DNA from: Sulfuricellaceae bacterium
Lineage (GTDB): Bacteria > Pseudomonadota > Gammaproteobacteria > Burkholderiales > Sulfuricellaceae
Direction: 5' to 3'
Length of the DNA stretch: 64,000 nt
Assembly: GCA_030690895.1 (NCBI GenBank)
Contig: JAUYFQ010000020.1
Span: 1-64,000 of the forward strand
The position numbers and the translations under genes are program-made. Positions 1 to 64,000 of the stretch are shown here, in pieces. Numbering within the stretch: position 1 is the stretch's first letter; each line of letters opens with the position of its first letter. The notes beneath the pieces are model-generated. The model did not search any database. It had not been told where the DNA came from and saw only the letters and a list, made by a program, of their open reading frames with translations.

Positions 1-420
1 CGCGAAAGCAAGCAGGGGCCCATGCTCGCCAGGGCGAGCGAGGTTTATAGCGGGCTGACCCAGGGTGCTTTCAACAAACTGGTTGTCGATTACGAAAGTG
101 AGCCATTGAAGCTATCCGGACAGCGCGCTACTGGAGAATTGGTGGATATTGAAGGCATGAGCGAAGGCACTCGCGACCAGCTCTACCTGGCGCTGCGTTT
201 GGCGGCACTGGAGCTACATCTGGAGCAGACGGTCTCTTTGCCATTCATCGCTGATGATCTTTTCATCAATTACGATGATGGGCGTGCAAAGGCGGGGCTT
301 GAAGCGTTGGGCAGGTTATCCGAGATGACCCAGGTTATTTTCCTGACCCATCATGAGCATTTGGTGCCGGTTGCGCAGTCGGTTTTTGGCGAAAATTTGA
401 ATGTGGTTTCGCTGGTTTGA
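1..420 (+). CDS. C-terminal part of a YhaN-like AAA/SMC-type ATPase (partial)
   Basis: The frame is open from base 1 and ends at a TGA at 418-420, so only the last ~139 residues are present. Visible are the end of an ABC/SMC-type ATPase: a degenerate signature helix (GTRDQLYLALRLAALE), a Walker B stretch (PFIADDLF) and an H-loop (FLTHHEH). This arrangement is typical of large coiled-coil ATPases such as YhaN, which pair with the YhaM/SbcD-type nuclease YhaO in DNA repair. The upstream coiled coil and Walker A lie outside the window, so the family call rests on the C-terminal domain alone. An internal ATG at 22 is not the real start. Confidence 0.75.
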   Translation, partial: RESKQGPMLARASEVYSGLTQGAFNKLVVDYESEPLKLSGQRATGELVDIEGMSEGTRDQLYLALRLAALELHLEQTVSLPFIADDLFINYDDGRAKAGLEALGRLSEMTQVIFLTHHEHLVPVAQSVFGENLNVVSLV

Positions 421-597
421 ACCCAGATAATCCATTAGGGCACGAGATGCTGGCGAGACGGTTTGCGAGGCAGTTTTGGTGGTTGGGAGGAGCCCATGGT
501 TGTTCCATGGGCGACGAGCAAACGCCGAAAATGGCCGCAAACCCGTCCGCAAGCAGCCGTGCAGGCGCGTAGCGCCGCCTAATGGATTATCTGGGTT
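420..597. repeat. 178-bp hairpin/MITE-like element with 20-bp perfect terminal inverted repeats
   Basis: Bases 420-439 and 578-597 are perfect inverted copies of each other. Between them sit further paired arms: a looser pairing of about 452-470 with 536-552, and a central perfect 8-bp hairpin (GCCCATGG, 492-499, with its complement at 505-512, loop TTGTT). The whole unit could fold into one long rod. It fills the gap between two converging genes and overlaps the last base of the upstream stop codon. No ORF of interest lies inside. It resembles in architecture the elements at 25.3 and 49.4 kb. Confidence 0.8.
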
Positions 598-603
598 GAC
601 CTG

Positions 604-2286
604 TCAGGTATAAACCGTCAGCTTGCTGCCCGGTTGCAGGTGGTTGCTGGCGGGGATGTTGTTCCAGCGTTGCAGGTCGTTAACCGCAACATTGAATCGC
701 CGGGCGATGCTGTATACCGTGTCGCCGCGCTGGATGACGTAGTGGGAACGTTTTTTGTTCGACTTGTCGGACTTGTCCGTATCCGCCTTGGCAACGACCA
801 GTTTTTCCTTCGAAGCTTTGTTTGAAGTCGCAGGAGGGGCTTTGACTGGAGAGGCGGCAGCCAGCACGGTCAGTTTCTGCCCCTTGGACAGTTTGTCGGA
901 TTTGAGCTTGTTGCGGGATTTGAGCTCGGCAATGCTCATGTCGTAACGCCTGGCGATGCTTGCGACCGTATCGCCTTTGCTGACGGTATGCGTGGCTTTG
1001 CTGCTGGCAGGCGCTTCTGGTTCGTATGAGGGCGCGACGAAGGCCAGTTCCTGCGCGGGTGTCGAGGAGGAGGCTCTTGGCACGAGCAGGGTCTGGGGCT
1101 GCGCGGCGCGCGACTTTGGCGGAATGGCGTTGATGTCCTTGAGACGAGCGACCGAGGTTCCGAAGCGTTTGGCGATCGAATCCAGTGTTTCTCCGCGTCG
1201 CGGGGCATACGCCTGCCAGGAACTCAGCGCACCTTCATGGTTTTCCAGATTGACGTGGAAGCTGTCGACCTTGTCTACCGGCAGCAGCAGGGTAGGTTTG
1301 CCGCTACCGGCAAGCAGCGATTTTTTGTAGCCTGGATTGAGGGCGACAAACTCATTCATGGGCATGCCTGCCAATTGGGCGGCGACCGATGAATCCATGT
1401 GCTGGCTGATTTTGACAGTGGAGAAGTAGGGCTTGTTGGGGATGCTGTTGAGCGCCAATCCATATGCGGCGGGGTTGCCGACTATGTTTTTGATGGCCAT
1501 CAGCTTGGGAACATAGTTACGGGTCTCTGGTGGCATACGCAGGCTGAGGTAGTCAGTCGGCAAGCCCTGCACCCGGTTTTTCGCCTGGGCGCGTGAAACG
1601 GAACCTTCTCCCCAGTTATAAGCCGCCAGCGCCAGTTCCCAGCTGCCGAACATGCCATACAGTTTTTCCAGATAATCCAGCGCGGCATCCGTGGCGGCCA
1701 GAATGTCGCGGCGACCATCGTAAAGCCCGTTCTGGCTCAGGCCGAAATTCTTGCCAGTGGATGGGATGAACTGCCAGATACCCGAGGCGTGGCTGGTGGA
1801 GTAGGCAACCGGGTTGAATGCGCTTTCTATCATCGGCAGCAAGGCGATTTCGGTCGGCATGCCGCGTTTTTCGACTTCATCCACGATATGGTAAAGATAG
1901 CGCTGGCTGCGCTCTATCATCCGCTGCATATAGGCAGGACGGCTGGCGTACCAGTTTTCGTGTTCCTGAACCAGTTCGGAATCAAGCTCGGCTAACTGGA
2001 AGCCGATGCGGATCCGCTCCCAAAGATCGGCATTGATGGTGGTGACGCTTGTGTTTTGATCTATGGAAAGAGGGGTGGAGTCAATCTGGCTAGTCGGCTG
2101 TAGCGTGAGACTGGAGGCCTGATGTACGTATTGTTCCTGCTCGGTTGGAGCAGTTTGGGTGACCGGTTTGGCAGGCTCGATATACTCAAAGCTGCCGAAG
2201 CTGACGGTATCCTCAGCGTGGGAGGAAACAGAAAAAGACAGAAACAGGACAGATGAAACTGACAGAAATAGTGTGCGGACTTTCAT
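604..2286 (-). CDS. mltD: Membrane-bound lytic murein transglycosylase D with LysM repeats
   Basis: This periplasmic enzyme cleaves the glycan backbone of peptidoglycan to 1,6-anhydro-muropeptides. A signal peptide opens the protein (MKVRTLFLSVSSVLFLSF...SSHA). The SLT/goose-lysozyme-like domain follows, with the catalytic Glu in ALLPMIESAFNP and the conserved ASGIWQFIPSTG and ALAAYNWGEG motifs. Three LysM domains (about YAPRRGETLDSIAKRFG, HTVSKGDTVASIARRY and YVIQRGDTVYSIARRF) end the chain, as in E. coli MltD, which has two. A longer start at 2310 is possible, but the signal peptide favours the ATG at 2286. The gene is transcribed on the same strand as the NAD(P)HX repair gene upstream of it. 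Confidence 0.93.
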   Translation of the reverse strand: MKVRTLFLSVSSVLFLSFSVSSHAEDTVSFGSFEYIEPAKPVTQTAPTEQEQYVHQASSLTLQPTSQIDSTPLSIDQNTSVTTINADLWERIRIGFQLAELDSELVQEHENWYASRPAYMQRMIERSQRYLYHIVDEVEKRGMPTEIALLPMIESAFNPVAYSTSHASGIWQFIPSTGKNFGLSQNGLYDGRRDILAATDAALDYLEKLYGMFGSWELALAAYNWGEGSVSRAQAKNRVQGLPTDYLSLRMPPETRNYVPKLMAIKNIVGNPAAYGLALNSIPNKPYFSTVKISQHMDSSVAAQLAGMPMNEFVALNPGYKKSLLAGSGKPTLLLPVDKVDSFHVNLENHEGALSSWQAYAPRRGETLDSIAKRFGTSVARLKDINAIPPKSRAAQPQTLLVPRASSSTPAQELAFVAPSYEPEAPASSKATHTVSKGDTVASIARRYDMSIAELKSRNKLKSDKLSKGQKLTVLAAASPVKAPPATSNKASKEKLVVAKADTDKSDKSNKKRSHYVIQRGDTVYSIARRFNVAVNDLQRWNNIPASNHLQPGSKLTVYT

Positions 2287-2371
2287 CTTGACTGGCATCT
2301 GCTCGGGCATTGGACGGGTTTTCCAGCTGAGGTAAAAACCGGGTCATTCTAACGGTTTTTTCTGTCTTTGG

Positions 2372-3907
2372 TCAAGGCGGCGCCGTTGCCGTCGTACCAG
2401 CATTCCTGGCGTTAACCCATTGATTCAGAATTTTTCTTGCCATGGCGAGCACTTCTCCTGTGGTCAGGCCGATGGGGCCAGTTCCCTGATGCGCCAGTTC
2501 GTCGGCGGCCAGTCCGTGCAGGTAGATTGCGAGCAAGGCGGCTTTGTCCGGATTGAGTCGTTGAGCGATCAGGGCGGCGATCATGCCGCATAAAATGTCG
2601 CCCATGCCAGCGCTGCTCAGGCCGGGGTTGCCGGTCGGGTTGATGGCCCAGCGGCCATCAGGCCAGGCAATGACAGTTCCCGAGCCTTTTAGTACGAGCA
2701 GACTGTTCAGGCGCTTGGCCAGCACCAGCGCTGAACCGATTCGATCCTGCTGGATTTCATGGTTGCTGATGCCCAGCAGGCGGCCTGCCTCGGTGGGGTG
2801 GGGAGTGAGAATGCTGGCGGCTTTACGCGCTTTCAGTTGCGCTTGCAGCTTGTCGTCGCTGGCGATCAAATTGATGGCATCCGCATCGATCACCAGCTTG
2901 AGTTCGCTGCCCAGCGCCTGCTGAAGTATATCCAGCGCATTGGCTGATAGTCCCAGACCGGGACCAATAACCAGACAATCCAGGCCGGATTCGAAGAGCT
3001 GGCCAGGAGGACGCATCATGAGCTCTGGCTGGGAAAAATCCACTATGGGTGGGGATTCTGCCAGCATGCCCACAAATACTCTTCCTGCGCCCAGCATATG
3101 CGCCGCACGGCCCGCCATGAGGCTTGCCCCTATGGTTGACTCGGCTCCCCCCAAAATACCGACACTGCCCAGCATGCCTTTGTGGCTGTTCCAGGGGCGT
3201 GGCTTGAGCAGGGTAGCAACTTCAGTTTGCCCGATCAGGCGGCCATCGGCGGGTGGGTAGAGTTGGGCCGGTAAGTCCAGCGACTCCAGATAAAGCTGCC
3301 CGCAGTAGTCGCGACCGTAGGCAGTGAGCAATCCAGGTTTCAGGCCGATGAAGGTCAGGGTGTAATCAGCGCGAATGGCCGCGCGGAAAGGCTGGCCGGT
3401 TTCGCTGTCCAGTCCGCTGGGGATGTCGAGTGATAGGACCGGGACTTGCATCTGATTCACCTGTTTCACCAGCTCAAGATACTGACCGCTCAAGTCCCGC
3501 GCCAGACCGATACCGAACAGGCCATCCACGACCAGATTCCAGCCGCCTTCAGGCGGGATGCAATCCAGCACCTTGCCACCCTGGTCTAACCACGCCTGAT
3601 GTGCGGCAGCGGCGTCAGGCGGGAGTTTGTCTGGGTCTGCCGGGCAAACGACGGTGACATCGAATCCATGGCCAGCGAGATGTCGCGCAGCGACAAATGC
3701 ATCCCCGCCATTATTCCCCGGCCCGGCCAGCGCCAGTATCTGCCGGTGATTGCCGGGCAGGCTGGCGACAAAGTCTGCAGCTGCCCGGCCTGCTTTTTCC
3801 ATCAAATTCAGAGCGGGGTAGTTTTCTCTCGCCATCCGCTCGATCTTGCGGATGTCCTGGCTGCCAAAAAGGGGCATAGGCTCTGTACCGATAAGCTGTT
3901 CAAACAT
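2372..3907 (-). CDS. nnr: Bifunctional NAD(P)HX epimerase / ADP-dependent NAD(P)HX dehydratase
   Basis: This enzyme repairs hydrated NADH and NADPH. The N-terminal YjeF_N (epimerase) domain covers roughly residues 10-215, with the glycine-rich ALAGPGNNGGDAFVAAR loop. The C-terminal ribokinase-like dehydratase (YjeF_C) covers about 230-500, with KGMLGSVGILGG, VIGPGLG, LTPHPTEAGRLL and the NPGLSSAGMGDILCGMIAAL signature. The ~511 aa length matches E. coli YjeF. The ATG at 3907 (MFEQLIGTEPMPLFG) is preferred over an upstream ATG at 3955, which would add 16 unlikely residues. The gene is divergent from the HEAT-repeat gene, whose start lies about 50 bp away. Confidence 0.93.
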   Translation of the reverse strand: MFEQLIGTEPMPLFGSQDIRKIERMARENYPALNLMEKAGRAAADFVASLPGNHRQILALAGPGNNGGDAFVAARHLAGHGFDVTVVCPADPDKLPPDAAAAHQAWLDQGGKVLDCIPPEGGWNLVVDGLFGIGLARDLSGQYLELVKQVNQMQVPVLSLDIPSGLDSETGQPFRAAIRADYTLTFIGLKPGLLTAYGRDYCGQLYLESLDLPAQLYPPADGRLIGQTEVATLLKPRPWNSHKGMLGSVGILGGAESTIGASLMAGRAAHMLGAGRVFVGMLAESPPIVDFSQPELMMRPPGQLFESGLDCLVIGPGLGLSANALDILQQALGSELKLVIDADAINLIASDDKLQAQLKARKAASILTPHPTEAGRLLGISNHEIQQDRIGSALVLAKRLNSLLVLKGSGTVIAWPDGRWAINPTGNPGLSSAGMGDILCGMIAALIAQRLNPDKAALLAIYLHGLAADELAHQGTGPIGLTTGEVLAMARKILNQWVNARNAGTTATAPP

Positions 3908-3959
3908 AGTCACTCCCGCATTAGGATTTGAACAGGCAGTGTTTGATACAATCATCCCG

Positions 3960-5111
3960 TTGTCAAATCAGGATGCGCCTTCTTTGTTCTCGACAGAATT
4001 TGAAATAGCCGTCCTCTGGGTCGGCGCTTCGGCGCTGGCAGCGATGCTGTCGCTCGCGGCGATGTTGCTGGGGCTTTTTCTGTGGCAGGCATATGGTCGC
4101 TGGCGCAGGGAGCGCGTGCTGGCGCGCTGGCGGCCGCTGTTCATGGCCTGCTTGTACGAAGAGGTGGCGAGCTGGCCTAACGGGCATAACCAAAAGGATA
4201 TGCCCGTTCCCCTCTCTCCAAACTCTCTCCCAGAGGGAGAGAGGGACGAAGGCTCGCTTTGCGAGTATCCGGTTAAAGCACACGGCAGCGCAGCGACCAG
4301 CGTACTTGAATTATGGCGTCACCTGCATGATTCGCTTGGCGCCGAGCAGGGGCGCCTGCTCGAACAGGCAGCCATGAAAGCCGGACTGCCCAAGATGGCG
4401 ATCAGCTTGCTGCAAGGTGCTTTAGTTAAAAATTTATGCCTGGGTGCGGAGGTGTCCGGTCGTTTGAAGCTAGTTGACGCTTGGGGTGAGCTGATCCGGC
4501 TTCTGGCACATCCTGACGTTGACGTGTCCAGCTTGGCGGCCATTGCCCTGAGCCGCATCGATACTCGTCGGGCGGCGCCTGTTCTGGTGCCGATGCTGGC
4601 CGATGGAGCGCGTTGGCAGCCGGTATTTGGGCGGGACGTGGCCGAGTCACTGCAGGGTGCGGAGGCTGAGTTTTCGGGGGTGATGCTTGCGCCGCATCAA
4701 TTGGAAATGCTTGATGCGATTGGGTCTGATCAAATCAGCCAAGCACTAAACGAAGTTCTTGATGCCCCGAAAGATGACGAGCAGCTGTCAACCGCGCTTC
4801 GCTTGAGTAAAACCCCCTCACTGCTGGAGAAAATTCACCCTCATGCCGGGCATTCGCAATGGTTTGTCCGGGTGCAGGCGGCCAATGCAATTGGCCGCTT
4901 GGGCAGCGAGAGGGATGTCCCGTTTCTGCTCCCCATGCTCGGCGACGCCTCCTGGTGGGTGCGCTACCGCGCAAGTGGGGCGCTGTCCGGTCTGCTTGGC
5001 CGGGATTTGGCGAGCATGGAGCAGATACGTGGAAACCAGGCCGATCCATTTGCCAGAGACATGCTCCAGCAAGTGATTGCGGAAATTGCCTTGAGCGGGG
5101 AGAAGCCATGA
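3960..5111 (+). CDS. Membrane-anchored HEAT-repeat protein
   Basis: The protein has one N-terminal transmembrane segment (about residues 16-40, IAVLWVGASALAAMLSLAAM...). A cytoplasmic region follows with HEAT/PBS-lyase-like helical repeats, seen in VDVSSLAAIALSRID, WFVRVQAANAIGRLG and WWVRYRASGALSGLLG. Function is unknown. It overlaps the next gene by 4 bp (ATGA), so the pair is probably translationally coupled, and HEAT/glycosyltransferase pairs of this kind recur in proteobacteria. The start is uncertain: a TTG at 3960 fits the promoter space left by the divergent gene, while an ATG at 3846 would run into that gene. Residues ~73-113 (about 4178-4300) are an in-frame palindromic insertion rather than HEAT sequence. 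Confidence 0.72.
   Translation: MSNQDAPSLFSTEFEIAVLWVGASALAAMLSLAAMLLGLFLWQAYGRWRRERVLARWRPLFMACLYEEVASWPNGHNQKDMPVPLSPNSLPEGERDEGSLCEYPVKAHGSAATSVLELWRHLHDSLGAEQGRLLEQAAMKAGLPKMAISLLQGALVKNLCLGAEVSGRLKLVDAWGELIRLLAHPDVDVSSLAAIALSRIDTRRAAPVLVPMLADGARWQPVFGRDVAESLQGAEAEFSGVMLAPHQLEMLDAIGSDQISQALNEVLDAPKDDEQLSTALRLSKTPSLLEKIHPHAGHSQWFVRVQAANAIGRLGSERDVPFLLPMLGDASWWVRYRASGALSGLLGRDLASMEQIRGNQADPFARDMLQQVIAEIALSGEKP
4178..4300. repeat. In-frame palindromic element inside the HEAT-repeat gene (copy A)
   Basis: Three hairpins lie in a row: AACGGGCATA at 4179-4188 with its complement at 4199-4208; CTCTCTCCC-aga-GGGAGAGAG at 4223-4243; and CTCGC-ttt-GCGAG at 4253-4265. The block is translated in frame as ...[19 protein letters not shown].... 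The same peptide pattern recurs in rnfG and nth. It interrupts otherwise helical protein sequence with no stop codon or frameshift. Confidence 0.85.
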
Positions 5112-6625
5112 CAGACCGTGCGCTCCACCTCGACCCGCGTCTGGGCGGAAATACATCTTCCGCCCGTGATGGGCAAACGGATGGTATGCCGGTAGAGGGC
5201 GTACCGGTTCACTTGCAACATGATCCAAGCCTGCTTTTCATGCCACAGCCGGAAATGGCCGTGCCCCAGGCCGAATTTACCTGGAGCGATATCCTGAGTG
5301 CATTCCAGACAATGGTGGCCGATGTCATTCCCTGGCTGATGTGGGCCGTGCTGTTTCTGTTTGTGATTCGTTATGCCGTGTTGCTGGTGAGCGGTTTTCT
5401 GGATGCGTTGCGGTACAAGCCGCTGTTAAAGATTCACCCGCATTCGCCACCAGTTAGCCTGATTGTCCCGCTAACAGGGCGAACCGCCAGCCTGCGAGCA
5501 TGGCTGACAGCGGCGCTGGAGCTGGACTATCCCGAATATGAAATTCTGCTCGTCAACGATGGCCTGGCCGACGACGAGTTGATGTCGGTCAAGGAAGATT
5601 ACGGTTTCGAGCGCTTCCCGGAAGCATATAGAGACCGTTTGCATACCAAGCAAGTGAGCGGCATTCACATCTCGGTTCGTGACAGCCGCCTGCGCTGGCT
5701 GGAGAAATGTCGTGGCGGTCGTGCAGATGCCATCAACGCTGCACTCAATTGCGCCCGCTTTCCACTGGTCTGTGTGCTGGATGTTCACCTGGTGTTCAAG
5801 GTCGATTTTCTGAGCCAGATGGCTGAACGGTATGCCCGTACTCCAGACGCCAAGGCGGTAATGACGCCCATCTGCGTGACTGAGGGTGTGGATGCCGGGT
5901 TTCTGGCGCACTGGCAGCAGGCCGATATCGGCCGCACTCTGGTTTTTGGCGGCATCAACAAAGCCGGGCTTGGATTGCGGCTGGCGGGCACGCCGGTGGT
6001 AGGCCTGTTTGATAAAGAATTGCTGGTTGCTGCGGGCGGATTCCGCAACGATGTACTCAACCCGGAAAACCATTGGGCGGTGGACTTGCAGAATGGCCTT
6101 TCCGGCAAACAATCTACCCGCCTGGCCTACGCGCCGGAACCGCTGGTATTCAGCCCTGCGTGCAAGACCCTGGGTGATCTGGGGCGCAAACATGCCGACA
6201 GGCAGCAGGCCTTGATGGAAAACCTGAATCTCAACCGGCGTATGGCCGGGCAAAGCCGACATGGCAACCGTCTGACTTACCTGTTCATGCTGGTCCTGGA
6301 AGGTTTTTGGCCCGCTATCGAACTGCTTGGATATGGAGCTGTGATTGTGTTGTGGCTGGTTGGACTGCTTTCCACTCAGACGACTGCACTCTTATTGGCG
6401 ATTGGGTTCGGGATGAGCATTTTGCCCGTTCTCGCTGGACTGTTGCTGGAATCTCATTTGTTTTATCCCCATGTCCGAGTTCAAGTCGTTTCAAAGCAGT
6501 TCATGGCGGCAGTAATGGAAGGCCTGGGCCTGCGTCTCCTCTCTGTATTCTGGTTCCTGCGGGGCTTGTTGCGCCATGAAGCCAAGTGGGGCCGAATAAG
6601 TAAAATTCTGGCGGTTTCAAAATGA
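5108..6625 (+). CDS. Membrane-bound family 2 glycosyltransferase
   Basis: This is a ~505-aa processive-type GT2 enzyme with a TM segment near residues 75-100 (VIPWLMWAVLFLFVIRYAVL). The GT-A domain starts at PPVSLIVPLTGR and contains the nucleotide-binding YEILLVNDG. Two or three TM segments follow near the C-terminus (YGAVIVLWLVGLL; LLLAIGFGMSILPVLAGLLL). The usual DxD motif reads CVLDVHLVF here, so the second Asp is replaced by His. The acceptor-site region is NHWAVDLQNGLSGK, which differs from the usual EDxDL. The ATG at 5108 overlaps the upstream stop (ATGA). The substrate cannot be told. Confidence 0.82.
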   Translation: MTDRALHLDPRLGGNTSSARDGQTDGMPVEGVPVHLQHDPSLLFMPQPEMAVPQAEFTWSDILSAFQTMVADVIPWLMWAVLFLFVIRYAVLLVSGFLDALRYKPLLKIHPHSPPVSLIVPLTGRTASLRAWLTAALELDYPEYEILLVNDGLADDELMSVKEDYGFERFPEAYRDRLHTKQVSGIHISVRDSRLRWLEKCRGGRADAINAALNCARFPLVCVLDVHLVFKVDFLSQMAERYARTPDAKAVMTPICVTEGVDAGFLAHWQQADIGRTLVFGGINKAGLGLRLAGTPVVGLFDKELLVAAGGFRNDVLNPENHWAVDLQNGLSGKQSTRLAYAPEPLVFSPACKTLGDLGRKHADRQQALMENLNLNRRMAGQSRHGNRLTYLFMLVLEGFWPAIELLGYGAVIVLWLVGLLSTQTTALLLAIGFGMSILPVLAGLLLESHLFYPHVRVQVVSKQFMAAVMEGLGLRLLSVFWFLRGLLRHEAKWGRISKILAVSK

Positions 6626-6824
6626 ATTCTTCCTTCCAAGAGTTCGTTCACGAGGCCATCAGTTAAGGCGCCTGCGGCTTTGTTGTCAAGCCCTAATAAC
6701 GCTGCAAAAATTTTGCAATCGCTGGAGCGTTGTGTGGGGCGTTCGGTGGATTTGTGATGTTGGCTAACTTAGCTAGAAGTAGTAAGCTACCCGGTACTAC
6801 ACAAACTTCTTTCAGGAGCTAATC

Positions 6825-7070
6825 ATGCAATGCAACATGCTTGAAGCCAAGAGCCAGCTTTCCAGGCTCGTGCAAGCCGCACTGGAGGGGGAAGATGTCA
6901 TCATCGCCAACAAGGGCGTTCCTGTCGTCAGGTTAGTCAAGATCGGCGCCCAAGGTTTTACGCGCAAGCCAGGCGCATGGGCCGAACTGCCCAAGGCAAA
7001 AGCCGATTGGGACTCACCGAAAACCAACGCTGCCATCGCCGATGAACTCACTGGCGGTGAATGGTCGTGA
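6825..7070 (+). CDS. Phd/YefM-family antitoxin
   Basis: An 81-aa protein. Its N-terminal half has the prevent-host-death fold (NMLEAKSQLSRLVQAALEGEDVIIANKGVPVVRLV), a DNA-binding antitoxin that represses its own operon. The tail after residue ~50 is the toxin-binding segment. It is preceded by a good ribosome binding site (CAGGAG) and overlaps the PIN toxin gene by 10 bp. A short inverted motif (AGCTA at 6771-6775 and 6785-6789) just upstream could be part of an operator, but it is weak. Confidence 0.88.
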   Translation: MQCNMLEAKSQLSRLVQAALEGEDVIIANKGVPVVRLVKIGAQGFTRKPGAWAELPKAKADWDSPKTNAAIADELTGGEWS

Positions 7071-7447
7071 GGCGATACCTGCTTGATACCCACCTGGTCT
7101 ATTGGTGGATGACCGCCGATGGCCGATTAGGCAAAGCCACGCAACACCTCATCGAAAATGCCGATATTGTCGTGAGCACTGCCAGCGTGTGGGAAATGGT
7201 GCTGAAAAATGGAAAAGGCAAATTACCTTTGCCGCAAGGCAGTCTGAGCGAACAACTGGAAGCGCAAGGCTTCGCCCTGCTCCCTATTCTGCCGCGCCAC
7301 ATCGATGTAGCACGGAGTCTGGCTTTCGTGCACGCCGATCCGTTCGACCGATTGATGATCGCGCAGGCCCACGATGAACGGTTGACGCTGTTAACGTGTG
7401 ACACGGCGATCCTGGGGCTGGGATTGGATGGGGTAGAGAAGGGGTGA
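7061..7447 (+). CDS. PIN-domain toxin (VapC-like RNase)
   Basis: A 128-aa PIN-domain protein, expected to be an Mg-dependent RNase held inactive by the overlapping Phd-type antitoxin. The acidic catalytic residues are in place: Asp in YLLDTHLVYWW, Glu in VSTASVWEMVLK, Asp in HADPFDRLMIAQA and Asp in LLTCDTAILGL. Expected full length for the family. It ends about 107 bp before purL and probably forms a two-gene operon with the antitoxin. Confidence 0.9.
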   Translation: MVVRRYLLDTHLVYWWMTADGRLGKATQHLIENADIVVSTASVWEMVLKNGKGKLPLPQGSLSEQLEAQGFALLPILPRHIDVARSLAFVHADPFDRLMIAQAHDERLTLLTCDTAILGLGLDGVEKG

Positions 7448-7554
7448 AAGAATGCCACAGCATCAGGTCGGTCGAATCCGCCTCATGATGTGGAGGGGCA
7501 AGGTAAATATCAGGTAAAATAACGCTTTTCCCTAGTTCTGCCCCGGATTTTCCC

Positions 7555-10500
7555 ATGGCCATCACCGTTTCCCTGCGCGGTCGCAACGCGCTTTCTCCTT
7601 TTCGTTTCGACAAGTTGATGCGCGCTTTGACTGAGGTCGCGCCGACTGTATCGCATCTTTATGCTGAATACTGGCATTTTGTTTCCCTGCCACGTGCACT
7701 GGATGCGGGCGAGACGAGCCGCATTGAGGAAATTCTGACTTATGGGCCGGCTTCTCAAGTGGAGGCGCCAGAGGGCGAGCTGTTGCTGGTATTTCCGCGT
7801 TTCGGGACGATTTCTCCCTGGTCTTCCAAGGCGACGGAGATTGCGAAGCATTGCGGGCTGGAACTGGTGGAGCGGATCGAGCGCGGGGTGGCGTTTCGTC
7901 TGCGTAAACAGGATGGAAGCGCGCTGACGGCGGATGAGAAGGCAGCCATCCTGCCGCTGCTTCATGACCGCATGACGGAAATCGTGTGCGGTGATTTTGA
8001 CCAGGCTCAGCGCCTGTTTGCCCATGTTGCGCCGCAAGCCTTGCGGAGCGTGGATGTGCTGGCGGGCGGCCGGGCGGCGCTGGATGAGGCGAATACGGGC
8101 TGGGGCTTGGCCTTGTCTGCCGATGAGATCGACTATCTGGTGGAAAACTTTACCCGCATCGGACGCAATCCGACCGATGTCGAGCTGATGATGTTCGCGC
8201 AGGCCAATTCAGAACATTGCCGTCACAAGATTTTCAACGCTGATTGGGTGATCGACGGGGAAATCCAGCCGCATTCCCTGTTCGGGATGATCCGCAATAC
8301 CCACGCCGTCAGCCCGGCGGGAACAGTGGTGGCGTATTCGGATAACTCCTCCGTGATCGAAGGCGCGCAGATCGAGCGTTTCTACCCGGATGCGGCCAGC
8401 AAGCGCTATCGCTACCGCAGCGAGATGACGCACATTTTGATGAAGGTCGAGACCCATAATCACCCGACTGCCATTTCGCCCTTTCCCGGCGCGGCGACTG
8501 GCTCTGGCGGCGAGATTCGCGATGAGGGCGCAACCGGCATCGGCTCGAAACCCAAGGCAGGCTTGTGCGGGTTTTCGGTTTCCAACCTCAATATTCCGGA
8601 TTTCGTGCAGCCATGGGAGCGCTACGTCCCTCTCCCTTTATGCCCTTTAGGGTACAACCCTCCCCCGCAGGACTTTCCCTCTCCCCAACCCTCCCCCGGG
8701 GGGGGAGGGGGCGAACGACAAGGGCGATTGTTTGATTTGGGGGCAAACGAGCACGCCGTTGGCGTGGCCAGGGAAACATACGGCAAACCTGGCCGTATCG
8801 CTTCCGCACTCCAGATCATGCTGGAAGGCCCAATTGGGGCGGCGGCATTCAACAATGAATTCGGTCGCCCAAATCTGGCGGGTTATTTCCGCACTTTTGA
8901 AGAACATGTGGCGGGCGAGATGCGCGGCTATCACAAGCCCATCATGCTGGCAGGCGGGGCGGGCAATATCGCCGAGCGGGACTCGTTCAAGAAAGAAGTC
9001 ACGCCCGGTGCCTTGCTGATTCAGTTGGGTGGCCCCGGCATGTTGATTGGCCTCGGCGGCGGCGCGGCTTCCAGCATGGATACCGGCTCGAACGCGGAGA
9101 ATCTGGATTTTGATTCGGTACAGCGTGGCAACCCGGAAATGCAGCGGCGCGCGCAGGAAGTGATCGACCGTTGCTGGCAACTGGGCGAGGCCAATCCTAT
9201 TCTGTCCATTCACGATGTCGGCGCTGGCGGCATTTCCAATGCCTTGCCGGAGCTGGTGGACGGTTCCGGGCGCGGCGGGCGCTTCCGCCTGCGCGATGTG
9301 CCTTCCGAAGAATCCGGCATGACGCCCATGCAGATCTGGTCGAACGAGTCGCAGGAACGCTATGTGCTGGCGATTGCGCCGGAAAGTCTTCCACTGTTTT
9401 CCGGTTTGTGCGAGCGCGAGCGCTGCCCTTATGCGGTGATTGGCGAAGCCACCGCCGCTGCCCATCTGGAAGTCTCCGACAGCCATTTCGGCAATAATCC
9501 CGTGGATATGGACATGAGCGTGCTGCTGGGCAAACCGCCGAAAATGACGCGCAATGTCAGCCGCGTCCAGCGCGATGCCCTTCCTTTTGAAACGGCTGAT
9601 TTGCGCCTGGATGACGCCATCTGGCGCGTGTTGCGCCTGCCGGTGGTGGGCGACAAGACTTTCCTGATCAGCATCGGCGACCGCACGGTGGGTGGTTTTA
9701 CCGCGCGTGACCAGTTTGTCGGCCCCTGGCAGACGCCGGTGGCGGATGTGGCGGTGACGACGATGGGCTACGATACGCTGCTAGGCGAGGCCTTCGCCAT
9801 GGGCGAGCGCGCACCGCTGGCGCTGCTGGACGCCCCCGCTTCGGGGCGCATGGCGATAGGCGAATCCCTGACCAATATCGCCGCTGCCCGAATCGAAAAA
9901 ATCGGTGACATCAAGCTTTCCGCCAACTGGATGGTTGCTGCCGGACACACCGGCGAGGATGCCGCGCTGTACGATACGGTTCAAACCGTCGGCATGGAGT
10001 TGTGCCCTGCGCTCGGGATCAGTATTCCGGTCGGCAAGGATTCCATGTCCATGAAGAGCGTGTGGACTGACGAGGGAGAACAAAAGTCCGTCACCGCGCC
10101 ACTGTCTCTGGTGATCACTGCCTTCGCGCCGGTTGTGGATGCGCGCATGATCCTGACGCCGCAATTGCGCGCCGATCAGGGCGAGAGCGACCTGATCCTG
10201 ATCGACTTGGGGCAAGGCAAATCGCGGTTGGGCGGCTCTGCGCTGGCGCAAGTTTACAAACAGGTGGGTGATGAACCGCCGGATGTCGTTTCTGCGACCC
10301 AACTCAAGGCATTTTTCGACACCATTCAAACCCTCAACCAGCAGGGTCTGTTGCTGGCCTACCATGACCGTTCCGATGGCGGGCTGTTCGTTACCCTGTG
10401 TGAAATGATGTTCGCGGGGCATGCTGGCGTGACGCTCGATGTGGGCGAGCTGTGCTACGAGAAAATTCGTGATGACGTCGAGCAGCGCGGCGAGGAAGAG

Positions 10501-11664
10501 CCTGAAATTCCAGAAGGCAGCTATTCCGAGCGTATTTTCCCGGTGCTGTTCAACGAGGAATTGGGTGCGGTGCTGCAAGTGCGCCGCAGCGACACCTCCG
10601 CCGTGATGCAGACCTTTTTTAACGCCGGGCTACGCAGCGAATTTTATGTGATCGGCAGCCTGAATGCGGATGACGCTTTGCGCATCGTGCGAAATGAAAG
10701 CGAGATTTTCAGCGCCAGCCGGGTCGATCTTCAACGCGCCTGGTCGGAAACGACCTATCACATGCAAAGCCTGCGCGATAACCCGAATTGCGCCCGGCAA
10801 GAGTTCGAGCGCATTCTGGATGCGTCTGACCCCGGCCTGCTGGCAGAGCCTGCATTCGACCTGAACGACAACATCGCCGCACCCTATATTGCAACCGGCG
10901 TGCGTCCGGCCATGGCGATCCTGCGCGAGCAGGGCGTGAACGGCGAAGTGGAAATGGCGGCGGCTTTCGATCGTGCCGGCTTCGATGCCGTCGATGTCCA
11001 CATGAGCGACATCATCTCAGGGCGGGTTTCGCTGGCTGGTTTCAAGGGATTGGCTGCTTGCGGCGGTTTTTCCTATGGCGACGTGCTGGGGGCAGGGGAG
11101 GGCTGGGCCAAGTCCATCCTTTTCAACAGCCGAGCGCGCGACGATTTTGAAGCCTTCTTCAGGCGTGCCGATACCTTCGCCCTTGGCGTGTGCAACGGCT
11201 GCCAGATGATGAGCAACCTGCACAGCATCATCCCCGGCGCCCAGAACTGGCCGCACTTCGTGCGCAACCGCTCCGAGCAGTTCGAAGCGCGTTTCGTGAG
11301 TGTGGAAATTCCAGAAAGCCCATCCCTGTTCTTCAATGGCATGGCGGGTAGCCGATTGCCCATCGTGGTGGCGCACGGCGAAGGCTATGCCGAGTTCGCC
11401 AGCGACGCGCAACGGCAAGCCGCTCAGGTGGCCTTGCGCTACGTCGATCACCGGGGGCAGGTAGCAACGACTTATCCGCTCAACCCCAATGGCTCGCCCG
11501 ACGGCATCACCGGCCTGACCACGCCGGATGGCCGCTTCACCATCATGATGCCGCACCCCGAGCGCGTGTTCCGCACGGTTCAGCACTCCTGGCACCCGGA
11601 TCACTGGGGTGAGGACGGCCCTTGGCTGCGCATGTTCCGCAATGCGAGGAAGTGGACTGCATGA
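7555..11664 (+). CDS. purL: Phosphoribosylformylglycinamidine synthase
   Basis: This is the fourth step of purine synthesis (FGAR + Gln + ATP to FGAM). It is the single-chain large form: an N-terminal PurS-like domain, a linker, two AIR-synthase-like ATP-binding halves ([65 protein letters not shown]), and a C-terminal glutaminase with the nucleophile Cys in [12 protein letters not shown] and the His/Glu of MPHPERVFR. At 1369 aa it is longer than the usual ~1295-1320. The excess is explained by a 52-codon in-frame insertion at 8623-8778, between [11 protein letters not shown] and [17 protein letters not shown], which are normally contiguous. It overlaps the acyltransferase gene by 4 bp. Confidence 0.97.
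8623..8778. repeat. 156-bp in-frame palindromic insertion within purL (copy D)
   Basis: This stretch encodes 52 residues rich in Pro/Gly ([14 protein letters not shown]..., [13 protein letters not shown]...) with no counterpart in PurL. It contains a C-run/G-run palindrome around 8688-8710 (CCCTCCCCC then GGGGGAGGG) and a CACGCC-gtt-GGCGTG hairpin at 8752-8766. The frame is kept and both flanks are normal PurL sequence with a Tyr codon at each junction. It is a longer and more diverged relative of the elements in rnfG, nth and the HEAT gene. Confidence 0.8.
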
Positions 11665-12785
11665 GTCAGGCAATAGAAAAAAAACCTGTCTCAAGCCGTT
11701 TTGCTCATGTGGATATTGTCAAGGCCGTCGCTTCGCAACTGATCGTATTGCATCACCTGGCATTTTACGGCCCCTTGTCGGATAGCCTGTTCAAACTCGC
11801 GCCGGAGATGGTTTCCTGGATGTATGACTACGCCCGCATGGCCGTTCAGGCCTTTCTGGTGGTGGGCGGCTTTCTCGCCGCTCGCAGCCTGGCGCCGCAG
11901 GGGAAGTTGCTGCTCGAACAACCGATCCGCTATCTCGCCAAACGCTATGTCCGACTGGTGTACCCGTTTGCCGTGGCCTTGTTGCTGGCGATTCTGGCAG
12001 CCTGGGCTGCCAGAATCATGACCGATCTGGAATTCGTGCCTGACAGCCCGAAGCTGAAGCAGCTATTGGCGCACCTTTTCCTGTTGCATAACGTACTGAA
12101 TGTGGACGCGCTATCAGCGGGCGTCTGGTATGTCGCCATCGATTTTCAACTGACTGCGCTGTTCTTGCTGCTGCTCTGGCTCAGCAGGAAATCCGAAATA
12201 ATGGCTGTAATGGCTGTTGCCAGCCTAGGCGTCGCCGCCCTGTTCTTTTTTAATCTGGATGCAAACTGGGATGTCTGGGCGATTTATTTCTTTGGCTCGT
12301 ATGCGCTGGGCGTAGCGGCCTTCTGGTCGAGCCGGGCGAGCATCCTGTGGCTGGCGGCGATTGTCCTGGCTGTCGTGCTCGCCATGCTGGCCGAATACCG
12401 CCTGCGCATCTTGGTCGCGCTGGCAGTCGCCCTGTTCCTGGCGCTGGCGCAACACGGCCTGTTTCATTCTCGCGCCCTTCAATGTATGCCGCACAGCGCC
12501 GTGATCCAGTATCTGAGCCGGACATCCTATTCGCTGTTTCTGGTGCATTTCGCGGTGCTCATGCTGGCGAATGCGGTTTTCGAGCGTTTCTTCGATGCCA
12601 GCCCATCGCTGGCGGTGATGCTGGCCTTGCTCGCCTGGGCAACGAGCATGGCCGCAGCCGACGTGTTTTATCGGCGGGTAGAGCGAGCCAATCCTGGGGT
12701 GCCTGAATTTATCCGCTCGGGTGCAGCCATGCTGTTTTCTTTTGTGAAACGAATTCCGGGGTGGTTGGCGGAGCAGCGCGGGTAA
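11661..12785 (+). CDS. Acyltransferase family 3 membrane protein
   Basis: A ~374-aa integral membrane protein of the acyltransferase-3 (OafA/YrhL/NodX) family, which moves acyl groups onto exported sugars or lipids. The conserved opening segment is [21 protein letters not shown], with the His typical of the active site. About ten hydrophobic segments follow (for example [17 protein letters not shown] and [18 protein letters not shown]), along with the C-terminal SYSLFLVHF motif. The ATG at 11661 overlaps the purL stop (ATGA), so the gene is probably co-transcribed with purL. No acceptor can be assigned. Confidence 0.85.
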
Positions 12786-12906
12786 CGACTGGCTACTGAC
12801 TATGTGTGTCCTGTTTTTCTCGGTTGAGCCCATAAAAACCGTAAACCTTGCGATGATGCGGGTTTACAGCAAAAATGGAAGAAATAGGGAGCCACGGTCG
12901 TAGAGT

Positions 12907-13503
12907 TCAGGCGACTTGCGCGGTTTTATGCGCAAGGGCGTCTGGATCGCCGGGTTGAGCCATTTCCACCACCCACAACCGTAATTGGCTGGGCTGTGGG
13001 AATGCCTGCGGAATTGCAGATAATGAGAATGGAAGTTCCGGTGCTTCGGCAAGCGGTGTATCCATGAGATTTCTTTCTCGGCTCATTTCAATCGCGAGTT
13101 TCAGGTAACGGCGAAGAAGCAAGATAGGAGGGAGTTGGTTTTTTTCCACCAGCCATTCGAGCGCATCGCGGGCGCACTTTGAGCTATTGCATGATCGGCA
13201 TGCCCAGACGAGGTTGTCTCCGGTGTTTGCTCCACCTCGCTTTGTTGGAATGAGGTGGTCAATGGACAAATAGTCTCGGCTCCCGCAGTAGCAGCAAGCC
13301 TGGGGTAGCACCATCTTCAAGCGTTCATCGTCAGCTAGAGAACCAATGCTCATGGTCTGATTATTCAGGCCTTTGTAGAGGCGAGAACGAATCATGAACT
13401 GTGTGCGCCCGTACTTCTCGGCTTTCGCTGTAATAGCCGAATGTGCCATCGCGAGGTTCGCATATGACCAGTGAAGCAACTCGCCAAGGGTGGTGATTTC
13501 CAT
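12907..13503 (-). CDS. HNH endonuclease-domain protein
   Basis: A 198-aa protein with a central HNH/McrA-like nuclease domain: zinc ligands CYCGSRDYLS and ACRSCNSSK, and the catalytic block LSIDHLIPTKRGG...NLVWA. N- and C-terminal segments show no recognisable domain. Stand-alone HNH proteins of this kind occur in defence or mobile regions. It is the first gene of an accessory patch that also holds toxin-antitoxin remnants. No partner gene in the same operon can be seen. Confidence 0.82.
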   Translation of the reverse strand: MEITTLGELLHWSYANLAMAHSAITAKAEKYGRTQFMIRSRLYKGLNNQTMSIGSLADDERLKMVLPQACCYCGSRDYLSIDHLIPTKRGGANTGDNLVWACRSCNSSKCARDALEWLVEKNQLPPILLLRRYLKLAIEMSRERNLMDTPLAEAPELPFSLSAIPQAFPQPSQLRLWVVEMAQPGDPDALAHKTAQVA

Positions 13504-13629
13504 GACTCAGGCTCAACGTAAAGTAGCCATCCTATTTGACGCAATGTTTTCCGTCAAAGCGATGGCTAGTTTGTTAGTGGTCTTAGTGGTCGCGTTAGTG
13601 GTCGCGGGGTCTTTCAAAATAACATATCT

Positions 13630-13947
13630 TCATCCGTGCGCCTTCTCAATGTCGTCCAGCATCGCTTTCCGCAAAATAGCGTTAATCCGCGTCTGGTAGC
13701 CTTTCCCCTGCTTCTTTAGCCACAGCAAGACATCCGAATCCACCCTGACTGTTGTTGCCTGCTTAACCGGCTTGTAAAACGGGTTGCGAACGGCGTTTTT
13801 CCAAAACTCGTCCGTCAGTGGCGGAATATCGCTGTAATCAATTTCGCTATCTGGCATTTCCGTCAAGGTTTGTAATTCGGCCTTTTGCTTCTCGGTTAGA
13901 GGTGGCATGTTGGCTAAATCAAGCTCATATTTAACAATCTTGCTCAT
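13630..13947 (-). CDS. brnA: BrnA-family antitoxin
   Basis: A 105-aa protein. The N-terminal half is acidic (PPLTEKQKAELQTLTEMPDSEIDYSDIPPL) and the C-terminus is a ribbon-helix-helix-type DNA-binding module (TVRVDSDVLLWLKKQGKGYQ...INAILRKAM). BrnA neutralises the BrnT RNase and represses the operon. It overlaps the 3' end of brnT by 17 bp in the usual toxin-first order. The coding sequence looks intact, whereas its toxin is frameshifted, so this antitoxin appears to be orphaned. Confidence 0.9.
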   Translation of the reverse strand: MSKIVKYELDLANMPPLTEKQKAELQTLTEMPDSEIDYSDIPPLTDEFWKNAVRNPFYKPVKQATTVRVDSDVLLWLKKQGKGYQTRINAILRKAMLDDIEKAHG

Positions 13948-14229
13948 AAATTCTCCTTTCCTTCAGCTCTGCCGTTCTGGCAGAAATAATACGAATGATC
14001 TCGATGCCGTCGCTATCCTCGCCAACGGTATGCGCCACCAGCAGCAACAAACATCCATCTACCATGCCATGCCAATGGTTCGCCAGCGACATTCACCACT
14101 TTCAATGCGGTCTTGTCTCATGAGCAAGAGCGGATCGGCAAACACACGAGCCGCAGTCTGGAAGCTGATTTTGTGCTTGGACAGGTTGCTTGCCGCCTTT
14201 TCATTATCCCACTCAAACCTAATAGTCAT
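13931..14229 (-). pseudogene. brnT: BrnT toxin gene broken by a 5-bp tandem duplication
   Basis: From the ATG at 14229 the frame reads MTIRFEWDNEKAASNLSKHK...ADPLLLMRQD...CRWRTIGMAW and then a TAG. In the +1 frame it resumes as VDGCLLLLVAHTVGEDSDG...IIRIISARTAELKERRIYEQ and ends at 13931. Both halves are recognisable BrnT (FEWDxxKAxxNLxKH start, RIISARxAxxxERxxYE end). At the break the plus strand has ATGCCATGCC (about 14063-14073). Removing one ATGCC unit restores a continuous BrnT reading IGMVDG. The toxin is therefore most likely inactive, unless this is a base-calling artefact. Confidence 0.87.
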
Positions 14230-14341
14230 TCGTTTATGTTACTACATTTTTTAATGTACACAAATACAAATACGGTTGCGGGTAGGGCAATAAACCGTGG
14301 TTCCCTGTTGTCGGCACGGCGCGATGGCAGCACATGGATCA

Positions 14342-15205
14342 TCAAGGGTAGCTGTAAGGATGCGGGTCGCTTGATCCTGCCGCAGCGGCTTGCGGTTTCA
14401 CTGTGGTGCGGGCGGCGCCTGCTTTTTGCGAAACCACGGGTTTGGCTTCGATGGCATCCGACAACAACCTGCTACTGGCAATTCTTGCAGAATCGGTTTC
14501 GCCATTGAGGTTGATGATGTTCAGCCTGCCGTAGCCTTTTCCGAACTCGTTGCTGAAGTCATAGACCGCGCCAATCACGGTCAGGTGGCCACCCTTGACC
14601 TCATGAGCGAATTTTTTCATGGCTCCTGCAACCTGATTGTTTACATTCAGTTTAACGCCTGCCAGATTTTCACCACCCTTGGGAATCTTGATCGTGTCCA
14701 GCTCGCGCCGGATGGTTTTGGATTCCTTGCGATAGTCTCCCGATGCCGCCTTGATTGCGCCGCAGGAGGAATGACCAACAAAAATCAGCAGCGGCGTGTG
14801 CAGGTGGTGCACGCCATATTCCACCGAGCCCTCTGCTGTGGCGAGCTGGTTACCGATGTTGCGCACCATGAACAGGTCGCCATCCGGTGTGCTATCCAGC
14901 GCATGGGTGTGCACGCGGGAGTCGGAGCAGGTGACGACGGTTGCGCGAGGCGTCTGTCCGGCAATCAGGGGGCGAAAATAGGCTTCATTGCGAGAGTCGG
15001 CGAAGGCTTCGTTGTCCTGCAACAGATTGCCGACGATGGCTTTGAGTTGTTCTGATTCGGAAATGGGAACCGGCCCGTTGACCACGGCCTGGCTCGTTTT
15101 GACTGCGTGATTGGCAGCAGGCTTGCCGTGATCGGTTGAGGCGCTTGCGAGTCCTGGCGTCATTACCAGCAAGGTTAAAATCAAAGTGTGGTGCAGTTTG
15201 ATCAT
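14342..15205 (-). CDS. Beta-class carbonic anhydrase, exported
   Basis: This enzyme interconverts CO2 and bicarbonate. The beta-class zinc ligands are visible: Cys and Asp-Arg pair in VVTCSDSRVHTHAL, then His and Cys in FVGHSSCGAIKAA, with the MVRNIGNQLATAEGSVEYGV block between. The N-terminus is a clear signal peptide (MIKLHHTLILTLLVMTPGLASAS), so the enzyme should act in the periplasm. The C-terminal ~30 residues are a low-complexity Ala/Pro tail. At 287 aa it is longer than cytoplasmic beta-CAs because of the signal peptide and tail. Confidence 0.92.
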   Translation of the reverse strand: MIKLHHTLILTLLVMTPGLASASTDHGKPAANHAVKTSQAVVNGPVPISESEQLKAIVGNLLQDNEAFADSRNEAYFRPLIAGQTPRATVVTCSDSRVHTHALDSTPDGDLFMVRNIGNQLATAEGSVEYGVHHLHTPLLIFVGHSSCGAIKAASGDYRKESKTIRRELDTIKIPKGGENLAGVKLNVNNQVAGAMKKFAHEVKGGHLTVIGAVYDFSNEFGKGYGRLNIINLNGETDSARIASSRLLSDAIEAKPVVSQKAGAARTTVKPQAAAAGSSDPHPYSYP

Positions 15206-15238
15206 GGTTATGCTCTCTCAAAATTATCAATGGCGAAT

Positions 15239-15652
15239 TCAAACATGCGAATTCTTGCGTCCCAATCCTTCTGCTATAAAGGCCAAGACCAAGGTGTTCA
15301 GACTGACGCCCTCGACCTTGGCTCGTTCTGCCAGCTTGGCATGGATTGATTTAGGCAGGCGGGTAACAAAGCGGCCTGAGGCTGCCTGTGCCGCCTCCGG
15401 TTGGTATGCCGGATCAGGAATTGACTTGCCTGCATCGGCTCTGGCGGACGCCCATGATTCAAAAGCATCGCGACCGTTGGCCACAGCCTCGGCTTCGGTT
15501 TCGCCATCGGACATGCAGCCGGGCAAATCCGGGAAGGTAATTAGATAGCCTCCACCATCCTCGGCCGATAGTGGGCTGACGATATGGGCGTAGGCCTCGA
15601 ACGGGTGTGGAGGAATGGCTTGGAGAATGTGCTTGATGGTGGTTTTATTCAT
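15239..15652 (-). CDS. hicB: HicB-family antitoxin (no HicA visible)
   Basis: A 137-aa protein. The N-terminal partly degraded RNase-H-like HicB fold is marked by AEDGGGYLITFPDLPGCMSDGETEAEAVANGRDAFESW. The C-terminal ribbon-helix-helix DNA-binding segment is RFVTRLPKSIHAKLAERAKVEGVSLNTLVLAFIAEGL. HicB normally works with the ~60-aa HicA RNase encoded next to it, but there is no such ORF on either side. It may regulate in trans or be a leftover antitoxin. It lies 30 bp downstream of the XRE regulator on the same strand. Confidence 0.85.
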   Translation of the reverse strand: MNKTTIKHILQAIPPHPFEAYAHIVSPLSAEDGGGYLITFPDLPGCMSDGETEAEAVANGRDAFESWASARADAGKSIPDPAYQPEAAQAASGRFVTRLPKSIHAKLAERAKVEGVSLNTLVLAFIAEGLGRKNSHV

Positions 15653-15682
15653 CGATAAGAGACTAATTAAACAGGCTCTGTT

Positions 15683-16084
15683 TTATGGTTTTTCTGCATG
15701 GACTAGCGCGAAAGTCAAGATCACCTCGCGAACCAACTTGCGTTGTGGCGGCGGGAGCGCAAGAAACGCTTCAAACACTTCACGTTCCTGATAACCGATC
15801 CCCTCATCCCAGCGCGCTTGCTTCTCTTGAATCTGTTGTTTAATTTCCAAACCAAAGGTTAACTCATCCAGTGGAATGTTCAACCATTTTGCCAATGTCT
15901 CAATTTTATCGAGGCGCGGAATGGATTGACCCTTCAGCCACTTGTTCACACCGTGCAACGTAACTCCCTTGCCGAAGTATCGTTGATTGAATTCACGCTC
16001 CAGCACAGCAGCTTCAGCCTTGTAGCCTGCTTTTACAATGGCTGCACGTAAACGTTCAGCAAATTTTTCATTTTTCCCATTCAT
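15683..16084 (-). CDS. XRE-family helix-turn-helix regulator
   Basis: A 133-aa protein. An HTH_3/Cro-CI type domain lies at about residues 8-75 (RLRAAIVKAGYKAEAAVLEREFNQRY, GVNKWLKGQSIPRLDKIETLAKWLNIPLDELTFG), followed by a helical tail of ~55 residues. It is divergent from the N6-methylase gene starting at 16206. The 120 bp between them carry several GTTAC/GTAAC repeats and a GCGT...ACGC half-palindrome (16145-16163), so it probably represses both directions as an R-M or phage-type controller. Direct targets are inferred only. Confidence 0.8.
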   Translation of the reverse strand: MNGKNEKFAERLRAAIVKAGYKAEAAVLEREFNQRYFGKGVTLHGVNKWLKGQSIPRLDKIETLAKWLNIPLDELTFGLEIKQQIQEKQARWDEGIGYQEREVFEAFLALPPPQRKLVREVILTFALVHAEKP

Positions 16085-16205
16085 TTCGTTACGTTACTGC
16101 GTTAAAAAGCCAGCAAAGTAACCAGCGTTAAAGTATCGAAAGAAGCGTTACTTATAATTACGCACTGATATAAACTAATAGTCCAGCCATAAGCGTAACT
16201 ATTAA

Positions 16206-16853
16206 ATGTCAGGCAAGCAGGTTATTTCCAAACAGCGTGTAGCAGACCACGGCGAGGTGTACACCCACGCGCGAGAAGTGAACGCCATGCTGGATTTGGT
16301 GAGGCAGGAAACCGAGCGCATTGAATCCCGTTTTTTAGAGCCGGCCTGCGGTACCGGCAATTTCCTGGTGGAAATCCTGAATCGGAAACTGGCGGTGGTT
16401 TCGACGCGCTATGCCAAATCGCAACTGGAATGGGAGCGACATGCGGCGCTGGCGGTGTCATCCATCTACGGCATCGACATCCTTGCCGACAACGTGGCGG
16501 CTTGCCGGGCGCGCTTGTTTGACGTGTTTGATGCGCAATACCGCGCGCTGTTTAAGCAACTCGTTCAAGCAAAATGTCAGGAGGCGGTGCGTTACCTCCT
16601 GCGTCAGAACATCTTGCATGGTGACGCGCTCACGCTGCAAACCGTGGGCAGTGATGAAACTGCCGCGCACCCAATCGTGTTTGCCGAATGGTCGGCGCTC
16701 AACGGCAGCCTGCTCAAGCGGCGCGATTTTGTATTCGCGCATTTGGTCGATAAAGCCAGCCACCGTGAACTGCCGCTGTTTTCAGACCTGGACCCAGCGC
16801 GGCCAGATATTCGCTCGCTTCGACTCTCTGCTGTGACGATAGTCCAAACGTAG
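16206..16853 (+). CDS. N6-adenine DNA methylase, apparently C-terminally truncated
   Basis: A 215-aa protein with the SAM-binding motif I FLEPACGTGNFLVEIL at about residues 39-54 and YGIDILADNVAACRARL further on, typical of type I/IIG restriction-system methylases. The catalytic NPPY/DPPY motif is absent. After the family-like ELPLFSDL the sequence drifts into DPARPDIRSLRLSAV... and stops, just before the converging guaA. It may be an inactive remnant of a restriction-modification gene. Its 5' side is shared with the divergent XRE regulator. Confidence 0.72.
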   Translation: MSGKQVISKQRVADHGEVYTHAREVNAMLDLVRQETERIESRFLEPACGTGNFLVEILNRKLAVVSTRYAKSQLEWERHAALAVSSIYGIDILADNVAACRARLFDVFDAQYRALFKQLVQAKCQEAVRYLLRQNILHGDALTLQTVGSDETAAHPIVFAEWSALNGSLLKRRDFVFAHLVDKASHRELPLFSDLDPARPDIRSLRLSAVTIVQT

Positions 16854-16903
16854 CCCCCCGTCACCAATATACCAATTGCACTCAACAGTAGTTGAAAGAC
16901 TTG

Positions 16904-18469
16904 TTACTCCCACTCAATCGTAGCAGGCGGTTTGCCGCTGATATCGTAAACCACGCGGTTGATGCCGCGCACTTCGTTGATGATGCGGTTGGAAACCTTG
17001 CCAAGCAGGGTGTAGGGAAGCTCCGCCCAATGCGCGGTCATGAAATCCTGAGTCTGCACGGCGCGCAATGCGACCACATAATCGTAGGTGCGACCATCTC
17101 CCATTACGCCGACCGATTTCACCGGCAGAAACACGGCGAAGGCTTGCGAGGTTTTTTCGTACCAGCCGGATGCGCGCAGTTCTTCGATGAAAATATGGTC
17201 TGCGCGGCGCAGCAAGTCGGCATATTGTTGTTTGACTTCGCCCAGAATGCGCACGCCCAGACCGGGGCCGGGGAAGGGGTGGCGATACACCATGTCATGT
17301 GGCAAGCCGAGGGCGAGGCCCAGTTCGCGTACTTCATCCTTGAACAGTTCGCGCAAAGGTTCGAGCAGTTTCAGGTGCAGGGTGTCCGGCAGACCGCCGA
17401 CGTTGTGGTGCGATTTGATGGCGTGCGCCTTGTTGTTCTTGGCTCCGGCGGATTCGATTACATCCGGGTAGATGGTGCCCTGCGCCAGCCATTTGGCATT
17501 CGGTAGCTTGGCCGACTCTTGCTGGAACACTTCGACGAACTCGCGCCCGATGATTTTTCGCTTTTGTTCTGGATCGGTGACGCCGGTGAGGTGCTTCATG
17601 AATTCGCCGCTGGCATCGACATGAATGACTTTGACGCCGAGGTTCTTTGCGAAGGTTTCCATCACTTGCTCGGCCTCGTTGAGGCGTAGCAGCCCGTTAT
17701 CGACGAAGACGCAGGTGAGTTGGTCGCCGATGGCGCGATGCAGCAAGGCTGCGACCACTGAGGAATCAACCCCGCCTGAAAGGCCGAGAATGACTTCGTC
17801 CGAACCGACTTCGGAACGAACCCGCCCGATGGCTTCTTCGACGTAATCCGGCATGTTCCAGTCGTAGCCGCAGCCACAGATATTGTGCACAAAGTGCTCG
17901 AAGATCGCCTTGCCTTGCAGGGTGTGGGTGACTTCTGGATGGAATTGCAAGCCATAGAAATGGCGTGCTTCGTCTGCCATGCCGGCGATGGGCGTGGCAG
18001 CGTTGGAACAGATGATCTTGAAACCGGGCGGCAGCGCGGTGACCTTGTCGCCGTGGCTCATCCACACGTCCAGCAGGCCGTGGCCTTCTTCGTTGTTGCG
18101 ATCCTGAATGTCGCTCAGCAGCTTTGAATGTCCCTGAGCGCGGACTTCTGCATAGCCGAATTCGCGGTGATGCGCATTTTCGACCGAACCACCCAGTTGC
18201 GCCGCCATGGTTTGCATGCCATAGCAAATGCCCAGCACCGGCACACCAAGCTCAAACACGGCATCCGGTGCGCGCGGCGTTTCTTCTTCATAAACAGAAG
18301 AAGGGCCGCCGGACAGAATCACGCCATTCGGTTTGAAGTCGCGGATAAAGTCCGGGCTGACATCGTAAGGATGAAGTTCGCAATAAACGCTGGACTCGCG
18401 CACGCGGCGGGCAATGAGCTGGGTGTACTGGGAACCGAAGTCGAGGATGAGAATTTTCTGGTGGGACAT
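16904..18469 (-). CDS. guaA: GMP synthase (glutamine-hydrolysing)
   Basis: Converts XMP to GMP using glutamine and ATP. The N-terminal class I glutaminase has the nucleophile Cys in [12 protein letters not shown] and the His/Glu of [10 protein letters not shown]. The ATP-PPase P-loop is [16 protein letters not shown]. The C-terminal dimerisation domain contains [15 protein letters not shown] and ends with the universal PATIEWE. At 521 aa it is the normal length. It shares strand with guaB ~760 bp upstream, but a HEPN/MNT pair is inserted between the two genes that are usually adjacent. Confidence 0.98.
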
Positions 18470-18496
18470 GGTTATTGGCCGTGAAATGTCGCAGGG

Positions 18497-18898
18497 TTAA
18501 AATTGATGCCGGACATCTTCAATTTGAAGACCGACATGTTTGATGATCGTTGACAGCAGGGATTCAAGTTCTTCCCGTGAAATGAGGGGAATGAGTTCGT
18601 CGTCGTAGCGAAATTCGACTGCAAAGGGATTTATGCGGCGCAGTTCGTCGATTAGTACGGGCAATTCACCACCATTTTCCTGTATTGAGCTGGCCAGGGC
18701 GGTCAAATCATGGGTGCGCTGAAATTCGATACCACGTAGAACTGCTATGGCTTTCAGGGCTTTTTCTGCCGCCTGTTGAGCGTGAAATCCAATAGCGGCA
18801 AGACTGGCGCGGGGTAGAGGAAGCAACAGGGAAAAAGTTTCTTGGTCGCGTAGCGCAAGGCGAAACAAGCGTTGCGCTTCCTCAAGCTGTGGCGTCAT
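18497..18898 (-). CDS. HEPN-domain protein (putative toxin of a HEPN/MNT pair)
   Basis: A 133-aa helical protein with the HEPN signature AIGFHAQQAAEKALKAIAVLRG and FQRTHDLTALASSI. HEPN proteins of this class are RNases whose partner is a minimal nucleotidyltransferase. The ATG at 18898 overlaps the end of the nucleotidyltransferase gene by 17 bp, supporting a coupled pair. A longer upstream start at 18991 would run through the partner gene in another frame and is rejected. Confidence 0.83.
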   Translation of the reverse strand: MTPQLEEAQRLFRLALRDQETFSLLLPLPRASLAAIGFHAQQAAEKALKAIAVLRGIEFQRTHDLTALASSIQENGGELPVLIDELRRINPFAVEFRYDDELIPLISREELESLLSTIIKHVGLQIEDVRHQF

Positions 18899-19205
18899 GC
18901 AACAATTTGCCTTCTTTGTTTGCCCAGTAAGGCACGGTTCCTGGAACCTGGCTGCGCCGCTCGAATTCCTGTTGCGAACAAACCAGCACATCGACGCCCA
19001 CGCCGATGGCGCCGATAGCTCGATGTAGTTTCAGATATTCCTCAGCCTTGTCAGTGACTTCCCGTTCCACCACCAGTAAATCGAGGTCAGAGCCCTCGTC
19101 GGCATCGCCGCGAGCATACGAACCAAAAACCATGACCTTGGCTGGGCTGCTGGCGGCGGCTGCCGCCCTGCTGGCCGCGTCCATGATGAGTTGATCGGAA
19201 AGCAA
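18882..19205 (-). CDS. Minimal nucleotidyltransferase (antitoxin partner of HEPN)
   Basis: A 107-aa MNT-type protein with the pol-beta signature GS-x10-DxD in VFGSYARGDADEGSDLDLLVV and a third acidic residue in VGVDVLVCS. In HEPN/MNT toxin-antitoxin systems this enzyme modifies and silences the HEPN toxin. It starts 19 bp after the guaB stop and is probably read through from the guaB promoter. The pair sits between guaB and guaA as a compact insertion. Confidence 0.85.
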   Translation of the reverse strand: MLSDQLIMDAASRAAAAASSPAKVMVFGSYARGDADEGSDLDLLVVEREVTDKAEEYLKLHRAIGAIGVGVDVLVCSQQEFERRSQVPGTVPYWANKEGKLLHDATA

Positions 19206-19224
19206 GGCGACCCCCGCTTACGTC

Positions 19225-20688
<1,464 letters not shown>

Positions 20689-20869
20689 TTATTATCCTTA
20701 ATTTCCAAAGACGCCATTATACGGGTTTGACTGAAAAGGGCCAAACCGTTATGGTGAGCAGGTATGGCGCAGAAGGGTCAGAATCCGGAGCATCCTAGAG
20801 GTTCGCCCCAGTAATGTCGTCTACATGACAGAAACGAATAAAATACACTTGAACAAGGAGATAGAGACA

Positions 20870-21250
20870 ATGCAGAAAATCATGATCGCGTTGGTGGGCG
20901 TCAGTTTGTTGGCACTTGCTGGGTGTGAGGCATCAGCACCGACCAAGCCCGATACGCCGCCTGTAGCGGCCAAGCCTGAAGCAACGCCCGCGACCAGTGC
21001 AAAAGCGACTGAAGGCGCGTCGCTAAGCGAAGAAGCGAAGGCTGCGCTGGCAAAAGCCGAGGCTGACATAAAAGAAGCGCAGTCGAAGAAAGCGCTTTGG
21101 ACGACTGCTCAGGATGCCTTGAAAGCGGCCAAGGCGGCAGCCGAAAAGAATGACAGTGCTGCTGTGATCAAGAGCGCAAACAAAGCGAGTGAACACGCCA
21201 AGCTTGGTATCGCGCAGACCCAATACCCGCTGACTACCATTCCCAAATAA
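20870..21250 (+). CDS. Small Ala/Lys-rich lipoprotein
   Basis: A 126-aa protein. The start is the ATG at 20870, preceded by AAGGAG at good spacing. It has a short signal peptide and a lipobox (LLALAGCEAS), so it should be lipidated at Cys22 and held at a membrane. The mature part is a Pro/Thr-rich linker followed by Ala-rich helices (LSEEAKAALAKAEADIKEA..., ALKAAKAAAEKND) likely to form a coiled coil. No specific function is recognised. A strong terminator follows at once. Confidence 0.8.
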   Translation: MQKIMIALVGVSLLALAGCEASAPTKPDTPPVAAKPEATPATSAKATEGASLSEEAKAALAKAEADIKEAQSKKALWTTAQDALKAAKAAAEKNDSAAVIKSANKASEHAKLGIAQTQYPLTTIPK

Positions 21251-21271
21251 AGGCACGGTCGCCAGAAAAGC

Positions 21272-21295
21272 AAAAAGGGGCGAAAGCCCCTTTTT
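21272..21295. terminator. Intrinsic terminator after the lipoprotein gene
   Basis: The stem GGGGC-gaaa-GCCCC is flanked by an A-run on the left and a T-run on the right (21291-21296). It can work in both directions, ending the lipoprotein transcript and the converging tRNA-Ser transcript. Confidence 0.93.
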
Positions 21296-21327
21296 TACGT
21301 CTGCCATTTGATGCCAAAACCAGAGTT

Positions 21328-21420
21328 TGGCGGAGAGAGAGGGATTCGAACCCTCGGTAAGGTATTAAGCCCTACGCTCCCTTAGCAGGGGAGTACCTTC
21401 GACCACTCGGCCATCTCTCC
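21328..21420 (-). tRNA. tRNA-Ser(GCU)
   Basis: Read on the minus strand the molecule begins GGAGAGATGGCCGAG, has the anticodon loop CTGCTAA (anticodon GCT), a long class II variable arm, a T-loop GGTTCGAATCC, and an acceptor stem closing with CTCTCC. Discriminator G and a genomically encoded CCA (21328-21330) follow. The ~90-nt length fits serine tRNAs. Confidence 0.97.
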
Positions 21421-21562
21421 GTTTCCAGCAGGGCGCAAGAATATCCATTTTTGGTCGTCCGGTCAAATCGAGTTTGCAGGAAAGCCGCTTTTCCTGATCC
21501 TCAAGCCAGAAAAATTAAGCTACAATTCCTCGCTTTAGAAACAAGAATTCCTGGAGAAAAAG

Positions 21563-22483
21563 ATGTCAATGTCCGACCGCGACGGCCTGATCTGGTACGA
21601 CGGCAAGATGGTGAACTGGCGCGATGCCACCACTCATGTGCTGACCCATACCCTGCACTATGGCATGGGCGTTTTCGAAGGGGTGCGTGCCTACAAAACT
21701 GACAAGGGTACGGCGATTTTTCGCTTGAAGGAACACACGGACAGACTGTTCCGTTCCGCGCATATCCTGGGCATGAAAATGCCGTTCGACAAGGAAACCA
21801 TTTCCCAGGCCCAACTGTCTGCGGTGCGGGATAACAATCTCGAGTCCGGCTATCTGCGTCCGATGGCTTTTTATGGCGCGGAGGCCATGGGTATTTCGGC
21901 AAAAACGCTTTCTACTCATGTGATCGTCGCTGCTTGGCCATGGGGTGCGTATCTGGGTGCAGAGGCGCTGGAACATGGGATTCGCGTCAAGATTTCTTCC
22001 TTTACCCGGCATCATGTCAATATCACCATGTGCAAGGCAAAAGCTAATGGTAACTACATGAACTCGATTCTGGCGCACCGCGAGGCCGAGCATGACGGTT
22101 ATCAGGAAGCCCTGTTGCTGGATGTGGATGGTTTTGTGGCGGAAGGCTCCGGCGAAAACGTCTTTATTATTCGCAATGGCAAGATGTATACGCCGGATCT
22201 GACATCTGCACTGGAAGGCATCACCCGTGACACGATTATCCAGTTGGCTGCCGAGATCAATCTGCCCGTGATCGAGAAGCGGATCACCCGCGATGAAGTG
22301 TATAGCGCCGATGAGGCATTCTTTACCGGCACAGCGGCGGAAGTAACGCCGATCCGTGAGCTCGATAACCGTGCTATCGGCAATGGTGACCGCGGCCCGC
22401 TTACGCGCCAGTTGCAAAGCATGTATTTTGACTGCGTGACCGGCAAGGCCGGAAACCACGCGGACTGGCTGACCCACGTTTAA
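21563..22483 (+). CDS. ilvE: Branched-chain amino acid aminotransferase
   Basis: A PLP-dependent class IV aminotransferase for the last step of Val, Leu and Ile synthesis. Seen are the opening YDGKMVNWRDATTHVLTHTL and GMGVFEGVRAY, the PLP-lysine region CKAKANGNYMNSILA, and EGSGENVFIIRNG plus FFTGTAAEVTPIREL. At 306 aa it matches E. coli IlvE (309). The ribosome binding site is CTGGAGAAA. It leads a run of short-spaced genes through the peroxiredoxin (10-bp, 6-bp and 1-bp gaps), likely one operon. Confidence 0.96.
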   Translation: MSMSDRDGLIWYDGKMVNWRDATTHVLTHTLHYGMGVFEGVRAYKTDKGTAIFRLKEHTDRLFRSAHILGMKMPFDKETISQAQLSAVRDNNLESGYLRPMAFYGAEAMGISAKTLSTHVIVAAWPWGAYLGAEALEHGIRVKISSFTRHHVNITMCKAKANGNYMNSILAHREAEHDGYQEALLLDVDGFVAEGSGENVFIIRNGKMYTPDLTSALEGITRDTIIQLAAEINLPVIEKRITRDEVYSADEAFFTGTAAEVTPIRELDNRAIGNGDRGPLTRQLQSMYFDCVTGKAGNHADWLTHV

Positions 22484-22493
22484 GGAGCACCCC

Positions 22494-22697
22494 ATGCAGC
22501 ACAATCTGGCGGACAGCGCCCAGCGTTATATCGAAGTTGAAGCCGATGATCTTCCCCTGCACTGCCCAACGCCGGAGATGAGCTTGTGGGATAGTCATCC
22601 TCGCGTGTATCTGCCGGTTGAGGCCAAGGGTGAAGCGCTATGTCCCTATTGCGGCACGCTCTACAAACTCAGGGGTCAGGCGCGCAAGCATCACTGA
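22494..22697 (+). CDS. Small zinc-finger protein (CHCC type)
   Basis: A 67-aa protein of the zf-CHCC family (bacterial relatives of the mitochondrial complex I subunit NDUFS6). The likely ligands are in LHCPTPEM, SHPRVYLP and ALCPYCGTLYKL. In many beta- and gammaproteobacteria it is encoded straight after ilvE, as here. Function is not established. Confidence 0.85.
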   Translation: MQHNLADSAQRYIEVEADDLPLHCPTPEMSLWDSHPRVYLPVEAKGEALCPYCGTLYKLRGQARKHH

Positions 22698-22703
22698 CCC
22701 GCT

Positions 22704-23537
22704 TTGTTGACTTGGCGCGAGGCTTACCGCGACCCTCTTCAAACGTTTGACTGGGGCGCGCTGAGCCAGGACGATTACTGGCTTCCCCCAGAACGACTTT
22801 CGCTGCACGGTGCGGTTGGCTTTGACGCGCTGCCGGAAAAGCAGCGCAAGCGCCTTTCCCACCTTGAATTTCTGAATTTTATTGACACAGGCTTGTGGCT
22901 CGAAGCTATCTTCATCGAGCGTCTGGGCTCGCAATTAAAGCGCACACCCGATCCGGCCAGCTATGCCCGCTTGTTGCAGGAAATTCGTGAGGAAGCCGGG
23001 CATAGCCTGATGTTCCTTCGTCTCATGGAAGAAACCGGCTTGCGCTTGCCCCAGGCGGGACGGACTCACTCCCTGCTGGATTTTCTTGGTCATCGTGCAC
23101 CGACCAGCTCCGCGCTCTTCTGGCTGGCTGTGGTGGTGGGCGAGGAAATCCCGGATCAGCTCAATCATGCCATTTGTCAAGCACGGGCGGTCAACGTCAC
23201 GATCTGGGAAATGGCCGCCTTGCACATGAGGGACGAGGCGCACCACATTAGCCATGCGCGTCATGTTCTGGCCAATAAATTGGCCTCGGTCGGGAATTTG
23301 CAGAAAAGATTTCTGGGCCGCTTGGCTGGCGTGTTGATTCGCTACCTGCTTGATCGGTGCTATTTGCCCTCCCCGCAGATCTATGAGCTGGCCGGGTTAG
23401 GTAGCGGCGAGGCGTGGCGTGAGCGTGCAAGGAATAATCCCCATCGGCTGGAATGGGTGGCCCATTGCGTGGGGCCGACCATCGGTTTTCTTGAACAACA
23501 TGGCGTGATCGTGAAAGCGTATTCAACAGGAGCATAA
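22704..23537 (+). CDS. Ferritin-like diiron protein, AurF-type
   Basis: A 277-aa helical protein with iron-ligand motifs in the order expected for AurF-like diiron oxygenases: WLEAIFIERLG, EIREEAGHSLMFL (ExxH), VVGEEIPDQ and LHMRDEAHHISHAR (ExxHH). AurF relatives oxidise amines or act as oxygenases; the substrate here is unknown. The start is TTG-TTG at 22704/22707, six bases after the zinc-finger gene's stop, so translation is probably coupled. It sits between ilvE and bcp. Confidence 0.77.
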   Translation: MLTWREAYRDPLQTFDWGALSQDDYWLPPERLSLHGAVGFDALPEKQRKRLSHLEFLNFIDTGLWLEAIFIERLGSQLKRTPDPASYARLLQEIREEAGHSLMFLRLMEETGLRLPQAGRTHSLLDFLGHRAPTSSALFWLAVVVGEEIPDQLNHAICQARAVNVTIWEMAALHMRDEAHHISHARHVLANKLASVGNLQKRFLGRLAGVLIRYLLDRCYLPSPQIYELAGLGSGEAWRERARNNPHRLEWVAHCVGPTIGFLEQHGVIVKAYSTGA

Positions 23538-23538
23538 A

Positions 23539-23997
23539 ATGCTGAACCAGCAAAGTCCCAGTTTTGAATTACCCGCGACCAGCGGGAAAATATTCCAGCT
23601 TGAAAATCTGCGCGGCAAGAAAGTGGTGCTGTTCTTTTACCCCAAGGATTCAACGCCGGGTTGCACCACCGAGGCGCAACAATTCCGGGATTTGTACAAT
23701 GAGTTTCAGGCGGCGGGTTGTGAGATTTTTGGTATTTCGCGCGACAGCCTGAAGTCGCATGAAAATTTCAAAGCCAAGCAGGTGCTGCCGTTTGAGCTTC
23801 TTTGCGATGCTGAAGAGGTGGCCTGCACGCTATTTGATGTCATCAAAATGAAAAACATGTACGGCAAGCAGGTCAGGGGTATTGAGCGCAGTACCTTTGT
23901 CGTGGATGGGGGAGGTGTGTTGCGCCATGCGTGGCGGGGCGTCAAAGTGCCAGGTCACGCACAGGAAGTGCTCGAATTCGTGAAAACCTGCTCCTGA
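23539..23997 (+). CDS. bcp: Thioredoxin-dependent peroxiredoxin (BCP/PrxQ)
   Basis: A 152-aa peroxiredoxin that reduces hydroperoxides. The peroxidatic Cys lies in FYPKDSTPGCTTEAQQFRDL. The second Cys five residues on that many PrxQ enzymes use for resolution is absent (TTEAQQ), so this is a variant that must resolve through another Cys (for example GCEIFG or VACTLFD) or an external thiol. The gene starts 1 bp after the diiron gene's stop. Confidence 0.94.
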   Translation: MLNQQSPSFELPATSGKIFQLENLRGKKVVLFFYPKDSTPGCTTEAQQFRDLYNEFQAAGCEIFGISRDSLKSHENFKAKQVLPFELLCDAEEVACTLFDVIKMKNMYGKQVRGIERSTFVVDGGGVLRHAWRGVKVPGHAQEVLEFVKTCS

Positions 23998-24004
23998 AAC
24001 AGGA

Positions 24005-24766
24005 TTAGGCGGACTCGTGCCACTGCCTGAGCAAGGCGACATCCACAAAGTTTCGTCCGCGCATATCCCCTCGGTAGGGTTGGCAGGCCATGCCGGGCTC
24101 GCCCATGTCGCTGAGGATGGCCAGTGCGCCTGAAAAGTCGTGGTCGGCGGTGTAGTCAGTAGTCGTGATCAGGGTTTTAAGTCCTGCGCCCAGGCTGGAT
24201 TTCAGGCCGTTTTCCGAATCTTCAAAAGCCATGCATTCGGCGGCGTCGAGGCCGAGTTTGTCCAGTGTCCAGAGATAGATGTCGGGCGCCGGTTTTTTTG
24301 CAGGTACGATGTCGCCGGCTGCGATGACTTCAAACCAGCTCTCTGAATCTTCTGCCAGGCTGTGCTGCAGGAGCGTGGTGACGTTGGCGGGTGTGGTGGT
24401 CGTAGAGATAGCCAGCCGCAAACCGGCTTTGCGAGCTTCCTCGATCAGGCGCTTGATGCCAGGGCGCAGGGGAATCAGGCCGTCGCCGAGCATGCGGGTG
24501 TAGTGCTTGGTCTTGACCTTGTGCAGTTCCTTGACCATTTCGTCGAAATTGGCCGGTTTGACGTAAGTCGTGTTGAAGCTGTCCAGGTAGTAGCGAATCC
24601 GCTCCTTGCCGCCGGTGACAGCCAGCAGTTTTCCATACAATTCGACATCCCAGTCCCAGTCCAGGTTGAAATCCTGAAACGCCTGGTTGAAGGCGATGCG
24701 GTGGCCATCGCGTTCGGTATCGGCCATTGTGCCGTCAACGTCAAAAATTAAAGCTTTCAAAGTCAA
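24005..24766 (-). CDS. cbbY: HAD-family phosphatase, CbbY-like
   Basis: A 253-aa HAD subfamily IA hydrolase. Motif I is ALIFDVDGTMADTERDGHRIAFN, motif II is LAISTTTTP, the Lys is in IVPAKKPAPDIYLW, and motif IV is CMAFEDSENGLKSSLGAGL. The TERDGHR...AFN cap region is the CbbY pattern. CbbY removes xylulose-1,5-bisphosphate, a dead-end inhibitor of RuBisCO; no Calvin-cycle gene is in this window to support that role. It converges on bcp with a 7-bp gap. Confidence 0.85.
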   Translation of the reverse strand: MTLKALIFDVDGTMADTERDGHRIAFNQAFQDFNLDWDWDVELYGKLLAVTGGKERIRYYLDSFNTTYVKPANFDEMVKELHKVKTKHYTRMLGDGLIPLRPGIKRLIEEARKAGLRLAISTTTTPANVTTLLQHSLAEDSESWFEVIAAGDIVPAKKPAPDIYLWTLDKLGLDAAECMAFEDSENGLKSSLGAGLKTLITTTDYTADHDFSGALAILSDMGEPGMACQPYRGDMRGRNFVDVALLRQWHESA

Positions 24767-24872
24767 TTGGTTAACTCCAGAGTCTGGGAAATGTGCCTTG
24801 CGGGGTCAGGGATTATCTGATATTAAAGCGGTTTTTGCCAAAAATCTTTTAGAAGAGAAGAGTAGAGTCTAC

Positions 24873-25295
24873 ATGTCCGCAGAATTACACAAGCAGTTCA
24901 CGCCCTACGAAACCAAAGATGGGGAGGAGTACATGAATCCCCAGCAACACGCGCATTTTCGCAAAATTCTGGAGGACTGGAAAGCCGAGCTGAGCCAGGA
25001 TATCGACCGTACCGTTCATACCATGCAGGATGAGGCCACCCTGTTTGCCGACCCCAATGACCGCGCCAGCCAGGAATCCGATATGGCGCTGGAACTGCGC
25101 AATCGGGACAGAGAGCGCAAGCTGATCAAGAAGATAGATGAAACCATCGCCAATATCGAAGCTGGCGAGTATGGCTATTGCGAAGGCTGTGGTGTGGAAA
25201 TTGGCCTGAAGCGCCTGGAAGCACGCCCGACCGCAACAAAATGCATAGATTGCAAAACGCTGGACGAGCTGAGAGAAAAACAGGTCGCCAAGTAA
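24873..25295 (+). CDS. dksA: RNA polymerase-binding regulator DksA
   Basis: A 140-aa secondary-channel factor that works with ppGpp. The coiled-coil part contains FRKILEDWKAELSQDIDRT and the tip Asp residues in FADPNDRASQES. The zinc finger is CEGCGVEIGLKRLEARP...CIDC with four Cys. The chosen ATG at 24873 gives a protein of family length; longer in-frame starts run into the divergent phosphatase gene. A hairpin repeat lies 23 bp downstream of the stop. Confidence 0.97.
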   Translation: MSAELHKQFTPYETKDGEEYMNPQQHAHFRKILEDWKAELSQDIDRTVHTMQDEATLFADPNDRASQESDMALELRNRDRERKLIKKIDETIANIEAGEYGYCEGCGVEIGLKRLEARPTATKCIDCKTLDELREKQVAK

Positions 25296-25318
25296 ATCTG
25301 GCAAGAGGCTGTCCCTTC

Positions 25319-25463
25319 AAGGGTATCTCTAAAAATTCAATTTTCTAAGCCAGGCAAGGCGCGAGCAAAAAATTTCGACGCCGCATATGTTTGATATGTA
25401 AGGAGTAATTTTTTGTGAGCAACACGGCATCGCGACGAAAGTTGGGTTTTTAGAGGTGCCCTT
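25319..25463. repeat. 145-bp hairpin repeat with ~27-bp terminal inverted repeats
   Basis: Bases 25319-25345 and 25437-25463 are inverted copies with five differences in 27, all C/T changes on one arm, so every position could still pair as G-C or G-U in RNA. Inside are the core CAAGGCGCGAG (25353-25363), a central CATAT-gtttg-ATATG hairpin, and GAGCAACACGG. The right arm ends 1 bp before the next gene's ATG and its GAGG (25452-25455) is that gene's only visible ribosome binding site. It shares its core with the 49.4-kb element. Confidence 0.85.
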
Positions 25464-25464
25464 A

Positions 25465-25887
25465 ATGTCTGACTTCAAAACCGACTTTAATGGCACGTTT
25501 TACAGCCTGATGTCTTGGGCGCAGCTGACTGAGTTCTGGTTGCGCGTTGATCCGGGGCTGGGCTGGCACCTGTACGCGATTGGCGAACAGCTCCCTGCCT
25601 TGGTGTCCAGCTCGTCGGAGGTTTCCCGTTTTATCGAGGAAATTGACGCCATGCTGCACCGCGAACACGATGAAACCTACTGCGGCATCGTCTATGCCGA
25701 TGACCTGGAGCATCCACGCATGATCAAGATTTTCGATCCGAATAATCTGGGTTCTTCATGTGGTTCCGGGAAAATGCCCCCACCTTTGCCGGGCTGGGTG
25801 ATGAGCGTCATCCCGCCTGCCGAAATGCAGCCCAGAGGCGTGATCCCCGCTAATCGCAAGCGCTGGTGGCAGTCGCTTTTTTCGTAG
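25465..25887 (+). CDS. Conserved hypothetical protein upstream of rnf
   Basis: A 140-aa soluble protein (MSDFKTDFNGTFYSLMSWAQ...). I see no signal peptide, membrane segment or known catalytic motif. The C-terminal part is proline-rich (GKMPPPLPGWVMSVIPPAEM). The start at 25465 follows the right arm of a hairpin repeat, which supplies GAGG as ribosome binding site. It lies 87 bp upstream of rnfA on the same strand and may be co-transcribed. Function unknown. Confidence 0.75.
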   Translation: MSDFKTDFNGTFYSLMSWAQLTEFWLRVDPGLGWHLYAIGEQLPALVSSSSEVSRFIEEIDAMLHREHDETYCGIVYADDLEHPRMIKIFDPNNLGSSCGSGKMPPPLPGWVMSVIPPAEMQPRGVIPANRKRWWQSLFS

Positions 25888-25974
25888 ATTTAACCCACTC
25901 GCTCGAAGTGGTTGCAAGTCGTGGCGGCGAAGAAGATAATTTCATCCTTAATTCGGTTGCCTTAAGTCTCTCCA

Positions 25975-26550
25975 ATGGAAAACTACTTTCTGATCCTGAT
26001 CGGCACGGTGTTCGTGAACAACATCGTACTCGCCAAGATATTGGGTCTCTGCCCCTTCATGGGTGTTTCCAAAAAACTCGAAGCGGCTGTCGGTATGGGA
26101 CTGGCGACGGCATTTGTGCTGACTCTGGCGTCTGGCGCAAGTTATCTGATCAATCAGTATCTGCTGGGGCCGGATCTGATTTATTTACGTACGCTTTCCT
26201 TCATTGTGGTGATTGCCGGGATTGTGCAATTTACCGAAATGTTCATCCATAAAACCAGTCCGGTGATGTACCAGTTGCTGGGCATCTATCTTCCCCTGAT
26301 TACGACCAACTGCGCGGTGCTGGGCATCCCTCTGCTGAACGTGCAGGAAAATCATAATTTTATTGAGTCGCTGCTATTTGGGCTGGGTGGGGCAATCGGC
26401 TTCGCCCTGGTGCTGACGACATTCGCCGCCATGCGCGAGCGTCTGGAGGGGGCAGATGTTCCGCTGGTTTTCAAGGGCTCGGCCATTGCCATGGTGACGG
26501 CGGGCCTGATGAGCGTGGCTTCCATGGGATTTTCCGGATTGGTGAAATAG
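25975..26550 (+). CDS. rnfA: Rnf electron transport complex subunit A
   Basis: A 191-aa integral membrane subunit with six hydrophobic segments. Family signatures are [28 protein letters not shown] and [14 protein letters not shown], each with the conserved Cys that help hold the intramembrane [2Fe-2S] cluster shared with RnfE. The Rnf complex couples electron flow between NADH and ferredoxin to ion transport. It is the first gene of rnfABCDGE, with rnfB starting directly at the next base after its stop. Confidence 0.96.
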
Positions 26551-27102
26551 TTGTTAAGCGCGTTGCTTGTGATGATAGGCCTGGCCATAGTGCTGGGTTT
26601 GGTGCTTGGCTATGGGTCAGTCAGGTTCAAGGTCGAAGGTAACCCGCTGGCTGAGAAAATCGACGCCATCCTGCCCCAGATGCAGTGCGGGCAGTGTGGG
26701 TATCCCGGCTGCAAACCTTATGCGCAAGCTATCGCCCAAGGTGGTGTGCCGATCAACCTCTGTCCTCCCGGTGGTGAGGCGGGCATGCTGCGTCTGGCTG
26801 ACTTGCTCGGCATAGAACCGCAGCCGCTGGATGCCGAAACTTCTGAACCCAAGCCAAAAATGGTGGCCTTCATCGATGAAGCGACCTGCATCGGCTGCAC
26901 CCTCTGCTTTCAGGCCTGTCCGGTGGATGCTATCGTGGGCGCTGCCAAACAAATGCATACCATACTCGCCACGGAATGTACCGGCTGCGAACTTTGCCTT
27001 CCACCCTGTCCGGTTGACTGCATTGCCATGATTCCAGTCATGCAGGGGCTGTCTGGCTGGAAATGGCAGTATCCGGTTTATCCCATCAGGCAGGCTGCCT
27101 AA
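26551..27102 (+). CDS. rnfB: Rnf electron transport complex subunit B (iron-sulfur protein)
   Basis: A 183-aa protein: an N-terminal membrane anchor ([18 protein letters not shown]), a [4Fe-4S] domain with [19 protein letters not shown]...NLCPPGG, and a double-cluster ferredoxin domain ([32 protein letters not shown]). It passes electrons to or from ferredoxin. The start codon is TTG, directly abutting the rnfA stop, so translation is likely coupled. Confidence 0.96.
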
Positions 27103-27107
27103 CGATC

Positions 27108-28700
27108 ATGGCAAATCCGAGAACGCTTTTCCCATTCAACGGTGGTGTGCATCCGCCTGACCACAAGGCCGAATCGACACAGCGGCCGATCGCAATCCTG
27201 CCCATGCCAAAGCGTTTGAGCGTGCCCATGCGGCAGCATGGCGGCAACCCTGCCAAGCCGGTTGTGCAAGCCGGTGATGCCGTTCTCAAAGGGCAGGTGA
27301 TAGGCGAGGCCGATGGTTATATCTCATCGTTCGTTCATGCGCCGACTTCAGGTCATGTGGTATCTGTTGCGACCATGCCGGTTCCGCACCCCTCCGGCCT
27401 GGATGATCTGTGCGTGGAAATCGAGGGCGATGGTGAAGATCGCTGGATAGCACGGCAAGCGGTTGATTATCTGGCCAGGACGCCTGCTGAATTGCGCGAT
27501 ATTCTGTGTCGCGCCGGAGTGGTCGGTCTGGGCGGCGCGGTCTTCCCCAGTCACGTCAAGCTGAATGCCCATCCGCTGGATACGCTGGTCATCAATGCCG
27601 CCGAGTGCGAACCCTATATCACCTGCGACGACATGCTGATGCGTGAGCGCGCAGACGAAATCATCCAGGGCATCCTCATTGCCCGGCATCTGATGGAAGC
27701 CAAAGAAGTTTTGATTGGGATCGAGGACAACAAACCCCAGGCGATTGCCGCCATGCGGGCAGCAGCCCACGGGCACGACATGGAAGTCGTGGCCGTGCCG
27801 ACGCTTTATCCCAGCGGTAGCGCCAAGCAGTTGATCCAGCTCCTGACCGGCAAGGAAGTGCCGAGCGGTGGTTTGCCAACCGCGATCGGGATTCAGTGTT
27901 TCAACGTGGCGACCGTTTACACCATGCATCGTGCCATCCATTTTGGCGAGCCAGTGGTCTCCCGCCTGGTCACCGTCACCGGCAACGTAGGCCAGGCAGG
28001 TAACCTCGAAGTGCCAATTGGAACGCCGTTTGGCGAACTGGCAGCCTGGGCGAGCCCGAAGCCGGATACCGATGGCTACATCATGGGCGGCCCGATGATG
28101 GGCTTGCCGCTGACTGACATGAATGCACCGGTGGTGAAGGCCAGCAACTGTCTCATCGCACGTTCTCCCAGTCTGTTCCCCGATGCGCCAAGGGCCATGC
28201 CTTGCATACGCTGTACCCGCTGCGCCCAGGCTTGCCCAGCTGATTTGCAACCCCAGGAACTGTTCTGGTTTGCCCGTGCCAGCAACTTCGACAAGGCGCG
28301 GGAGTACAAACTGTTCGACTGCATCGAGTGCGGATGTTGCAGCTATGTCTGCCCTAGCCATATCCCGCTGGTGCAGTTTTACCGCTACGCCAAGAGCGAA
28401 ATTCAGGCACAGGACAAGGATAAAAAACTGGCTGATCAGGCGCGCGAGCGGCACGAGTACCGGGAGTTCAGGCAGGAGCGGGAAAAACGCGAAAAAGCCG
28501 AGAAGCATGCGGCCAAGGCGGCGCTGGCCAAAGTCGTGGCGAGCGAACCTGCTGATGGCGCAGCAGACGGTGCCGATGCCAAAAAAGCCGCCATTCAGGC
28601 AGCCGTCGAGCGCGCTAAAGCCAAAAAAGCAGCAATGGCGCTTAACTCACAGGGTGACGCCGTTACCCCTGAACCAGATAAACAGCCAGGCGACCAGTAA
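27108..28700 (+). CDS. rnfC: Rnf electron transport complex subunit C
   Basis: A 530-aa peripheral subunit that binds NADH and FMN, related to NuoF. Seen are the N-terminal biotinyl-like HPPDHKAESTQRPI region, the nucleotide-binding GVVGLGGAVFPSHVKLN and NAAECEPYITCDD, and two [4Fe-4S] motifs (CIRCTRCAQACP; CIECGCCSYVCP). The C-terminus is an Ala/Lys/Glu-rich coiled coil (EKREKAEKHAAKAALAKV...), commonly variable in this family. The ATG at 27108 follows the rnfB stop by 5 bp. Confidence 0.96.
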   Translation: MANPRTLFPFNGGVHPPDHKAESTQRPIAILPMPKRLSVPMRQHGGNPAKPVVQAGDAVLKGQVIGEADGYISSFVHAPTSGHVVSVATMPVPHPSGLDDLCVEIEGDGEDRWIARQAVDYLARTPAELRDILCRAGVVGLGGAVFPSHVKLNAHPLDTLVINAAECEPYITCDDMLMRERADEIIQGILIARHLMEAKEVLIGIEDNKPQAIAAMRAAAHGHDMEVVAVPTLYPSGSAKQLIQLLTGKEVPSGGLPTAIGIQCFNVATVYTMHRAIHFGEPVVSRLVTVTGNVGQAGNLEVPIGTPFGELAAWASPKPDTDGYIMGGPMMGLPLTDMNAPVVKASNCLIARSPSLFPDAPRAMPCIRCTRCAQACPADLQPQELFWFARASNFDKAREYKLFDCIECGCCSYVCPSHIPLVQFYRYAKSEIQAQDKDKKLADQARERHEYREFRQEREKREKAEKHAAKAALAKVVASEPADGAADGADAKKAAIQAAVERAKAKKAAMALNSQGDAVTPEPDKQPGDQ

Positions 28701-28721
28701 ATGAACCCGAAAAACTTAGTT

Positions 28722-28843
28722 AACCACGAAATACACGAAATACACGAAAATATTCAGATAGCTACGCGGCTGTTGCTGGTTGATAAACGGGTGATAGGGA
28801 AAATGAATTCAACTGACTGGCATGTTTCGTGTATTTCGTGGTT
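28722..28843. repeat. Inverted CCACGAAATACACGAAA-type repeat between rnfC and rnfD
   Basis: Bases 28722-28740 and 28825-28843 are a perfect 19-bp inverted repeat; the left arm has an additional tandem ATACACGAA unit (28731-28749). The element fills nearly the whole rnfC-rnfD gap (160 bp), where most rnf operons have almost no spacing. It could form a hairpin in the operon mRNA. Confidence 0.85.
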
Positions 28844-28860
28844 CAGTTGCGGAATTTAGG

Positions 28861-29892
28861 ATGAATACTCCCCTGATTGCCGAGACAAGTGGTGTCAGCA
28901 CCATCATGCTCAAGGTGTTGGGCGCGCTGCTCCCCGCGATTGCTGCCTATGTCTATTTCTTTGGCCCCGCGATTCTGGTGAGCTTGTTGCTGGCAAGCGG
29001 CGCGGCACTGGCGACGGAAGCGGCGGTTTTGCGCCTGCGCAACTATTCGATGCGCGTCTACCTGACCGACGGCAGCGCTTTGGTGACCGCCTGGCTGCTG
29101 GCGCTGTCGATACCGCCGCTGGCGCCATGGTGGCTGGTGGTGGTCGGGACGGTTTTTGGCATGCTGGTGGCCAAGCACCTGTATGGAGGCCTGGGCAATA
29201 ACCTGTTTAATCCCGCCATGGTGGGATTTGCGGCGTTGATGATTTCCTTTCCATCGCATATGACGCACTGGCTCGCGCCGGATGCGCTGGCGCAGGTTCA
29301 CTGGAGTTTCGGGCAGCAGATGGACTTCATGTTCGGTGGCTTGCCTACGCTGGATGCCGTGACCATGGCCACGCCGCTGGATACCTTGAAAACCCAGCTC
29401 ATGCTGGAACATGGCCTATCCGAGATCAAAAAAACCGAACTGATTTTTAGCGCGTTGAGCGGCAAAGGGACGGAAATCATCGCGCTGTTTTATCTGTTGG
29501 GCGGCCTGTTCCTGTGGCAGCAACGCATAATTAGCTGGCATATACCGCTGTCTTTTCTGGCCGGGATGTCGTTGCTGGCGGGTGTCTTGCACCTGCTGGA
29601 CGCAGAGCGTTATGCCTCGCCGCTTTTCCATGTGTTCGCGGGCGGCACGCTACTGGCCGCGTTTTTTATCGCTACCGATTATGTCACCAGTCCGACCACG
29701 CCCATGGGCAAGCTGATTTTTGGCGCGGGTATCGGAATCTGTGCCTATGTGATTCGCGTCTTTGGCGGATACCCCGATGGCGTAGCCTTTGCCGTGTTGT
29801 TTCTCAACTCGGCAGTGCCGCTGATCGACGCCTATACCCAGCCGCGCGTATTTGGTCATGTGGCCGGTTTTTTTGGGAAAAAAAATAAATGA
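28861..29892 (+). CDS. rnfD: Rnf electron transport complex subunit D
   Basis: A 343-aa membrane subunit related to NqrB, with about eight to nine hydrophobic segments. It carries the covalent-FMN site motif around LDAVTMATPLD (Thr attachment) and the conserved YGGLGNNLFNPAMVGFAALMISFP. The ATG at 28861 is preceded by TTAGG. It is separated from rnfC by an inverted repeat, unlike the tight spacing elsewhere in the operon; rnfG follows after 1 bp. Confidence 0.95.
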   Translation: MNTPLIAETSGVSTIMLKVLGALLPAIAAYVYFFGPAILVSLLLASGAALATEAAVLRLRNYSMRVYLTDGSALVTAWLLALSIPPLAPWWLVVVGTVFGMLVAKHLYGGLGNNLFNPAMVGFAALMISFPSHMTHWLAPDALAQVHWSFGQQMDFMFGGLPTLDAVTMATPLDTLKTQLMLEHGLSEIKKTELIFSALSGKGTEIIALFYLLGGLFLWQQRIISWHIPLSFLAGMSLLAGVLHLLDAERYASPLFHVFAGGTLLAAFFIATDYVTSPTTPMGKLIFGAGIGICAYVIRVFGGYPDGVAFAVLFLNSAVPLIDAYTQPRVFGHVAGFFGKKNK

Positions 29893-29893
29893 G

Positions 29894-30586
29894 ATGCCAG
29901 AAATGATCTCGGAATCAACCCGCCATACGCTCAAACTGGCCATTGTCCTGGCGGTATTTTCGCTGGTTGGAACGGTTCTGCTGGCACTGACTTTCGATGC
30001 CACCCGAGACAACATCGCAGCCAGCGAGAAAAAAGCCAAACTGGCGCTGATCGGCCAAATTCTGCCAAGTAGCTTGTACGATAACGATCTCCTGCAAGAT
30101 ACCCTTGTTCTGCCGCCCCAAGCAGAGTTGGGCGGGGTGGAATCAACGGCCTATCGGGCGCGCAAGGGAAACGAGCCCAGCGCAGTGGTGCTGGAGGCGA
30201 TTGCGCCGGACGGTTATTCCGGCAAGATCAAGCTCCTGATCGCGATTAAACAGAATGGTGAAATTTCCGGCGTGCGCGTCGTGGCGCACAAGGAAACGCC
30301 AGGTCTGGGCGACTACATCGAGGCGGTCAGAAGCGACTGGATCAAGCAGTTCGATGGCGCATCCCTGAAACAGATCGTCCTCTCTCCTAGCTCTCTCCCA
30401 GAGGGAGAGAGGGACGTAGGCTCGCTACGCGAGTTTCAGTCTAAGGACTGGAAGGTTAAAAAGGACGGTGGCCGCTTCGATTACATGGCGGGGGCGACCA
30501 TCACGCCACGTGCGGTGATCAAGGCGGTGCATAAGGCACTGGTGTTTTACGCGGCCAATCGGGAAAAGATATGGGAGGGCACATGA
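29894..30586 (+). CDS. rnfG: Rnf electron transport complex subunit G, with in-frame insert
   Basis: A 230-aa subunit with one N-terminal TM segment ([20 protein letters not shown]) and a periplasmic FMN-binding domain. The flavinylation site is [17 protein letters not shown]. Between SLKQ and [13 protein letters not shown], normally nearly contiguous, lie 23 extra residues from a palindromic element (30374-30442). The insert comes shortly before the FMN-attachment motif, so it should form a loop on the periplasmic surface. The ATG at 29894 follows the rnfD stop by 1 bp; an ATG at 29903 is an alternative. Confidence 0.94.
30374..30442. repeat. In-frame palindromic element inside rnfG (copy B)
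   Basis: 69 bp, with CTCTCTCCC-aga-GGGAGAGAG at 30391-30411 and CTCGC-tac-GCGAG at 30421-30433. It is translated as ...[19 protein letters not shown]..., in the same frame as the copies in the HEAT gene and nth. Flanking RnfG sequence is intact on both sides. Confidence 0.9.
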
Positions 30587-31263
30587 GTGACGTCAATTAC
30601 AAGGAAATTGCCTGGAATGGCCTGTGGAAAAACAATGCAGGTATCGTGGCCTTGCTTGGCCTGTGCCCTTTGTTGGCAGTCAGCACCACCGTTGTGAATG
30701 CAGTCGGACTGGGCGTGGCGACGGTCATGGTGATGATCTTCAGCAATGGTGCGGTGTCCCTGGTACGCAATCATGTGCCGCGTGAAATTCGCATCCCCGT
30801 TTACATCCTGATTATCGCCGTGCTGGTCACCATGATCGATCTGAGCATGAATGCATTTATTCAACCGCTGTATCTGGTGCTGGGTATTTTCGTCCCGTTG
30901 ATCGTGGTCAACTGTAACGTTCTGGGCCGTGCCGAAGCCTTTGCCTCAAAAAATACCCTTTTCCCTTCCATGTTCGATGGTTTTATGGTGGGCTTTGGCT
31001 TGTTGCTGACGTTGGCCGCGCTTGGTGCAATGCGTGAAATATTAGGTAAGGGAACCCTGCTTTCCGGCATCGATCTGGCCTTTGGCGAGTCGACCAAGTC
31101 CTGGGTGATCACCATCATCCCGGATTACCATGGTTTCCTGCTGGCGGTGTTGCCGCCCGGCGCCTTCATCGGGCTGGGTTTGCTGATCGCGGGTAAAAAC
31201 TGGCTGGATCAGCGCAAGGCAAGCCGGGTTGTGTCTGCGCCAATGGCCGTTCCTGCCACTTGA
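30583..31263 (+). CDS. rnfE: Rnf electron transport complex subunit E
   Basis: A 226-aa integral membrane subunit, paralogous to RnfA. Signature segments are [20 protein letters not shown] and [17 protein letters not shown], with the two conserved Cys that complete the intramembrane cluster with RnfA. Six hydrophobic segments. The ATG at 30583 overlaps the rnfG stop (ATGA). Confidence 0.96.
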
Positions 31264-31267
31264 ACTT

Positions 31268-31963
31268 GTGAACGCAGCTTCCTTCTCTCCTAACTCTCTC
31301 CCAGCGGGAGAGAGGGACGCAGTCTCGCTGTGCGAGTGTCACGTTAATAGCAGGGAGATTTTTTCCCGTTTTCAAGTAGCCAATCCACACCCCAAGACAG
31401 AATTGGTCTATCAGTCACCCTTTGAATTGCTGGTAGCGGTTCTGCTCTCTGCTCAGGCAACCGACAAGGGCGTTAACAAAGCCACTGCCAGGCTGTTTCC
31501 TGTCGCCAATACGCCGGAAACCATGCTGTCACTAGGCCTGGAGCGATTAAAGGATTACATCAGCACGATAGGTCTCTACAACAGCAAGGCGCGCCACCTG
31601 ATGGAAACCTGCGCGATGCTGGTCGAACTGCATGGCGGCGAAGTGCCTGCACAGCGCGAGGCATTGGAAAAACTGCCTGGCGTCGGGCGCAAAACTGCCA
31701 ACGTTATCCTCAATACTGCTTTCGGTCAGCCCACCATGGCAGTCGACACGCATATTTTTCGCGTTGCCAACCGTATTGGCCTGGCGCCTGGAAAAACTGT
31801 GCTGGAAGTGGAAAAAAAACTGCTCAAGGTCATCGCGCCGGAATTCATGCAACACGCTCACCACTGGCTGATTCTGCATGGCCGTTACACCTGCAAGGCG
31901 CGCAAGCCATCGTGTGGGGAATGCCTGATTCGGGATTTGTGCGAATTCAAGGATAAAACCTGA
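31268..31963 (+). CDS. nth: Endonuclease III (DNA glycosylase/AP lyase)
   Basis: This base-excision repair enzyme removes oxidised pyrimidines. The helix-hairpin-helix LPGVGRKTANVI carries the catalytic Lys, the catalytic Asp is in AVDTHIFRV, and the C-terminal [4Fe-4S] ligands are C-x6-C-x2-C-x5-C in CKARKPSCGECLIRDLC. The family normally begins MN-(K/S)REIFSRL. Here a GTG at 31268 gives VN, then 25 residues from a palindromic element, then SREIFSRF, so the element seems to have inserted after codon 2. An upstream ATG-like start inside rnfE is unlikely. It directly follows rnfE, as in many proteobacteria. Confidence 0.95.
   Translation: MNAASFSPNSLPAGERDAVSLCECHVNSREIFSRFQVANPHPKTELVYQSPFELLVAVLLSAQATDKGVNKATARLFPVANTPETMLSLGLERLKDYISTIGLYNSKARHLMETCAMLVELHGGEVPAQREALEKLPGVGRKTANVILNTAFGQPTMAVDTHIFRVANRIGLAPGKTVLEVEKKLLKVIAPEFMQHAHHWLILHGRYTCKARKPSCGECLIRDLCEFKDKT
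31274..31348. repeat. In-frame palindromic element at the N-terminus of nth (copy C)
   Basis: 75 bp, with CTCTCTCCC-agc-GGGAGAGAG at 31294-31314 and CTCGC-tgt-GCGAG at 31324-31336. It reads AASFSPNSLPAGERDAVSLC... in the same frame as copies A and B. Its hairpins lie directly after the presumed start codon, where they could affect translation. Confidence 0.9.
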
Positions 31964-31964
31964 C

Positions 31965-33068
31965 ATGCAAGTTGCGACCGGCCTCGCCACCCACCCGTCT
32001 GCCAGTGCAGACCTGGCTTACCAGGCGGTCAGTCAGGCCATGCAAAAGGCCGACCTGAGCATCGCCAGCAGCGTGCTGCTGTATCTCACCCCGGATTTTG
32101 CGCGTGACCCCAACCCCGCCTTGCACGCCGCCGCGCGCGCAGCCAACTGCACCCAGATCATGGGGTGTAGCGCAGCGGGCATTTTTACCGAGCAGGACTG
32201 GGTGCTGGATGCGCCCGCAGTCGTTGCCATGGTGTTCGGTTCTGGCGTGAGCCTGCTGCCGGTTCATGAACCGCAGGAAGCCGACCTTTTACTGACCCTG
32301 GCAGCGCCCAGTGCTGTTCACACCGAATGGCTGGAAGCGGGCGGGCGGCGCTTCGGCGGCGTCTCGGGAGATGCGACAGGGCAGGGGCCATTCAAGGTTT
32401 GGCAAGGTGGCAGAGTCATTGAACAGGGGCGTTGTGAGGCGGCCGTGCATGGTGCCAAGGGCGTTGTCGGTATTTCCCAAGGGGTGAGGGTGCTCAGTGA
32501 GCACCCCTATGAAATATCTCGAAGCAAGGGCTTCGACGTGCTTACTCTGGGCATGCAATCCGCCATGCGTGTGTTGGAGCGCGAGGTCCCGCTGGAGTTG
32601 CGTTCCAGCCAGACCATCCCACTGCATCTGTTCATGGTCGGCGTGACGTATGGTGATCCTGATACGGCTGTTTCCGATGGTCGCTACCGGCTTGCGCCCA
32701 TTGTGTCGGTCAATTCTGAAGATGGATCGGTGACGCTGTCTCAGGTACTGTCTCCCGGCCAGCACCTGTTCTGGGCGCTGCGACAGCCGCTGGCCGCCCA
32801 GATCGACATGCGCCAGACTGCCGAAAAGCTGGAACAGGAACTTGCATGTGCCCCTGATTTCGGCCTTTTCTTCCCTTGTATGGGGAGAGGTCCGTGGTTT
32901 TATGGCGGGGTTGACCGCGATATCGAACTCCTGCAACACCAGTTCCCCGATATGCCAATGATAGGATTCTATGGAAATGGCGAGTTTGCTCCGCTAAACG
33001 GGTCGAACCAGCTTTTCCAGTATGCAGGCGTGCTGGGCTTGTTTGCTCAGGGAAACACCCATGTTTAA
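31965..33068 (+). CDS. FIST-domain sensory protein
   Basis: A 367-aa protein with FIST N (about 30-215) and FIST C (about 220-355) domains. Typical features are the small-molecule-binding-like GCSAAGIFTE segment, LTLGMQSAMRVLE, and the C-terminal GLFFPCMGRGPWFYGG and GFYGNGEFAPL. FIST proteins are predicted to sense small ligands, perhaps amino acids, and feed signalling pathways. It is cytoplasmic here, with no signalling domain attached. It starts 1 bp after the nth stop; two conserved genes of unknown function follow with overlapping ends. Confidence 0.9.
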   Translation: MQVATGLATHPSASADLAYQAVSQAMQKADLSIASSVLLYLTPDFARDPNPALHAAARAANCTQIMGCSAAGIFTEQDWVLDAPAVVAMVFGSGVSLLPVHEPQEADLLLTLAAPSAVHTEWLEAGGRRFGGVSGDATGQGPFKVWQGGRVIEQGRCEAAVHGAKGVVGISQGVRVLSEHPYEISRSKGFDVLTLGMQSAMRVLEREVPLELRSSQTIPLHLFMVGVTYGDPDTAVSDGRYRLAPIVSVNSEDGSVTLSQVLSPGQHLFWALRQPLAAQIDMRQTAEKLEQELACAPDFGLFFPCMGRGPWFYGGVDRDIELLQHQFPDMPMIGFYGNGEFAPLNGSNQLFQYAGVLGLFAQGNTHV

Positions 33069-33486
33069 CCCCAGTCGCGACCAGGCGCGCCAGTTTCTGT
33101 TCGATACCTGGCTGAAGTATGGCAAACATCAGGCGCTCAGCGGACTGGAAAGCATGCTGCTTGAAATTTTGCTTCAGCATCCGGAATATCACGTACTTCT
33201 GAACGATCCTGAGCGCTATCTGGAACGTGAATATCTGCCCGAGCAGGGCGAAACCAACCCGTTTCTGCATCTGAACCTGCATCTCGCCATCGCCGAACAG
33301 TTGTCCATCGACCAACCACCCGGCATCAAGGGGCACTACCAGCAACTACTGGCAAAGTCAGGAGATCCTCACCATGCCCAGCATCAGGTTATGGAGTGTC
33401 TGGGGGAAATGATCTGGCAAGCCCAGCGCCACCGTACTGCGCCTGATCCTGACATCTACTTTTCCTGTCTTGCGCGCCATGGCTAA
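33061..33486 (+). CDS. DUF1841 family protein
   Basis: A 141-aa protein starting MFNPSRDQARQFLFDTWLKY, the conserved N-terminus of the DUF1841 family, with HPEYHVLLNDPERYLEREY and NPFLHLNLHLAIAEQLSID. Common in beta/gammaproteobacteria, function unknown. It overlaps the FIST gene by 8 bp and the next gene by 8 bp, so it belongs to a tight operon. Confidence 0.88.
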   Translation: MFNPSRDQARQFLFDTWLKYGKHQALSGLESMLLEILLQHPEYHVLLNDPERYLEREYLPEQGETNPFLHLNLHLAIAEQLSIDQPPGIKGHYQQLLAKSGDPHHAQHQVMECLGEMIWQAQRHRTAPDPDIYFSCLARHG

Positions 33487-34312
33487 CCCGTTCCCTGCTG
33501 CGGAGACTTGGCTGCCGGGCTTTGCAACGTCATCACCCATGTATGAACCGCTCGCGAATATTGGATGGTCGCTGGAAGCACTTGAGCATTGGCCCGATCT
33601 GGATGCATACAATGCGCTGTTGGATCCATCGATCAGAACGGCGTCAGGTCAATGCCTGCGGTTTGTTTCTCAGCTCGGCAAGCCCCTTCGCATGGAAGAA
33701 AAATATGAAGCGCGTATTTACCTGAGTGGCGAAGTCCAGACGCGAATAGAGAACTGGCATGATTTCTTCAACGCGCTGGTCTGGCTGGTATTTCCTCGCG
33801 CCAAGGCCGTCCTCAACGCATGCCATTTTGAAGCGATAGCGCGGACTGCCTCAGGCGGGAACCGCGATAAGTCACGGGATGCTTTGACGCTGTTCGACGA
33901 AAGTGGTGTGGTCATTTTATATTCAGACGAATCACTGGCTGACCTGATTCGGGACTTTCGCTGGAAGGAGTTGTTCTGGGCGCGCAGGCTGGAAGTGTCG
34001 TCAAACATGCGCTTTATGGTTTTCGGCCATTCCCTGTATGAAAAAGCCCTGAAGCCTTATATCGGCCTGACTGGGAAGGCCTTGTTAATCAAGGTGGGAG
34101 CGGATTATTTCAATCAGCCATCGGCGACGCAAGTCAGCAAGGCTGATGAGATGATTGCTCGCGCATTCGACAAAAACGGCCCATATGCCTGCCTGAGACC
34201 GCTTCCCTTACTCGGCGTGCCTGGCTGGTGGGCAGGCAACGAATCGCCTGATTTTTATGAGAATACAGGCTATTTCAGACCAGCCCCGGTGTTCAAGTCA
34301 AAGTACTTTTAA
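33479..34312 (+). CDS. DUF3025 family protein
   Basis: A ~277-aa soluble protein with the DUF3025 pattern: WHDFFNALVWLVFPRAKAVLNACHFEA, ALTLFDESGVVILYSDESL, FGHSLYEKALKPYIGLTGKALL and PLPLLGVPGWWAGNES. Function unknown. The ATG at 33479 overlaps DUF1841; an ATG at 33470 would add three residues. It converges on the VapD toxin gene and overlaps its 3' end by 20 bp. Confidence 0.88.
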   Translation: MANPFPAAETWLPGFATSSPMYEPLANIGWSLEALEHWPDLDAYNALLDPSIRTASGQCLRFVSQLGKPLRMEEKYEARIYLSGEVQTRIENWHDFFNALVWLVFPRAKAVLNACHFEAIARTASGGNRDKSRDALTLFDESGVVILYSDESLADLIRDFRWKELFWARRLEVSSNMRFMVFGHSLYEKALKPYIGLTGKALLIKVGADYFNQPSATQVSKADEMIARAFDKNGPYACLRPLPLLGVPGWWAGNESPDFYENTGYFRPAPVFKSKYF

Positions 34313-34580
34313 CGACAGGAGTGAAATCAGACCATTGCTCAATTCGGAAAGCACGTATATCGCGCACTGATGGTGGAAACCATGATTGTGACTTGAGTGA
34401 TTGAATCGCGACAAAGAGTTGCGCCATGTTTTCATCGTCGGTGACATACAAGCTACCTTGCACCCGCCGGAACCCATATTGGGCAAGCGTGGCGCCAATT
34501 TCGGCATATGCTTGCGAAACCCCCTTGGGATGATGTAGTTCGGTATCAGCCACCACCAGATCAAATGCGATGGCGTACAT
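34293..34580 (-). CDS. vapD: VapD-family ribonuclease toxin
   Basis: A 95-aa protein with the VapD/Cas2-like ferredoxin fold: MYAIAFDLVVADTELHHP (catalytic Asp near the end of the first strand), FRRVQGSLYVTDDENMAQLFVAI and VRDIRAFRIEQWSDFTP. VapD cleaves mRNA and is encoded with a small antitoxin. Its start overlaps the stop of the partner gene by one base. The last 20 bp overlap the converging DUF3025 gene. Confidence 0.9.
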   Translation of the reverse strand: MYAIAFDLVVADTELHHPKGVSQAYAEIGATLAQYGFRRVQGSLYVTDDENMAQLFVAIQSLKSQSWFPPSVRDIRAFRIEQWSDFTPVVKSTLT

Positions 34581-34780
34581 CAGGCTGCCTTTGGATCGTT
34601 GTTCAGGTGAGTCAGTCGGTACTCAATCTTCTCCCCTGTTTCTACCAGCATGACTTCAACCATCCAGTCGCCATCATCCAATTGGCGAAGCGGTTGACCA
34701 ACTTCATACTTGGGGCCAAATGCGCCAAAACTCTTGATTTTTCCGACTGGAACGCTGGGTGCTGTCAAAACGGCAAGCAT
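34580..34780 (-). CDS. VapX-like antitoxin (DUF5397 type)
   Basis: A 66-aa protein starting MLAVLTAPSVPVGKIKSFGAFGPKYEVGQ, with LDDGDWMVEVMLVETGEKIEYR. Small proteins of this type are encoded immediately upstream of vapD and act as its antitoxin. The ATG at 34780 has a good AAGGAG upstream, which decides it over a longer start at 34849 that would overlap the MscS gene. Confidence 0.85.
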   Translation of the reverse strand: MLAVLTAPSVPVGKIKSFGAFGPKYEVGQPLRQLDDGDWMVEVMLVETGEKIEYRLTHLNNDPKAA

Positions 34781-34818
34781 GGTTAAACTCCTTATCAAAA
34801 CGCAATCAACTTGGCGAA

Positions 34819-36435
34819 TTATCCCTGTTTTGCAGGCGCAGTAAACCACTGATCCTTGGGCACCAGTTTGGGCATTTCAGGGTCACCTTCGTAGGCTGGC
34901 GTCATGATCTGTATGCCATATTCGTTGAATACGTCCAGTATCTGCTTGTACAGTTCAGTATATTGCCCTGCCATGCTGTGCGAGTTGTCGGTGTAAACAT
35001 TGATTTCATAGGTCACTGCAAAATCGCCGAGTTCCTTTTGATGAACGAATGGAGCGGGATCTTTCAATAAACCCGGTGTACGTTCCGCCGCCAGTTTGAG
35101 CATCGCATCCACCTGACGCCATGGCGTTTCGTAGCCGATGCCGACTGTCGCGTGGAGTATCAGTCCGCGCGATTTTGCCAGGGTACTGTAATTGATGATG
35201 TTATTGCTCAGGATCATTGAGTTGGGAATGACGATCTCTTCATTTTTGACGGTGCGCAGATGGGTGACCATCAGGCGCGTTGCAGTGACATCGCCAATCG
35301 CGTCTCCCACCTTGATGCGGTCGCCAATCTTGAATGCGCGGCGATAAATCATGGTGTAACCCGCGATCATGTTGGCAATGAAGGAAGATGAGCCGAGCGA
35401 AAAGATCACGCCAATGAAGATGGAAATGCCCTTGAATGCATCCGAGCTGGAACCAGGTATATAGGGATAGGCGACCACCAGCGCAAACGCGATGATCAAC
35501 ACGCGCACGATCTTGTAGGTTGGCTCTGCCCAATCTGCTTCGAAGCCATTGATTGCTATGCCCCCCATTCCCAGGCCGTTGAAAAACAGGCGGATCAAGC
35601 GGAGGAAGAATCGCGTCACGAAAAATAAAATGATCAGGAAGATCAGGCTGGGGAGAGCAGCCAGTACGCCCATGCCCATCGTCCGTAGTGGTGAGATGAA
35701 TAGCGAAAGCAGATTCTGAGCCAGCGACTGTGTCCACGGAAACAGGCTGAGTACGCTAACCAGATAGAAATAGGTCAGCGCGAGCGCCAAGGCTACATGC
35801 GTGGTTCTGAGCGCGCCACGCAGAAGTTTGTACATTTGGCGAGTGTTCACCAGTTGGAAGGATTTTTTCTCCAACTCGGTAATGCGATCACTAAGCTTGT
35901 TTTCCAGCATGGTTCTGACTCGCCCGGCCAAGCGCGAAAGGACGAACATGGAAGCCAGCATTGCCAGTGTGACACCCAAGGCATAAGCGGCATTACGCCA
36001 TAACACTTCGGGTTCGCGGTTATGACGGTAGGCGGTGATGCCTTTTCTTACCCGATCCAGCCCGATTTCCGCATAAAGTTTGCGCGTCAAGCCACCCGTG
36101 CCGACATCGGAATCGAATATGTACATGATGAAGTGATCGCCAGCCGTGACGCGTATCCGGCCTTCTTCTTCAATAGCCTGCAAGGCGGAAAGCGGCGTTG
36201 CCGCATCATCGGCAAATTTCGTGATCCTGGAGGAAATGCCGTCAGCACGTTGCCCGGCAGAGAGGGTAGGGACGCTGCGGACTTGAAACAGCACCTTGCC
36301 ATCCAGGGTGACTGGCGCAAATGCAGCCGTTTCTGATTCTTCCTGCGCGGGGGATGCACCAAATGATTCTGCCGCCTGCACGAGAGAAAGGCACGTAATG
36401 AGGGAAAAAAGTGCGAGAAGAATTATGCGTGGCAT
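34819..36435 (-). CDS. MscS-family mechanosensitive channel
   Basis: A ~538-aa protein. It begins with a signal peptide (MPRIILLALFSLITCLSLVQA) and a periplasmic domain (to ~residue 150), followed by about five TM segments. The MscS pore/beta domain is marked by FSLGSSSFIANMIAGYTMIYRRAFKIGDRIKVGDAIGDV and GYETPWRQVDAML. The pore helix has NMIAG..Y in place of the more usual A/G-rich TM3. It should protect from osmotic downshock. The start at 36435 is chosen for the signal peptide; 36471 is longer. Confidence 0.9.
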   Translation of the reverse strand: MPRIILLALFSLITCLSLVQAAESFGASPAQEESETAAFAPVTLDGKVLFQVRSVPTLSAGQRADGISSRITKFADDAATPLSALQAIEEEGRIRVTAGDHFIMYIFDSDVGTGGLTRKLYAEIGLDRVRKGITAYRHNREPEVLWRNAAYALGVTLAMLASMFVLSRLAGRVRTMLENKLSDRITELEKKSFQLVNTRQMYKLLRGALRTTHVALALALTYFYLVSVLSLFPWTQSLAQNLLSLFISPLRTMGMGVLAALPSLIFLIILFFVTRFFLRLIRLFFNGLGMGGIAINGFEADWAEPTYKIVRVLIIAFALVVAYPYIPGSSSDAFKGISIFIGVIFSLGSSSFIANMIAGYTMIYRRAFKIGDRIKVGDAIGDVTATRLMVTHLRTVKNEEIVIPNSMILSNNIINYSTLAKSRGLILHATVGIGYETPWRQVDAMLKLAAERTPGLLKDPAPFVHQKELGDFAVTYEINVYTDNSHSMAGQYTELYKQILDVFNEYGIQIMTPAYEGDPEMPKLVPKDQWFTAPAKQG

Positions 36436-36543
36436 GCAGACTCCACAGTGTCTATTGATACGGATCGCCAAAACCGAATTTTAACCCAGAAACAGATGCA
36501 GACGTGTGTGTAGGTGCAGGTTGAAAAATTACAACAAGGAACA

Positions 36544-36867
36544 TCAATCACCATACGCCTTTTGCAGGCATTGCTCCTGGTGAATGCTTTGGACAATGCC
36601 ATGTAATTCACCCATCCAGGCTTGCGTGAGCGTAGATATCTCGGCATGGTCTGCCAGGATTTTTTGAATCAGTTGAGTCTTGCGTAGCTGTGCAGCAGCA
36701 TCAAGTATTACCTCCGCATCAAGGGGTTTCGTGGCTGTGACCAGACTGCTGCATTGATTTTCAAGGCTGATTAGATGATCCCACTCATCACACTTGGCTG
36801 CCTCTCGCATCTGCCCTGTCAGGACAGAGAGGGATTCGTAATTCGCAATCACCTGAGACGAACTCAT
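36544..36867 (-). CDS. fliT: Flagellar export chaperone FliT-like protein
   Basis: A 107-aa helical protein (MSSSQVIANYESLSVLTGQMREAAKCDEWDHLISLENQCSSL) with the FliT layout: a W-containing helix and a C-terminal helix that binds FliD. It is the last gene of flaG-fliD-fliS-fliT and starts 5 bp after the fliS stop. The family is weakly conserved, so position carries much of the call. Confidence 0.83.
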   Translation of the reverse strand: MSSSQVIANYESLSVLTGQMREAAKCDEWDHLISLENQCSSLVTATKPLDAEVILDAAAQLRKTQLIQKILADHAEISTLTQAWMGELHGIVQSIHQEQCLQKAYGD

Positions 36868-36871
36868 TGAT

Positions 36872-37324
36872 TTATGCGCTACCGTAGGCGCGTTGCGCAT
36901 TGCTTGCAGCAGTTGCCGACGGTACGGGGGGATGCACGACCTGTGGACGGATTGCGTCCCAAGCAGTTTTTAGCTCGGTTAGCAGGCGCGTTACTTCATC
37001 CAGAATTTCAGTGTCATTTTTAACATTGGCATCAATCAGACGATAAGTCATGTAGACATATAACGAGGATAAATTCTGCGCCATTTCACCGCCGACATTT
37101 TTGTCCAGACTGGCGTTGAGTCCATCATCAATGATGGCAATGGCCTTTGAAATGGCTGCGCCTTTTACTGCAATTTGTTTGTTCAGCATCCCATTTTTTG
37201 CATTGGCAATGGCCAGCAGCGCACCCTGAAATAGCATGGAAATCAGTTTGTGCGGGTCAGCACCCATCACTTCAGATTCAATGCCGACATTGCCATACGC
37301 CTTGATAGCGCTCGTTGTATTCAT
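36872..37324 (-). CDS. fliS: Flagellin export chaperone FliS
   Basis: A 150-aa four-helix protein with the FliS signatures AYGNVGIESEVMGADPHKLISMLFQGALLAI, GAAISKAIAIIDDGLNASLD and NLSSLYVYMTYRLIDANVKND. It binds the disordered C-terminus of flagellin before export. Downstream of fliD by 21 bp. Confidence 0.96.
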   Translation of the reverse strand: MNTTSAIKAYGNVGIESEVMGADPHKLISMLFQGALLAIANAKNGMLNKQIAVKGAAISKAIAIIDDGLNASLDKNVGGEMAQNLSSLYVYMTYRLIDANVKNDTEILDEVTRLLTELKTAWDAIRPQVVHPPVPSATAASNAQRAYGSA

Positions 37325-37345
37325 GATGATGTCCCCGTTTACAGC

Positions 37346-38764
37346 TTATTTAAGTTGCCGGGATAAATATTCGCTGGTTGCGCCCATTCTACTCAGCGTG
37401 ACATTGAGGGAGGAATATTGCGTGCGGTATTGCTTCTCAAGGCGGGACATGCGTGATTCCATGATTTCGCGCTGCGTGCCAATATCCTTGACATTCTTGT
37501 TCAAACCATCGGTGCGGGAGGCGATGCTGCCACTGATGGACAATTCCTGGCTCGCCCACGCTTCATATTTGGTGGCGAAGCCGGTCGAGCCCTTGAGTAG
37601 ATTGGTGACATCACTGAAATTTGCTGCCATCGCGCTGTCCAGTTTTGCGCTATCTACCTGCATGGTTCCATCCACCTTGAAACTGACGCCAATCTCATGG
37701 AGATTGGTCATGGTGCCGCCACTGGCTGCGCTGGACGCGATACTGCGCATTTGGGTTTGCAGGGAGCGCAAGGTGGAATCGCCTTCCAAGGCGGATTTTG
37801 ACTTGTAGGCAGCAGAGTTTCTCATTGCGCTGTACAACTCATTATAGGATTTTGCAAGGTTGTTCACGGCATCGGTTACGGCTGCCGTGTCGCGCTCTAC
37901 GGTCAGCGTGGCGGGCGTGGTGGTGACTTTGCCCAGTGTCAGTGTTACGCCCTGAATGGCGTCTGTGACCGAGTTGGACGTTTTTGTTATTGCAATGCCA
38001 TTGACCTTGAAATTGGCGTTCTGGGCGGCAGCCGTCTGGCTCAGGTGTTGTGCGGCAGGCAAGGCCGCAGGATCATGCGCCAGCAGGGTGTCAATTGTTC
38101 CGTCCCCGCCGCTGGTAGTGATTTTGATGCTATTGCTGACCCCGGTGCTGTCAGAAGACAGGGCGAGTCGATAAGGCGTGCCGCTGCCATCGTTGACGAT
38201 GGTGGCCGTGACCGGCATGTTGGCGGCGTTGATCGCATCGCGTATGCCTTCCAGCGTATTGTTGGTTCCATCGATGGTGATGCTTGTGATGCCGCTCCCG
38301 TTGGTCGCAAAGCCTGCGCCCGTATATTTTCCGGTTAGCGAGTCAAAAGTGCCGCCACTAATGGTGCCGAGATCGAACGAGACAGTGGTGGCTGTGCCAT
38401 CGCTGATGGCAGCCGTCTTGCTTGTTTGCCCGGTTGCAACCAGTTTTTGGGATTGGGCAAGGGCGCTGATTTCGAGGGCATACGTCCCCGCCACTGCTTC
38501 ACTGGAAGCCGTGGCGGTAAAGAGTGACGTGTCAGATGAGGCGGCCTTGAAACCGTCCAAGGTGTTGAAGCTCAGGCTGCCCAGCTTCTGGGAGGCAGAA
38601 AGAAAGCTGTCCAGCTTGCTTTTGATCAGGCCGAAAGCAGTAATTTTTGCCTGATAGCTGGTTTCTTTGGTGTCGAGCCGCTTTAAGGGTTGACGCTCAA
38701 TCGACATCAATCCATTAACAATGCTATCAACGTCTATACCAGTCGAAGTGGCACTAATAGCCAT
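37346..38764 (-). CDS. fliD: Flagellar filament cap protein FliD
   Basis: A 472-aa hook-associated protein 2. The N-terminal D0 begins AISATSTGIDVDSIVNGLMSIERQPLKRL with the family SKLDSFLSASQKLGSL coil; the central domain is Ala/Ser/Thr-rich. The C-terminal FliD_C part contains AVTDAVNNLAKSYNELYSAMRN and SALEGDSTLRSLQTQMRSIAS, ending in a coiled coil. It caps the growing filament. It lies 14 bp after flaG. Confidence 0.96.
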   Translation of the reverse strand: MAISATSTGIDVDSIVNGLMSIERQPLKRLDTKETSYQAKITAFGLIKSKLDSFLSASQKLGSLSFNTLDGFKAASSDTSLFTATASSEAVAGTYALEISALAQSQKLVATGQTSKTAAISDGTATTVSFDLGTISGGTFDSLTGKYTGAGFATNGSGITSITIDGTNNTLEGIRDAINAANMPVTATIVNDGSGTPYRLALSSDSTGVSNSIKITTSGGDGTIDTLLAHDPAALPAAQHLSQTAAAQNANFKVNGIAITKTSNSVTDAIQGVTLTLGKVTTTPATLTVERDTAAVTDAVNNLAKSYNELYSAMRNSAAYKSKSALEGDSTLRSLQTQMRSIASSAASGGTMTNLHEIGVSFKVDGTMQVDSAKLDSAMAANFSDVTNLLKGSTGFATKYEAWASQELSISGSIASRTDGLNKNVKDIGTQREIMESRMSRLEKQYRTQYSSLNVTLSRMGATSEYLSRQLK

Positions 38765-38778
38765 GACATCCTCCCGGG

Positions 38779-39153
38779 TTAAGCTTTCTCGCTAAACAAC
38801 AGACCCTGTTGCTGCTGGAACTCGTCTATTGAGCGTGAAATCGCCAAGGCCTCTTCCGAGGGAATTTGACGAATCATCTCGCCGGTTTCCGTGTCCACCA
38901 GCTTGACGACAGGACGTTTTGTATCACTGTCCACGCTGATTTGCAGGTTTCTGTTCGATTGCTGTAATGCCTGATTGATTTCTTTAACCGCAACTTCCAA
39001 CTGCTGCGGTGAAGTTTGCGTTTCACCGGTCTGCTTGATATCAGGCGCTGGTTTCGTCTTTGGCGCATCGGCAGCGACCTTGGGTGCGCCATCGCTGACG
39101 CGCCCGGCGGGAGGTGAAGCCGGGTTTGCGCCGTTGGTATTCAGTGTGATCAT
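38779..39153 (-). CDS. flaG: FlaG family flagellar protein
   Basis: A 124-aa protein. After a disordered Pro/Ala-rich N-terminus the FlaG domain appears as LEVAVKEINQALQQSNRNLQISVDSDTKRPVVKLVDTETGEMIRQIPSEEAL. FlaG influences filament length in polar flagellates. The start at 39153 (MITLNTNGANPAS) follows AAGGAGATCGTC; an upstream start at 39201 is less likely. Confidence 0.9.
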   Translation of the reverse strand: MITLNTNGANPASPPAGRVSDGAPKVAADAPKTKPAPDIKQTGETQTSPQQLEVAVKEINQALQQSNRNLQISVDSDTKRPVVKLVDTETGEMIRQIPSEEALAISRSIDEFQQQQGLLFSEKA

Positions 39154-39177
39154 GACGATCTCCTTGGTCTTGATGAT

Positions 39178-39197
39178 CTGACCGGTTGCCCGGTCAG
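39178..39197 (-). terminator. Strong hairpin between fliC and flaG
   Basis: CTGACCGG-gcaa-CCGGTCAG (read on the minus strand) forms an 8-bp perfect stem, 22 bases after the flagellin stop. No U-run follows, so it may stabilise the flagellin mRNA 3' end or allow partial readthrough into flaG rather than act as a full terminator. Confidence 0.55.
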
Positions 39198-39218
39198 GCA
39201 TTTTTCATCATGTTACGC

Positions 39219-39935
39219 TTAACGCAGCAGGCCCAGCACATTATTAGGCACTTGGTTCGCCTGCGACAACATGGCCGTACCCGCTTGTTGCAGAATCATG
39301 TTACGGGTCATGTTGGTTGTTTCCACAGCGTAATCGGTATCCATCACCCGGCTATAGGCGGCCGCGATGTTCACTTCCTCGATTTGCAGCACAGCCACTG
39401 CTGACGTGAAGCGTGACATGTCGCCACCGTATTGGGCTCGCGAAGCGTTGACAGCCGTGAGATCGGCTTCGATCCCAGCGATGGTTGCAAGCCCTCCCAT
39501 CGTGGGTTTTGTGCCTGCGCCTGTCAGTGTTCCGCCATCCTTGTTTACGACCACTGCTGCTGCCGAAGTCACAAATGCCAGAACGCGGGTGTTTTCTAAA
39601 AGAAGCGCGGTGGTTTCCGCGCCAGAGGCCGTACCGGCGCCTTGTACTGCCAGTTCACGCAGGCGTTGCAGGTTTTCGGAAATTTGACCCAAATAACCGT
39701 CGTTGGTTTGCGCAGTCGAAATGCCGTCGCTGGCGTTCCGGGCGGCTTGTCGTGCGCCGCGCATGTCGCCTTCATAAGTTGAGGCGGTCACCAGGCCGGT
39801 TGCATCGTCCATGGCGGTGTTGATCCGCAGACCGGAGGACAAGCGCGCCATGGCGGTTTGCAGTGCGTTGTTGGATTTGTACAGTGCTTGCGCGCCAAAC
39901 ATCGCAGATACGTTGGTGTTGATGACTTGTGCCAT
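39219..39935 (-). CDS. fliC: Flagellin, short form
   Basis: A 238-aa flagellin. The conserved D0/D1 N-terminus is AQVINTNVSAMFGAQALYKSNNALQTAMARLSSGLRI..., and the conserved C-terminus ends ...NMILQQAGTAMLSQANQVPNNVLGLLR. The central variable part is only ~40-50 residues and Ala/Gly/Thr-rich, so there is no real D2/D3. It is shorter than most betaproteobacterial flagellins and diverges at usually fixed spots (for example DDATGLVTAST in place of DDAAGLAISE). It has a sigma-28 promoter upstream and a glycan-biosynthesis island on its other side. Confidence 0.95.
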   Translation of the reverse strand: MAQVINTNVSAMFGAQALYKSNNALQTAMARLSSGLRINTAMDDATGLVTASTYEGDMRGARQAARNASDGISTAQTNDGYLGQISENLQRLRELAVQGAGTASGAETTALLLENTRVLAFVTSAAAVVVNKDGGTLTGAGTKPTMGGLATIAGIEADLTAVNASRAQYGGDMSRFTSAVAVLQIEEVNIAAAYSRVMDTDYAVETTNMTRNMILQQAGTAMLSQANQVPNNVLGLLR

Positions 39936-40039
39936 GATAATTCTCCTTTAGTGCAGGTTTGTTTTTCAAGTATGGCACCAGTGCCATTAACTTTGGTTTG
40001 CCCTGGTTTCCTGGGGCGTTTTTACCGCTGTTGTGTTCT

Positions 40040-40066
40040 TTATCGGTCGTTCTGTTTGAAACTTTA
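40040..40066 (-). promoter_or_regulatory. Sigma-28 (FliA) promoter of the flagellin gene
   Basis: On the minus strand TAAAGTTT (40059-40066) is followed after exactly 11 bases by ACCGATAA (40040-40047). This matches the FliA consensus TAAAGTTT-N11-GCCGATAA in 15 of 16 positions. It lies about 105 bp upstream of the flagellin ATG at 39935, in the 315-bp gap between fliC and rfbF; I see nothing else definite in that gap. Confidence 0.92.
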
Positions 40067-40250
40067 GGGGGGAAATCAAATTTCTGTTTTTCTCCCTTGA
40101 ATCTTGAACCTTACAGATTGATTATCGAACACGGCTCGCAAAACTTTAGGCGTAATTCACTCAATCGCTTTTTGCCAGTTTTTGTCGTAACCTGTTACGC
40201 CAAATTTACGCCTTTGGATTATTCAGGAATTACAGAATGGGTGACTTGCC

Positions 40251-41021
40251 TTGAAATGCGTCATTCTTGCGGGTGGTTATGGAACCCGAATCAGCGAGGA
40301 ATCGCACTTGAAACCCAAGCCGATGATAGAAGTGGGCGGGCGCCCTATTATCTGGCACATCATGAAGATTTTTTCTTCTCAGGGCATCAATGACTTCGTG
40401 GTTTGCCTCGGCTACAAGGGGTACGTCATCAAGGAATACTTCGCCAATTATTTCCTGCATATGTCTGATGTGACATTCGATATGAAAAACAATCAGATGA
40501 AAGTGCATCACCGCCATGCAGAGCCGTGGACGGTGACCTTGGTCGATACAGGTGAGAACACCATGACCGGTGGCCGGCTGAGCCGGGTCAGGGATTATCT
40601 CGATGGTGAAACCTTCTGTTTTACTTATGGTGATGGCGTTGCAGATGTCAACATCAGCGAACTGCTTGCTTTCCACAGGCGGGAGGGTCGGCTGGCCACC
40701 GTCACGGCTGTCCAGCCCCCTGGACGGTATGGTGCGCTGGAAGTCGAATCGGGTCGCGTGGCCTCCTTTCAGGAGAAGCCGCTGGGGGACGGAGGCTGGA
40801 TCAACGGAGGCTTTTTTGTACTGGAACCAGGTATTTTTGACTACATTTCTGGTGACTACGTCACTTGGGAAAATGAGCCGCTCAGAAATCTGTCGAGGGA
40901 GAGTCAGTTGAGCGCTTACACCCATTATGGCTTTTGGCAGGCCATGGACACCGTTCGTGATCGTGCGCTGCTGGAGGATTTGTGGAATGCTCGACGTGCG
41001 CCCTGGTGCACGTGGGAATGA
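40251..41021 (+). CDS. rfbF: Glucose-1-phosphate cytidylyltransferase
   Basis: A 256-aa nucleotidyltransferase that makes CDP-glucose from CTP and glucose-1-phosphate. The N-terminus [29 protein letters not shown] is the pyrophosphorylase signature, and [29 protein letters not shown] and [13 protein letters not shown] are typical of RfbF. The start codon is TTG. First gene of the CDP-dideoxyhexose block; its stop overlaps the rfbG start (ATGA). Confidence 0.96.
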
Positions 41022-42070
41022 CGCCTGAATTCTGGCATGGAAAGTCGGTGCTGGTGACAGGGCACACCGGCTTCAAAGGCGGGTGGCTCTGCCTCTGGCT
41101 GCAACAATTGGGCGCCCGCGTGCAGGGTTATGCCTTGCCTGCAGCAACACAGCCATCCCTGTTCCTCGAAGCGCGGGTCGGCGAGGGAATGTCCCATGCC
41201 GAGGGCGATATCCGTGACTTGTCGCAATTGAAGGCCTGCATGGATGCAGCGCAGCCCGAAATTGTCTTCCACCTGGCAGCCCAGGCCTTGGTCAGGCAAA
41301 GTTATCTCGATCCAATCGAGACCATGACCAGCAACGTGATCGGCGCCGCCAACGTGCTGGAAGCCGTTAGAAGCACGCCATCAGTCAAAGCCGTGGTCGT
41401 GATCACTAGCGATAAATGTTATGAAAACCGAGAATGGCACTGGCCATACCGGGAAAATGAAGCGCTGGGCGGCCGTGATCCTTACTCGGCCAGCAAGGCG
41501 TGCGCAGAGATCGTGACTGCCTCCTGGCGTGACTCTTTTTTGGCCGGGCAACTGGTTTGGGTGGCGACTGCCCGGGCAGGTAATGTCGTCGGTGGCGGCG
41601 ACTGGGCCGCCGATCGTCTGATTCCAGATGCCTTGCGCGCCTGGCAAAGCAGGGCATCCCTTGATGTACGCTCTCCTCATGCGGTCCGACCCTGGCAGCA
41701 TGTGCTGGATCCGCTGGCGGGTTACCTGTTGCTGGCTGAAAGTTTGTACCAGGGACAGCATGCCGAGGCCTGGAATTTTGGTCCGTCAGATTCCGATATG
41801 TATCCGGTCGGCGCACTGCTCGATCGGCTGGCAGGGCTCTGGGGCGAAGGTGCTTCCTGGCGGTCGGATCCTCATCAGCATCCCCATGAGGCCGGATTAC
41901 TTCGTTTGGATAGCAGCAAGGCGAGGAGTCTTCTGGGCTGGAAGCCAAAATTCAACATCGACCAGGCTCTGGCGCAGGTGGTCCAGTGGCGCCGTGGCTG
42001 GATGGCAGGCGAGGATATGCGCGCCTTTACCCTTGATCAGATCAATCAATACATGGCACTTTCCCGATGA
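41018..42070 (+). CDS. rfbG: CDP-glucose 4,6-dehydratase
   Basis: A 350-aa short-chain dehydrogenase-type enzyme converting CDP-glucose to CDP-4-keto-6-deoxyglucose. The NAD-binding motif is [14 protein letters not shown], the conserved segment [14 protein letters not shown] is typical of RfbG, and the catalytic Tyr/Lys pair is in [12 protein letters not shown]-terminal substrate region [18 protein letters not shown]. It overlaps rfbF and rfbH by 4 bp each. Confidence 0.96.
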
Positions 42071-43389
42071 CCCAGGATACGGATCGCCAAGCTATCCTTG
42101 AACAAGTGCGCCAGTTTGCTGCTGGTCGCGCTGGTCGCAACATGGCCTCCACTTTTCGGCCCGGGGAGGACCCTGTGCCGGTTTCCGGCAAGGTGCTCGG
42201 ACCGGAAGAATTCGTCAGCATGGTCGACGCGTGCCTCGATGGCTGGCTGACCACGGGGCGTTTCAACGAGGCGCTGGAAAAGCGCCTGGCGGAATTCATC
42301 GGTTGCAGTCATGTCAGGACAGTCAATTCCGGCTCTTCAGCCAACTTGGTGGCATTTGCCGCGTTGACCTCGCCGCTGCTGGGCGAACGGGCGCTCAAGG
42401 CGGGTGATGAAGTCATCACGGTGGCGGCGGGTTTTCCGACCACGGTCAACCCCATGCTGCTCTACGGGATGACACCGGTTTTCGTGGATGTCCAGCTCGG
42501 TGCATATAATATCGATGCGAGCCAACTGGAGGCGGCGGTCTCGCCCAGAACTCGCGCCATCATGCTGGCGCATACGCTGGGCAACCCGTTTGACCTGGAC
42601 GCTGTCATGGCGCTGGCGCAGAAACATGATCTGTGGGTGATCGAGGATTGCTGTGATGCACTGGGCTCGACCTACCGCAACCAGCATGTTGGCACCTTCG
42701 GACACATCGGTACGCTCAGCTTCTATCCTGCGCACCATATCACCATGGGGGAGGGCGGGGCGGTTTTTACCAGCGACGATACGCTGGTCCGGGCAATCGA
42801 GTCGATCCGCGACTGGGGCCGGGATTGCTGGTGCCCGCCTGGCCGGGACAATACCTGCGGTCGGCGTTTCTGCTGGAAGCTGGGCGATCTGCCGGAGGGG
42901 TATGACCACAAATACATCTACTCCCACTTGGGCTACAACCTGAAGATCAGCGACATGCAGGCCGCTTGCGGCCTGGCGCAGATGGATCGGCTCCCCGGTT
43001 TTATTGAGGCGCGGCGGCGTAATTTTGATTACCTGTGGAAACAAATGGCGGAATTGCAGGAGGTTCTGGTTCTGCCCGAGGCCACTCCATTCTCTCAGCC
43101 ATCCTGGTTTGGCTTTCCTGTGACACTCAGGGAATCTTCCGGTGTCAATCGTGTGGATCTTCTGCGCTATCTGGATCAGCATCGGATTGGCACTCGCCTG
43201 TTGTTTGCCGGCAACCTGACGCGGCAGCCTTACTTTGCTCAGCAGCAATACCGCTGCGTGGGTAATTTGCCGCAGACCGACAGGGTGATGCGCGATACCT
43301 TCTGGGTGGGGGTTTATCCCGGACTGGAAGAAAATCAACTGGATTTCATGAGTAAAAAAATTGCCGAGTTCATCGGGCATGGCTGGTAA
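42067..43389 (+). CDS. rfbH: CDP-4-keto-6-deoxyglucose 3-dehydratase (E1)
   Basis: A 440-aa PMP/PLP-dependent iron-sulfur enzyme of the DegT/AHBA fold that removes the C3 hydroxyl. The residue normally forming the PLP Schiff base is His rather than Lys ([16 protein letters not shown]), the hallmark of RfbH. The [2Fe-2S] cysteines are in [18 protein letters not shown]. It needs an electron-donating reductase (E3, DdhD type); no such gene is in this window. Overlaps rfbG by 4 bp. Confidence 0.96.
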
Positions 43390-43413
43390 TACAAAGTACA
43401 GAGGAGGGTTTTA

Positions 43414-44919
43414 ATGTCCGCGACTATCCCGGCACCGTTGTTCGTTCTGGAAATGGCTAATAATCACATGGGGGATGTCGAGCATGGCTTGGCCGTGATT
43501 CGTGCGTTTGGTGAAGTTTGCCACGCCTTCCCATTCCATTTCGCGTTCAAATTGCAGTATCGTGACCTGGATACGTTTATTCATCCGGCAGCCAAGGGGC
43601 GCGATGACATCAAATACGTCAAGCGCTTCTCTGAAACGCGTTTGAGCAGAAGTGATTTCGATCGCTTGGTTGCCGAGATGCGGACTTACGGCTTTCTTGC
43701 CATGGCGACACCGTTTGACGAGCCATCTGTGGATACGATCGAGGAGCAGAATCTGGATTTTATCAAGATTGCGAGTTGCTCTTTCAACGATTGGCCTTTG
43801 CTGGAGCGGGTCGTTCTCAGTGATAAACCGGTGATTGCTTCGACGGCAGGTGCGAGCCTGGAGGACATTGACCGGGTGGTCAGCTTTCTGGCGCACCGCC
43901 AGAAAAATTTTGCCATTCTGCATTGTGTTGGTGAATACCCCACGCCAGATGAACGCATGCATCTATCCCAGATTGATTTCCTTCGCGCCCGCTATCCCAA
44001 TACGCAAATCGGGTTTTCGACGCATGAGCATCCTGATCATGTGGACATCGTCAAGCTGGCCGTTGCCAAGGGCGTAAAGCTCTTCGAGAAGCATGTCGGC
44101 CTGCCGACAGACACGTATCCGCTGAATGCCTATTCGGCCAGTCCGGCACAGGTTCACGCGTGGTTGCAGGCGGCGCAACAGGCCTGGATATTGTGTGGTG
44201 TGGGTGATACCCGCTTGCCCCCTAACCTGGAAGAGGCGGCCAGTCTGCGCTCCTTGCGGCGGGGCGTGTTTGCCCGGCGCCCAATCAAGGCAGGAGAGGT
44301 GATTGGTAGTGAAGACGTCTACTTTGCTTTCCCGTCCCAGCCTGATCAGTTCACCGCCAACGACTGGTCAAAATATGTTGAATTTACCGCCACGACAGCT
44401 ATCGCGCAGGATGAAGCCGTTGCGCCGGTGAACGCCGGACGTGAAGACCGCAGAGCGCGCATTTGGGATATTGCCCAACGTGTCAAGGCACTGCTCGCCA
44501 GTACCAATATCGTGGTGCCGGGGAGCGCGGATCTGGAAGTTTCACACCATTATGGGCTTGATCGTTTTGATGAGTTTGGCCTGGTCCTGATTACTGTGGT
44601 CAATCGCTGCTATTGCAAGAAACTGCTGGTTGTCCTGCCCGGGCAGAAGCACCCCGAGCAGTACCACAAGCAAAAGGAAGAAACTTTTCATGTCATCCAT
44701 GGTGAAATCACGCTCGAGTTGGATGGCGTGTCGCGCGTGTGCCGTCCAGGTGATGTCGTGACCGTTGAACCTGGCGTGCATCATGCGTTCAGCACAGATG
44801 GCGGGGCGGTCATTGAGGAAATTTCCACCACCCATAACAAGGATGATTCGTTCTACACGGACCCTGCCATCATGGCGAACAAACAGCGCAAGACACTTTT
44901 GACCTACTGGATGGATTGA
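43414..44919 (+). CDS. NeuB-type sialic/nonulosonic acid synthase fused to a cupin
   Basis: A 501-aa fusion. Residues ~1-260 are a NeuB TIM barrel (FVLEMANNHMGDVEHGLAVIRA, FKLQYRDLDTF, MATPFDEPSVD, KIASCSFNDWPLL, STHEHPDHVDIVKLAVAKGVKLFEKHVG). A SAF/antifreeze-like domain follows (~280-345, RRGVFARRPIKAGEVIGSEDVYFAFP). Residues ~395-490 form a cupin (HPEQYHKQKEETFHVIHGEI..., GDVVTVEPGVHHAF). NeuB enzymes condense PEP with a hexosamine or aldose. The fused cupin suggests an isomerase or sugar-binding role. The substrate is not known. The RBS is GAGGAGGG, 24 bp after rfbH; it overlaps the TPP enzyme gene. Confidence 0.87.
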   Translation: MSATIPAPLFVLEMANNHMGDVEHGLAVIRAFGEVCHAFPFHFAFKLQYRDLDTFIHPAAKGRDDIKYVKRFSETRLSRSDFDRLVAEMRTYGFLAMATPFDEPSVDTIEEQNLDFIKIASCSFNDWPLLERVVLSDKPVIASTAGASLEDIDRVVSFLAHRQKNFAILHCVGEYPTPDERMHLSQIDFLRARYPNTQIGFSTHEHPDHVDIVKLAVAKGVKLFEKHVGLPTDTYPLNAYSASPAQVHAWLQAAQQAWILCGVGDTRLPPNLEEAASLRSLRRGVFARRPIKAGEVIGSEDVYFAFPSQPDQFTANDWSKYVEFTATTAIAQDEAVAPVNAGREDRRARIWDIAQRVKALLASTNIVVPGSADLEVSHHYGLDRFDEFGLVLITVVNRCYCKKLLVVLPGQKHPEQYHKQKEETFHVIHGEITLELDGVSRVCRPGDVVTVEPGVHHAFSTDGGAVIEEISTTHNKDDSFYTDPAIMANKQRKTLLTYWMD

Positions 44920-46751
44920 TAAAAGTGAGCGAACCTTATCGTGTTGCCGATTTTATAGCGGACTTCGTTGCCGGACTTGGCGTCAAGCATGTGTTTCTTT
45001 TGCCCGGCGGCGGCGCCATGTATCTGGTGGATGCCGCAGGCAAGTGCCCTGATCTTGAAGTCGTGGCTTGCCTGCATGAGCAGGCTGCTGCCATTTCTGC
45101 CGAGGCATACGCGCGCATCAACGAAAATCTCGGTGTGGCCATGGTGACAACCGGCCCGGGTGCGACCAATGCCATCACTGCGGTTGCCGGCGCATGGATC
45201 GAATCCGTGCCATTGATGATCATTTCCGGGCAGGTCAAGCGTGCAGACATGCTGCGCGACTCGCCTTTGCGACAGAAGGGTGTGCAGGAAGTCGATATCA
45301 TCAAAATGGTTAAAAGCATCACCAAATATGCGGTGACGGTGGAGCAACCTGAGGATATTCGGATTGAAATGGAACGCGCTGCATATTATGCGCGCAGTGG
45401 TCGGGCCGGTCCGGTCTGGATTGATGTGCCGCTCGATGTTCAGGGTGCGCCGATTGATCAGGTTAACTTGCCCCATTGGCAAGGTATTGAGTCGGATGAC
45501 GTGCTGAAGGATTTTTCCAGCGAGATAGAAACTTTGCAGGCTCTGCTTGCCGATGCCAAGCGTCCGGTGCTGCTGGCGGGACATGGGGTGCGTCTTGCCG
45601 GTGCGGCGCTGGTGTTCCGTGAATTGGCCGAGAAATTGAATATCCCGGTCGTGACCACATGGAATGCGCTGGATTTATTATCTTATGACCATCCGCTACT
45701 GGTGGGGCGGCCCGGTGTGGTGGCCTTGCGTGCGCCCAATTTTGCTGTTCAGAATTGCGATCTGTTGATCAGTATCGGCAGCCGACTCGATAACATCATT
45801 ACGGCCTACAACCCGCGCGGCTTTGCCAGAAGCGCCAAAAAGGTCGTTGTCGATGTGGACAGGAATGAGATCGAAAAGCTCGACATGGAAATCACGCTTC
45901 CTCTGGAGGCGGATGCGAAGTCCTTCCTGGATGCATGGTTGAAGGATGCAGATCGACCATATCCTGACTGGACGGCATGGAAGGCGCGCTGCGCCGACTG
46001 GAAGCGGCGTTATCCGGTGAACGATGGGGCGCCCTTCCCGCAAAGTGGCGCGATCAGCCACTACCAGTTGATGGATGCGCTGTCTGACGCCATTCCGGAA
46101 AATACCATCATCAGTACGGGCAGCTCCGGCCTGGCGGTTGAAGCGTTTTACACCATTTTTCGCAACAAGCCGGGGCAGCGTGTTTTCCTTACTTCCGGCC
46201 TTGGCGCCATGGGGTATGGCCTGCCAGCGGCAATCGGCGCGTGTTTTGCCGGAGATTGCCAACCGATGGTGGCGATAGAGAGCGATGGCAGCCTGCAACT
46301 CAATATCCAGGAGTTGGCCACCCTGAGGGCGTTCAACCTGCCCATTTGCCTGATCGTGATGAACAACAATGGCTATGCTTCGATCCGCAATACGCAACGC
46401 AATTATTTCAACGGACGCTTCGTCGGCACTGGCCCGGAGGCCGGCTTGCTGTTGCCCGATCTGGAAAAAGTGGCCGCGACCTATGACCTGCCATTCATGC
46501 GTATCGCCGATGCCTCGGAGCTGGAAAACAAATTGCAGCAGGCGCTCTCACAGGCACGCCCATTGCTGGTGGACGTGCGGCTGATTCAGAACGAGGCACT
46601 GGCGCCCAAGGTGTCAGCCTTGCCCCAAGCGGATGGCTCGATGAAGTCCATGCCGCTTGAAGACATGACGCCACTGCTCCCGCTGGAAACGCTCATGGGC
46701 GAGATGATCGTGGAATTGGCTGAACTGTCGATAGAGGCAAGAAAAAAATAA
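44916..46751 (+). CDS. Acetolactate-synthase-like TPP enzyme (YerE-like?)
   Basis: A 611-aa thiamine pyrophosphate enzyme of the acetolactate synthase superfamily. The catalytic Glu lies in CLHEQAAAISAEAYARINEN. The central domain contains RPVLLAGHGVRLAGAAL, and the TPP/Mg motif is about ESDGSLQLNIQELATLRAFNLPICLIVMNNNGYASI. In CDP-sugar clusters such a protein (YerE) joins a two-carbon unit from pyruvate to C4 of the 3,6-dideoxy-4-ketohexose, giving a branched sugar as in yersiniose. That role fits rfbFGH next door but is inferred. It overlaps the NeuB-cupin gene by 4 bp. Confidence 0.85.
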   Translation: MIKVSEPYRVADFIADFVAGLGVKHVFLLPGGGAMYLVDAAGKCPDLEVVACLHEQAAAISAEAYARINENLGVAMVTTGPGATNAITAVAGAWIESVPLMIISGQVKRADMLRDSPLRQKGVQEVDIIKMVKSITKYAVTVEQPEDIRIEMERAAYYARSGRAGPVWIDVPLDVQGAPIDQVNLPHWQGIESDDVLKDFSSEIETLQALLADAKRPVLLAGHGVRLAGAALVFRELAEKLNIPVVTTWNALDLLSYDHPLLVGRPGVVALRAPNFAVQNCDLLISIGSRLDNIITAYNPRGFARSAKKVVVDVDRNEIEKLDMEITLPLEADAKSFLDAWLKDADRPYPDWTAWKARCADWKRRYPVNDGAPFPQSGAISHYQLMDALSDAIPENTIISTGSSGLAVEAFYTIFRNKPGQRVFLTSGLGAMGYGLPAAIGACFAGDCQPMVAIESDGSLQLNIQELATLRAFNLPICLIVMNNNGYASIRNTQRNYFNGRFVGTGPEAGLLLPDLEKVAATYDLPFMRIADASELENKLQQALSQARPLLVDVRLIQNEALAPKVSALPQADGSMKSMPLEDMTPLLPLETLMGEMIVELAELSIEARKK

Positions 46752-46837
46752 TCACGATGGGGTAAAGAATGGTTAAAAGTTGACGTTATTGGTAAGGTAT
46801 TGTTTGGCTTCATGAGTGACTTTTTAGGGTTGTTACG

Positions 46838-47953
46838 ATGACGTTACCCGTTGTGGATGAATCAAAAAAAATGATGACGCCGGCTGAAATTTCCCGGCGC
46901 GAGGGATTGCGGGCGCGAAAGCCTTATCTGGCTTCCAAATTCGATGCCATCGCGGCGATGGAGGCCAGGGGCGAGATCAGTCCGATTATTCGGATCGAGA
47001 AAAGCTATCTGTGCAACTTTGAATGCACGCACTGTTCCGCCGAATATTACATGGATCGCCACCTGAAGAAAGTCTTCAAGATCAAGGATGCAAGAAGGAA
47101 AATTGATCTGGATGACATCCGTGAGCTTTCCCGCCAGGCAGACGAACTGGGCTTGGCGCGATTCGTCATCACGGGTGGCGAACCGCTGGTGATGAAGGAT
47201 TTTGATGCCGTTGTCGAAGCCATTGATCCCGAGAAGCACTATGTGATTACGGATACCAATGGCTGGTTTCTGGATGCAAAAAAAGCCCGGCACATCAAGG
47301 AGATAGGCGTTGAGAAGGTGCAATTGTCATGGGATAGTTTCATCGAATCGGAGCATGATGCGTTTCGCAACAAGCCGGGTTCGTACAAGCGCATCATGCG
47401 CGCCATTGATGCTTCGCTGGATGCCGGACTCAACCTCATGTTCCAGACGGTTCTGGTCAAGGGACGTGTAAAAACCAAAGAATTCCTGGATATGTGCAAG
47501 TTTGCAACGGACAGGCATGTCGGTTTATACGTCTCTTACGCAAAACCAACCGGTTCATGCAGCGACCATCCCGAGTTCGTGATCGACAAAGAGGATGCCG
47601 ATATATTGCGCGAGCTTGAAAAGGAATATAACGTCTTCTCGCACATGACACCGTCGTATGGCTCATTCAAGGGATGTATTACGGTGAAAGGGATCATCAC
47701 CGTCACATCGACTTTTGAGGTGACTCCGTGTCCATATATTGATTTTTCATTGGGGAACTTGCGCGAAACCTCGCTCAAGGAAGTTCTGGCGCGCGGCATG
47801 CGCAATCCCTGGCTGGGGCCCTACAGGCCGGATTGCCTGATTGGGGAGGACCAGAAATTCATCAAGATTCATACCGAAAAAACCAAGGGCGCCACCTTCC
47901 TTCCCGTTCCCTGGGGGCAAGGCTTTTCCGACGAAGATTCACTGGTTGATTGA
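46838..47953 (+). CDS. Radical SAM protein in sugar cluster
   Basis: A 371-aa protein. The [4Fe-4S]/SAM motif CxxxCxxC lies at Cys59, 63 and 66 (YLCNFECTHCSAEYY). FVITGGEPLVMKDFDAVVEAI is the GGE SAM-binding motif. The C-terminal third carries more Cys (KGCITVKG..., EVTPCPYIDFSLGNL) suggesting a SPASM-like auxiliary cluster. First of five radical SAM genes between 46.8 and 61 kb. It lies 86 bp after the TPP enzyme. The reaction is unknown; sugar dehydration, epimerisation or peptide modification are all possible. Confidence 0.86.
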   Translation: MTLPVVDESKKMMTPAEISRREGLRARKPYLASKFDAIAAMEARGEISPIIRIEKSYLCNFECTHCSAEYYMDRHLKKVFKIKDARRKIDLDDIRELSRQADELGLARFVITGGEPLVMKDFDAVVEAIDPEKHYVITDTNGWFLDAKKARHIKEIGVEKVQLSWDSFIESEHDAFRNKPGSYKRIMRAIDASLDAGLNLMFQTVLVKGRVKTKEFLDMCKFATDRHVGLYVSYAKPTGSCSDHPEFVIDKEDADILRELEKEYNVFSHMTPSYGSFKGCITVKGIITVTSTFEVTPCPYIDFSLGNLRETSLKEVLARGMRNPWLGPYRPDCLIGEDQKFIKIHTEKTKGATFLPVPWGQGFSDEDSLVD

Positions 47954-47960
47954 CAAAATA

Positions 47961-48758
47961 ATGAAGAAAAATGAAGTTGCAGGTGCGAATCTGACCTTAT
48001 TCGATGAGCATGGTCGCTGTATTCCGGCAGCGTTGGAAGCGGCAGCGCACTTAAAGACGAGGCGTTACTTTACGATCAAGCAGCCTGAGTTCGATTATGG
48101 CGATGTTTATGCCCGAACAAAAAAATACCTGGGGATTTCAGGCGGTATAACAGCGGCGGAGTTTGAACAGCGTGCCGAAGCAATCTTGCAGAATTTGCGG
48201 GATGATCCTGCAAGCAAGGATATTACCAACGGAATTGCCATTCCATTCCTCTTACCCCAGGCAAGTTATGCGGATTATGGCGAGTCCATCGAAAACACAT
48301 ATCTGAAAGCAGTCGGGGATGCTTTTAACGAGAAGTTGCCCCAGTATGTCTTCGTCAATCATTACAAGAATAGCCTTGCCGGGAAGATCAACGTGATCCC
48401 TGCATCACGTCATGCTCGTCTGCTCGATGCCATGCAGCACGATCAGGTTGTTGGGTACTATTTTCCCTGCCTTACTGAGTTCTCTGTCCCTGCGGCGATT
48501 GAACAGGTTCAACAACTGCCAGACCAGTTTCTGCTGGCGGGCGGGTTTGATACTTGCGCGGCCTTGATCGCGGCGCCGGACTTGCTGCTCAAGACGGACG
48601 CTTATCCGCCGCTCTTATGGCTGGCAAGCTTGATGGGCGAGAATACGCAAAGCGGGTATCACTTTGAGGCCTACGGCTACAACCTCACCTTCAACCATCG
48701 CCCTCATTTCAATCAGCTTGCTGAATATTGGGCAAGTGGTCTTGTCGTGCTGGGCTGA
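47961..48758 (+). CDS. Unrecognised protein in sugar cluster
   Basis: A 265-aa soluble protein with no motif I recognise. It starts MKKNEVAGANLTLFDEHGRC. There is no signal peptide or TM segment, and notable stretches are HLKTRRYFTIKQPEFDYGDVYART and FLLAGGFDTCAALIAAPDLL. It lies 7 bp after the radical SAM gene and overlaps the start region of the HAD gene, so it is probably part of the same pathway. Confidence 0.7.
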   Translation: MKKNEVAGANLTLFDEHGRCIPAALEAAAHLKTRRYFTIKQPEFDYGDVYARTKKYLGISGGITAAEFEQRAEAILQNLRDDPASKDITNGIAIPFLLPQASYADYGESIENTYLKAVGDAFNEKLPQYVFVNHYKNSLAGKINVIPASRHARLLDAMQHDQVVGYYFPCLTEFSVPAAIEQVQQLPDQFLLAGGFDTCAALIAAPDLLLKTDAYPPLLWLASLMGENTQSGYHFEAYGYNLTFNHRPHFNQLAEYWASGLVVLG

Positions 48759-49402
48759 CAGGAAGGAATCAAATTTTTACCCTCGTTTTCGATCTTGATG
48801 GCACGCTCATCGATTCTGCGCCAAGTATCCTGGATGCCTTTGCCGCTGCGCTGCACGAAGCGGGCATCGCGGCGCATGTCCCGCTTGATTCAAACCTGAT
48901 CGGCCCACCCTTGGCCGAAACCCTGACGCGTATCAGCGGCAGTAAGGATGCGGCACTTGTTCGGGTTTTGGCCGAGAACTTCAAGCGGCATTACGATACT
49001 GCCGGGGTTATTTCGACGGGCGCCTATCCTGGTGTCGATGAAATGCTGGATCGTTTTGCGGCAGCGGGGGCGGCCATGCACATCTGCACTAACAAGCGGC
49101 TTTCGGTTTCCCGTGCCATCCTCGAGCACCTGGGTTGGAAAGACCGATTTGTTTCTGTTTACGCGCTGGATATGGTCGAGCCGCGCCTTGATGGGAAAGC
49201 AGATCTGCTGGCAAAACAGCTTGATGAACAAAAACTTGCCCCGGCACATGTCCGTTATATCGGCGACAAACGCGAGGATGGTGCTGCGGCGGATGCCAAT
49301 AACCTGGCCTTTTATTATGCATCCTGGGGCTATGGTGATCTGGTGAGAGGGAAACTTGACACTGGCTGGAAATGGCTGAGCCAGCCATCTGATTTTTTGT
49401 AG
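48728..49402 (+). CDS. HAD-family phosphatase (phosphoglycolate phosphatase-like)
   Basis: A ~215-aa HAD IA hydrolase: motif I TLVFDLDGTLIDSAPSILDAF, motif II MHICTNKR, and motif IV VRYIGDKREDGAAADANN. In a sugar cluster it could dephosphorylate a sugar-phosphate product of the NeuB-type enzyme. The start is unclear. A TTG at 48728 overlaps the previous gene, while the best ribosome binding site (AGGAAGG, 48761-48767) points to an ATT at 48773 five codons before the motif I Phe-Asp. Confidence 0.83.
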   Translation: MGKWSCRAGLTGRNQIFTLVFDLDGTLIDSAPSILDAFAAALHEAGIAAHVPLDSNLIGPPLAETLTRISGSKDAALVRVLAENFKRHYDTAGVISTGAYPGVDEMLDRFAAAGAAMHICTNKRLSVSRAILEHLGWKDRFVSVYALDMVEPRLDGKADLLAKQLDEQKLAPAHVRYIGDKREDGAAADANNLAFYYASWGYGDLVRGKLDTGWKWLSQPSDFL

Positions 49403-49423
49403 TTATTTTTCATTGGGCTACTA

Positions 49424-49691
49424 AGGGCTCGTAAATGAATAACATGGACTTACGCTGGGGTCGCTTTGGGCGCAGGCCAAGGCGCGAGACGTGCGGTTGT
49501 GTCATTCACAACAAACGGCTCGCAACACCGGGATGCGCCCAAAGCGACCCCAGCCCGAAGGGTTGCAGCGTATTCGGGCGATTGCTGCGTTGCAAAGCTT
49601 ACGAATGGAACAACCATTCGCTGCGCTTCGCGCCTTGCACTCATCCCGAATACGTTGCAACGTAAGTCCATGTTACTCATTTACGAGCCCT
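49424..49691. repeat. 268-bp nested-hairpin repeat with ~31-bp terminal inverted repeats
   Basis: Bases 49424-49454 and 49661-49691 are inverted copies with one mismatch in 31. Inside are two hairpin modules. The left (49455-49554) has perfect 20-bp arms (GCTGGGGTCGCTTTGGGCGC and complement), the core CAAGGCGCGAG and a GTTGTG-tcatt-CACAAC tip. The right (about 49562-49660) holds the same core on the other strand (GCAAGGCGCGA, about 49630-49640) and a GAATGG-aacaa-CCATTC tip. No gene lies in the 314-bp gap between the HAD and glycosyltransferase genes apart from this element. Short frames inside it are consequences of the symmetry. Confidence 0.88.
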
Positions 49692-49716
49692 AAGCCTCCT
49701 TTTTCAAGGAAATGTA

Positions 49717-50793
49717 ATGGCACTTAACCCGCGACTGAATGACCCTGACCGCCCCCTGGTCAGCATGCTCATATTCAACTACAACTATGGCCGCTACCTG
49801 CGCGAGTGCTTCGACAGCGTGCTGGCTCAGACCTATGACAACATCGAAATCAATTTTTCCGATAATGCTTCCACCGACGATTCCTGGGAAATTGCACTGG
49901 AATACCAGAAACGCTACCCGAGCACCATTTTCATTGCACGTAACAGACAGAATTTCGGGACCGATGCCAATTTCAAAAATTGCGCTATTAACGCCCGGGG
50001 CAAATATTTTGTGGAGCTATGCTCCGACGATGCACTCCTGCCGGATTTCACCAGAATCTGCATCAAAGCTCTTGAGTCGAATCTGGATGCCGGTTTTGCA
50101 CTAGTCCATCGCACGATCCTCGACGAAAATGGTAAGCGGATAGAAGAGCCCCCTTTTTACAATCAGACCTGCAAAATCCCGGGTGCAGCACAAGCGGCTG
50201 TCTACATGATGGCCGCCGTCAATCCTGCTGTTACGCAAATCATGTACCGAAAAATGATGTCTCAGGACAAATCAGTTAGTGGTGGATTGGGCGCGCGGTA
50301 TTACGGCACGCGCATTATGGATTTCCATATATGTTGTGAGCATCCCATTGTGTACATCAAGACCCCACTAATGCTGCACCGTCTGCACCTTCTTAATGAC
50401 TCCTTCCGTGCAGCCGACAATATGATGGAAGTCATCGGCCCTTATGTACTTAATCTCCAATTCGTCGACATGGCCAGACCCTATGGCCACCAAGAAGTAG
50501 TTGATCGTTTGCCCGCCTCGGTTGAGAAGATTGCCCGCTTGGCCCTGCGCTACAGCGTACGCGCCCTGATTTCCGGCAGCGAAAGGAATGCGCTCAAATA
50601 TTTTCATTTGTCCGCAGCCTTCTTTCCTGAAATCGTGGAGGATGTTATCTTCAACAAACTCACTAGCTACTGGATGGCTGATGCGGATGAAAAAAAACGA
50701 TTACTAGATGGCTTCCAATCCGAATCCAATCTGGTAACAAGAACCATCTCCTATGATCCACCTGTCGGCAGTATTCTCATTTCATTAACGTGA
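49717..50793 (+). CDS. Family 2 glycosyltransferase
   Basis: A 358-aa soluble GT-A enzyme. It opens with PLVSMLIFNYNYGRYLRECFDSVLAQTYDNIEINFSDNASTDDSW, and the metal-binding region is VELCSDDALLPDF. The C-terminal half is variable (IKALESNLDAGFALVHRTIL...). Adds a sugar to an unknown acceptor. It stands alone, flanked by repeat elements on both sides. Confidence 0.88.
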   Translation: MALNPRLNDPDRPLVSMLIFNYNYGRYLRECFDSVLAQTYDNIEINFSDNASTDDSWEIALEYQKRYPSTIFIARNRQNFGTDANFKNCAINARGKYFVELCSDDALLPDFTRICIKALESNLDAGFALVHRTILDENGKRIEEPPFYNQTCKIPGAAQAAVYMMAAVNPAVTQIMYRKMMSQDKSVSGGLGARYYGTRIMDFHICCEHPIVYIKTPLMLHRLHLLNDSFRAADNMMEVIGPYVLNLQFVDMARPYGHQEVVDRLPASVEKIARLALRYSVRALISGSERNALKYFHLSAAFFPEIVEDVIFNKLTSYWMADADEKKRLLDGFQSESNLVTRTISYDPPVGSILISLT

Positions 50794-50795
50794 AA

Positions 50796-50910
50796 CTCGC
50801 AAAGCGAGCCTAAATTTCCCCCTCTCCCTTTGGGGGAGGGCTGGGGTGGGGGAAACGGTCATGGCGAAGTGCTGTTTCATATTTTTGGGCGGTACTTTGC
50901 CATGACCGTT
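50796..50910. repeat. G/C-run palindromic element plus 17-bp inverted repeat (copy E, intergenic)
   Basis: Immediately after the glycosyltransferase stop, ACTCGCAAAGCGAGC and CCCCCTCTCCCTTTGGGGGAG (split hairpins) resemble the elements inside coding genes. Next to it, 50854-50870 and 50894-50910 form a 17-bp inverted repeat with one mismatch. The remaining ~170 bp to the next gene hold a short open frame I do not believe is coding. Confidence 0.65.
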
Positions 50911-51082
50911 AGAATAACCGTGGCGACTATCATTGCTTACGACCAGTTAACCAAGCACAAATACGCTGCGACCGATTGGGTGCACAAAATGCCCCTGTCG
51001 AAAACGCATATTGAACAAATCTACATCAAGCATTCCTAATTTTGATCGCCTACACCATACAACAACCCAACAAGGTTACTGC

Positions 51083-52903
51083 ATGAACTATTTGTTAGCA
51101 TTGCCCAAAGAGTCGGCAAAATCATCGGGGTACAATGTCTTCCCTGTTGGTATCGCTTATGTTTCAGCCTACTTAAAAGCACATGGACATAGCATCCATA
51201 CTGCAAACCTTGAATTCTTTGCAGAGAGTACATTCGATGTTTTAAAGAAACTCATTGCTGAACACGCTATAGATGTTCTATGCACGGCAGGATTGAGCAG
51301 GGATTATAAGCGCGTAAAGAATTTGATCGACACAGCCCGAATAATCAACCCCAAGATCACCATTGTAGTGGGAGGAGGGATTATTAGTGGCGACCCATTG
51401 CCGGCCATGGTTGCCCTTAAGGCAGACATAGGCGTAATTGGGCAGGGCGAGGTCACAATGCAGGAATTAGCTTTCGCCCTAGATAATGATCTCCCTTATG
51501 GAAATATCCCCGGTTTGATATTTAGCTCTAATGGTCGGTACATTACTACGGCTGTCCGGGAAGAAATAAAGAATTTGGATGATCTGCCGTTCCCTGATTA
51601 TGACGGTTTTTCATATTCGGATTATATGAGGCAAACAAATTACGAGGCTGCTTATGTAGTTGCAAGCAGGTCATGTCCGTTTAAATGCACTTTTTGCTTT
51701 CATCCTTCAGGAAATAAATACCGCAAGCGGTCGCTGGATAACGTCTTCCTCGAAATCGACTATCTGATCAATACATACAATGTGGGGCACATTAATGTAA
51801 GCGACGAGTTGTTTGCTCCAAAGAGGGATCGGGTAATTGAGTTTTGCAATCGCATAGCCGCATATCATGTAACTTGGGCTGTTCAGCTAAGGGTATGTGA
51901 TGTAGATAATGAATTACTGAACATCATGCGCGACTCCGGTTGCATCACGATAAGCTACGGAATTGAGAGTGCTGACGATAGAATTCTAACCAGCATGGCA
52001 AAAAAGATTTCGTTAGCACAAATCGATAAAGCACTGGAGCTTACGTATATGGCCAATATCGATATTCAGGGGGGGCTGATTTTCGGCGATATTGCCGAAA
52101 CCACCGATACCGTCATAAATTCATTGAGATGGTATGACGACCATGTTCATTACGGCCTGGAACTAAACATGATTCATATTTTCCCGGGCACAGGGTTGTA
52201 TAACAACGCCTTATCTCGCGGAATCATAAAAGACAGAGTTAAATTCTTAACGGACGGATGCCCGCTCGTTAACGTATCGAGCCTGTCAGACCAAGAATAC
52301 AAGAATCTTTCATCCCACCTCTATGAAAGGAACATGCGAGCAAAATATGAACCTCTCATTTTTGACCTGCATGATATGCAGGAAGAAGGAAGTTGCTCCG
52401 TTTCCATGACTTGCAATAAATGTGAGAGCAAATTCTCCGTCAGCACCGATGCATTGCATATCGTACGGTTGTTGTGTGACAAGTGCAAGCAACGCTACTA
52501 TCTTGACCCATTCAAGAAGTTGTTGCGTTCCGTTGACTTGCCGGATGGCAATTTCAGGAATGACGAATGCGTGGCGTTGTGGGGGGCTGGAGAAGTATGC
52601 ATTAAGATGCTCGACCACTATCCTGTTCTGCATAGCGAGAAGTTTGTCGTGGTGGATTATTCCAAGTCAAGGCAAGGATATTCTGTGTGTGGAAAGGAAA
52701 TATTTTCCCCAAGTTACATAGACAAGAAAAACATTAAGACGGTAATAATTAGCGTTGCTCGCAGAAAAGACGAAATTTTGCGGCAACTTGCCGAATACCC
52801 AAACATCAAAAGAGTCTTTCTTCCAACAATTGAAAAGGTAGACGGCACTCAGGCGGTGTTTGCATTTAAGGAAATCGCTGTAGTAGAGCCGATTCCGATT
52901 TAA
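51083..52903 (+). CDS. B12-binding-type radical SAM protein with C-terminal Zn-ribbon and Rossmann-like module
   Basis: A 606-aa protein. Residues ~1-150 are a cobalamin-binding-like domain (NVFPVGIAYVSAYLKAHGHSIHTANLE, DIGVIGQGEVTMQELA). The radical SAM motif is at Cys198, 202 and 205 (SRSCPFKCTFCFHP). About residues 455-490 form a zinc-ribbon-like pair (CNKCESKF...CDKCKQRYY). The last ~100 residues start VALWGAGEVCIKML, like a small Rossmann fold. Such enzymes do methyl transfer or C-C chemistry; function here is not known. The gene is AT-richer than its neighbours. Confidence 0.82.
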   Translation: MNYLLALPKESAKSSGYNVFPVGIAYVSAYLKAHGHSIHTANLEFFAESTFDVLKKLIAEHAIDVLCTAGLSRDYKRVKNLIDTARIINPKITIVVGGGIISGDPLPAMVALKADIGVIGQGEVTMQELAFALDNDLPYGNIPGLIFSSNGRYITTAVREEIKNLDDLPFPDYDGFSYSDYMRQTNYEAAYVVASRSCPFKCTFCFHPSGNKYRKRSLDNVFLEIDYLINTYNVGHINVSDELFAPKRDRVIEFCNRIAAYHVTWAVQLRVCDVDNELLNIMRDSGCITISYGIESADDRILTSMAKKISLAQIDKALELTYMANIDIQGGLIFGDIAETTDTVINSLRWYDDHVHYGLELNMIHIFPGTGLYNNALSRGIIKDRVKFLTDGCPLVNVSSLSDQEYKNLSSHLYERNMRAKYEPLIFDLHDMQEEGSCSVSMTCNKCESKFSVSTDALHIVRLLCDKCKQRYYLDPFKKLLRSVDLPDGNFRNDECVALWGAGEVCIKMLDHYPVLHSEKFVVVDYSKSRQGYSVCGKEIFSPSYIDKKNIKTVIISVARRKDEILRQLAEYPNIKRVFLPTIEKVDGTQAVFAFKEIAVVEPIPI

Positions 52904-53114
52904 GTGGTCAAAATTACGCGATGGCGCAACTGACCGACATTTCTTGAAAAAGCGCAAAAAATATCTTGAAGTTAATGCTGATTAGTCAGTGCAATTACTG
53001 CCAGAATATCCTGCCTCATTTGAATCACAGCTGCGTAAACTGATGCTTGATTAATTCTACCGATATTCGCCTAAGTATGTTTTGGAGCTCCATTTGGTTT
53101 TTAAAACTGAAAAA

Positions 53115-54194
53115 ATGTTTACGCGAAGAAGTGGGGACAACATCATGCTTGCACTCCACTATGCGGACAGTTCGATTTCAAGAATCCCGCATAAGTTTAT
53201 TTTAGAAAATGGATTCGGTGCAGAAAGGGCCGAGTTTTTCATTGCAAAAAGCTCATATATCGGTCCAAACTCGGTCTGTCGGTTTGATAATCAAGATTGC
53301 AAGCTAAACATAGGTCGGTATGTAAGTGGCGCATTTGGAATTACATTCCTGCCAGATGGCGTTCATCCGGTTACAACAATTTCCTCTTACATATTTGAGC
53401 AGTTTGATGGTTTTCCGGGCAGCGCAACCCATCGAAAAGACCATAACCGGGTTATTGATGTCGAAAATGATGTCTGGATTGGCGATCAGTGCTTTATTCT
53501 CGGCGGGGCGACCATTTCAAATGGTTGCGTGCTTGGTGCCAGAACACTGGTACCGCATAACAAGCAACTTGAGCCATATGGGATTTATGTTGGCAGTCCG
53601 GCTCGACTAATCCGATTCAGATTCCCCGAAAAAGTAAGGGAGCTTCTTGTTGAATTGGCGTGGTGGGAAATGCCACTCTCTTGGATTCGACAAAACCTTT
53701 CTTTTTTTAAATTGGATTTGACTTTGGATGAGGGTCACTCCATTGAAATTTGCAAAGAACTGCTGAAACAAAAAACAATCCACCTGTCAGCTAATGTCGG
53801 CTCTTCCGCTCTGGAATCCCCGAAAAGCGAAGCCGTTGAAATTAGTCAACTGAAAGTCGCCGAGGACGAATTGGAGATACTACGGATCAATTCAATACTT
53901 CATCCACTTATCCTGAGCGCACCGCGAGCAATTGTGTACCCTGCCGATGCCCGCTCGAATTGGCTGATGGCTAATACGATACTCTCGCGTATCAATATAA
54001 TCGCTTTCGGCGACCGTAACGCGAACAAGCACGGAAAATATCTTTTTGGAGTGAAGGTGATCCCTCCTTCGGAAATTCAAAAACTTGAGCCCGACATCGT
54101 GTTCATCACATCAGAGCTGCATGGGGATGAAATTCTTGGCGAACTGTCTCATATAGTAGACAGCTCCAAAGTCAAATTGATCGCTCTCTTTTGA
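53115..54194 (+). CDS. Hexapeptide-repeat acetyltransferase with C-terminal Rossmann-like module
   Basis: A ~359-aa protein. The left-handed beta-helix acyltransferase part lies at about residues 35-180 (FIAKSSYIGPNSVC, CKLNIGRYVSGAFGI, VIDVENDVWIGDQCFILGGATISNGCVLGARTLV, YGIYVGSPARLIRFRF), close to the VatD/WbbJ class. The last ~100 residues (RAIVYPADARSNWLMANTIL...) are a separate alpha/beta module similar in layout to the C-terminal part of the preceding radical SAM protein. The start could also be TTG at 53082 or ATG at 53145. AT-rich codon use, as in its upstream neighbour. Confidence 0.82.
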   Translation: MFTRRSGDNIMLALHYADSSISRIPHKFILENGFGAERAEFFIAKSSYIGPNSVCRFDNQDCKLNIGRYVSGAFGITFLPDGVHPVTTISSYIFEQFDGFPGSATHRKDHNRVIDVENDVWIGDQCFILGGATISNGCVLGARTLVPHNKQLEPYGIYVGSPARLIRFRFPEKVRELLVELAWWEMPLSWIRQNLSFFKLDLTLDEGHSIEICKELLKQKTIHLSANVGSSALESPKSEAVEISQLKVAEDELEILRINSILHPLILSAPRAIVYPADARSNWLMANTILSRINIIAFGDRNANKHGKYLFGVKVIPPSEIQKLEPDIVFITSELHGDEILGELSHIVDSSKVKLIALF

Positions 54195-54252
54195 TGAATA
54201 CGATTATTTTTCGGCAACAAATTAGCGTGAAAACCTATGACACAGTAAGGGC

Positions 54253-55965
54253 ATGACGGGGATGGAAAGAATACTTTTCGTGGTTCCACCCAACCTCACC
54301 TTCGATGATTTCGTCAATCCGCCGACCAACGTGGGCACAGTCAAGCTGAAAAAGTCGGACAAGCCTTTCGGCTCCTTGATCACTGACATTCCACTCGGCA
54401 TTATCTCCCTCAGCGCCTACCTGAAGAAGCATCTGGGAATAGCCTCACTAGCTGCCGACTTCAATATCCAGCTGCTGAAGGAATCAGAGTTTGAATTCGC
54501 CGATTTCAGAAGCTATTTCTGGAGTTGCCTGCAATCAGACAAGTTCCAGGCATTCCGTCCCACCGTAATCGCCATATCGGCCCAGTTCAGTCCTTCGTAC
54601 CATAGCGTCATCGATATCGCCGAAGTGAGCCGCAGCTTGTTTCCAGAGGCTCTAATTCTGGCCGGAGGCAATCTGGTGACCGCCGTGTATCGCGAACTTT
54701 TCTCTGATACAAATTGTATTGATGCTATTTGCTTTGGCGAGGGTGAACTTCCGCTCGTCGAACTGCTATCGGCTACGGACAGGCAAAAAGTGATCGAAAA
54801 CCACGCCTCCTGGATATCACGGGAGAAAGCCATGTCTCCCGGTAATCCTTTCCAGCATTGCTTCATAGAAGATCTCGACGACATTCCTTTTCTGGATTAC
54901 GACATCCTCGATCTGGACGGTTACCAGCTCAATCCCACGCTTTCCCGTTACTCGGTCGGTGACGGGGCTGCTCACGCCATGTCTCTCATGACTTCGCGTG
55001 GCTGCCCGTTCAAATGCACTTTCTGCGCCTCCCACCAGGCGCATGGCCGCAAAATGCGCTATTACAGTGAGAATCGGGTAGCAGAGGATATCGACCGACT
55101 GATTGAACGCTACGGTGTGCGGAGTTTTATCATCCAGGACGATCATTTCATGGGCGGCAAGGAGCGCCCCTACAATATCGTCAGTGCGATCAAGGATCGT
55201 CAGGGTTCGATTTTTTTTCAGAACGCCCTGGCTATTTATGCGCTGGACAAGCGTTTCCTGACCCTGTTGAAAGAGGCGGGTATCCATGAACTCGTTCTGC
55301 CTGTGGAATCGGGTAGCGCGCGGGTGCTCAAGGACGTAATGCGCAAGCCGCTCAAACTGGAGATTGTGAAGCGCGTGGTTGCAGACTGCCGGGAAGCGGG
55401 GATCTTTACGGACTGCAATATCATCATCGGGATGCCAGGTGAGACGAAGGCAGATATTGCGGAAGGTCGTGAGTTCCTGAAGGGGCTTTATGGCGACTGG
55501 TTTCGGGTTTTTGTCGCCACCCCGATTCCCGGAAGTGAAATGTATGATCAGGCTGCCAGTAATGATTACTTCGTGATCAACCCGGTCAACGCCAACTACA
55601 AGCGGGCAGTCATTCAAACTGAAGACTGGTCGTCCGAATATATTCAGCACATCACTTACGCGATGAATATCGAACTGAATTTTGTTCATAACTCCAACAT
55701 GCGTCTTGGCAATTACCGCCTGGCCCTTGAATGCTTTGAGAAAGTCTTGAAGGTGAAGTCAGATCATGCCATTGCTTATTACTATGCGGCTTGCTGTCTT
55801 GAACATCTTGGAGATCATGATATGAGCCGGCAGTATTTTGAGCGTGCCATGGAATGCGCAAACAGCGATCTGTTCTGGAAGGAATACATCGACATGTTTC
55901 AGATTCCGATTTATCGCGGCACAAACACGTCCCATGCGTGCCTTGCAGGACCTCATCATGCCTGA
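54253..55965 (+). CDS. B12-binding radical SAM protein with C-terminal TPR
   Basis: A 570-aa protein. A cobalamin-binding-like domain occupies ~1-200 (RILFVVPPNLTFDDF, LILAGGNLV, ICFGEGELPLVELL). The radical SAM cysteines are Cys251, 255 and 258 (TSRGCPFKCTFCASHQ). The TIM-barrel part contains LPVESGSARVLKDVM and IIIGMPGETKADI. TPR-like helices follow (YRLALECFEKVLKVKSDHAIAYYYAACCLEHLGD). The reaction is unknown. An ATG at 54262 is an alternative start. Overlaps the ROK kinase by 8 bp. Confidence 0.85.
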   Translation: MTGMERILFVVPPNLTFDDFVNPPTNVGTVKLKKSDKPFGSLITDIPLGIISLSAYLKKHLGIASLAADFNIQLLKESEFEFADFRSYFWSCLQSDKFQAFRPTVIAISAQFSPSYHSVIDIAEVSRSLFPEALILAGGNLVTAVYRELFSDTNCIDAICFGEGELPLVELLSATDRQKVIENHASWISREKAMSPGNPFQHCFIEDLDDIPFLDYDILDLDGYQLNPTLSRYSVGDGAAHAMSLMTSRGCPFKCTFCASHQAHGRKMRYYSENRVAEDIDRLIERYGVRSFIIQDDHFMGGKERPYNIVSAIKDRQGSIFFQNALAIYALDKRFLTLLKEAGIHELVLPVESGSARVLKDVMRKPLKLEIVKRVVADCREAGIFTDCNIIIGMPGETKADIAEGREFLKGLYGDWFRVFVATPIPGSEMYDQAASNDYFVINPVNANYKRAVIQTEDWSSEYIQHITYAMNIELNFVHNSNMRLGNYRLALECFEKVLKVKSDHAIAYYYAACCLEHLGDHDMSRQYFERAMECANSDLFWKEYIDMFQIPIYRGTNTSHACLAGPHHA

Positions 55966-56875
55966 GCATATTGTGGCGACGTTCGATTTGGGGGGCACCA
56001 ACATGCGTGCCGCCACCATGGCTATTTCGAATACAAGCTGGCGCATGCTGGATCAACTGCGTCGCCCGACTCAAAGCTACTTGTCTGTACCTGCTGCCTC
56101 GGCAGCAAGGCAGCTGGATGCGCTGCTGGATTTCATTACCGACTATGCCGACACTGCGCGGTCGCGTTTCGGCGCCGTAGCGATTGCCGCCGCGTTTCCG
56201 GGCCCTGTACAAGGCCATGGCGTCGTCCTTGCACTGCCAACCATGTGGGGGCCGGATGGTCAATCGCTCTGCCCTATGGATCTTGCCGGTCAACTCCGTA
56301 CTCGCTTGCCGGAGATGGAGGTCAAGGTGATGAACGACGTCAGTGCTGCGGGCTACCGCTTTGTGCAGGAAGGTGGCGATTTTGCGCTGTTTACGCTGGG
56401 TTCGGGTATCGGGCTGAAGGTTTTTCTGGATGGTCAGCCACGTGTTGGTCCACACGGTTTTGGCGGCGAGCTAACCCATATGGTATTCGACGCACGCCCC
56501 GATGCGCCCTTGTGCGACTGCGGCGGACGAGGTCATCTTGGTGCTTTGGCCTCCGGTCGCGCCTGGCAGCATGCCGTGGCAGCGGCGCAGGAACGGGGAC
56601 AAGAACCCGACCTGCATCGTTTTGTGGAGCCCTTGGCTCGTGCGGTTGCCATGCTGCACTTCTCCCTGGGGCTGGAACGATTCATTTTTGCTGGCGGACT
56701 GGCTGAAGGACTGGGCGAGACGCTGCGCGAGGCGATTGTGCAAAATCTGCCAAATCAGGGCTGGAACCTTTGCCAGGACTGGAACGCCATGGTGCAACTC
56801 GCCCCTGCGGACGATGCGCACGCCTTGATTGGCGGCGCACTGGCATCCGCGTCCGCTTCGCGACTTTTTCAATAA
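55958..56875 (+). CDS. ROK-family sugar kinase
   Basis: A 305-aa kinase. The phosphate-binding motif is VATFDLGGTNMRAA, the second is AAFPGPVQGHG, and the catalytic-base region is VMNDVSAAGYR. LGSGIGLKVFLDG and a zinc-site-like CDCGGRGHLGALASG follow; the usual ROK site is CxCGxxGCxE, so the third Cys and the Glu are replaced (His, and Gly). It could phosphorylate glucose, N-acetylmannosamine or another hexosamine feeding the island. The ATG at 55958 overlaps the radical SAM stop. Confidence 0.86.
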   Translation: MPEHIVATFDLGGTNMRAATMAISNTSWRMLDQLRRPTQSYLSVPAASAARQLDALLDFITDYADTARSRFGAVAIAAAFPGPVQGHGVVLALPTMWGPDGQSLCPMDLAGQLRTRLPEMEVKVMNDVSAAGYRFVQEGGDFALFTLGSGIGLKVFLDGQPRVGPHGFGGELTHMVFDARPDAPLCDCGGRGHLGALASGRAWQHAVAAAQERGQEPDLHRFVEPLARAVAMLHFSLGLERFIFAGGLAEGLGETLREAIVQNLPNQGWNLCQDWNAMVQLAPADDAHALIGGALASASASRLFQ

Positions 56876-56882
56876 ACACTTG

Positions 56883-57062
56883 ATGACCATACTTTCACAC
56901 ACAGGCGATTGGCGATTGGCACTTGAACGCGCATTCGACTCAAGCTCTCTTTCCAGGGCCCATTCCATCGCTGACGGCCTGCTTTCTGGCTGGCCAGTCA
57001 TCCTTTACCTGCGCAATTACGCCTCTTTCACAATCGAGACCGTCCTGTATGCAACGATCTGA
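56883..57062 (+). CDS. Possible 59-aa small protein
   Basis: An ATG 7 bp after the ROK stop opens a 59-codon frame (MTILSHTGDWRLALERAFD...WPVILYLRNYASFTIETVLY). It is uninterrupted and ends inside the start region of the next gene. No motif or homologue is recognised. It could be a real small subunit, a remnant or chance. Confidence 0.3.
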   Translation: MTILSHTGDWRLALERAFDSSSLSRAHSIADGLLSGWPVILYLRNYASFTIETVLYATI

Positions 57063-57066
57063 AGCG

Positions 57067-58170
57067 ATGGTGGGTACGTGTGGCGCAGCGAGGGTGAGCA
57101 TCGTTGTTCCCATGTTCAATGCCGAACAGTTTCTCGAACTATCGATCGGGAGCGTTTTCCAGCAAACGATCCCTGACTGGGAACTGATCCTGGTTGATGA
57201 TGGCTCATCTGATGGCAGCGGCAAAATCTGTGCGCAACATGCTCAGGATGATCCTCGGATCAGAGTCGTCTCCCAGGCAAACCGGGGGCCCTCTGCGGCG
57301 CGCAATGCGGGCGTGTCGGTTGCAAGTGGTGAATTCATTTTTTTTCTGGATGCAGACGATTATCTGTTCCCGGATGCGCTGGAGAATCTTCTTTCCGCCA
57401 TCGATGAAAGTGGCGCAGACATGGCGCTGGGTAATTTTTGCAAGCAGGAAGACGGCGCTTCTCCTATCCCTCAGCCGGTTATTTTTGGAGCGGAGACGCC
57501 GCCATTTCTGGCGGACAGAAGAATGTTGAAAGAGATGGATCTGCTGGATTACGTCAGGCATTTTTTCATGTTCCCGAGCAACCATCTCGTCAGCTATTGC
57601 TGGGCGCGGCTCTACCGGCGTTCCATCATTCTTCGCCAAGGCCTGAAAGCCGAGGAGGACATGCAACTGTTTGAGGATTTTGCCTTCAATCTGGATTATC
57701 TCGGTGAAACCCGAAATCTGGTTTTCGTGAACAAACCCGTTTATGTGTATGTCTTGCGTGGTACGCATGTTTCGGCGAGTATGACAATCATGAAATCGCA
57801 ACGTCTGGTGAGCGATATGCAGGCGTTTCGTGACAAGGTGGATCGTTTTCTAGGTGCAATCGGCGTCGATGGCGCGCGGGTCGAAAAGGTGCGCCGTGAG
57901 GTCGGCCATGCCCTTGTCCACTACGCGATCATTTTTCTGGTGCGCACCTGCCGGCAGATGAACGCTGAAAATCAGCAGGCTATTTTCAATGAAATACGAG
58001 TGCTTGTCGGTTCTTCTGTCATGCAGGACTGCTTGCCGTGTTATCAACCACGCCCGGGTAGCAGCAGAATCGTTCCACTTCTCATGCGCCTCAGGCTTGT
58101 CTGGATGCTGGCCATGGTTTGTAAACAAAAAGGACTACGCCGATACGGCAAAATGCGGGGTGCATCGTGA
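57067..58170 (+). CDS. Family 2 glycosyltransferase
   Basis: A 367-aa GT-A enzyme. VSIVVPMFNAEQFLELSIGSVFQQTIPDWELILVDDGSSDGS is a classic GT2 N-terminus, and the DxD is in FFLDADDYLFPD. C-terminal helices include VHYAIIFLVRTCR. Similar to polysaccharide and flagellin-linked transferases. The start is the ATG at 57067 or 57049. Overlaps the next gene by 4 bp. Confidence 0.88.
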   Translation: MVGTCGAARVSIVVPMFNAEQFLELSIGSVFQQTIPDWELILVDDGSSDGSGKICAQHAQDDPRIRVVSQANRGPSAARNAGVSVASGEFIFFLDADDYLFPDALENLLSAIDESGADMALGNFCKQEDGASPIPQPVIFGAETPPFLADRRMLKEMDLLDYVRHFFMFPSNHLVSYCWARLYRRSIILRQGLKAEEDMQLFEDFAFNLDYLGETRNLVFVNKPVYVYVLRGTHVSASMTIMKSQRLVSDMQAFRDKVDRFLGAIGVDGARVEKVRREVGHALVHYAIIFLVRTCRQMNAENQQAIFNEIRVLVGSSVMQDCLPCYQPRPGSSRIVPLLMRLRLVWMLAMVCKQKGLRRYGKMRGAS

Positions 58171-59417
58171 AGCAGGAAATCATGAAACAGAAAATATTGA
58201 CACGTTTGAAATCCACACAAAAACCCGTGATTATCAATGGAGCCGGCATGGTAGGAGAAACCGTCCTTGGCTTTTGCCGGGATAACGGCATTGCGGTTGC
58301 GGGTTTTTGCGACGGCAGCTTGAAAGTGGAGGGAACTGACTTTCATGGTTTCAAAGTGATGCATACCCAGCGACTCAAGGATCACTACCCTGACGCGCTG
58401 ATTTTAGTCACTGCTGCGGCTATCAAGGATGTGGTGGATATGCTGCGGGAGGAAGGCTTTGAGGACTGGGTCGCTGCCGGCCCGCTTCTGGAAGATCTGG
58501 ATGTCGGCCAGAATTCCCCCGCGCTGGATTTTCATAAATTTTCTGTTGAAACATGCATTATTTGTCATGCCGGATATCTGAACCCGGAACGGGCTTTTCT
58601 GCGCAGCATCGATCTGATCATTACCGAGCGCTGCTCGCTCAAATGCAAGGATTGCTCGAACCTGATGCAGTACTACGAGAACCCGAAAAATGTCGCGCTT
58701 GATCTCCTGTTCCAGTCAGTCGATGCCTTGTGCTTGGCGCTCGATGAGATCATGGAGCTGCGCGTGATCGGTGGCGATGCCTTCATGAACAAGCAGTGGC
58801 CGCTGGTGGTGGAGAAGTTACTGGGGGAGCCAAAAATAAAGCGCGTGGTTATCTATACGAATGGCGCCATTGTCCCCAAAGTCGATCATGCACCCTTACT
58901 CAAACATCCCAAGGTCCTGACGATAGCGACTGATTATGGTGCGCTCTCGAGCAATATGGATAAGCTGATTCATTATTTTGTCGAGCACGGGATCGCACAC
59001 CGGATACTTCAAGTGGACAGCTGGCTTGATTGCGCAAGCCTGGAGAAACATGAGCGATCCAAAGAAGATAATGCCAAGGTATATCAGGATTGCTGCGCAA
59101 AAAATATGCTGAGCCTGTCTGACGGCAAACTGTTTCGTTGCCCGTTCGCGGCAAACGCGGACAGACTTTCTGCTGTGCCGGAGTTCAATGGCGACTACGT
59201 GGATGTGCTGGCAGCGGTCTCTTCGCCCGCTGGCGTGGCCGGCGCAGGTCGAAAAATCATGGATTATGTCCTGAACAAGGGCGCACTTGAAGTCTGTGAT
59301 TACTGTAATGGCAGACCTCTCTCAGGCGTGGAAGTGAAACCTGCCGTTCAGACGGAAGAGCCGCTTTCTTTTCGGAAATTTCCCCGCATTCAACCGATTC
59401 ATCAATATGAAAAATAA
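58167..59417 (+). CDS. Radical SAM protein with N-terminal Rossmann-like module
   Basis: A 416-aa protein starting with GTG. Residues ~15-110 form a nucleotide/sugar-binding-like fold (KPVIINGAGMVGETVLGFC...GVAGFCDGS pattern). The radical SAM motif is at Cys156, 160 and 163 (TERCSLKCKDCSNLM). RVIGGDAFMN replaces the usual GGE. Extra Cys pairs near the end (QDCCAKN, LFRCPFAAN, CDYCNG) may bind an auxiliary cluster. Same topology as the C-terminal module of the 51.1- and 53.1-kb proteins, but N-terminal. Confidence 0.83.
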   Translation: MKQEIMKQKILTRLKSTQKPVIINGAGMVGETVLGFCRDNGIAVAGFCDGSLKVEGTDFHGFKVMHTQRLKDHYPDALILVTAAAIKDVVDMLREEGFEDWVAAGPLLEDLDVGQNSPALDFHKFSVETCIICHAGYLNPERAFLRSIDLIITERCSLKCKDCSNLMQYYENPKNVALDLLFQSVDALCLALDEIMELRVIGGDAFMNKQWPLVVEKLLGEPKIKRVVIYTNGAIVPKVDHAPLLKHPKVLTIATDYGALSSNMDKLIHYFVEHGIAHRILQVDSWLDCASLEKHERSKEDNAKVYQDCCAKNMLSLSDGKLFRCPFAANADRLSAVPEFNGDYVDVLAAVSSPAGVAGAGRKIMDYVLNKGALEVCDYCNGRPLSGVEVKPAVQTEEPLSFRKFPRIQPIHQYEK

Positions 59418-59919
59418 ACTTTCCTCCGCCGTAGAAGTGCTTGTTGATGCTGTTCCTGACCCATCAGCCGGGTTGCCGGATGAGGTTTTTTACTACATCA
59501 GCAGCACGACCCCTCTGGTTAACGTTGATTTGCTGGTCAAGGATGAGCACGGGCGCACATTGCTGGCCTGGCGTAATGACCAACATGCCGGTACGGGCTG
59601 GCACATTCCCGGCGGCATTATCCGCTTCAAGGAAACGATAGCCGAACGCATTCGTCAGGTGGCCATTTCCGAAATTGGCATTGAGCTTGATTACGATCAC
59701 GAGGTGGTCGCCATTAACGAAATGATTCATCGTGACCGGGATGTCCGAGGCCATTTCATTTCATTGCTATACAGCTGCCGACTGGACTCTGCCTTCGTTC
59801 CAGAAAATCTGGGCTTGACGCCTGACGATGCAGGGTACTTGCAATGGCATGAGCATTGTCCTGAAAACATGATCGTTTACCATGATGTGTATCGCCAATA
59901 TATTGGCAGTCGGAGATAG
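59407..59919 (+). CDS. Nudix hydrolase, GDP-mannose mannosyl hydrolase-like
   Basis: A 170-aa protein with the Nudix box in GWHIPGGIIRFKETIAERIRQVAISEIGIEL. Two consensus positions differ (RE to QV, first Glu of EE to Ser), as in GDP-mannose mannosyl hydrolases (Gmm/WcaH). It may release sugar from an NDP-sugar and so balance pools in the island. It overlaps the radical SAM gene by 11 bp. Confidence 0.82.
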   Translation: MKNKLSSAVEVLVDAVPDPSAGLPDEVFYYISSTTPLVNVDLLVKDEHGRTLLAWRNDQHAGTGWHIPGGIIRFKETIAERIRQVAISEIGIELDYDHEVVAINEMIHRDRDVRGHFISLLYSCRLDSAFVPENLGLTPDDAGYLQWHEHCPENMIVYHDVYRQYIGSRR

Positions 59920-59922
59920 GCG

Positions 59923-60969
59923 TTGGAAATAAAGGCAATGAATTTGAGCGGGCAGGCACCGGGCGGCAAGAGGCAACGCTTGGCGGAAGCCTTGCCCCTG
60001 GATACTCCGTATGTGGTTCAAATATTCCCCGTGTATTCATGCAATTTCAAATGCGGGTACTGCATTTTTTCCGTGGACAAATCCGAGCGAGGTTTTTTCT
60101 CCGACAAGAACCTGATGGACTTTGAACTGTACCGGAAATGTGTGGATGAAATGTCGCACTTCCCCTCCAGGATCAAGGTGTTGCGTTTTGTCGGTGTTGG
60201 CGAGCCGCTGCTGCACAAGAAAATTGTGGACATGGTTGCCTACACGGCAGAAAAACAGATTGCGCAGACCATCGAAATCGTCACCAATGGCGTCCTGCTT
60301 GAACCGCCCATGGTGGATGCCCTGGTTTCAGCTGGCCTCGGGCGATTGGTGATCTCTATCCAGGGGACCAGCCAGGAGAAATACCGGGAGGTTGCCGGTG
60401 CAAATGTCGATTTTTCCCATTTTCTGAATAATCTGGATTATTTGGTCAAGAACAGGAAACAGTTACATGTCTACATCAAGATTGTTGACACGGCACTTGA
60501 TGGAGAAGAGGACAAAGAAAGGTTTTTTGAGATTTTTGGCGGCCTGTGTGACTCGATCGCAATAGAAAATACGGTGCCAATTCACAAAGCGATTGATTTT
60601 TCAAATATCCTGGCCGACAGAGAAAATGCGCTCACGCAATTTGGTCTGCCAATCGAGAATGTCGCTATCTGTCCCCAAGCTTTTTTCCACATGCAGATCA
60701 ATCCGGATGGCAAGGTCGTGCCCTGTTATTCATGGGATTATCCTGCCATCCTCGGCGACAGCAATATCGAAAACGTGGTGGATATCTGGAATGGAGAAAA
60801 ATTTCGCGCTTTCCGGCGTGCCATGCTCGATGGTGTGGCGAGCGCATCGAGTGTCTGTATCGACTGCAACATCATCAAGTACCGCTGGTTTCCGGAAGAT
60901 AATCTCCTGGATGACGCAGAGCGGCTCAAGATCCTGTATTCCCGTGCGGACGAGAACTTGCCATCGTGA
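59923..60969 (+). CDS. Radical SAM/SPASM protein
   Basis: A 348-aa protein with CxxxCxxC at Cys40, 44 and 47 (YSCNFKCGYCIFS) and a C-terminal SPASM domain (CPQAFFHMQINPDGKVVPC...FRRAMLDG...CIDCNIIKYRWF). SPASM enzymes modify peptides or act on sugars with auxiliary Fe-S clusters. The TTG start at 59923 has GGAG seven bases upstream; an ATG at 59938 is the alternative. It is followed by, and overlaps, the small transporter. Confidence 0.86.
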   Translation: MEIKAMNLSGQAPGGKRQRLAEALPLDTPYVVQIFPVYSCNFKCGYCIFSVDKSERGFFSDKNLMDFELYRKCVDEMSHFPSRIKVLRFVGVGEPLLHKKIVDMVAYTAEKQIAQTIEIVTNGVLLEPPMVDALVSAGLGRLVISIQGTSQEKYREVAGANVDFSHFLNNLDYLVKNRKQLHVYIKIVDTALDGEEDKERFFEIFGGLCDSIAIENTVPIHKAIDFSNILADRENALTQFGLPIENVAICPQAFFHMQINPDGKVVPCYSWDYPAILGDSNIENVVDIWNGEKFRAFRRAMLDGVASASSVCIDCNIIKYRWFPEDNLLDDAERLKILYSRADENLPS

Positions 60970-61298
60970 TGAAAAGCTACCTCTATCTGACAGTGTTCTG
61001 GTTGATGCAGGTTGTTGCACAGATTCTGTTCAAATGGGGAAGTGTGTCTGAAACCCGTTGGCTGACGGGTTTTATAGTGGGTAACCTGTTTGGCTTTTCC
61101 AGTATCTGGCTGCTGATGCTGGTTTACAAGGTGATGAACCCAAACGTGGCGCTGGCCATGGCGACGGCGGGCGCTTTCCTGTTCGGGCAGATCGGTTTGT
61201 CTGTGGCGTTCAAGACACAGTTGAGTCCATGGCAAATGCTTGGTGTGCTATCCATTGTCGTCGGAGTTGTCATGCTTGCCATGGGACAACGCGAGTAA
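60966..61298 (+). CDS. Small EamA/EmrE-like membrane protein
   Basis: A 110-aa protein with four predicted TM segments (YLYLTVFWLMQVVAQILF; FIVGNLFGFSSIWLLML; VALAMATAGAFLFGQIGL; MLGVLSIVVGVVMLAMG). It resembles half-size DMT-type transporters such as ArnE/ArnF, which flip lipid-linked sugars. In this context it may help export a lipid-linked intermediate. The start is GTG at 60966 or ATG at 60969. Confidence 0.8.
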   Translation: MMKSYLYLTVFWLMQVVAQILFKWGSVSETRWLTGFIVGNLFGFSSIWLLMLVYKVMNPNVALAMATAGAFLFGQIGLSVAFKTQLSPWQMLGVLSIVVGVVMLAMGQRE

Positions 61299-62387
61299 AT
61301 GCGAAACAAATTGATGGCACCTGCCCATGGGGTATCCAATCCCCTGTCGCTGGATCTGGATCATATACTCGCCCATACCGAGCCCGGTTGGGATGAGCTG
61401 AGGGGAGGGCGCCTTTTCATTACAGGCGGCACCGGCTTCTTTGGCAAATGGTTTCTGGAAAGTTTCATCTGGGCGAATGAGCGACTGAACCTGAAGGCAA
61501 AAGCCCTTGTCCTGACGCGAAACAACATGCGCCTGCGCAGCGAAGCTCCCCACCTGCTTGGGAGCAGACACGTCGAGTTCCTCCATGGGGACGTACGCAA
61601 TTACGAATTCCCCACAGGGACGTTTTCTCACATCATTCATGCGGCAACGACTTCAGCTGAGGAAACATTCAATAATGAACCCGCTTTGGCGAAGTATGAA
61701 ACCATTGTGGATGGAACGCGCAGAACACTTGAATTTGCAGCACGATGCCATGCCCAGAAGCTTTTGCTTACCAGTACAGGTGGCGCATACGGCCCACAAC
61801 CAGATGATGTGATGCTGATGCCCGAAGATTTTAACGGCGCGCCTGATATCACGCGTCCTGTTTCCTCGGTACTGGGCGAAGCGAAACGCGTGGCGGAGTT
61901 ACTTGCAAGGATTTATAGCGAGTCACACCAATTTGAGGCAAAAATCTGCCGATGCTTTACCTTCATCGGGCCATATCTTCAACTGGACATCCACTACGCG
62001 GCCGGCAACTTTATCCGGGACGCGCTTCGAGGTAACCCCATCCATGTGCGCGGGGATGGCTCTGCTGTCAGATCCTTCTTGTATGCGCCAGACCTGATGA
62101 TCTGGCTTTGGACCTCGCTTTTTCGGGGGACTTCAGGCCGCTTGTACAATGTTGGATCGGAACGTGCGATCAGCGTCGGTGAATTGGCGTCAATGATTGC
62201 AAAGATTTCCGGGTCACAGGTCATTTTCGAGAATCGTGCGATTGATTTGCCAACATCAAGCTCTGCCCAATATGTGCCTTCCGTACACAGAATTACCAGT
62301 GAATTGGGCGTCAGTGAGTTAATCAGCCTTGAAGAATCGATAAAGCGTACCTTGTCGTTTTATCGGGGGCAGTTCTCACCCAACTGA
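61299..62387 (+). CDS. NAD-dependent epimerase/dehydratase family protein (SDR), atypical active site
   Basis: A 362-aa extended SDR. The Rossmann motif is FITGGTGFFGKWFLES, followed by FSHIIHAATTSAEET and LLLTSTGGAYGPQPDD (Ser/Thr of the triad). In related enzymes the catalytic Tyr and Lys come in Y-G-E-G-K-R-V-A-E; here the codons read VLGEAKRVAELL, so the Tyr is Leu while the Lys remains. It may use another general acid, be inactive, or have changed chemistry. It could be the 4-ketoreductase/epimerase step of the CDP-sugar pathway, but this is uncertain. Confidence 0.85.
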   Translation: MRNKLMAPAHGVSNPLSLDLDHILAHTEPGWDELRGGRLFITGGTGFFGKWFLESFIWANERLNLKAKALVLTRNNMRLRSEAPHLLGSRHVEFLHGDVRNYEFPTGTFSHIIHAATTSAEETFNNEPALAKYETIVDGTRRTLEFAARCHAQKLLLTSTGGAYGPQPDDVMLMPEDFNGAPDITRPVSSVLGEAKRVAELLARIYSESHQFEAKICRCFTFIGPYLQLDIHYAAGNFIRDALRGNPIHVRGDGSAVRSFLYAPDLMIWLWTSLFRGTSGRLYNVGSERAISVGELASMIAKISGSQVIFENRAIDLPTSSSAQYVPSVHRITSELGVSELISLEESIKRTLSFYRGQFSPN

Positions 62388-62397
62388 GGGAAACAAA

Positions 62398-63315
62398 ATG
62401 CTTCGAAATTTTTACTCGACGGATCACGCGCCTTACTACATCTTTGCGCTGGATTACATTCAGCAGTCCGCCGGCATTCGCGCCTTGCATTACCTTTGCC
62501 ACGCGCTCAACGAGAGTGGCCTTGAGGCTTATGTGACCTGCGAGGAAAGTGGAACCGTGCCGCATCTCAGGACGCCCGCGTTAACCCCTGAGATCATGGC
62601 TCGGCACCATGTCACTGGCAGGAAACCTATTATGGTTTATCCCGAGATTGTGTCCGGGGACCCGCTTGCTGCGGGTGGTATTGTCGTACGATGGTTGTTG
62701 AATAAACCCGGACTTATAGGTGGCGACACATCTTTCCCAGAAGATAATCTGATTTTCACCCATGACCAGAACTACCTTCCATTTGGGTGGAATTGCGAGA
62801 CATTACATATTCCAACGTGTGATATGTCGATCTTTAACAACGAGAATAACGAGCATGACGATAAGCGCGATTTGGTTTGTTTTTATGCTCATAAATACCT
62901 GTCGCATGGTGGGCAACTGACTGACCATATTAAGGATGCGGTCAGTCTGTGCAAGGATCAGATACTGACTCATGCTGAGATAGCGGCAATACTGCGGCGC
63001 TCCAAAATCTTATACATATATGAACCCACGTCACTTCTTTCGGAAGCGTTGCTGTGCGGTTGTCCGGTGTCAATCATTACCACAGATTATTGGCGGAGCA
63101 CTATGGCAAATGGTTCGTATGTGGCAGATTGGGGGGTGGCCATGAATAGCAGTTCAGAGTCGCTTGCTCTCGCGAAAACGAATGTCCATCGCTATCGCAC
63201 CTTCTATGAGAATGTTATATTGAAGAATGCTTGGATTCAGCTTGATCGCTTCGTAGAACTGACTCAGGCTACAGCCAAGTTACGCCACATATCCAATAGC
63301 GCTGTCTCGAAGTGA
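62398..63315 (+). CDS. Glycosyltransferase-like protein (GT-B type)
   Basis: A 305-aa protein. The N-terminal part has a Rossmann-like beginning (DYIQQSAGIRALHYLCHALNESGLEAYVTCEE). The second half looks like the sugar-nucleotide side of GT-B enzymes (AAILRRSKILYIYEPTSLLSEALLCGCPVSIITTDYW). No catalytic motif is clear. It overlaps the converging GT41 gene at its 3' end by 52 bp. It is probably a transferase for the island's glycan. Confidence 0.75.
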   Translation: MLRNFYSTDHAPYYIFALDYIQQSAGIRALHYLCHALNESGLEAYVTCEESGTVPHLRTPALTPEIMARHHVTGRKPIMVYPEIVSGDPLAAGGIVVRWLLNKPGLIGGDTSFPEDNLIFTHDQNYLPFGWNCETLHIPTCDMSIFNNENNEHDDKRDLVCFYAHKYLSHGGQLTDHIKDAVSLCKDQILTHAEIAAILRRSKILYIYEPTSLLSEALLCGCPVSIITTDYWRSTMANGSYVADWGVAMNSSSESLALAKTNVHRYRTFYENVILKNAWIQLDRFVELTQATAKLRHISNSAVSK

Positions 63316-64000
63316 TAGGCAAAGCGCTTGCTATCCATGATTGGTGATGCCGTTACCTGTTGCCGCAATCCATCGCGAAGCTGGGCCAGACGATGCAGAT
63401 CTCCCGCATGGGTTACGGCCAGCGCTACATAATCGTCACTATCGCTGGCAACCCATTCCGTTAAGCCAGCGTTCATCAGAATCCCTAACCCCTGCCGGGA
63501 CAGGAAATCCTTGCCCACCAAAGTTAGCACCGGCACTCCCATCCACAAGCTTTCAACACTTGTCGTTCCACCGGGATAGGGAAAAGGATCCAGCGCAATA
63601 TCTACCCGATGGTAGGCCGACATGTATGTCGTGCGTGGCTCGTGACCTTCCAGAACAAGTCTGCCTGCATTGATGCCATGCCCTGCAAAGCGTTCAATGG
63701 TGTGTTGCCGGACTGTCGTTTCGTCTAATTGCCGGGATTTGAGGAATAACCGACTGTCGGGCACGGATGCGAGCAGATGTGACCATACGGCTACAACGTC
63801 ATCGTTCATCTTGGTCAGGTTGTTAAAACAGCCGAACGTCACATAGCCGTTGGTGAGCGCAGGCAAGGGGGACACTTCCAGAGCGATCCCTGGCGGCGTG
63901 AAACAGAGTCGGGTTTCCGGCAAGCGCCAAATTTTTTCTGTGAAACGGGCTTCTTCAGATTCTGGCAATGTCCAGGGATCTGCGATGAGGTAGTCGATTT
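63264..64000 (-). CDS. SPINDLY/O-GlcNAc-transferase-like protein, GT41 (partial)
   Basis: The frame is open past the window end, so only the C-terminal ~245 residues are visible. These are the GT41 catalytic half: EKIWRLPETRLCFTPP, YVTFGCFNNLTKMNDDVVAVWSHLL, SRLFLKSRQLDE, HRVDIALDPFPYPGGTTSVESLWMGVPVLTL, ending in the usual helix. In full-length enzymes TPR repeats precede this. GT41 proteins transfer sugars to Ser/Thr, and in flagellated bacteria can modify flagellin; that use here is inferred from position. Confidence 0.87.
   Translation of the reverse strand, partial: IDYLIADPWTLPESEEARFTEKIWRLPETRLCFTPPGIALEVSPLPALTNGYVTFGCFNNLTKMNDDVVAVWSHLLASVPDSRLFLKSRQLDETTVRQHTIERFAGHGINAGRLVLEGHEPRTTYMSAYHRVDIALDPFPYPGGTTSVESLWMGVPVLTLVGKDFLSRQGLGILMNAGLTEWVASDSDDYVALAVTHAGDLHRLAQLRDGLRQQVTASPIMDSKRFAYHFETALLDMWRNLAVA

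Follow-up and report, generated by a model that had tools for sequence, protein, structure and literature searches.

The purL locus and its insertion

The window, a stretch of 64,000 nt at the start of contig JAUYFQ010000020.1, belongs to a Sulfuricellaceae genome (GCA_030690895.1). It comes as a 186-contig bin, 97.9% complete and with 6.4% contamination. The window contains purL and several palindromic repeats (Table 1). Besides purL, the assembly gave only a 41-aa repeat-coded peptide as a PurL match. The initial annotation described an in-frame insertion of 52 residues in purL, and this was borne out by the open frame, the exact codon span and the absence of the insertion from sister genomes. 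The insertion lies between PWER and YGKP. Conserved flanking sequence was found from residue 346 onward on the left and from residue 409 onward on the right. An alignment with orthologues, as suggested in that annotation, showed the insertion in this genome and its absence from six of seven congeneric ones. In these six genomes, the stretch from E to Y reads GNY, GSY or GDY. The net gain was 51 residues or 153 nt, calculated from 53 residues between E and Y here versus 2 in the six congeneric genomes. Alignment with Salmonella PurL (PDB 1t3t and 4r7g) stopped at residue 356 and resumed at 407, leaving the intervening part without a counterpart. The C-runs, G-runs and the CACGCC-GTT-GGCGTG motif reported earlier are present within the insertion.

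Table 1. Coordinates of purL, the parts of its insertion and other repeat copies in the window.
Position	Strand	Feature	Basis or remark
7555..11664	+	purL (phosphoribosylformylglycinamidine synthase)	One intact ORF, 1369 aa; sole full match in the genome
8623..8778	+	Insertion of 52 codons (Y357-T408) in the PWE-YGKP loop	Comparison with sister genomes and Salmonella structures
8628..8666	+	Left C-rich double arm of a putative older Y-like element, CCCTCTCCC ... CCCTCCCCC, interrupted by mini-palindrome Z	Assignment to an older element is interpretive
8637..8655	+	Mini-palindrome Z, TTTATGCCC-TTTA-GGGTAC	Sequence
8676..8738	+	Full-length Y, a palindromic repeat of two hairpins	Y-model score of 63.5 bits
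8736..8750	+	TTTGGGGGCAAACGA, probably what remains of the right side of the older Y-like element	Interpretive
8752..8766	+	CACGCC-GTT-GGCGTG hairpin	Sequence
4211..4276	+	X copy in frame in an ORF, with HEAT repeats following the copy	Model hit, Pfam
30379..30444	+	X copy read in frame within an RnfG/RsxG-like gene (FMN_bind)	Pfam domain spans the copy
31283..31347	+	X copy at the N-terminus of an ORF resembling endonuclease III (HhH-GPD), possibly ahead of the true start	Model hit, Pfam
50785..50845	-	X/Y-like copy, no long open frame	34.3 bits with Y, 44.4 with X

The insertion apparently consists of a Y element nested within an older Y-like element, and the arrangement of arms and remnants suggests that the older element came first and Y followed. 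A similar order of arm, Z, Y and right part was found in genome G010 (L225). Z-like motifs within C-rich arms were also detected at two other loci of this genome (L232 and L222), in G004 (L230 and L266) and at the same G010 locus. The Y core has a 93% identical copy of 58 nt elsewhere in the genome (blastn, E 2.3e-18), so the repeat nature of the insertion is not due to chance. At least 39 genome matches to the insert core were obtained with blastn, a lower bound from 37 scored candidates among 101 found at first look. The insert DNA had one weak partial match in the plasmid collection, in Halomonas. Scanning of viral contigs with the arm pattern returned 62 stretches. Rfam gave no match within positions 4000-12000 of the window.

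Palindrome families X and Y

Two dispersed palindrome families were identified in the genome, X with about 76 bp and Y with about 62 bp. The Y consensus begins with TCCCCCTCCCCAACCCTCCCCCGGAGGGAGAGGGGGCAATCGTGAAGGGCGATTG and contains two hairpins. Consensus folding was better than that of shuffled sequences for both families, with z -2.42 for Y and z -3.65 for X. Family X held at least 40 matches in the genome, and Y was represented by at least 26 distinct near-complete copies of 45 bits or more. The census of copies covers the fetched stretches, comprising 20 stretches, the X loci and the window. L147 and L249 are one place and were counted once; L141 repeats a window copy and was left out. 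With the Y model, the three X copies of the window scored 19-25 bits versus 45-66 bits for near-complete Y copies, and the low scores mark X and Y as relatives, not as one family. The insertion had been proposed to be a composite or older member of the family of three copies A-C, which were probably those at 4213, 30381 and 31284. It is apparently composite, but A-C belong to family X and the purL core to the sister family Y. By eye, Y was nested in X at five places (L234, L239, L246, L248 and L249).

Ten of the 26 Y copies interrupt genes in frame, as judged by Pfam matches that either flank the copy on each side or span it. Hosts were purL, cysS, murC, polA, glgB, an ACR_tran pump, a hybrid kinase with an Hpt match under Pfam's cut-off, a Phage_tail_S gene and two MmeI-type genes. 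For purL, cysS and murC, the comparison was made with orthologues, from which the copies are absent; the other hosts were assessed with Pfam only. Three further copies showed a one-sided Pfam match (L234:6661, L241:3011 and L250:1434). The other 13 were at most about 65 codons from an ORF end or had no long ORF. The polA site is a variable linker in relatives, by eye without a clear repeat. In family X, two of the 33 copies with at least 60 bits interrupt Pfam-supported genes, FMN_bind and DUF1800, and an FtsX gene is a probable host. The FMN_bind match across the copy in the window comprised 110 residues covering the 77-position profile. Two weaker X copies were located in an epimerase and an FGGY kinase. 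At L232 (1490-2836), murB carries a composite palindrome N-terminally and a CTCACTCC-type heptamer-like stretch within the gene.

The PurL loop in homologues and family genomes

The loop holding the insertion is the main insertion place of PurL, with a median of 3 residues and at least 5 extra residues in 37 of 109 homologues. This was the highest count among the ten most length-variable PurL places listed; one other place was more variable, through deletions. L126, in which no loop was found, was left out of the comparison. The initial annotation took PurL to be continuous at this site in other bacteria. The default is 3-4 residues, but in view of the 37 homologues with extra residues, PurL is not always continuous here. 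The insertion itself is not conserved in distant PurL proteins, as Burkholderiaceae and Oxalobacteraceae have loops of 15-22 residues that look different from it by eye. The PurL tree placed this lineage with the betaproteobacteria, and the named Gallionella and Sideroxydans rows formed a separate clade.

Among the family genomes, 21 of 22 had purL; G019 was left out with no purL, cysS or murC containing the site. Based on an explicit rule, the purL loop was bare (3 residues) in ten genomes. It comprised period-7 heptamers in six (G007, G012, G013, G014, G016 and G020) and perfect 8-bp palindromes in three (G000, G010 and G015). The loop of G018 was unclassified by the rule, and that of G009 was recognised by eye as a decayed palindrome. 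Heptamer repeats are the subject of an earlier study, as far as its available text indicates (PMC4692102). TAYGG was present at both edges of the heptamer inserts in purL of G007, G016 and G020, either as a short target duplication or merely as repeated Tyr-Gly codons. Within the family, 21 of 22 genomes contained a strict palindrome pattern, compared with 11 of 39 outside it, and the reversed control of this pattern gave 0-10 hits per genome. The heptamer pattern was detected in 20 of 22 and 5 of 39 genomes, with a reversed control that also matches heptamers and is not clean.

On a tree of PurL, MurC and CysS, the 19 rule-labelled rows required seven changes, and the distinction of bare versus long required six. 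Labels assigned by eye required nine changes in 22 rows, and the four palindrome rows required four. Bare, heptamer and palindrome labels were hardly clustered on the tree, with 11 changes versus a mean of 12.4 in shuffles and values as low in 41 of 200. Individual gains and losses at the purL loop are indistinguishable on this tree.

The murC and cysS loops behave like the purL loop. In MurC, the segment just N-terminal to DDYGHHP held 36-78 residues in 11 of 20 genomes versus the usual 17-18, and ten of these 11 long loops contained perfect palindromes. The CysS loop of 20 genomes contained heptamers in six, palindromes in two and longer but unclassified sequence in three. These MurC and CysS counts leave out G019, G020 and the second murC of G004 (L370), which carries an insert. 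The cysS loop of G001 (L330) comprised 60 residues of a different inverted-repeat class, by eye unlike Y.

Folding, open frames and structure models

Folding of the purL insert was no better than that of shuffled sequences (161 nt, z -0.40). No folding excess was found for its Y part (z -0.69) or for 8741-8778, the stretch with CACGCC-GTT-GGCGTG (z -0.15). Open frames were no more common than in shuffles, with 4.58 versus 4.64 of six frames for Y and 2.61 versus 2.47 for X. Coding compatibility thus follows from base composition, with no sign of selection for compatibility with protein. Since its folding resembles that of shuffles and open frames track composition, the insertion looks tolerated rather than functional. 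A first structure model had a mean pLDDT of 57.1, with low confidence at the insert region including native residues. The second model reached a mean pLDDT of 74.7; its residues 151-289, comprising the insert (207-259) and native flanks, were below 50. L094 was left out of the alignment for this second model. Tolerance in the essential purL had been considered notable. It is less so because the loop takes extra residues in many lineages, but the in-frame, repeat-derived nature of the insertion in an essential gene stands, and it is not conserved protein.

DUF559 nuclease genes near palindromes

At L241 (G000:C87:10700-15000), an MmeI-type restriction gene contained five Y-like copies in one frame, with a DUF559 domain between two of them. 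DUF559 was examined as a partner of the palindromes because of this arrangement. The domain matched PDB 3hrl, an 'Endonuclease-Like Protein'. Across 61 genomes, 27 had both palindromes and DUF559, 5 palindromes only, 4 DUF559 only and 25 neither (Fisher p 2e-8). The 39 genomes outside the family gave 8, 3, 4 and 24, respectively (p 9e-4). In both sets, the DUF559 cut-off of E <1e-20 was set once the list was known. When all DUF559 matches at E 0.001 were included, the numbers were 28, 4, 10 and 19 of 61 (p 2e-5) and, outside the family, 9, 2, 10 and 18 of 39 (p 0.012). These Fisher tests ignore the relatedness of the genomes. G007 and G008 contained palindromes and gave no DUF559 match. In G000, one DUF559 was found beside dozens of palindromes.

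The best DUF559 locus from each of 30 genomes was scanned, representing 30 of the 62 matches listed. Hits to the Y/X models (at least 15 bits) lay at most 200 nt from DUF559 at 23 of the 30 loci, on both sides in 13, and seven loci had no such hit nearby. Hit density was 38-fold higher near DUF559, with 54 hits in 12 kb versus 9 in the 76 kb further out. Control flanks, counted over their full fetched length, showed hits at 2 of 20 RAYT, 2 of 22 polA and 1 of 20 cysS loci, and at 5 of 30 PurL loci, which include the palindrome-bearing purL genes themselves. DUF559 loci of other families had Y/X-model hits in nine of 11 cases. The nearest element was inverted upstream in 12 of 17 and forward downstream in 14 of 19 cases, and both held together in 7 of 13. 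Inverted ends at DUF559 are a tendency, not a rule.

A rule independent of the models, which required a perfect stem of 8 bp rich in C or G at most 150 nt from the gene, was satisfied by 25 of 30 DUF559 loci of relatives. The hairpins numbered 51 versus 1.0 in shuffles and 18 in the 79 kb further out. Among control genes, the rule held for 0 of 15 polA, 1 of 19 cysS, 0 of 27 purL and, with approximate positions, 1 of 16 RAYT. The five DUF559 loci that failed were those of G014, G000, G036, G049 and G016. The single DUF559 of G000, one of these five, had borders that the Y model scored at 30.1 and 33.8 bits. Either a rule hairpin or a Y/X-model hit was present at 28 of the 30 loci, and neither in G036 and G016. 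Five loci (L460, L468, L469, L470 and L471) showed DUF559 with near hairpins and no Y/X-model hit, which indicates palindromes of other sequence there.

Ten plasmid stretches with DUF559 were picked by hand among 40 listed of 45 records. Rule hairpins were present at seven of them, four from Azospirillum, two from Deinococcus and one from Sphingomonas, with ten hairpins versus 0.3 in shuffles. Some Azospirillum loci look like one locus across strains, with a common downstream hairpin, so the independent cases are fewer than seven. One Deinococcus, the Methylobacterium and the Picosynechococcus locus failed the rule. The latter (L482, plasmid pAQ6, 20241-22105) was by eye bordered by CCCCTAAATCCCC-type palindromes and was not counted. 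All three Deinococcus DUF559 genes (L475, L477 and L479) adjoin hydroxyphenylacetate (hpa) genes or their neighbours. A search with DUF559 against phages gave four records.

DUF559 was also found within genes. Based on Pfam, it was located in frame inside the MmeI-type gene of G000, a type ISP restriction gene of G004 and an asparagine-synthase-like (asnB-like) gene of G040. It split the N-terminal domain of a radical-SAM gene in G005 and G001, and in G055 this domain resumed past DUF559 at the contig end. In G058 it followed a DnaG-type region, and in G054 it followed TatD. Alignment of the G040 protein with PDB 7ylz broke off at chain residue 90 and resumed at 94; the G040 protein has 246 residues, including DUF559, at this point. 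The borders of these units inside genes read as palindrome-coded peptides, e.g., SPSPSGGGVGEG and SPPAPLPLAGEG.

Origin of the insertion

The purL insert is very probably tolerated repeat DNA, carried in frame by a permissive loop. A dispersed palindromic Y, apparently nested in an older element of like kind, would have entered the length-variable PurL loop, and the 52 codons would be repeat DNA read as protein. The insertion may have survived because the frame was kept, no stop was added and the loop tolerates extra residues, and it is presumably neutral or nearly so. It is improbable that the loop was lengthened for a function, with repeats serving as raw material for a segment of PurL used in regulation or interaction. 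The loops of 9-22 residues in other lineages have a non-repeat look and the loop was refilled repeatedly in the family, as this explanation would have it, but inserts of close relatives differ in sequence, length and class, and 3 residues suffice in ten of 21 family genomes. Palindromic inserts at the same place in G009, G010 and G015 could point to sequence inherited from the family ancestor. However, all four palindrome rows have palindrome-free sisters (four changes, labels by eye) and the four inserts differ in length and content, which makes common descent very unlikely. Equally little credence is given to an assembly or binning artefact in which a repeat was wrongly joined into purL. Repeats are where assemblers fail, and the bin has 186 contigs and 6.4% contamination. 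Against this, both flanks belong to the same gene in one frame over more than 300 residues. The net length is also divisible by three, and at the same codon other genomes have different repeats.

The movement of the palindromes by REP-associated tyrosine transposases (RAYTs) is unlikely. Y1_Tnp matches were present in 20 of 22 family genomes, and in G008 a Y copy lay about 200 nt from one weak match. On the other hand, only two of the 20 fetched RAYT loci had a Y hit, L263 and L266 among six RAYT loci inspected for repeats have their own GTAG-type repeats, and G013 and G007 had Y matches and no Y1_Tnp match. As the partner of the palindromes, RAYT was set aside on linkage. For DUF559, linkage, co-occurrence and insertions of whole units suggest that it spreads the palindromes, which would be nuclease-less partners of the DUF559 gene. 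This is less sure than the repeat origin of the insertion. Speaking against it are the palindromes of G007 and G008, where DUF559 had no match, the seven DUF559 loci with no model hit nearby, the two nearest elements being inverted to each other in only 7 of 13 cases, and the single DUF559 of G000, which failed the hairpin rule. By analogy with RAYT/REP, few nuclease genes and many nuclease-less repeats would fit a DUF559 element. Tentatively, and with somewhat more doubt than confidence, DUF559 genes and their bordering C/G-rich palindromes are proposed to make up a separate class of mobile elements that occurs in at least two phyla. Copies with the nuclease, and the far more common palindromes lacking it, would land in frame in genes and survive in permissive loops such as those of PurL, MurC and CysS. 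The purL insert would then be a nested nuclease-less member.

Comparison with known systems

Inteins and homing endonuclease insertions bring a nuclease ORF into host genes in frame. The DUF559 nuclease frame is likewise found in frame within host genes. Unlike inteins, the ten DUF559 ORFs scanned had no Pfam splicing domain, and the unit is bordered by palindrome-coded peptides. The RAYT/REP system resembles the present one in combining a short palindrome family with one DNA-processing gene bordered by palindromes, but the linked gene here is DUF559 and not a Y1 transposase.

Palindromes inside genes are already known, from Rickettsia (PMC10969869) and as intragenic REPs (PMC3733652), according to the available parts of these reports. 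In the open-licence literature, no report was found of this lineage, of the nested stack, of PurL, MurC or CysS loops refilled by different repeat classes, or of the DUF559 link. The available text on intragenic REPs describes GTAG and CGTC superfamilies in several phyla, short high-copy palindromes coding 20-82 residues, with DNA polymerase I among the hosts and the betaproteobacterium Thauera among the carriers (PMC3733652). According to the same text, they are possibly neutral in loops, and two Xanthomonas species have recB interrupted at roughly the same position. The palindromes described here share with them the short, high-copy form and the position within genes. The Y consensus differs from GTAG REPs in having no GTAG tag, and Y was present at two of 20 RAYT loci. 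CGTC REPs, in the description available, have a terminal CGTC, an 8-9 bp stem starting with A/T pairs and a CCA-type tail (PMC3733652), and Y does not fit this stem and tail. In the purL insert, CGTC occurs before the outer arm only. In family X, CGTC is on the other strand beside the stem, with no A/T start.

Rickettsia palindromic elements (RPE) are about 150 bp long and form ten families, with 44 integrations in R. conorii genes, as given in the available text (PMC10969869). The repeats described here resemble RPE, as far as that text describes them, as dispersed palindromes in frame within unrelated genes. A hairpin-capable unit (consensus), many dispersed copies in and between genes, in-frame positions in conserved genes and absence from orthologues were all found. 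A betaproteobacterial family is thereby added to the lineages with palindromes inside genes, and the inserts amount to repeated experiments of nature on where an essential enzyme can accommodate added peptide. Should the DUF559 link be true, it would provide a candidate mobilising enzyme for untagged palindromic repeats and a role for a widespread 'domain of unknown function', both directly testable. The likeness to RPE is one of description, and the lineage, betaproteobacterial in the PurL tree, and the shorter unit are different. Nested stacks, one loop refilled by palindromes or heptamers and the putative link to DUF559 go beyond RPE.
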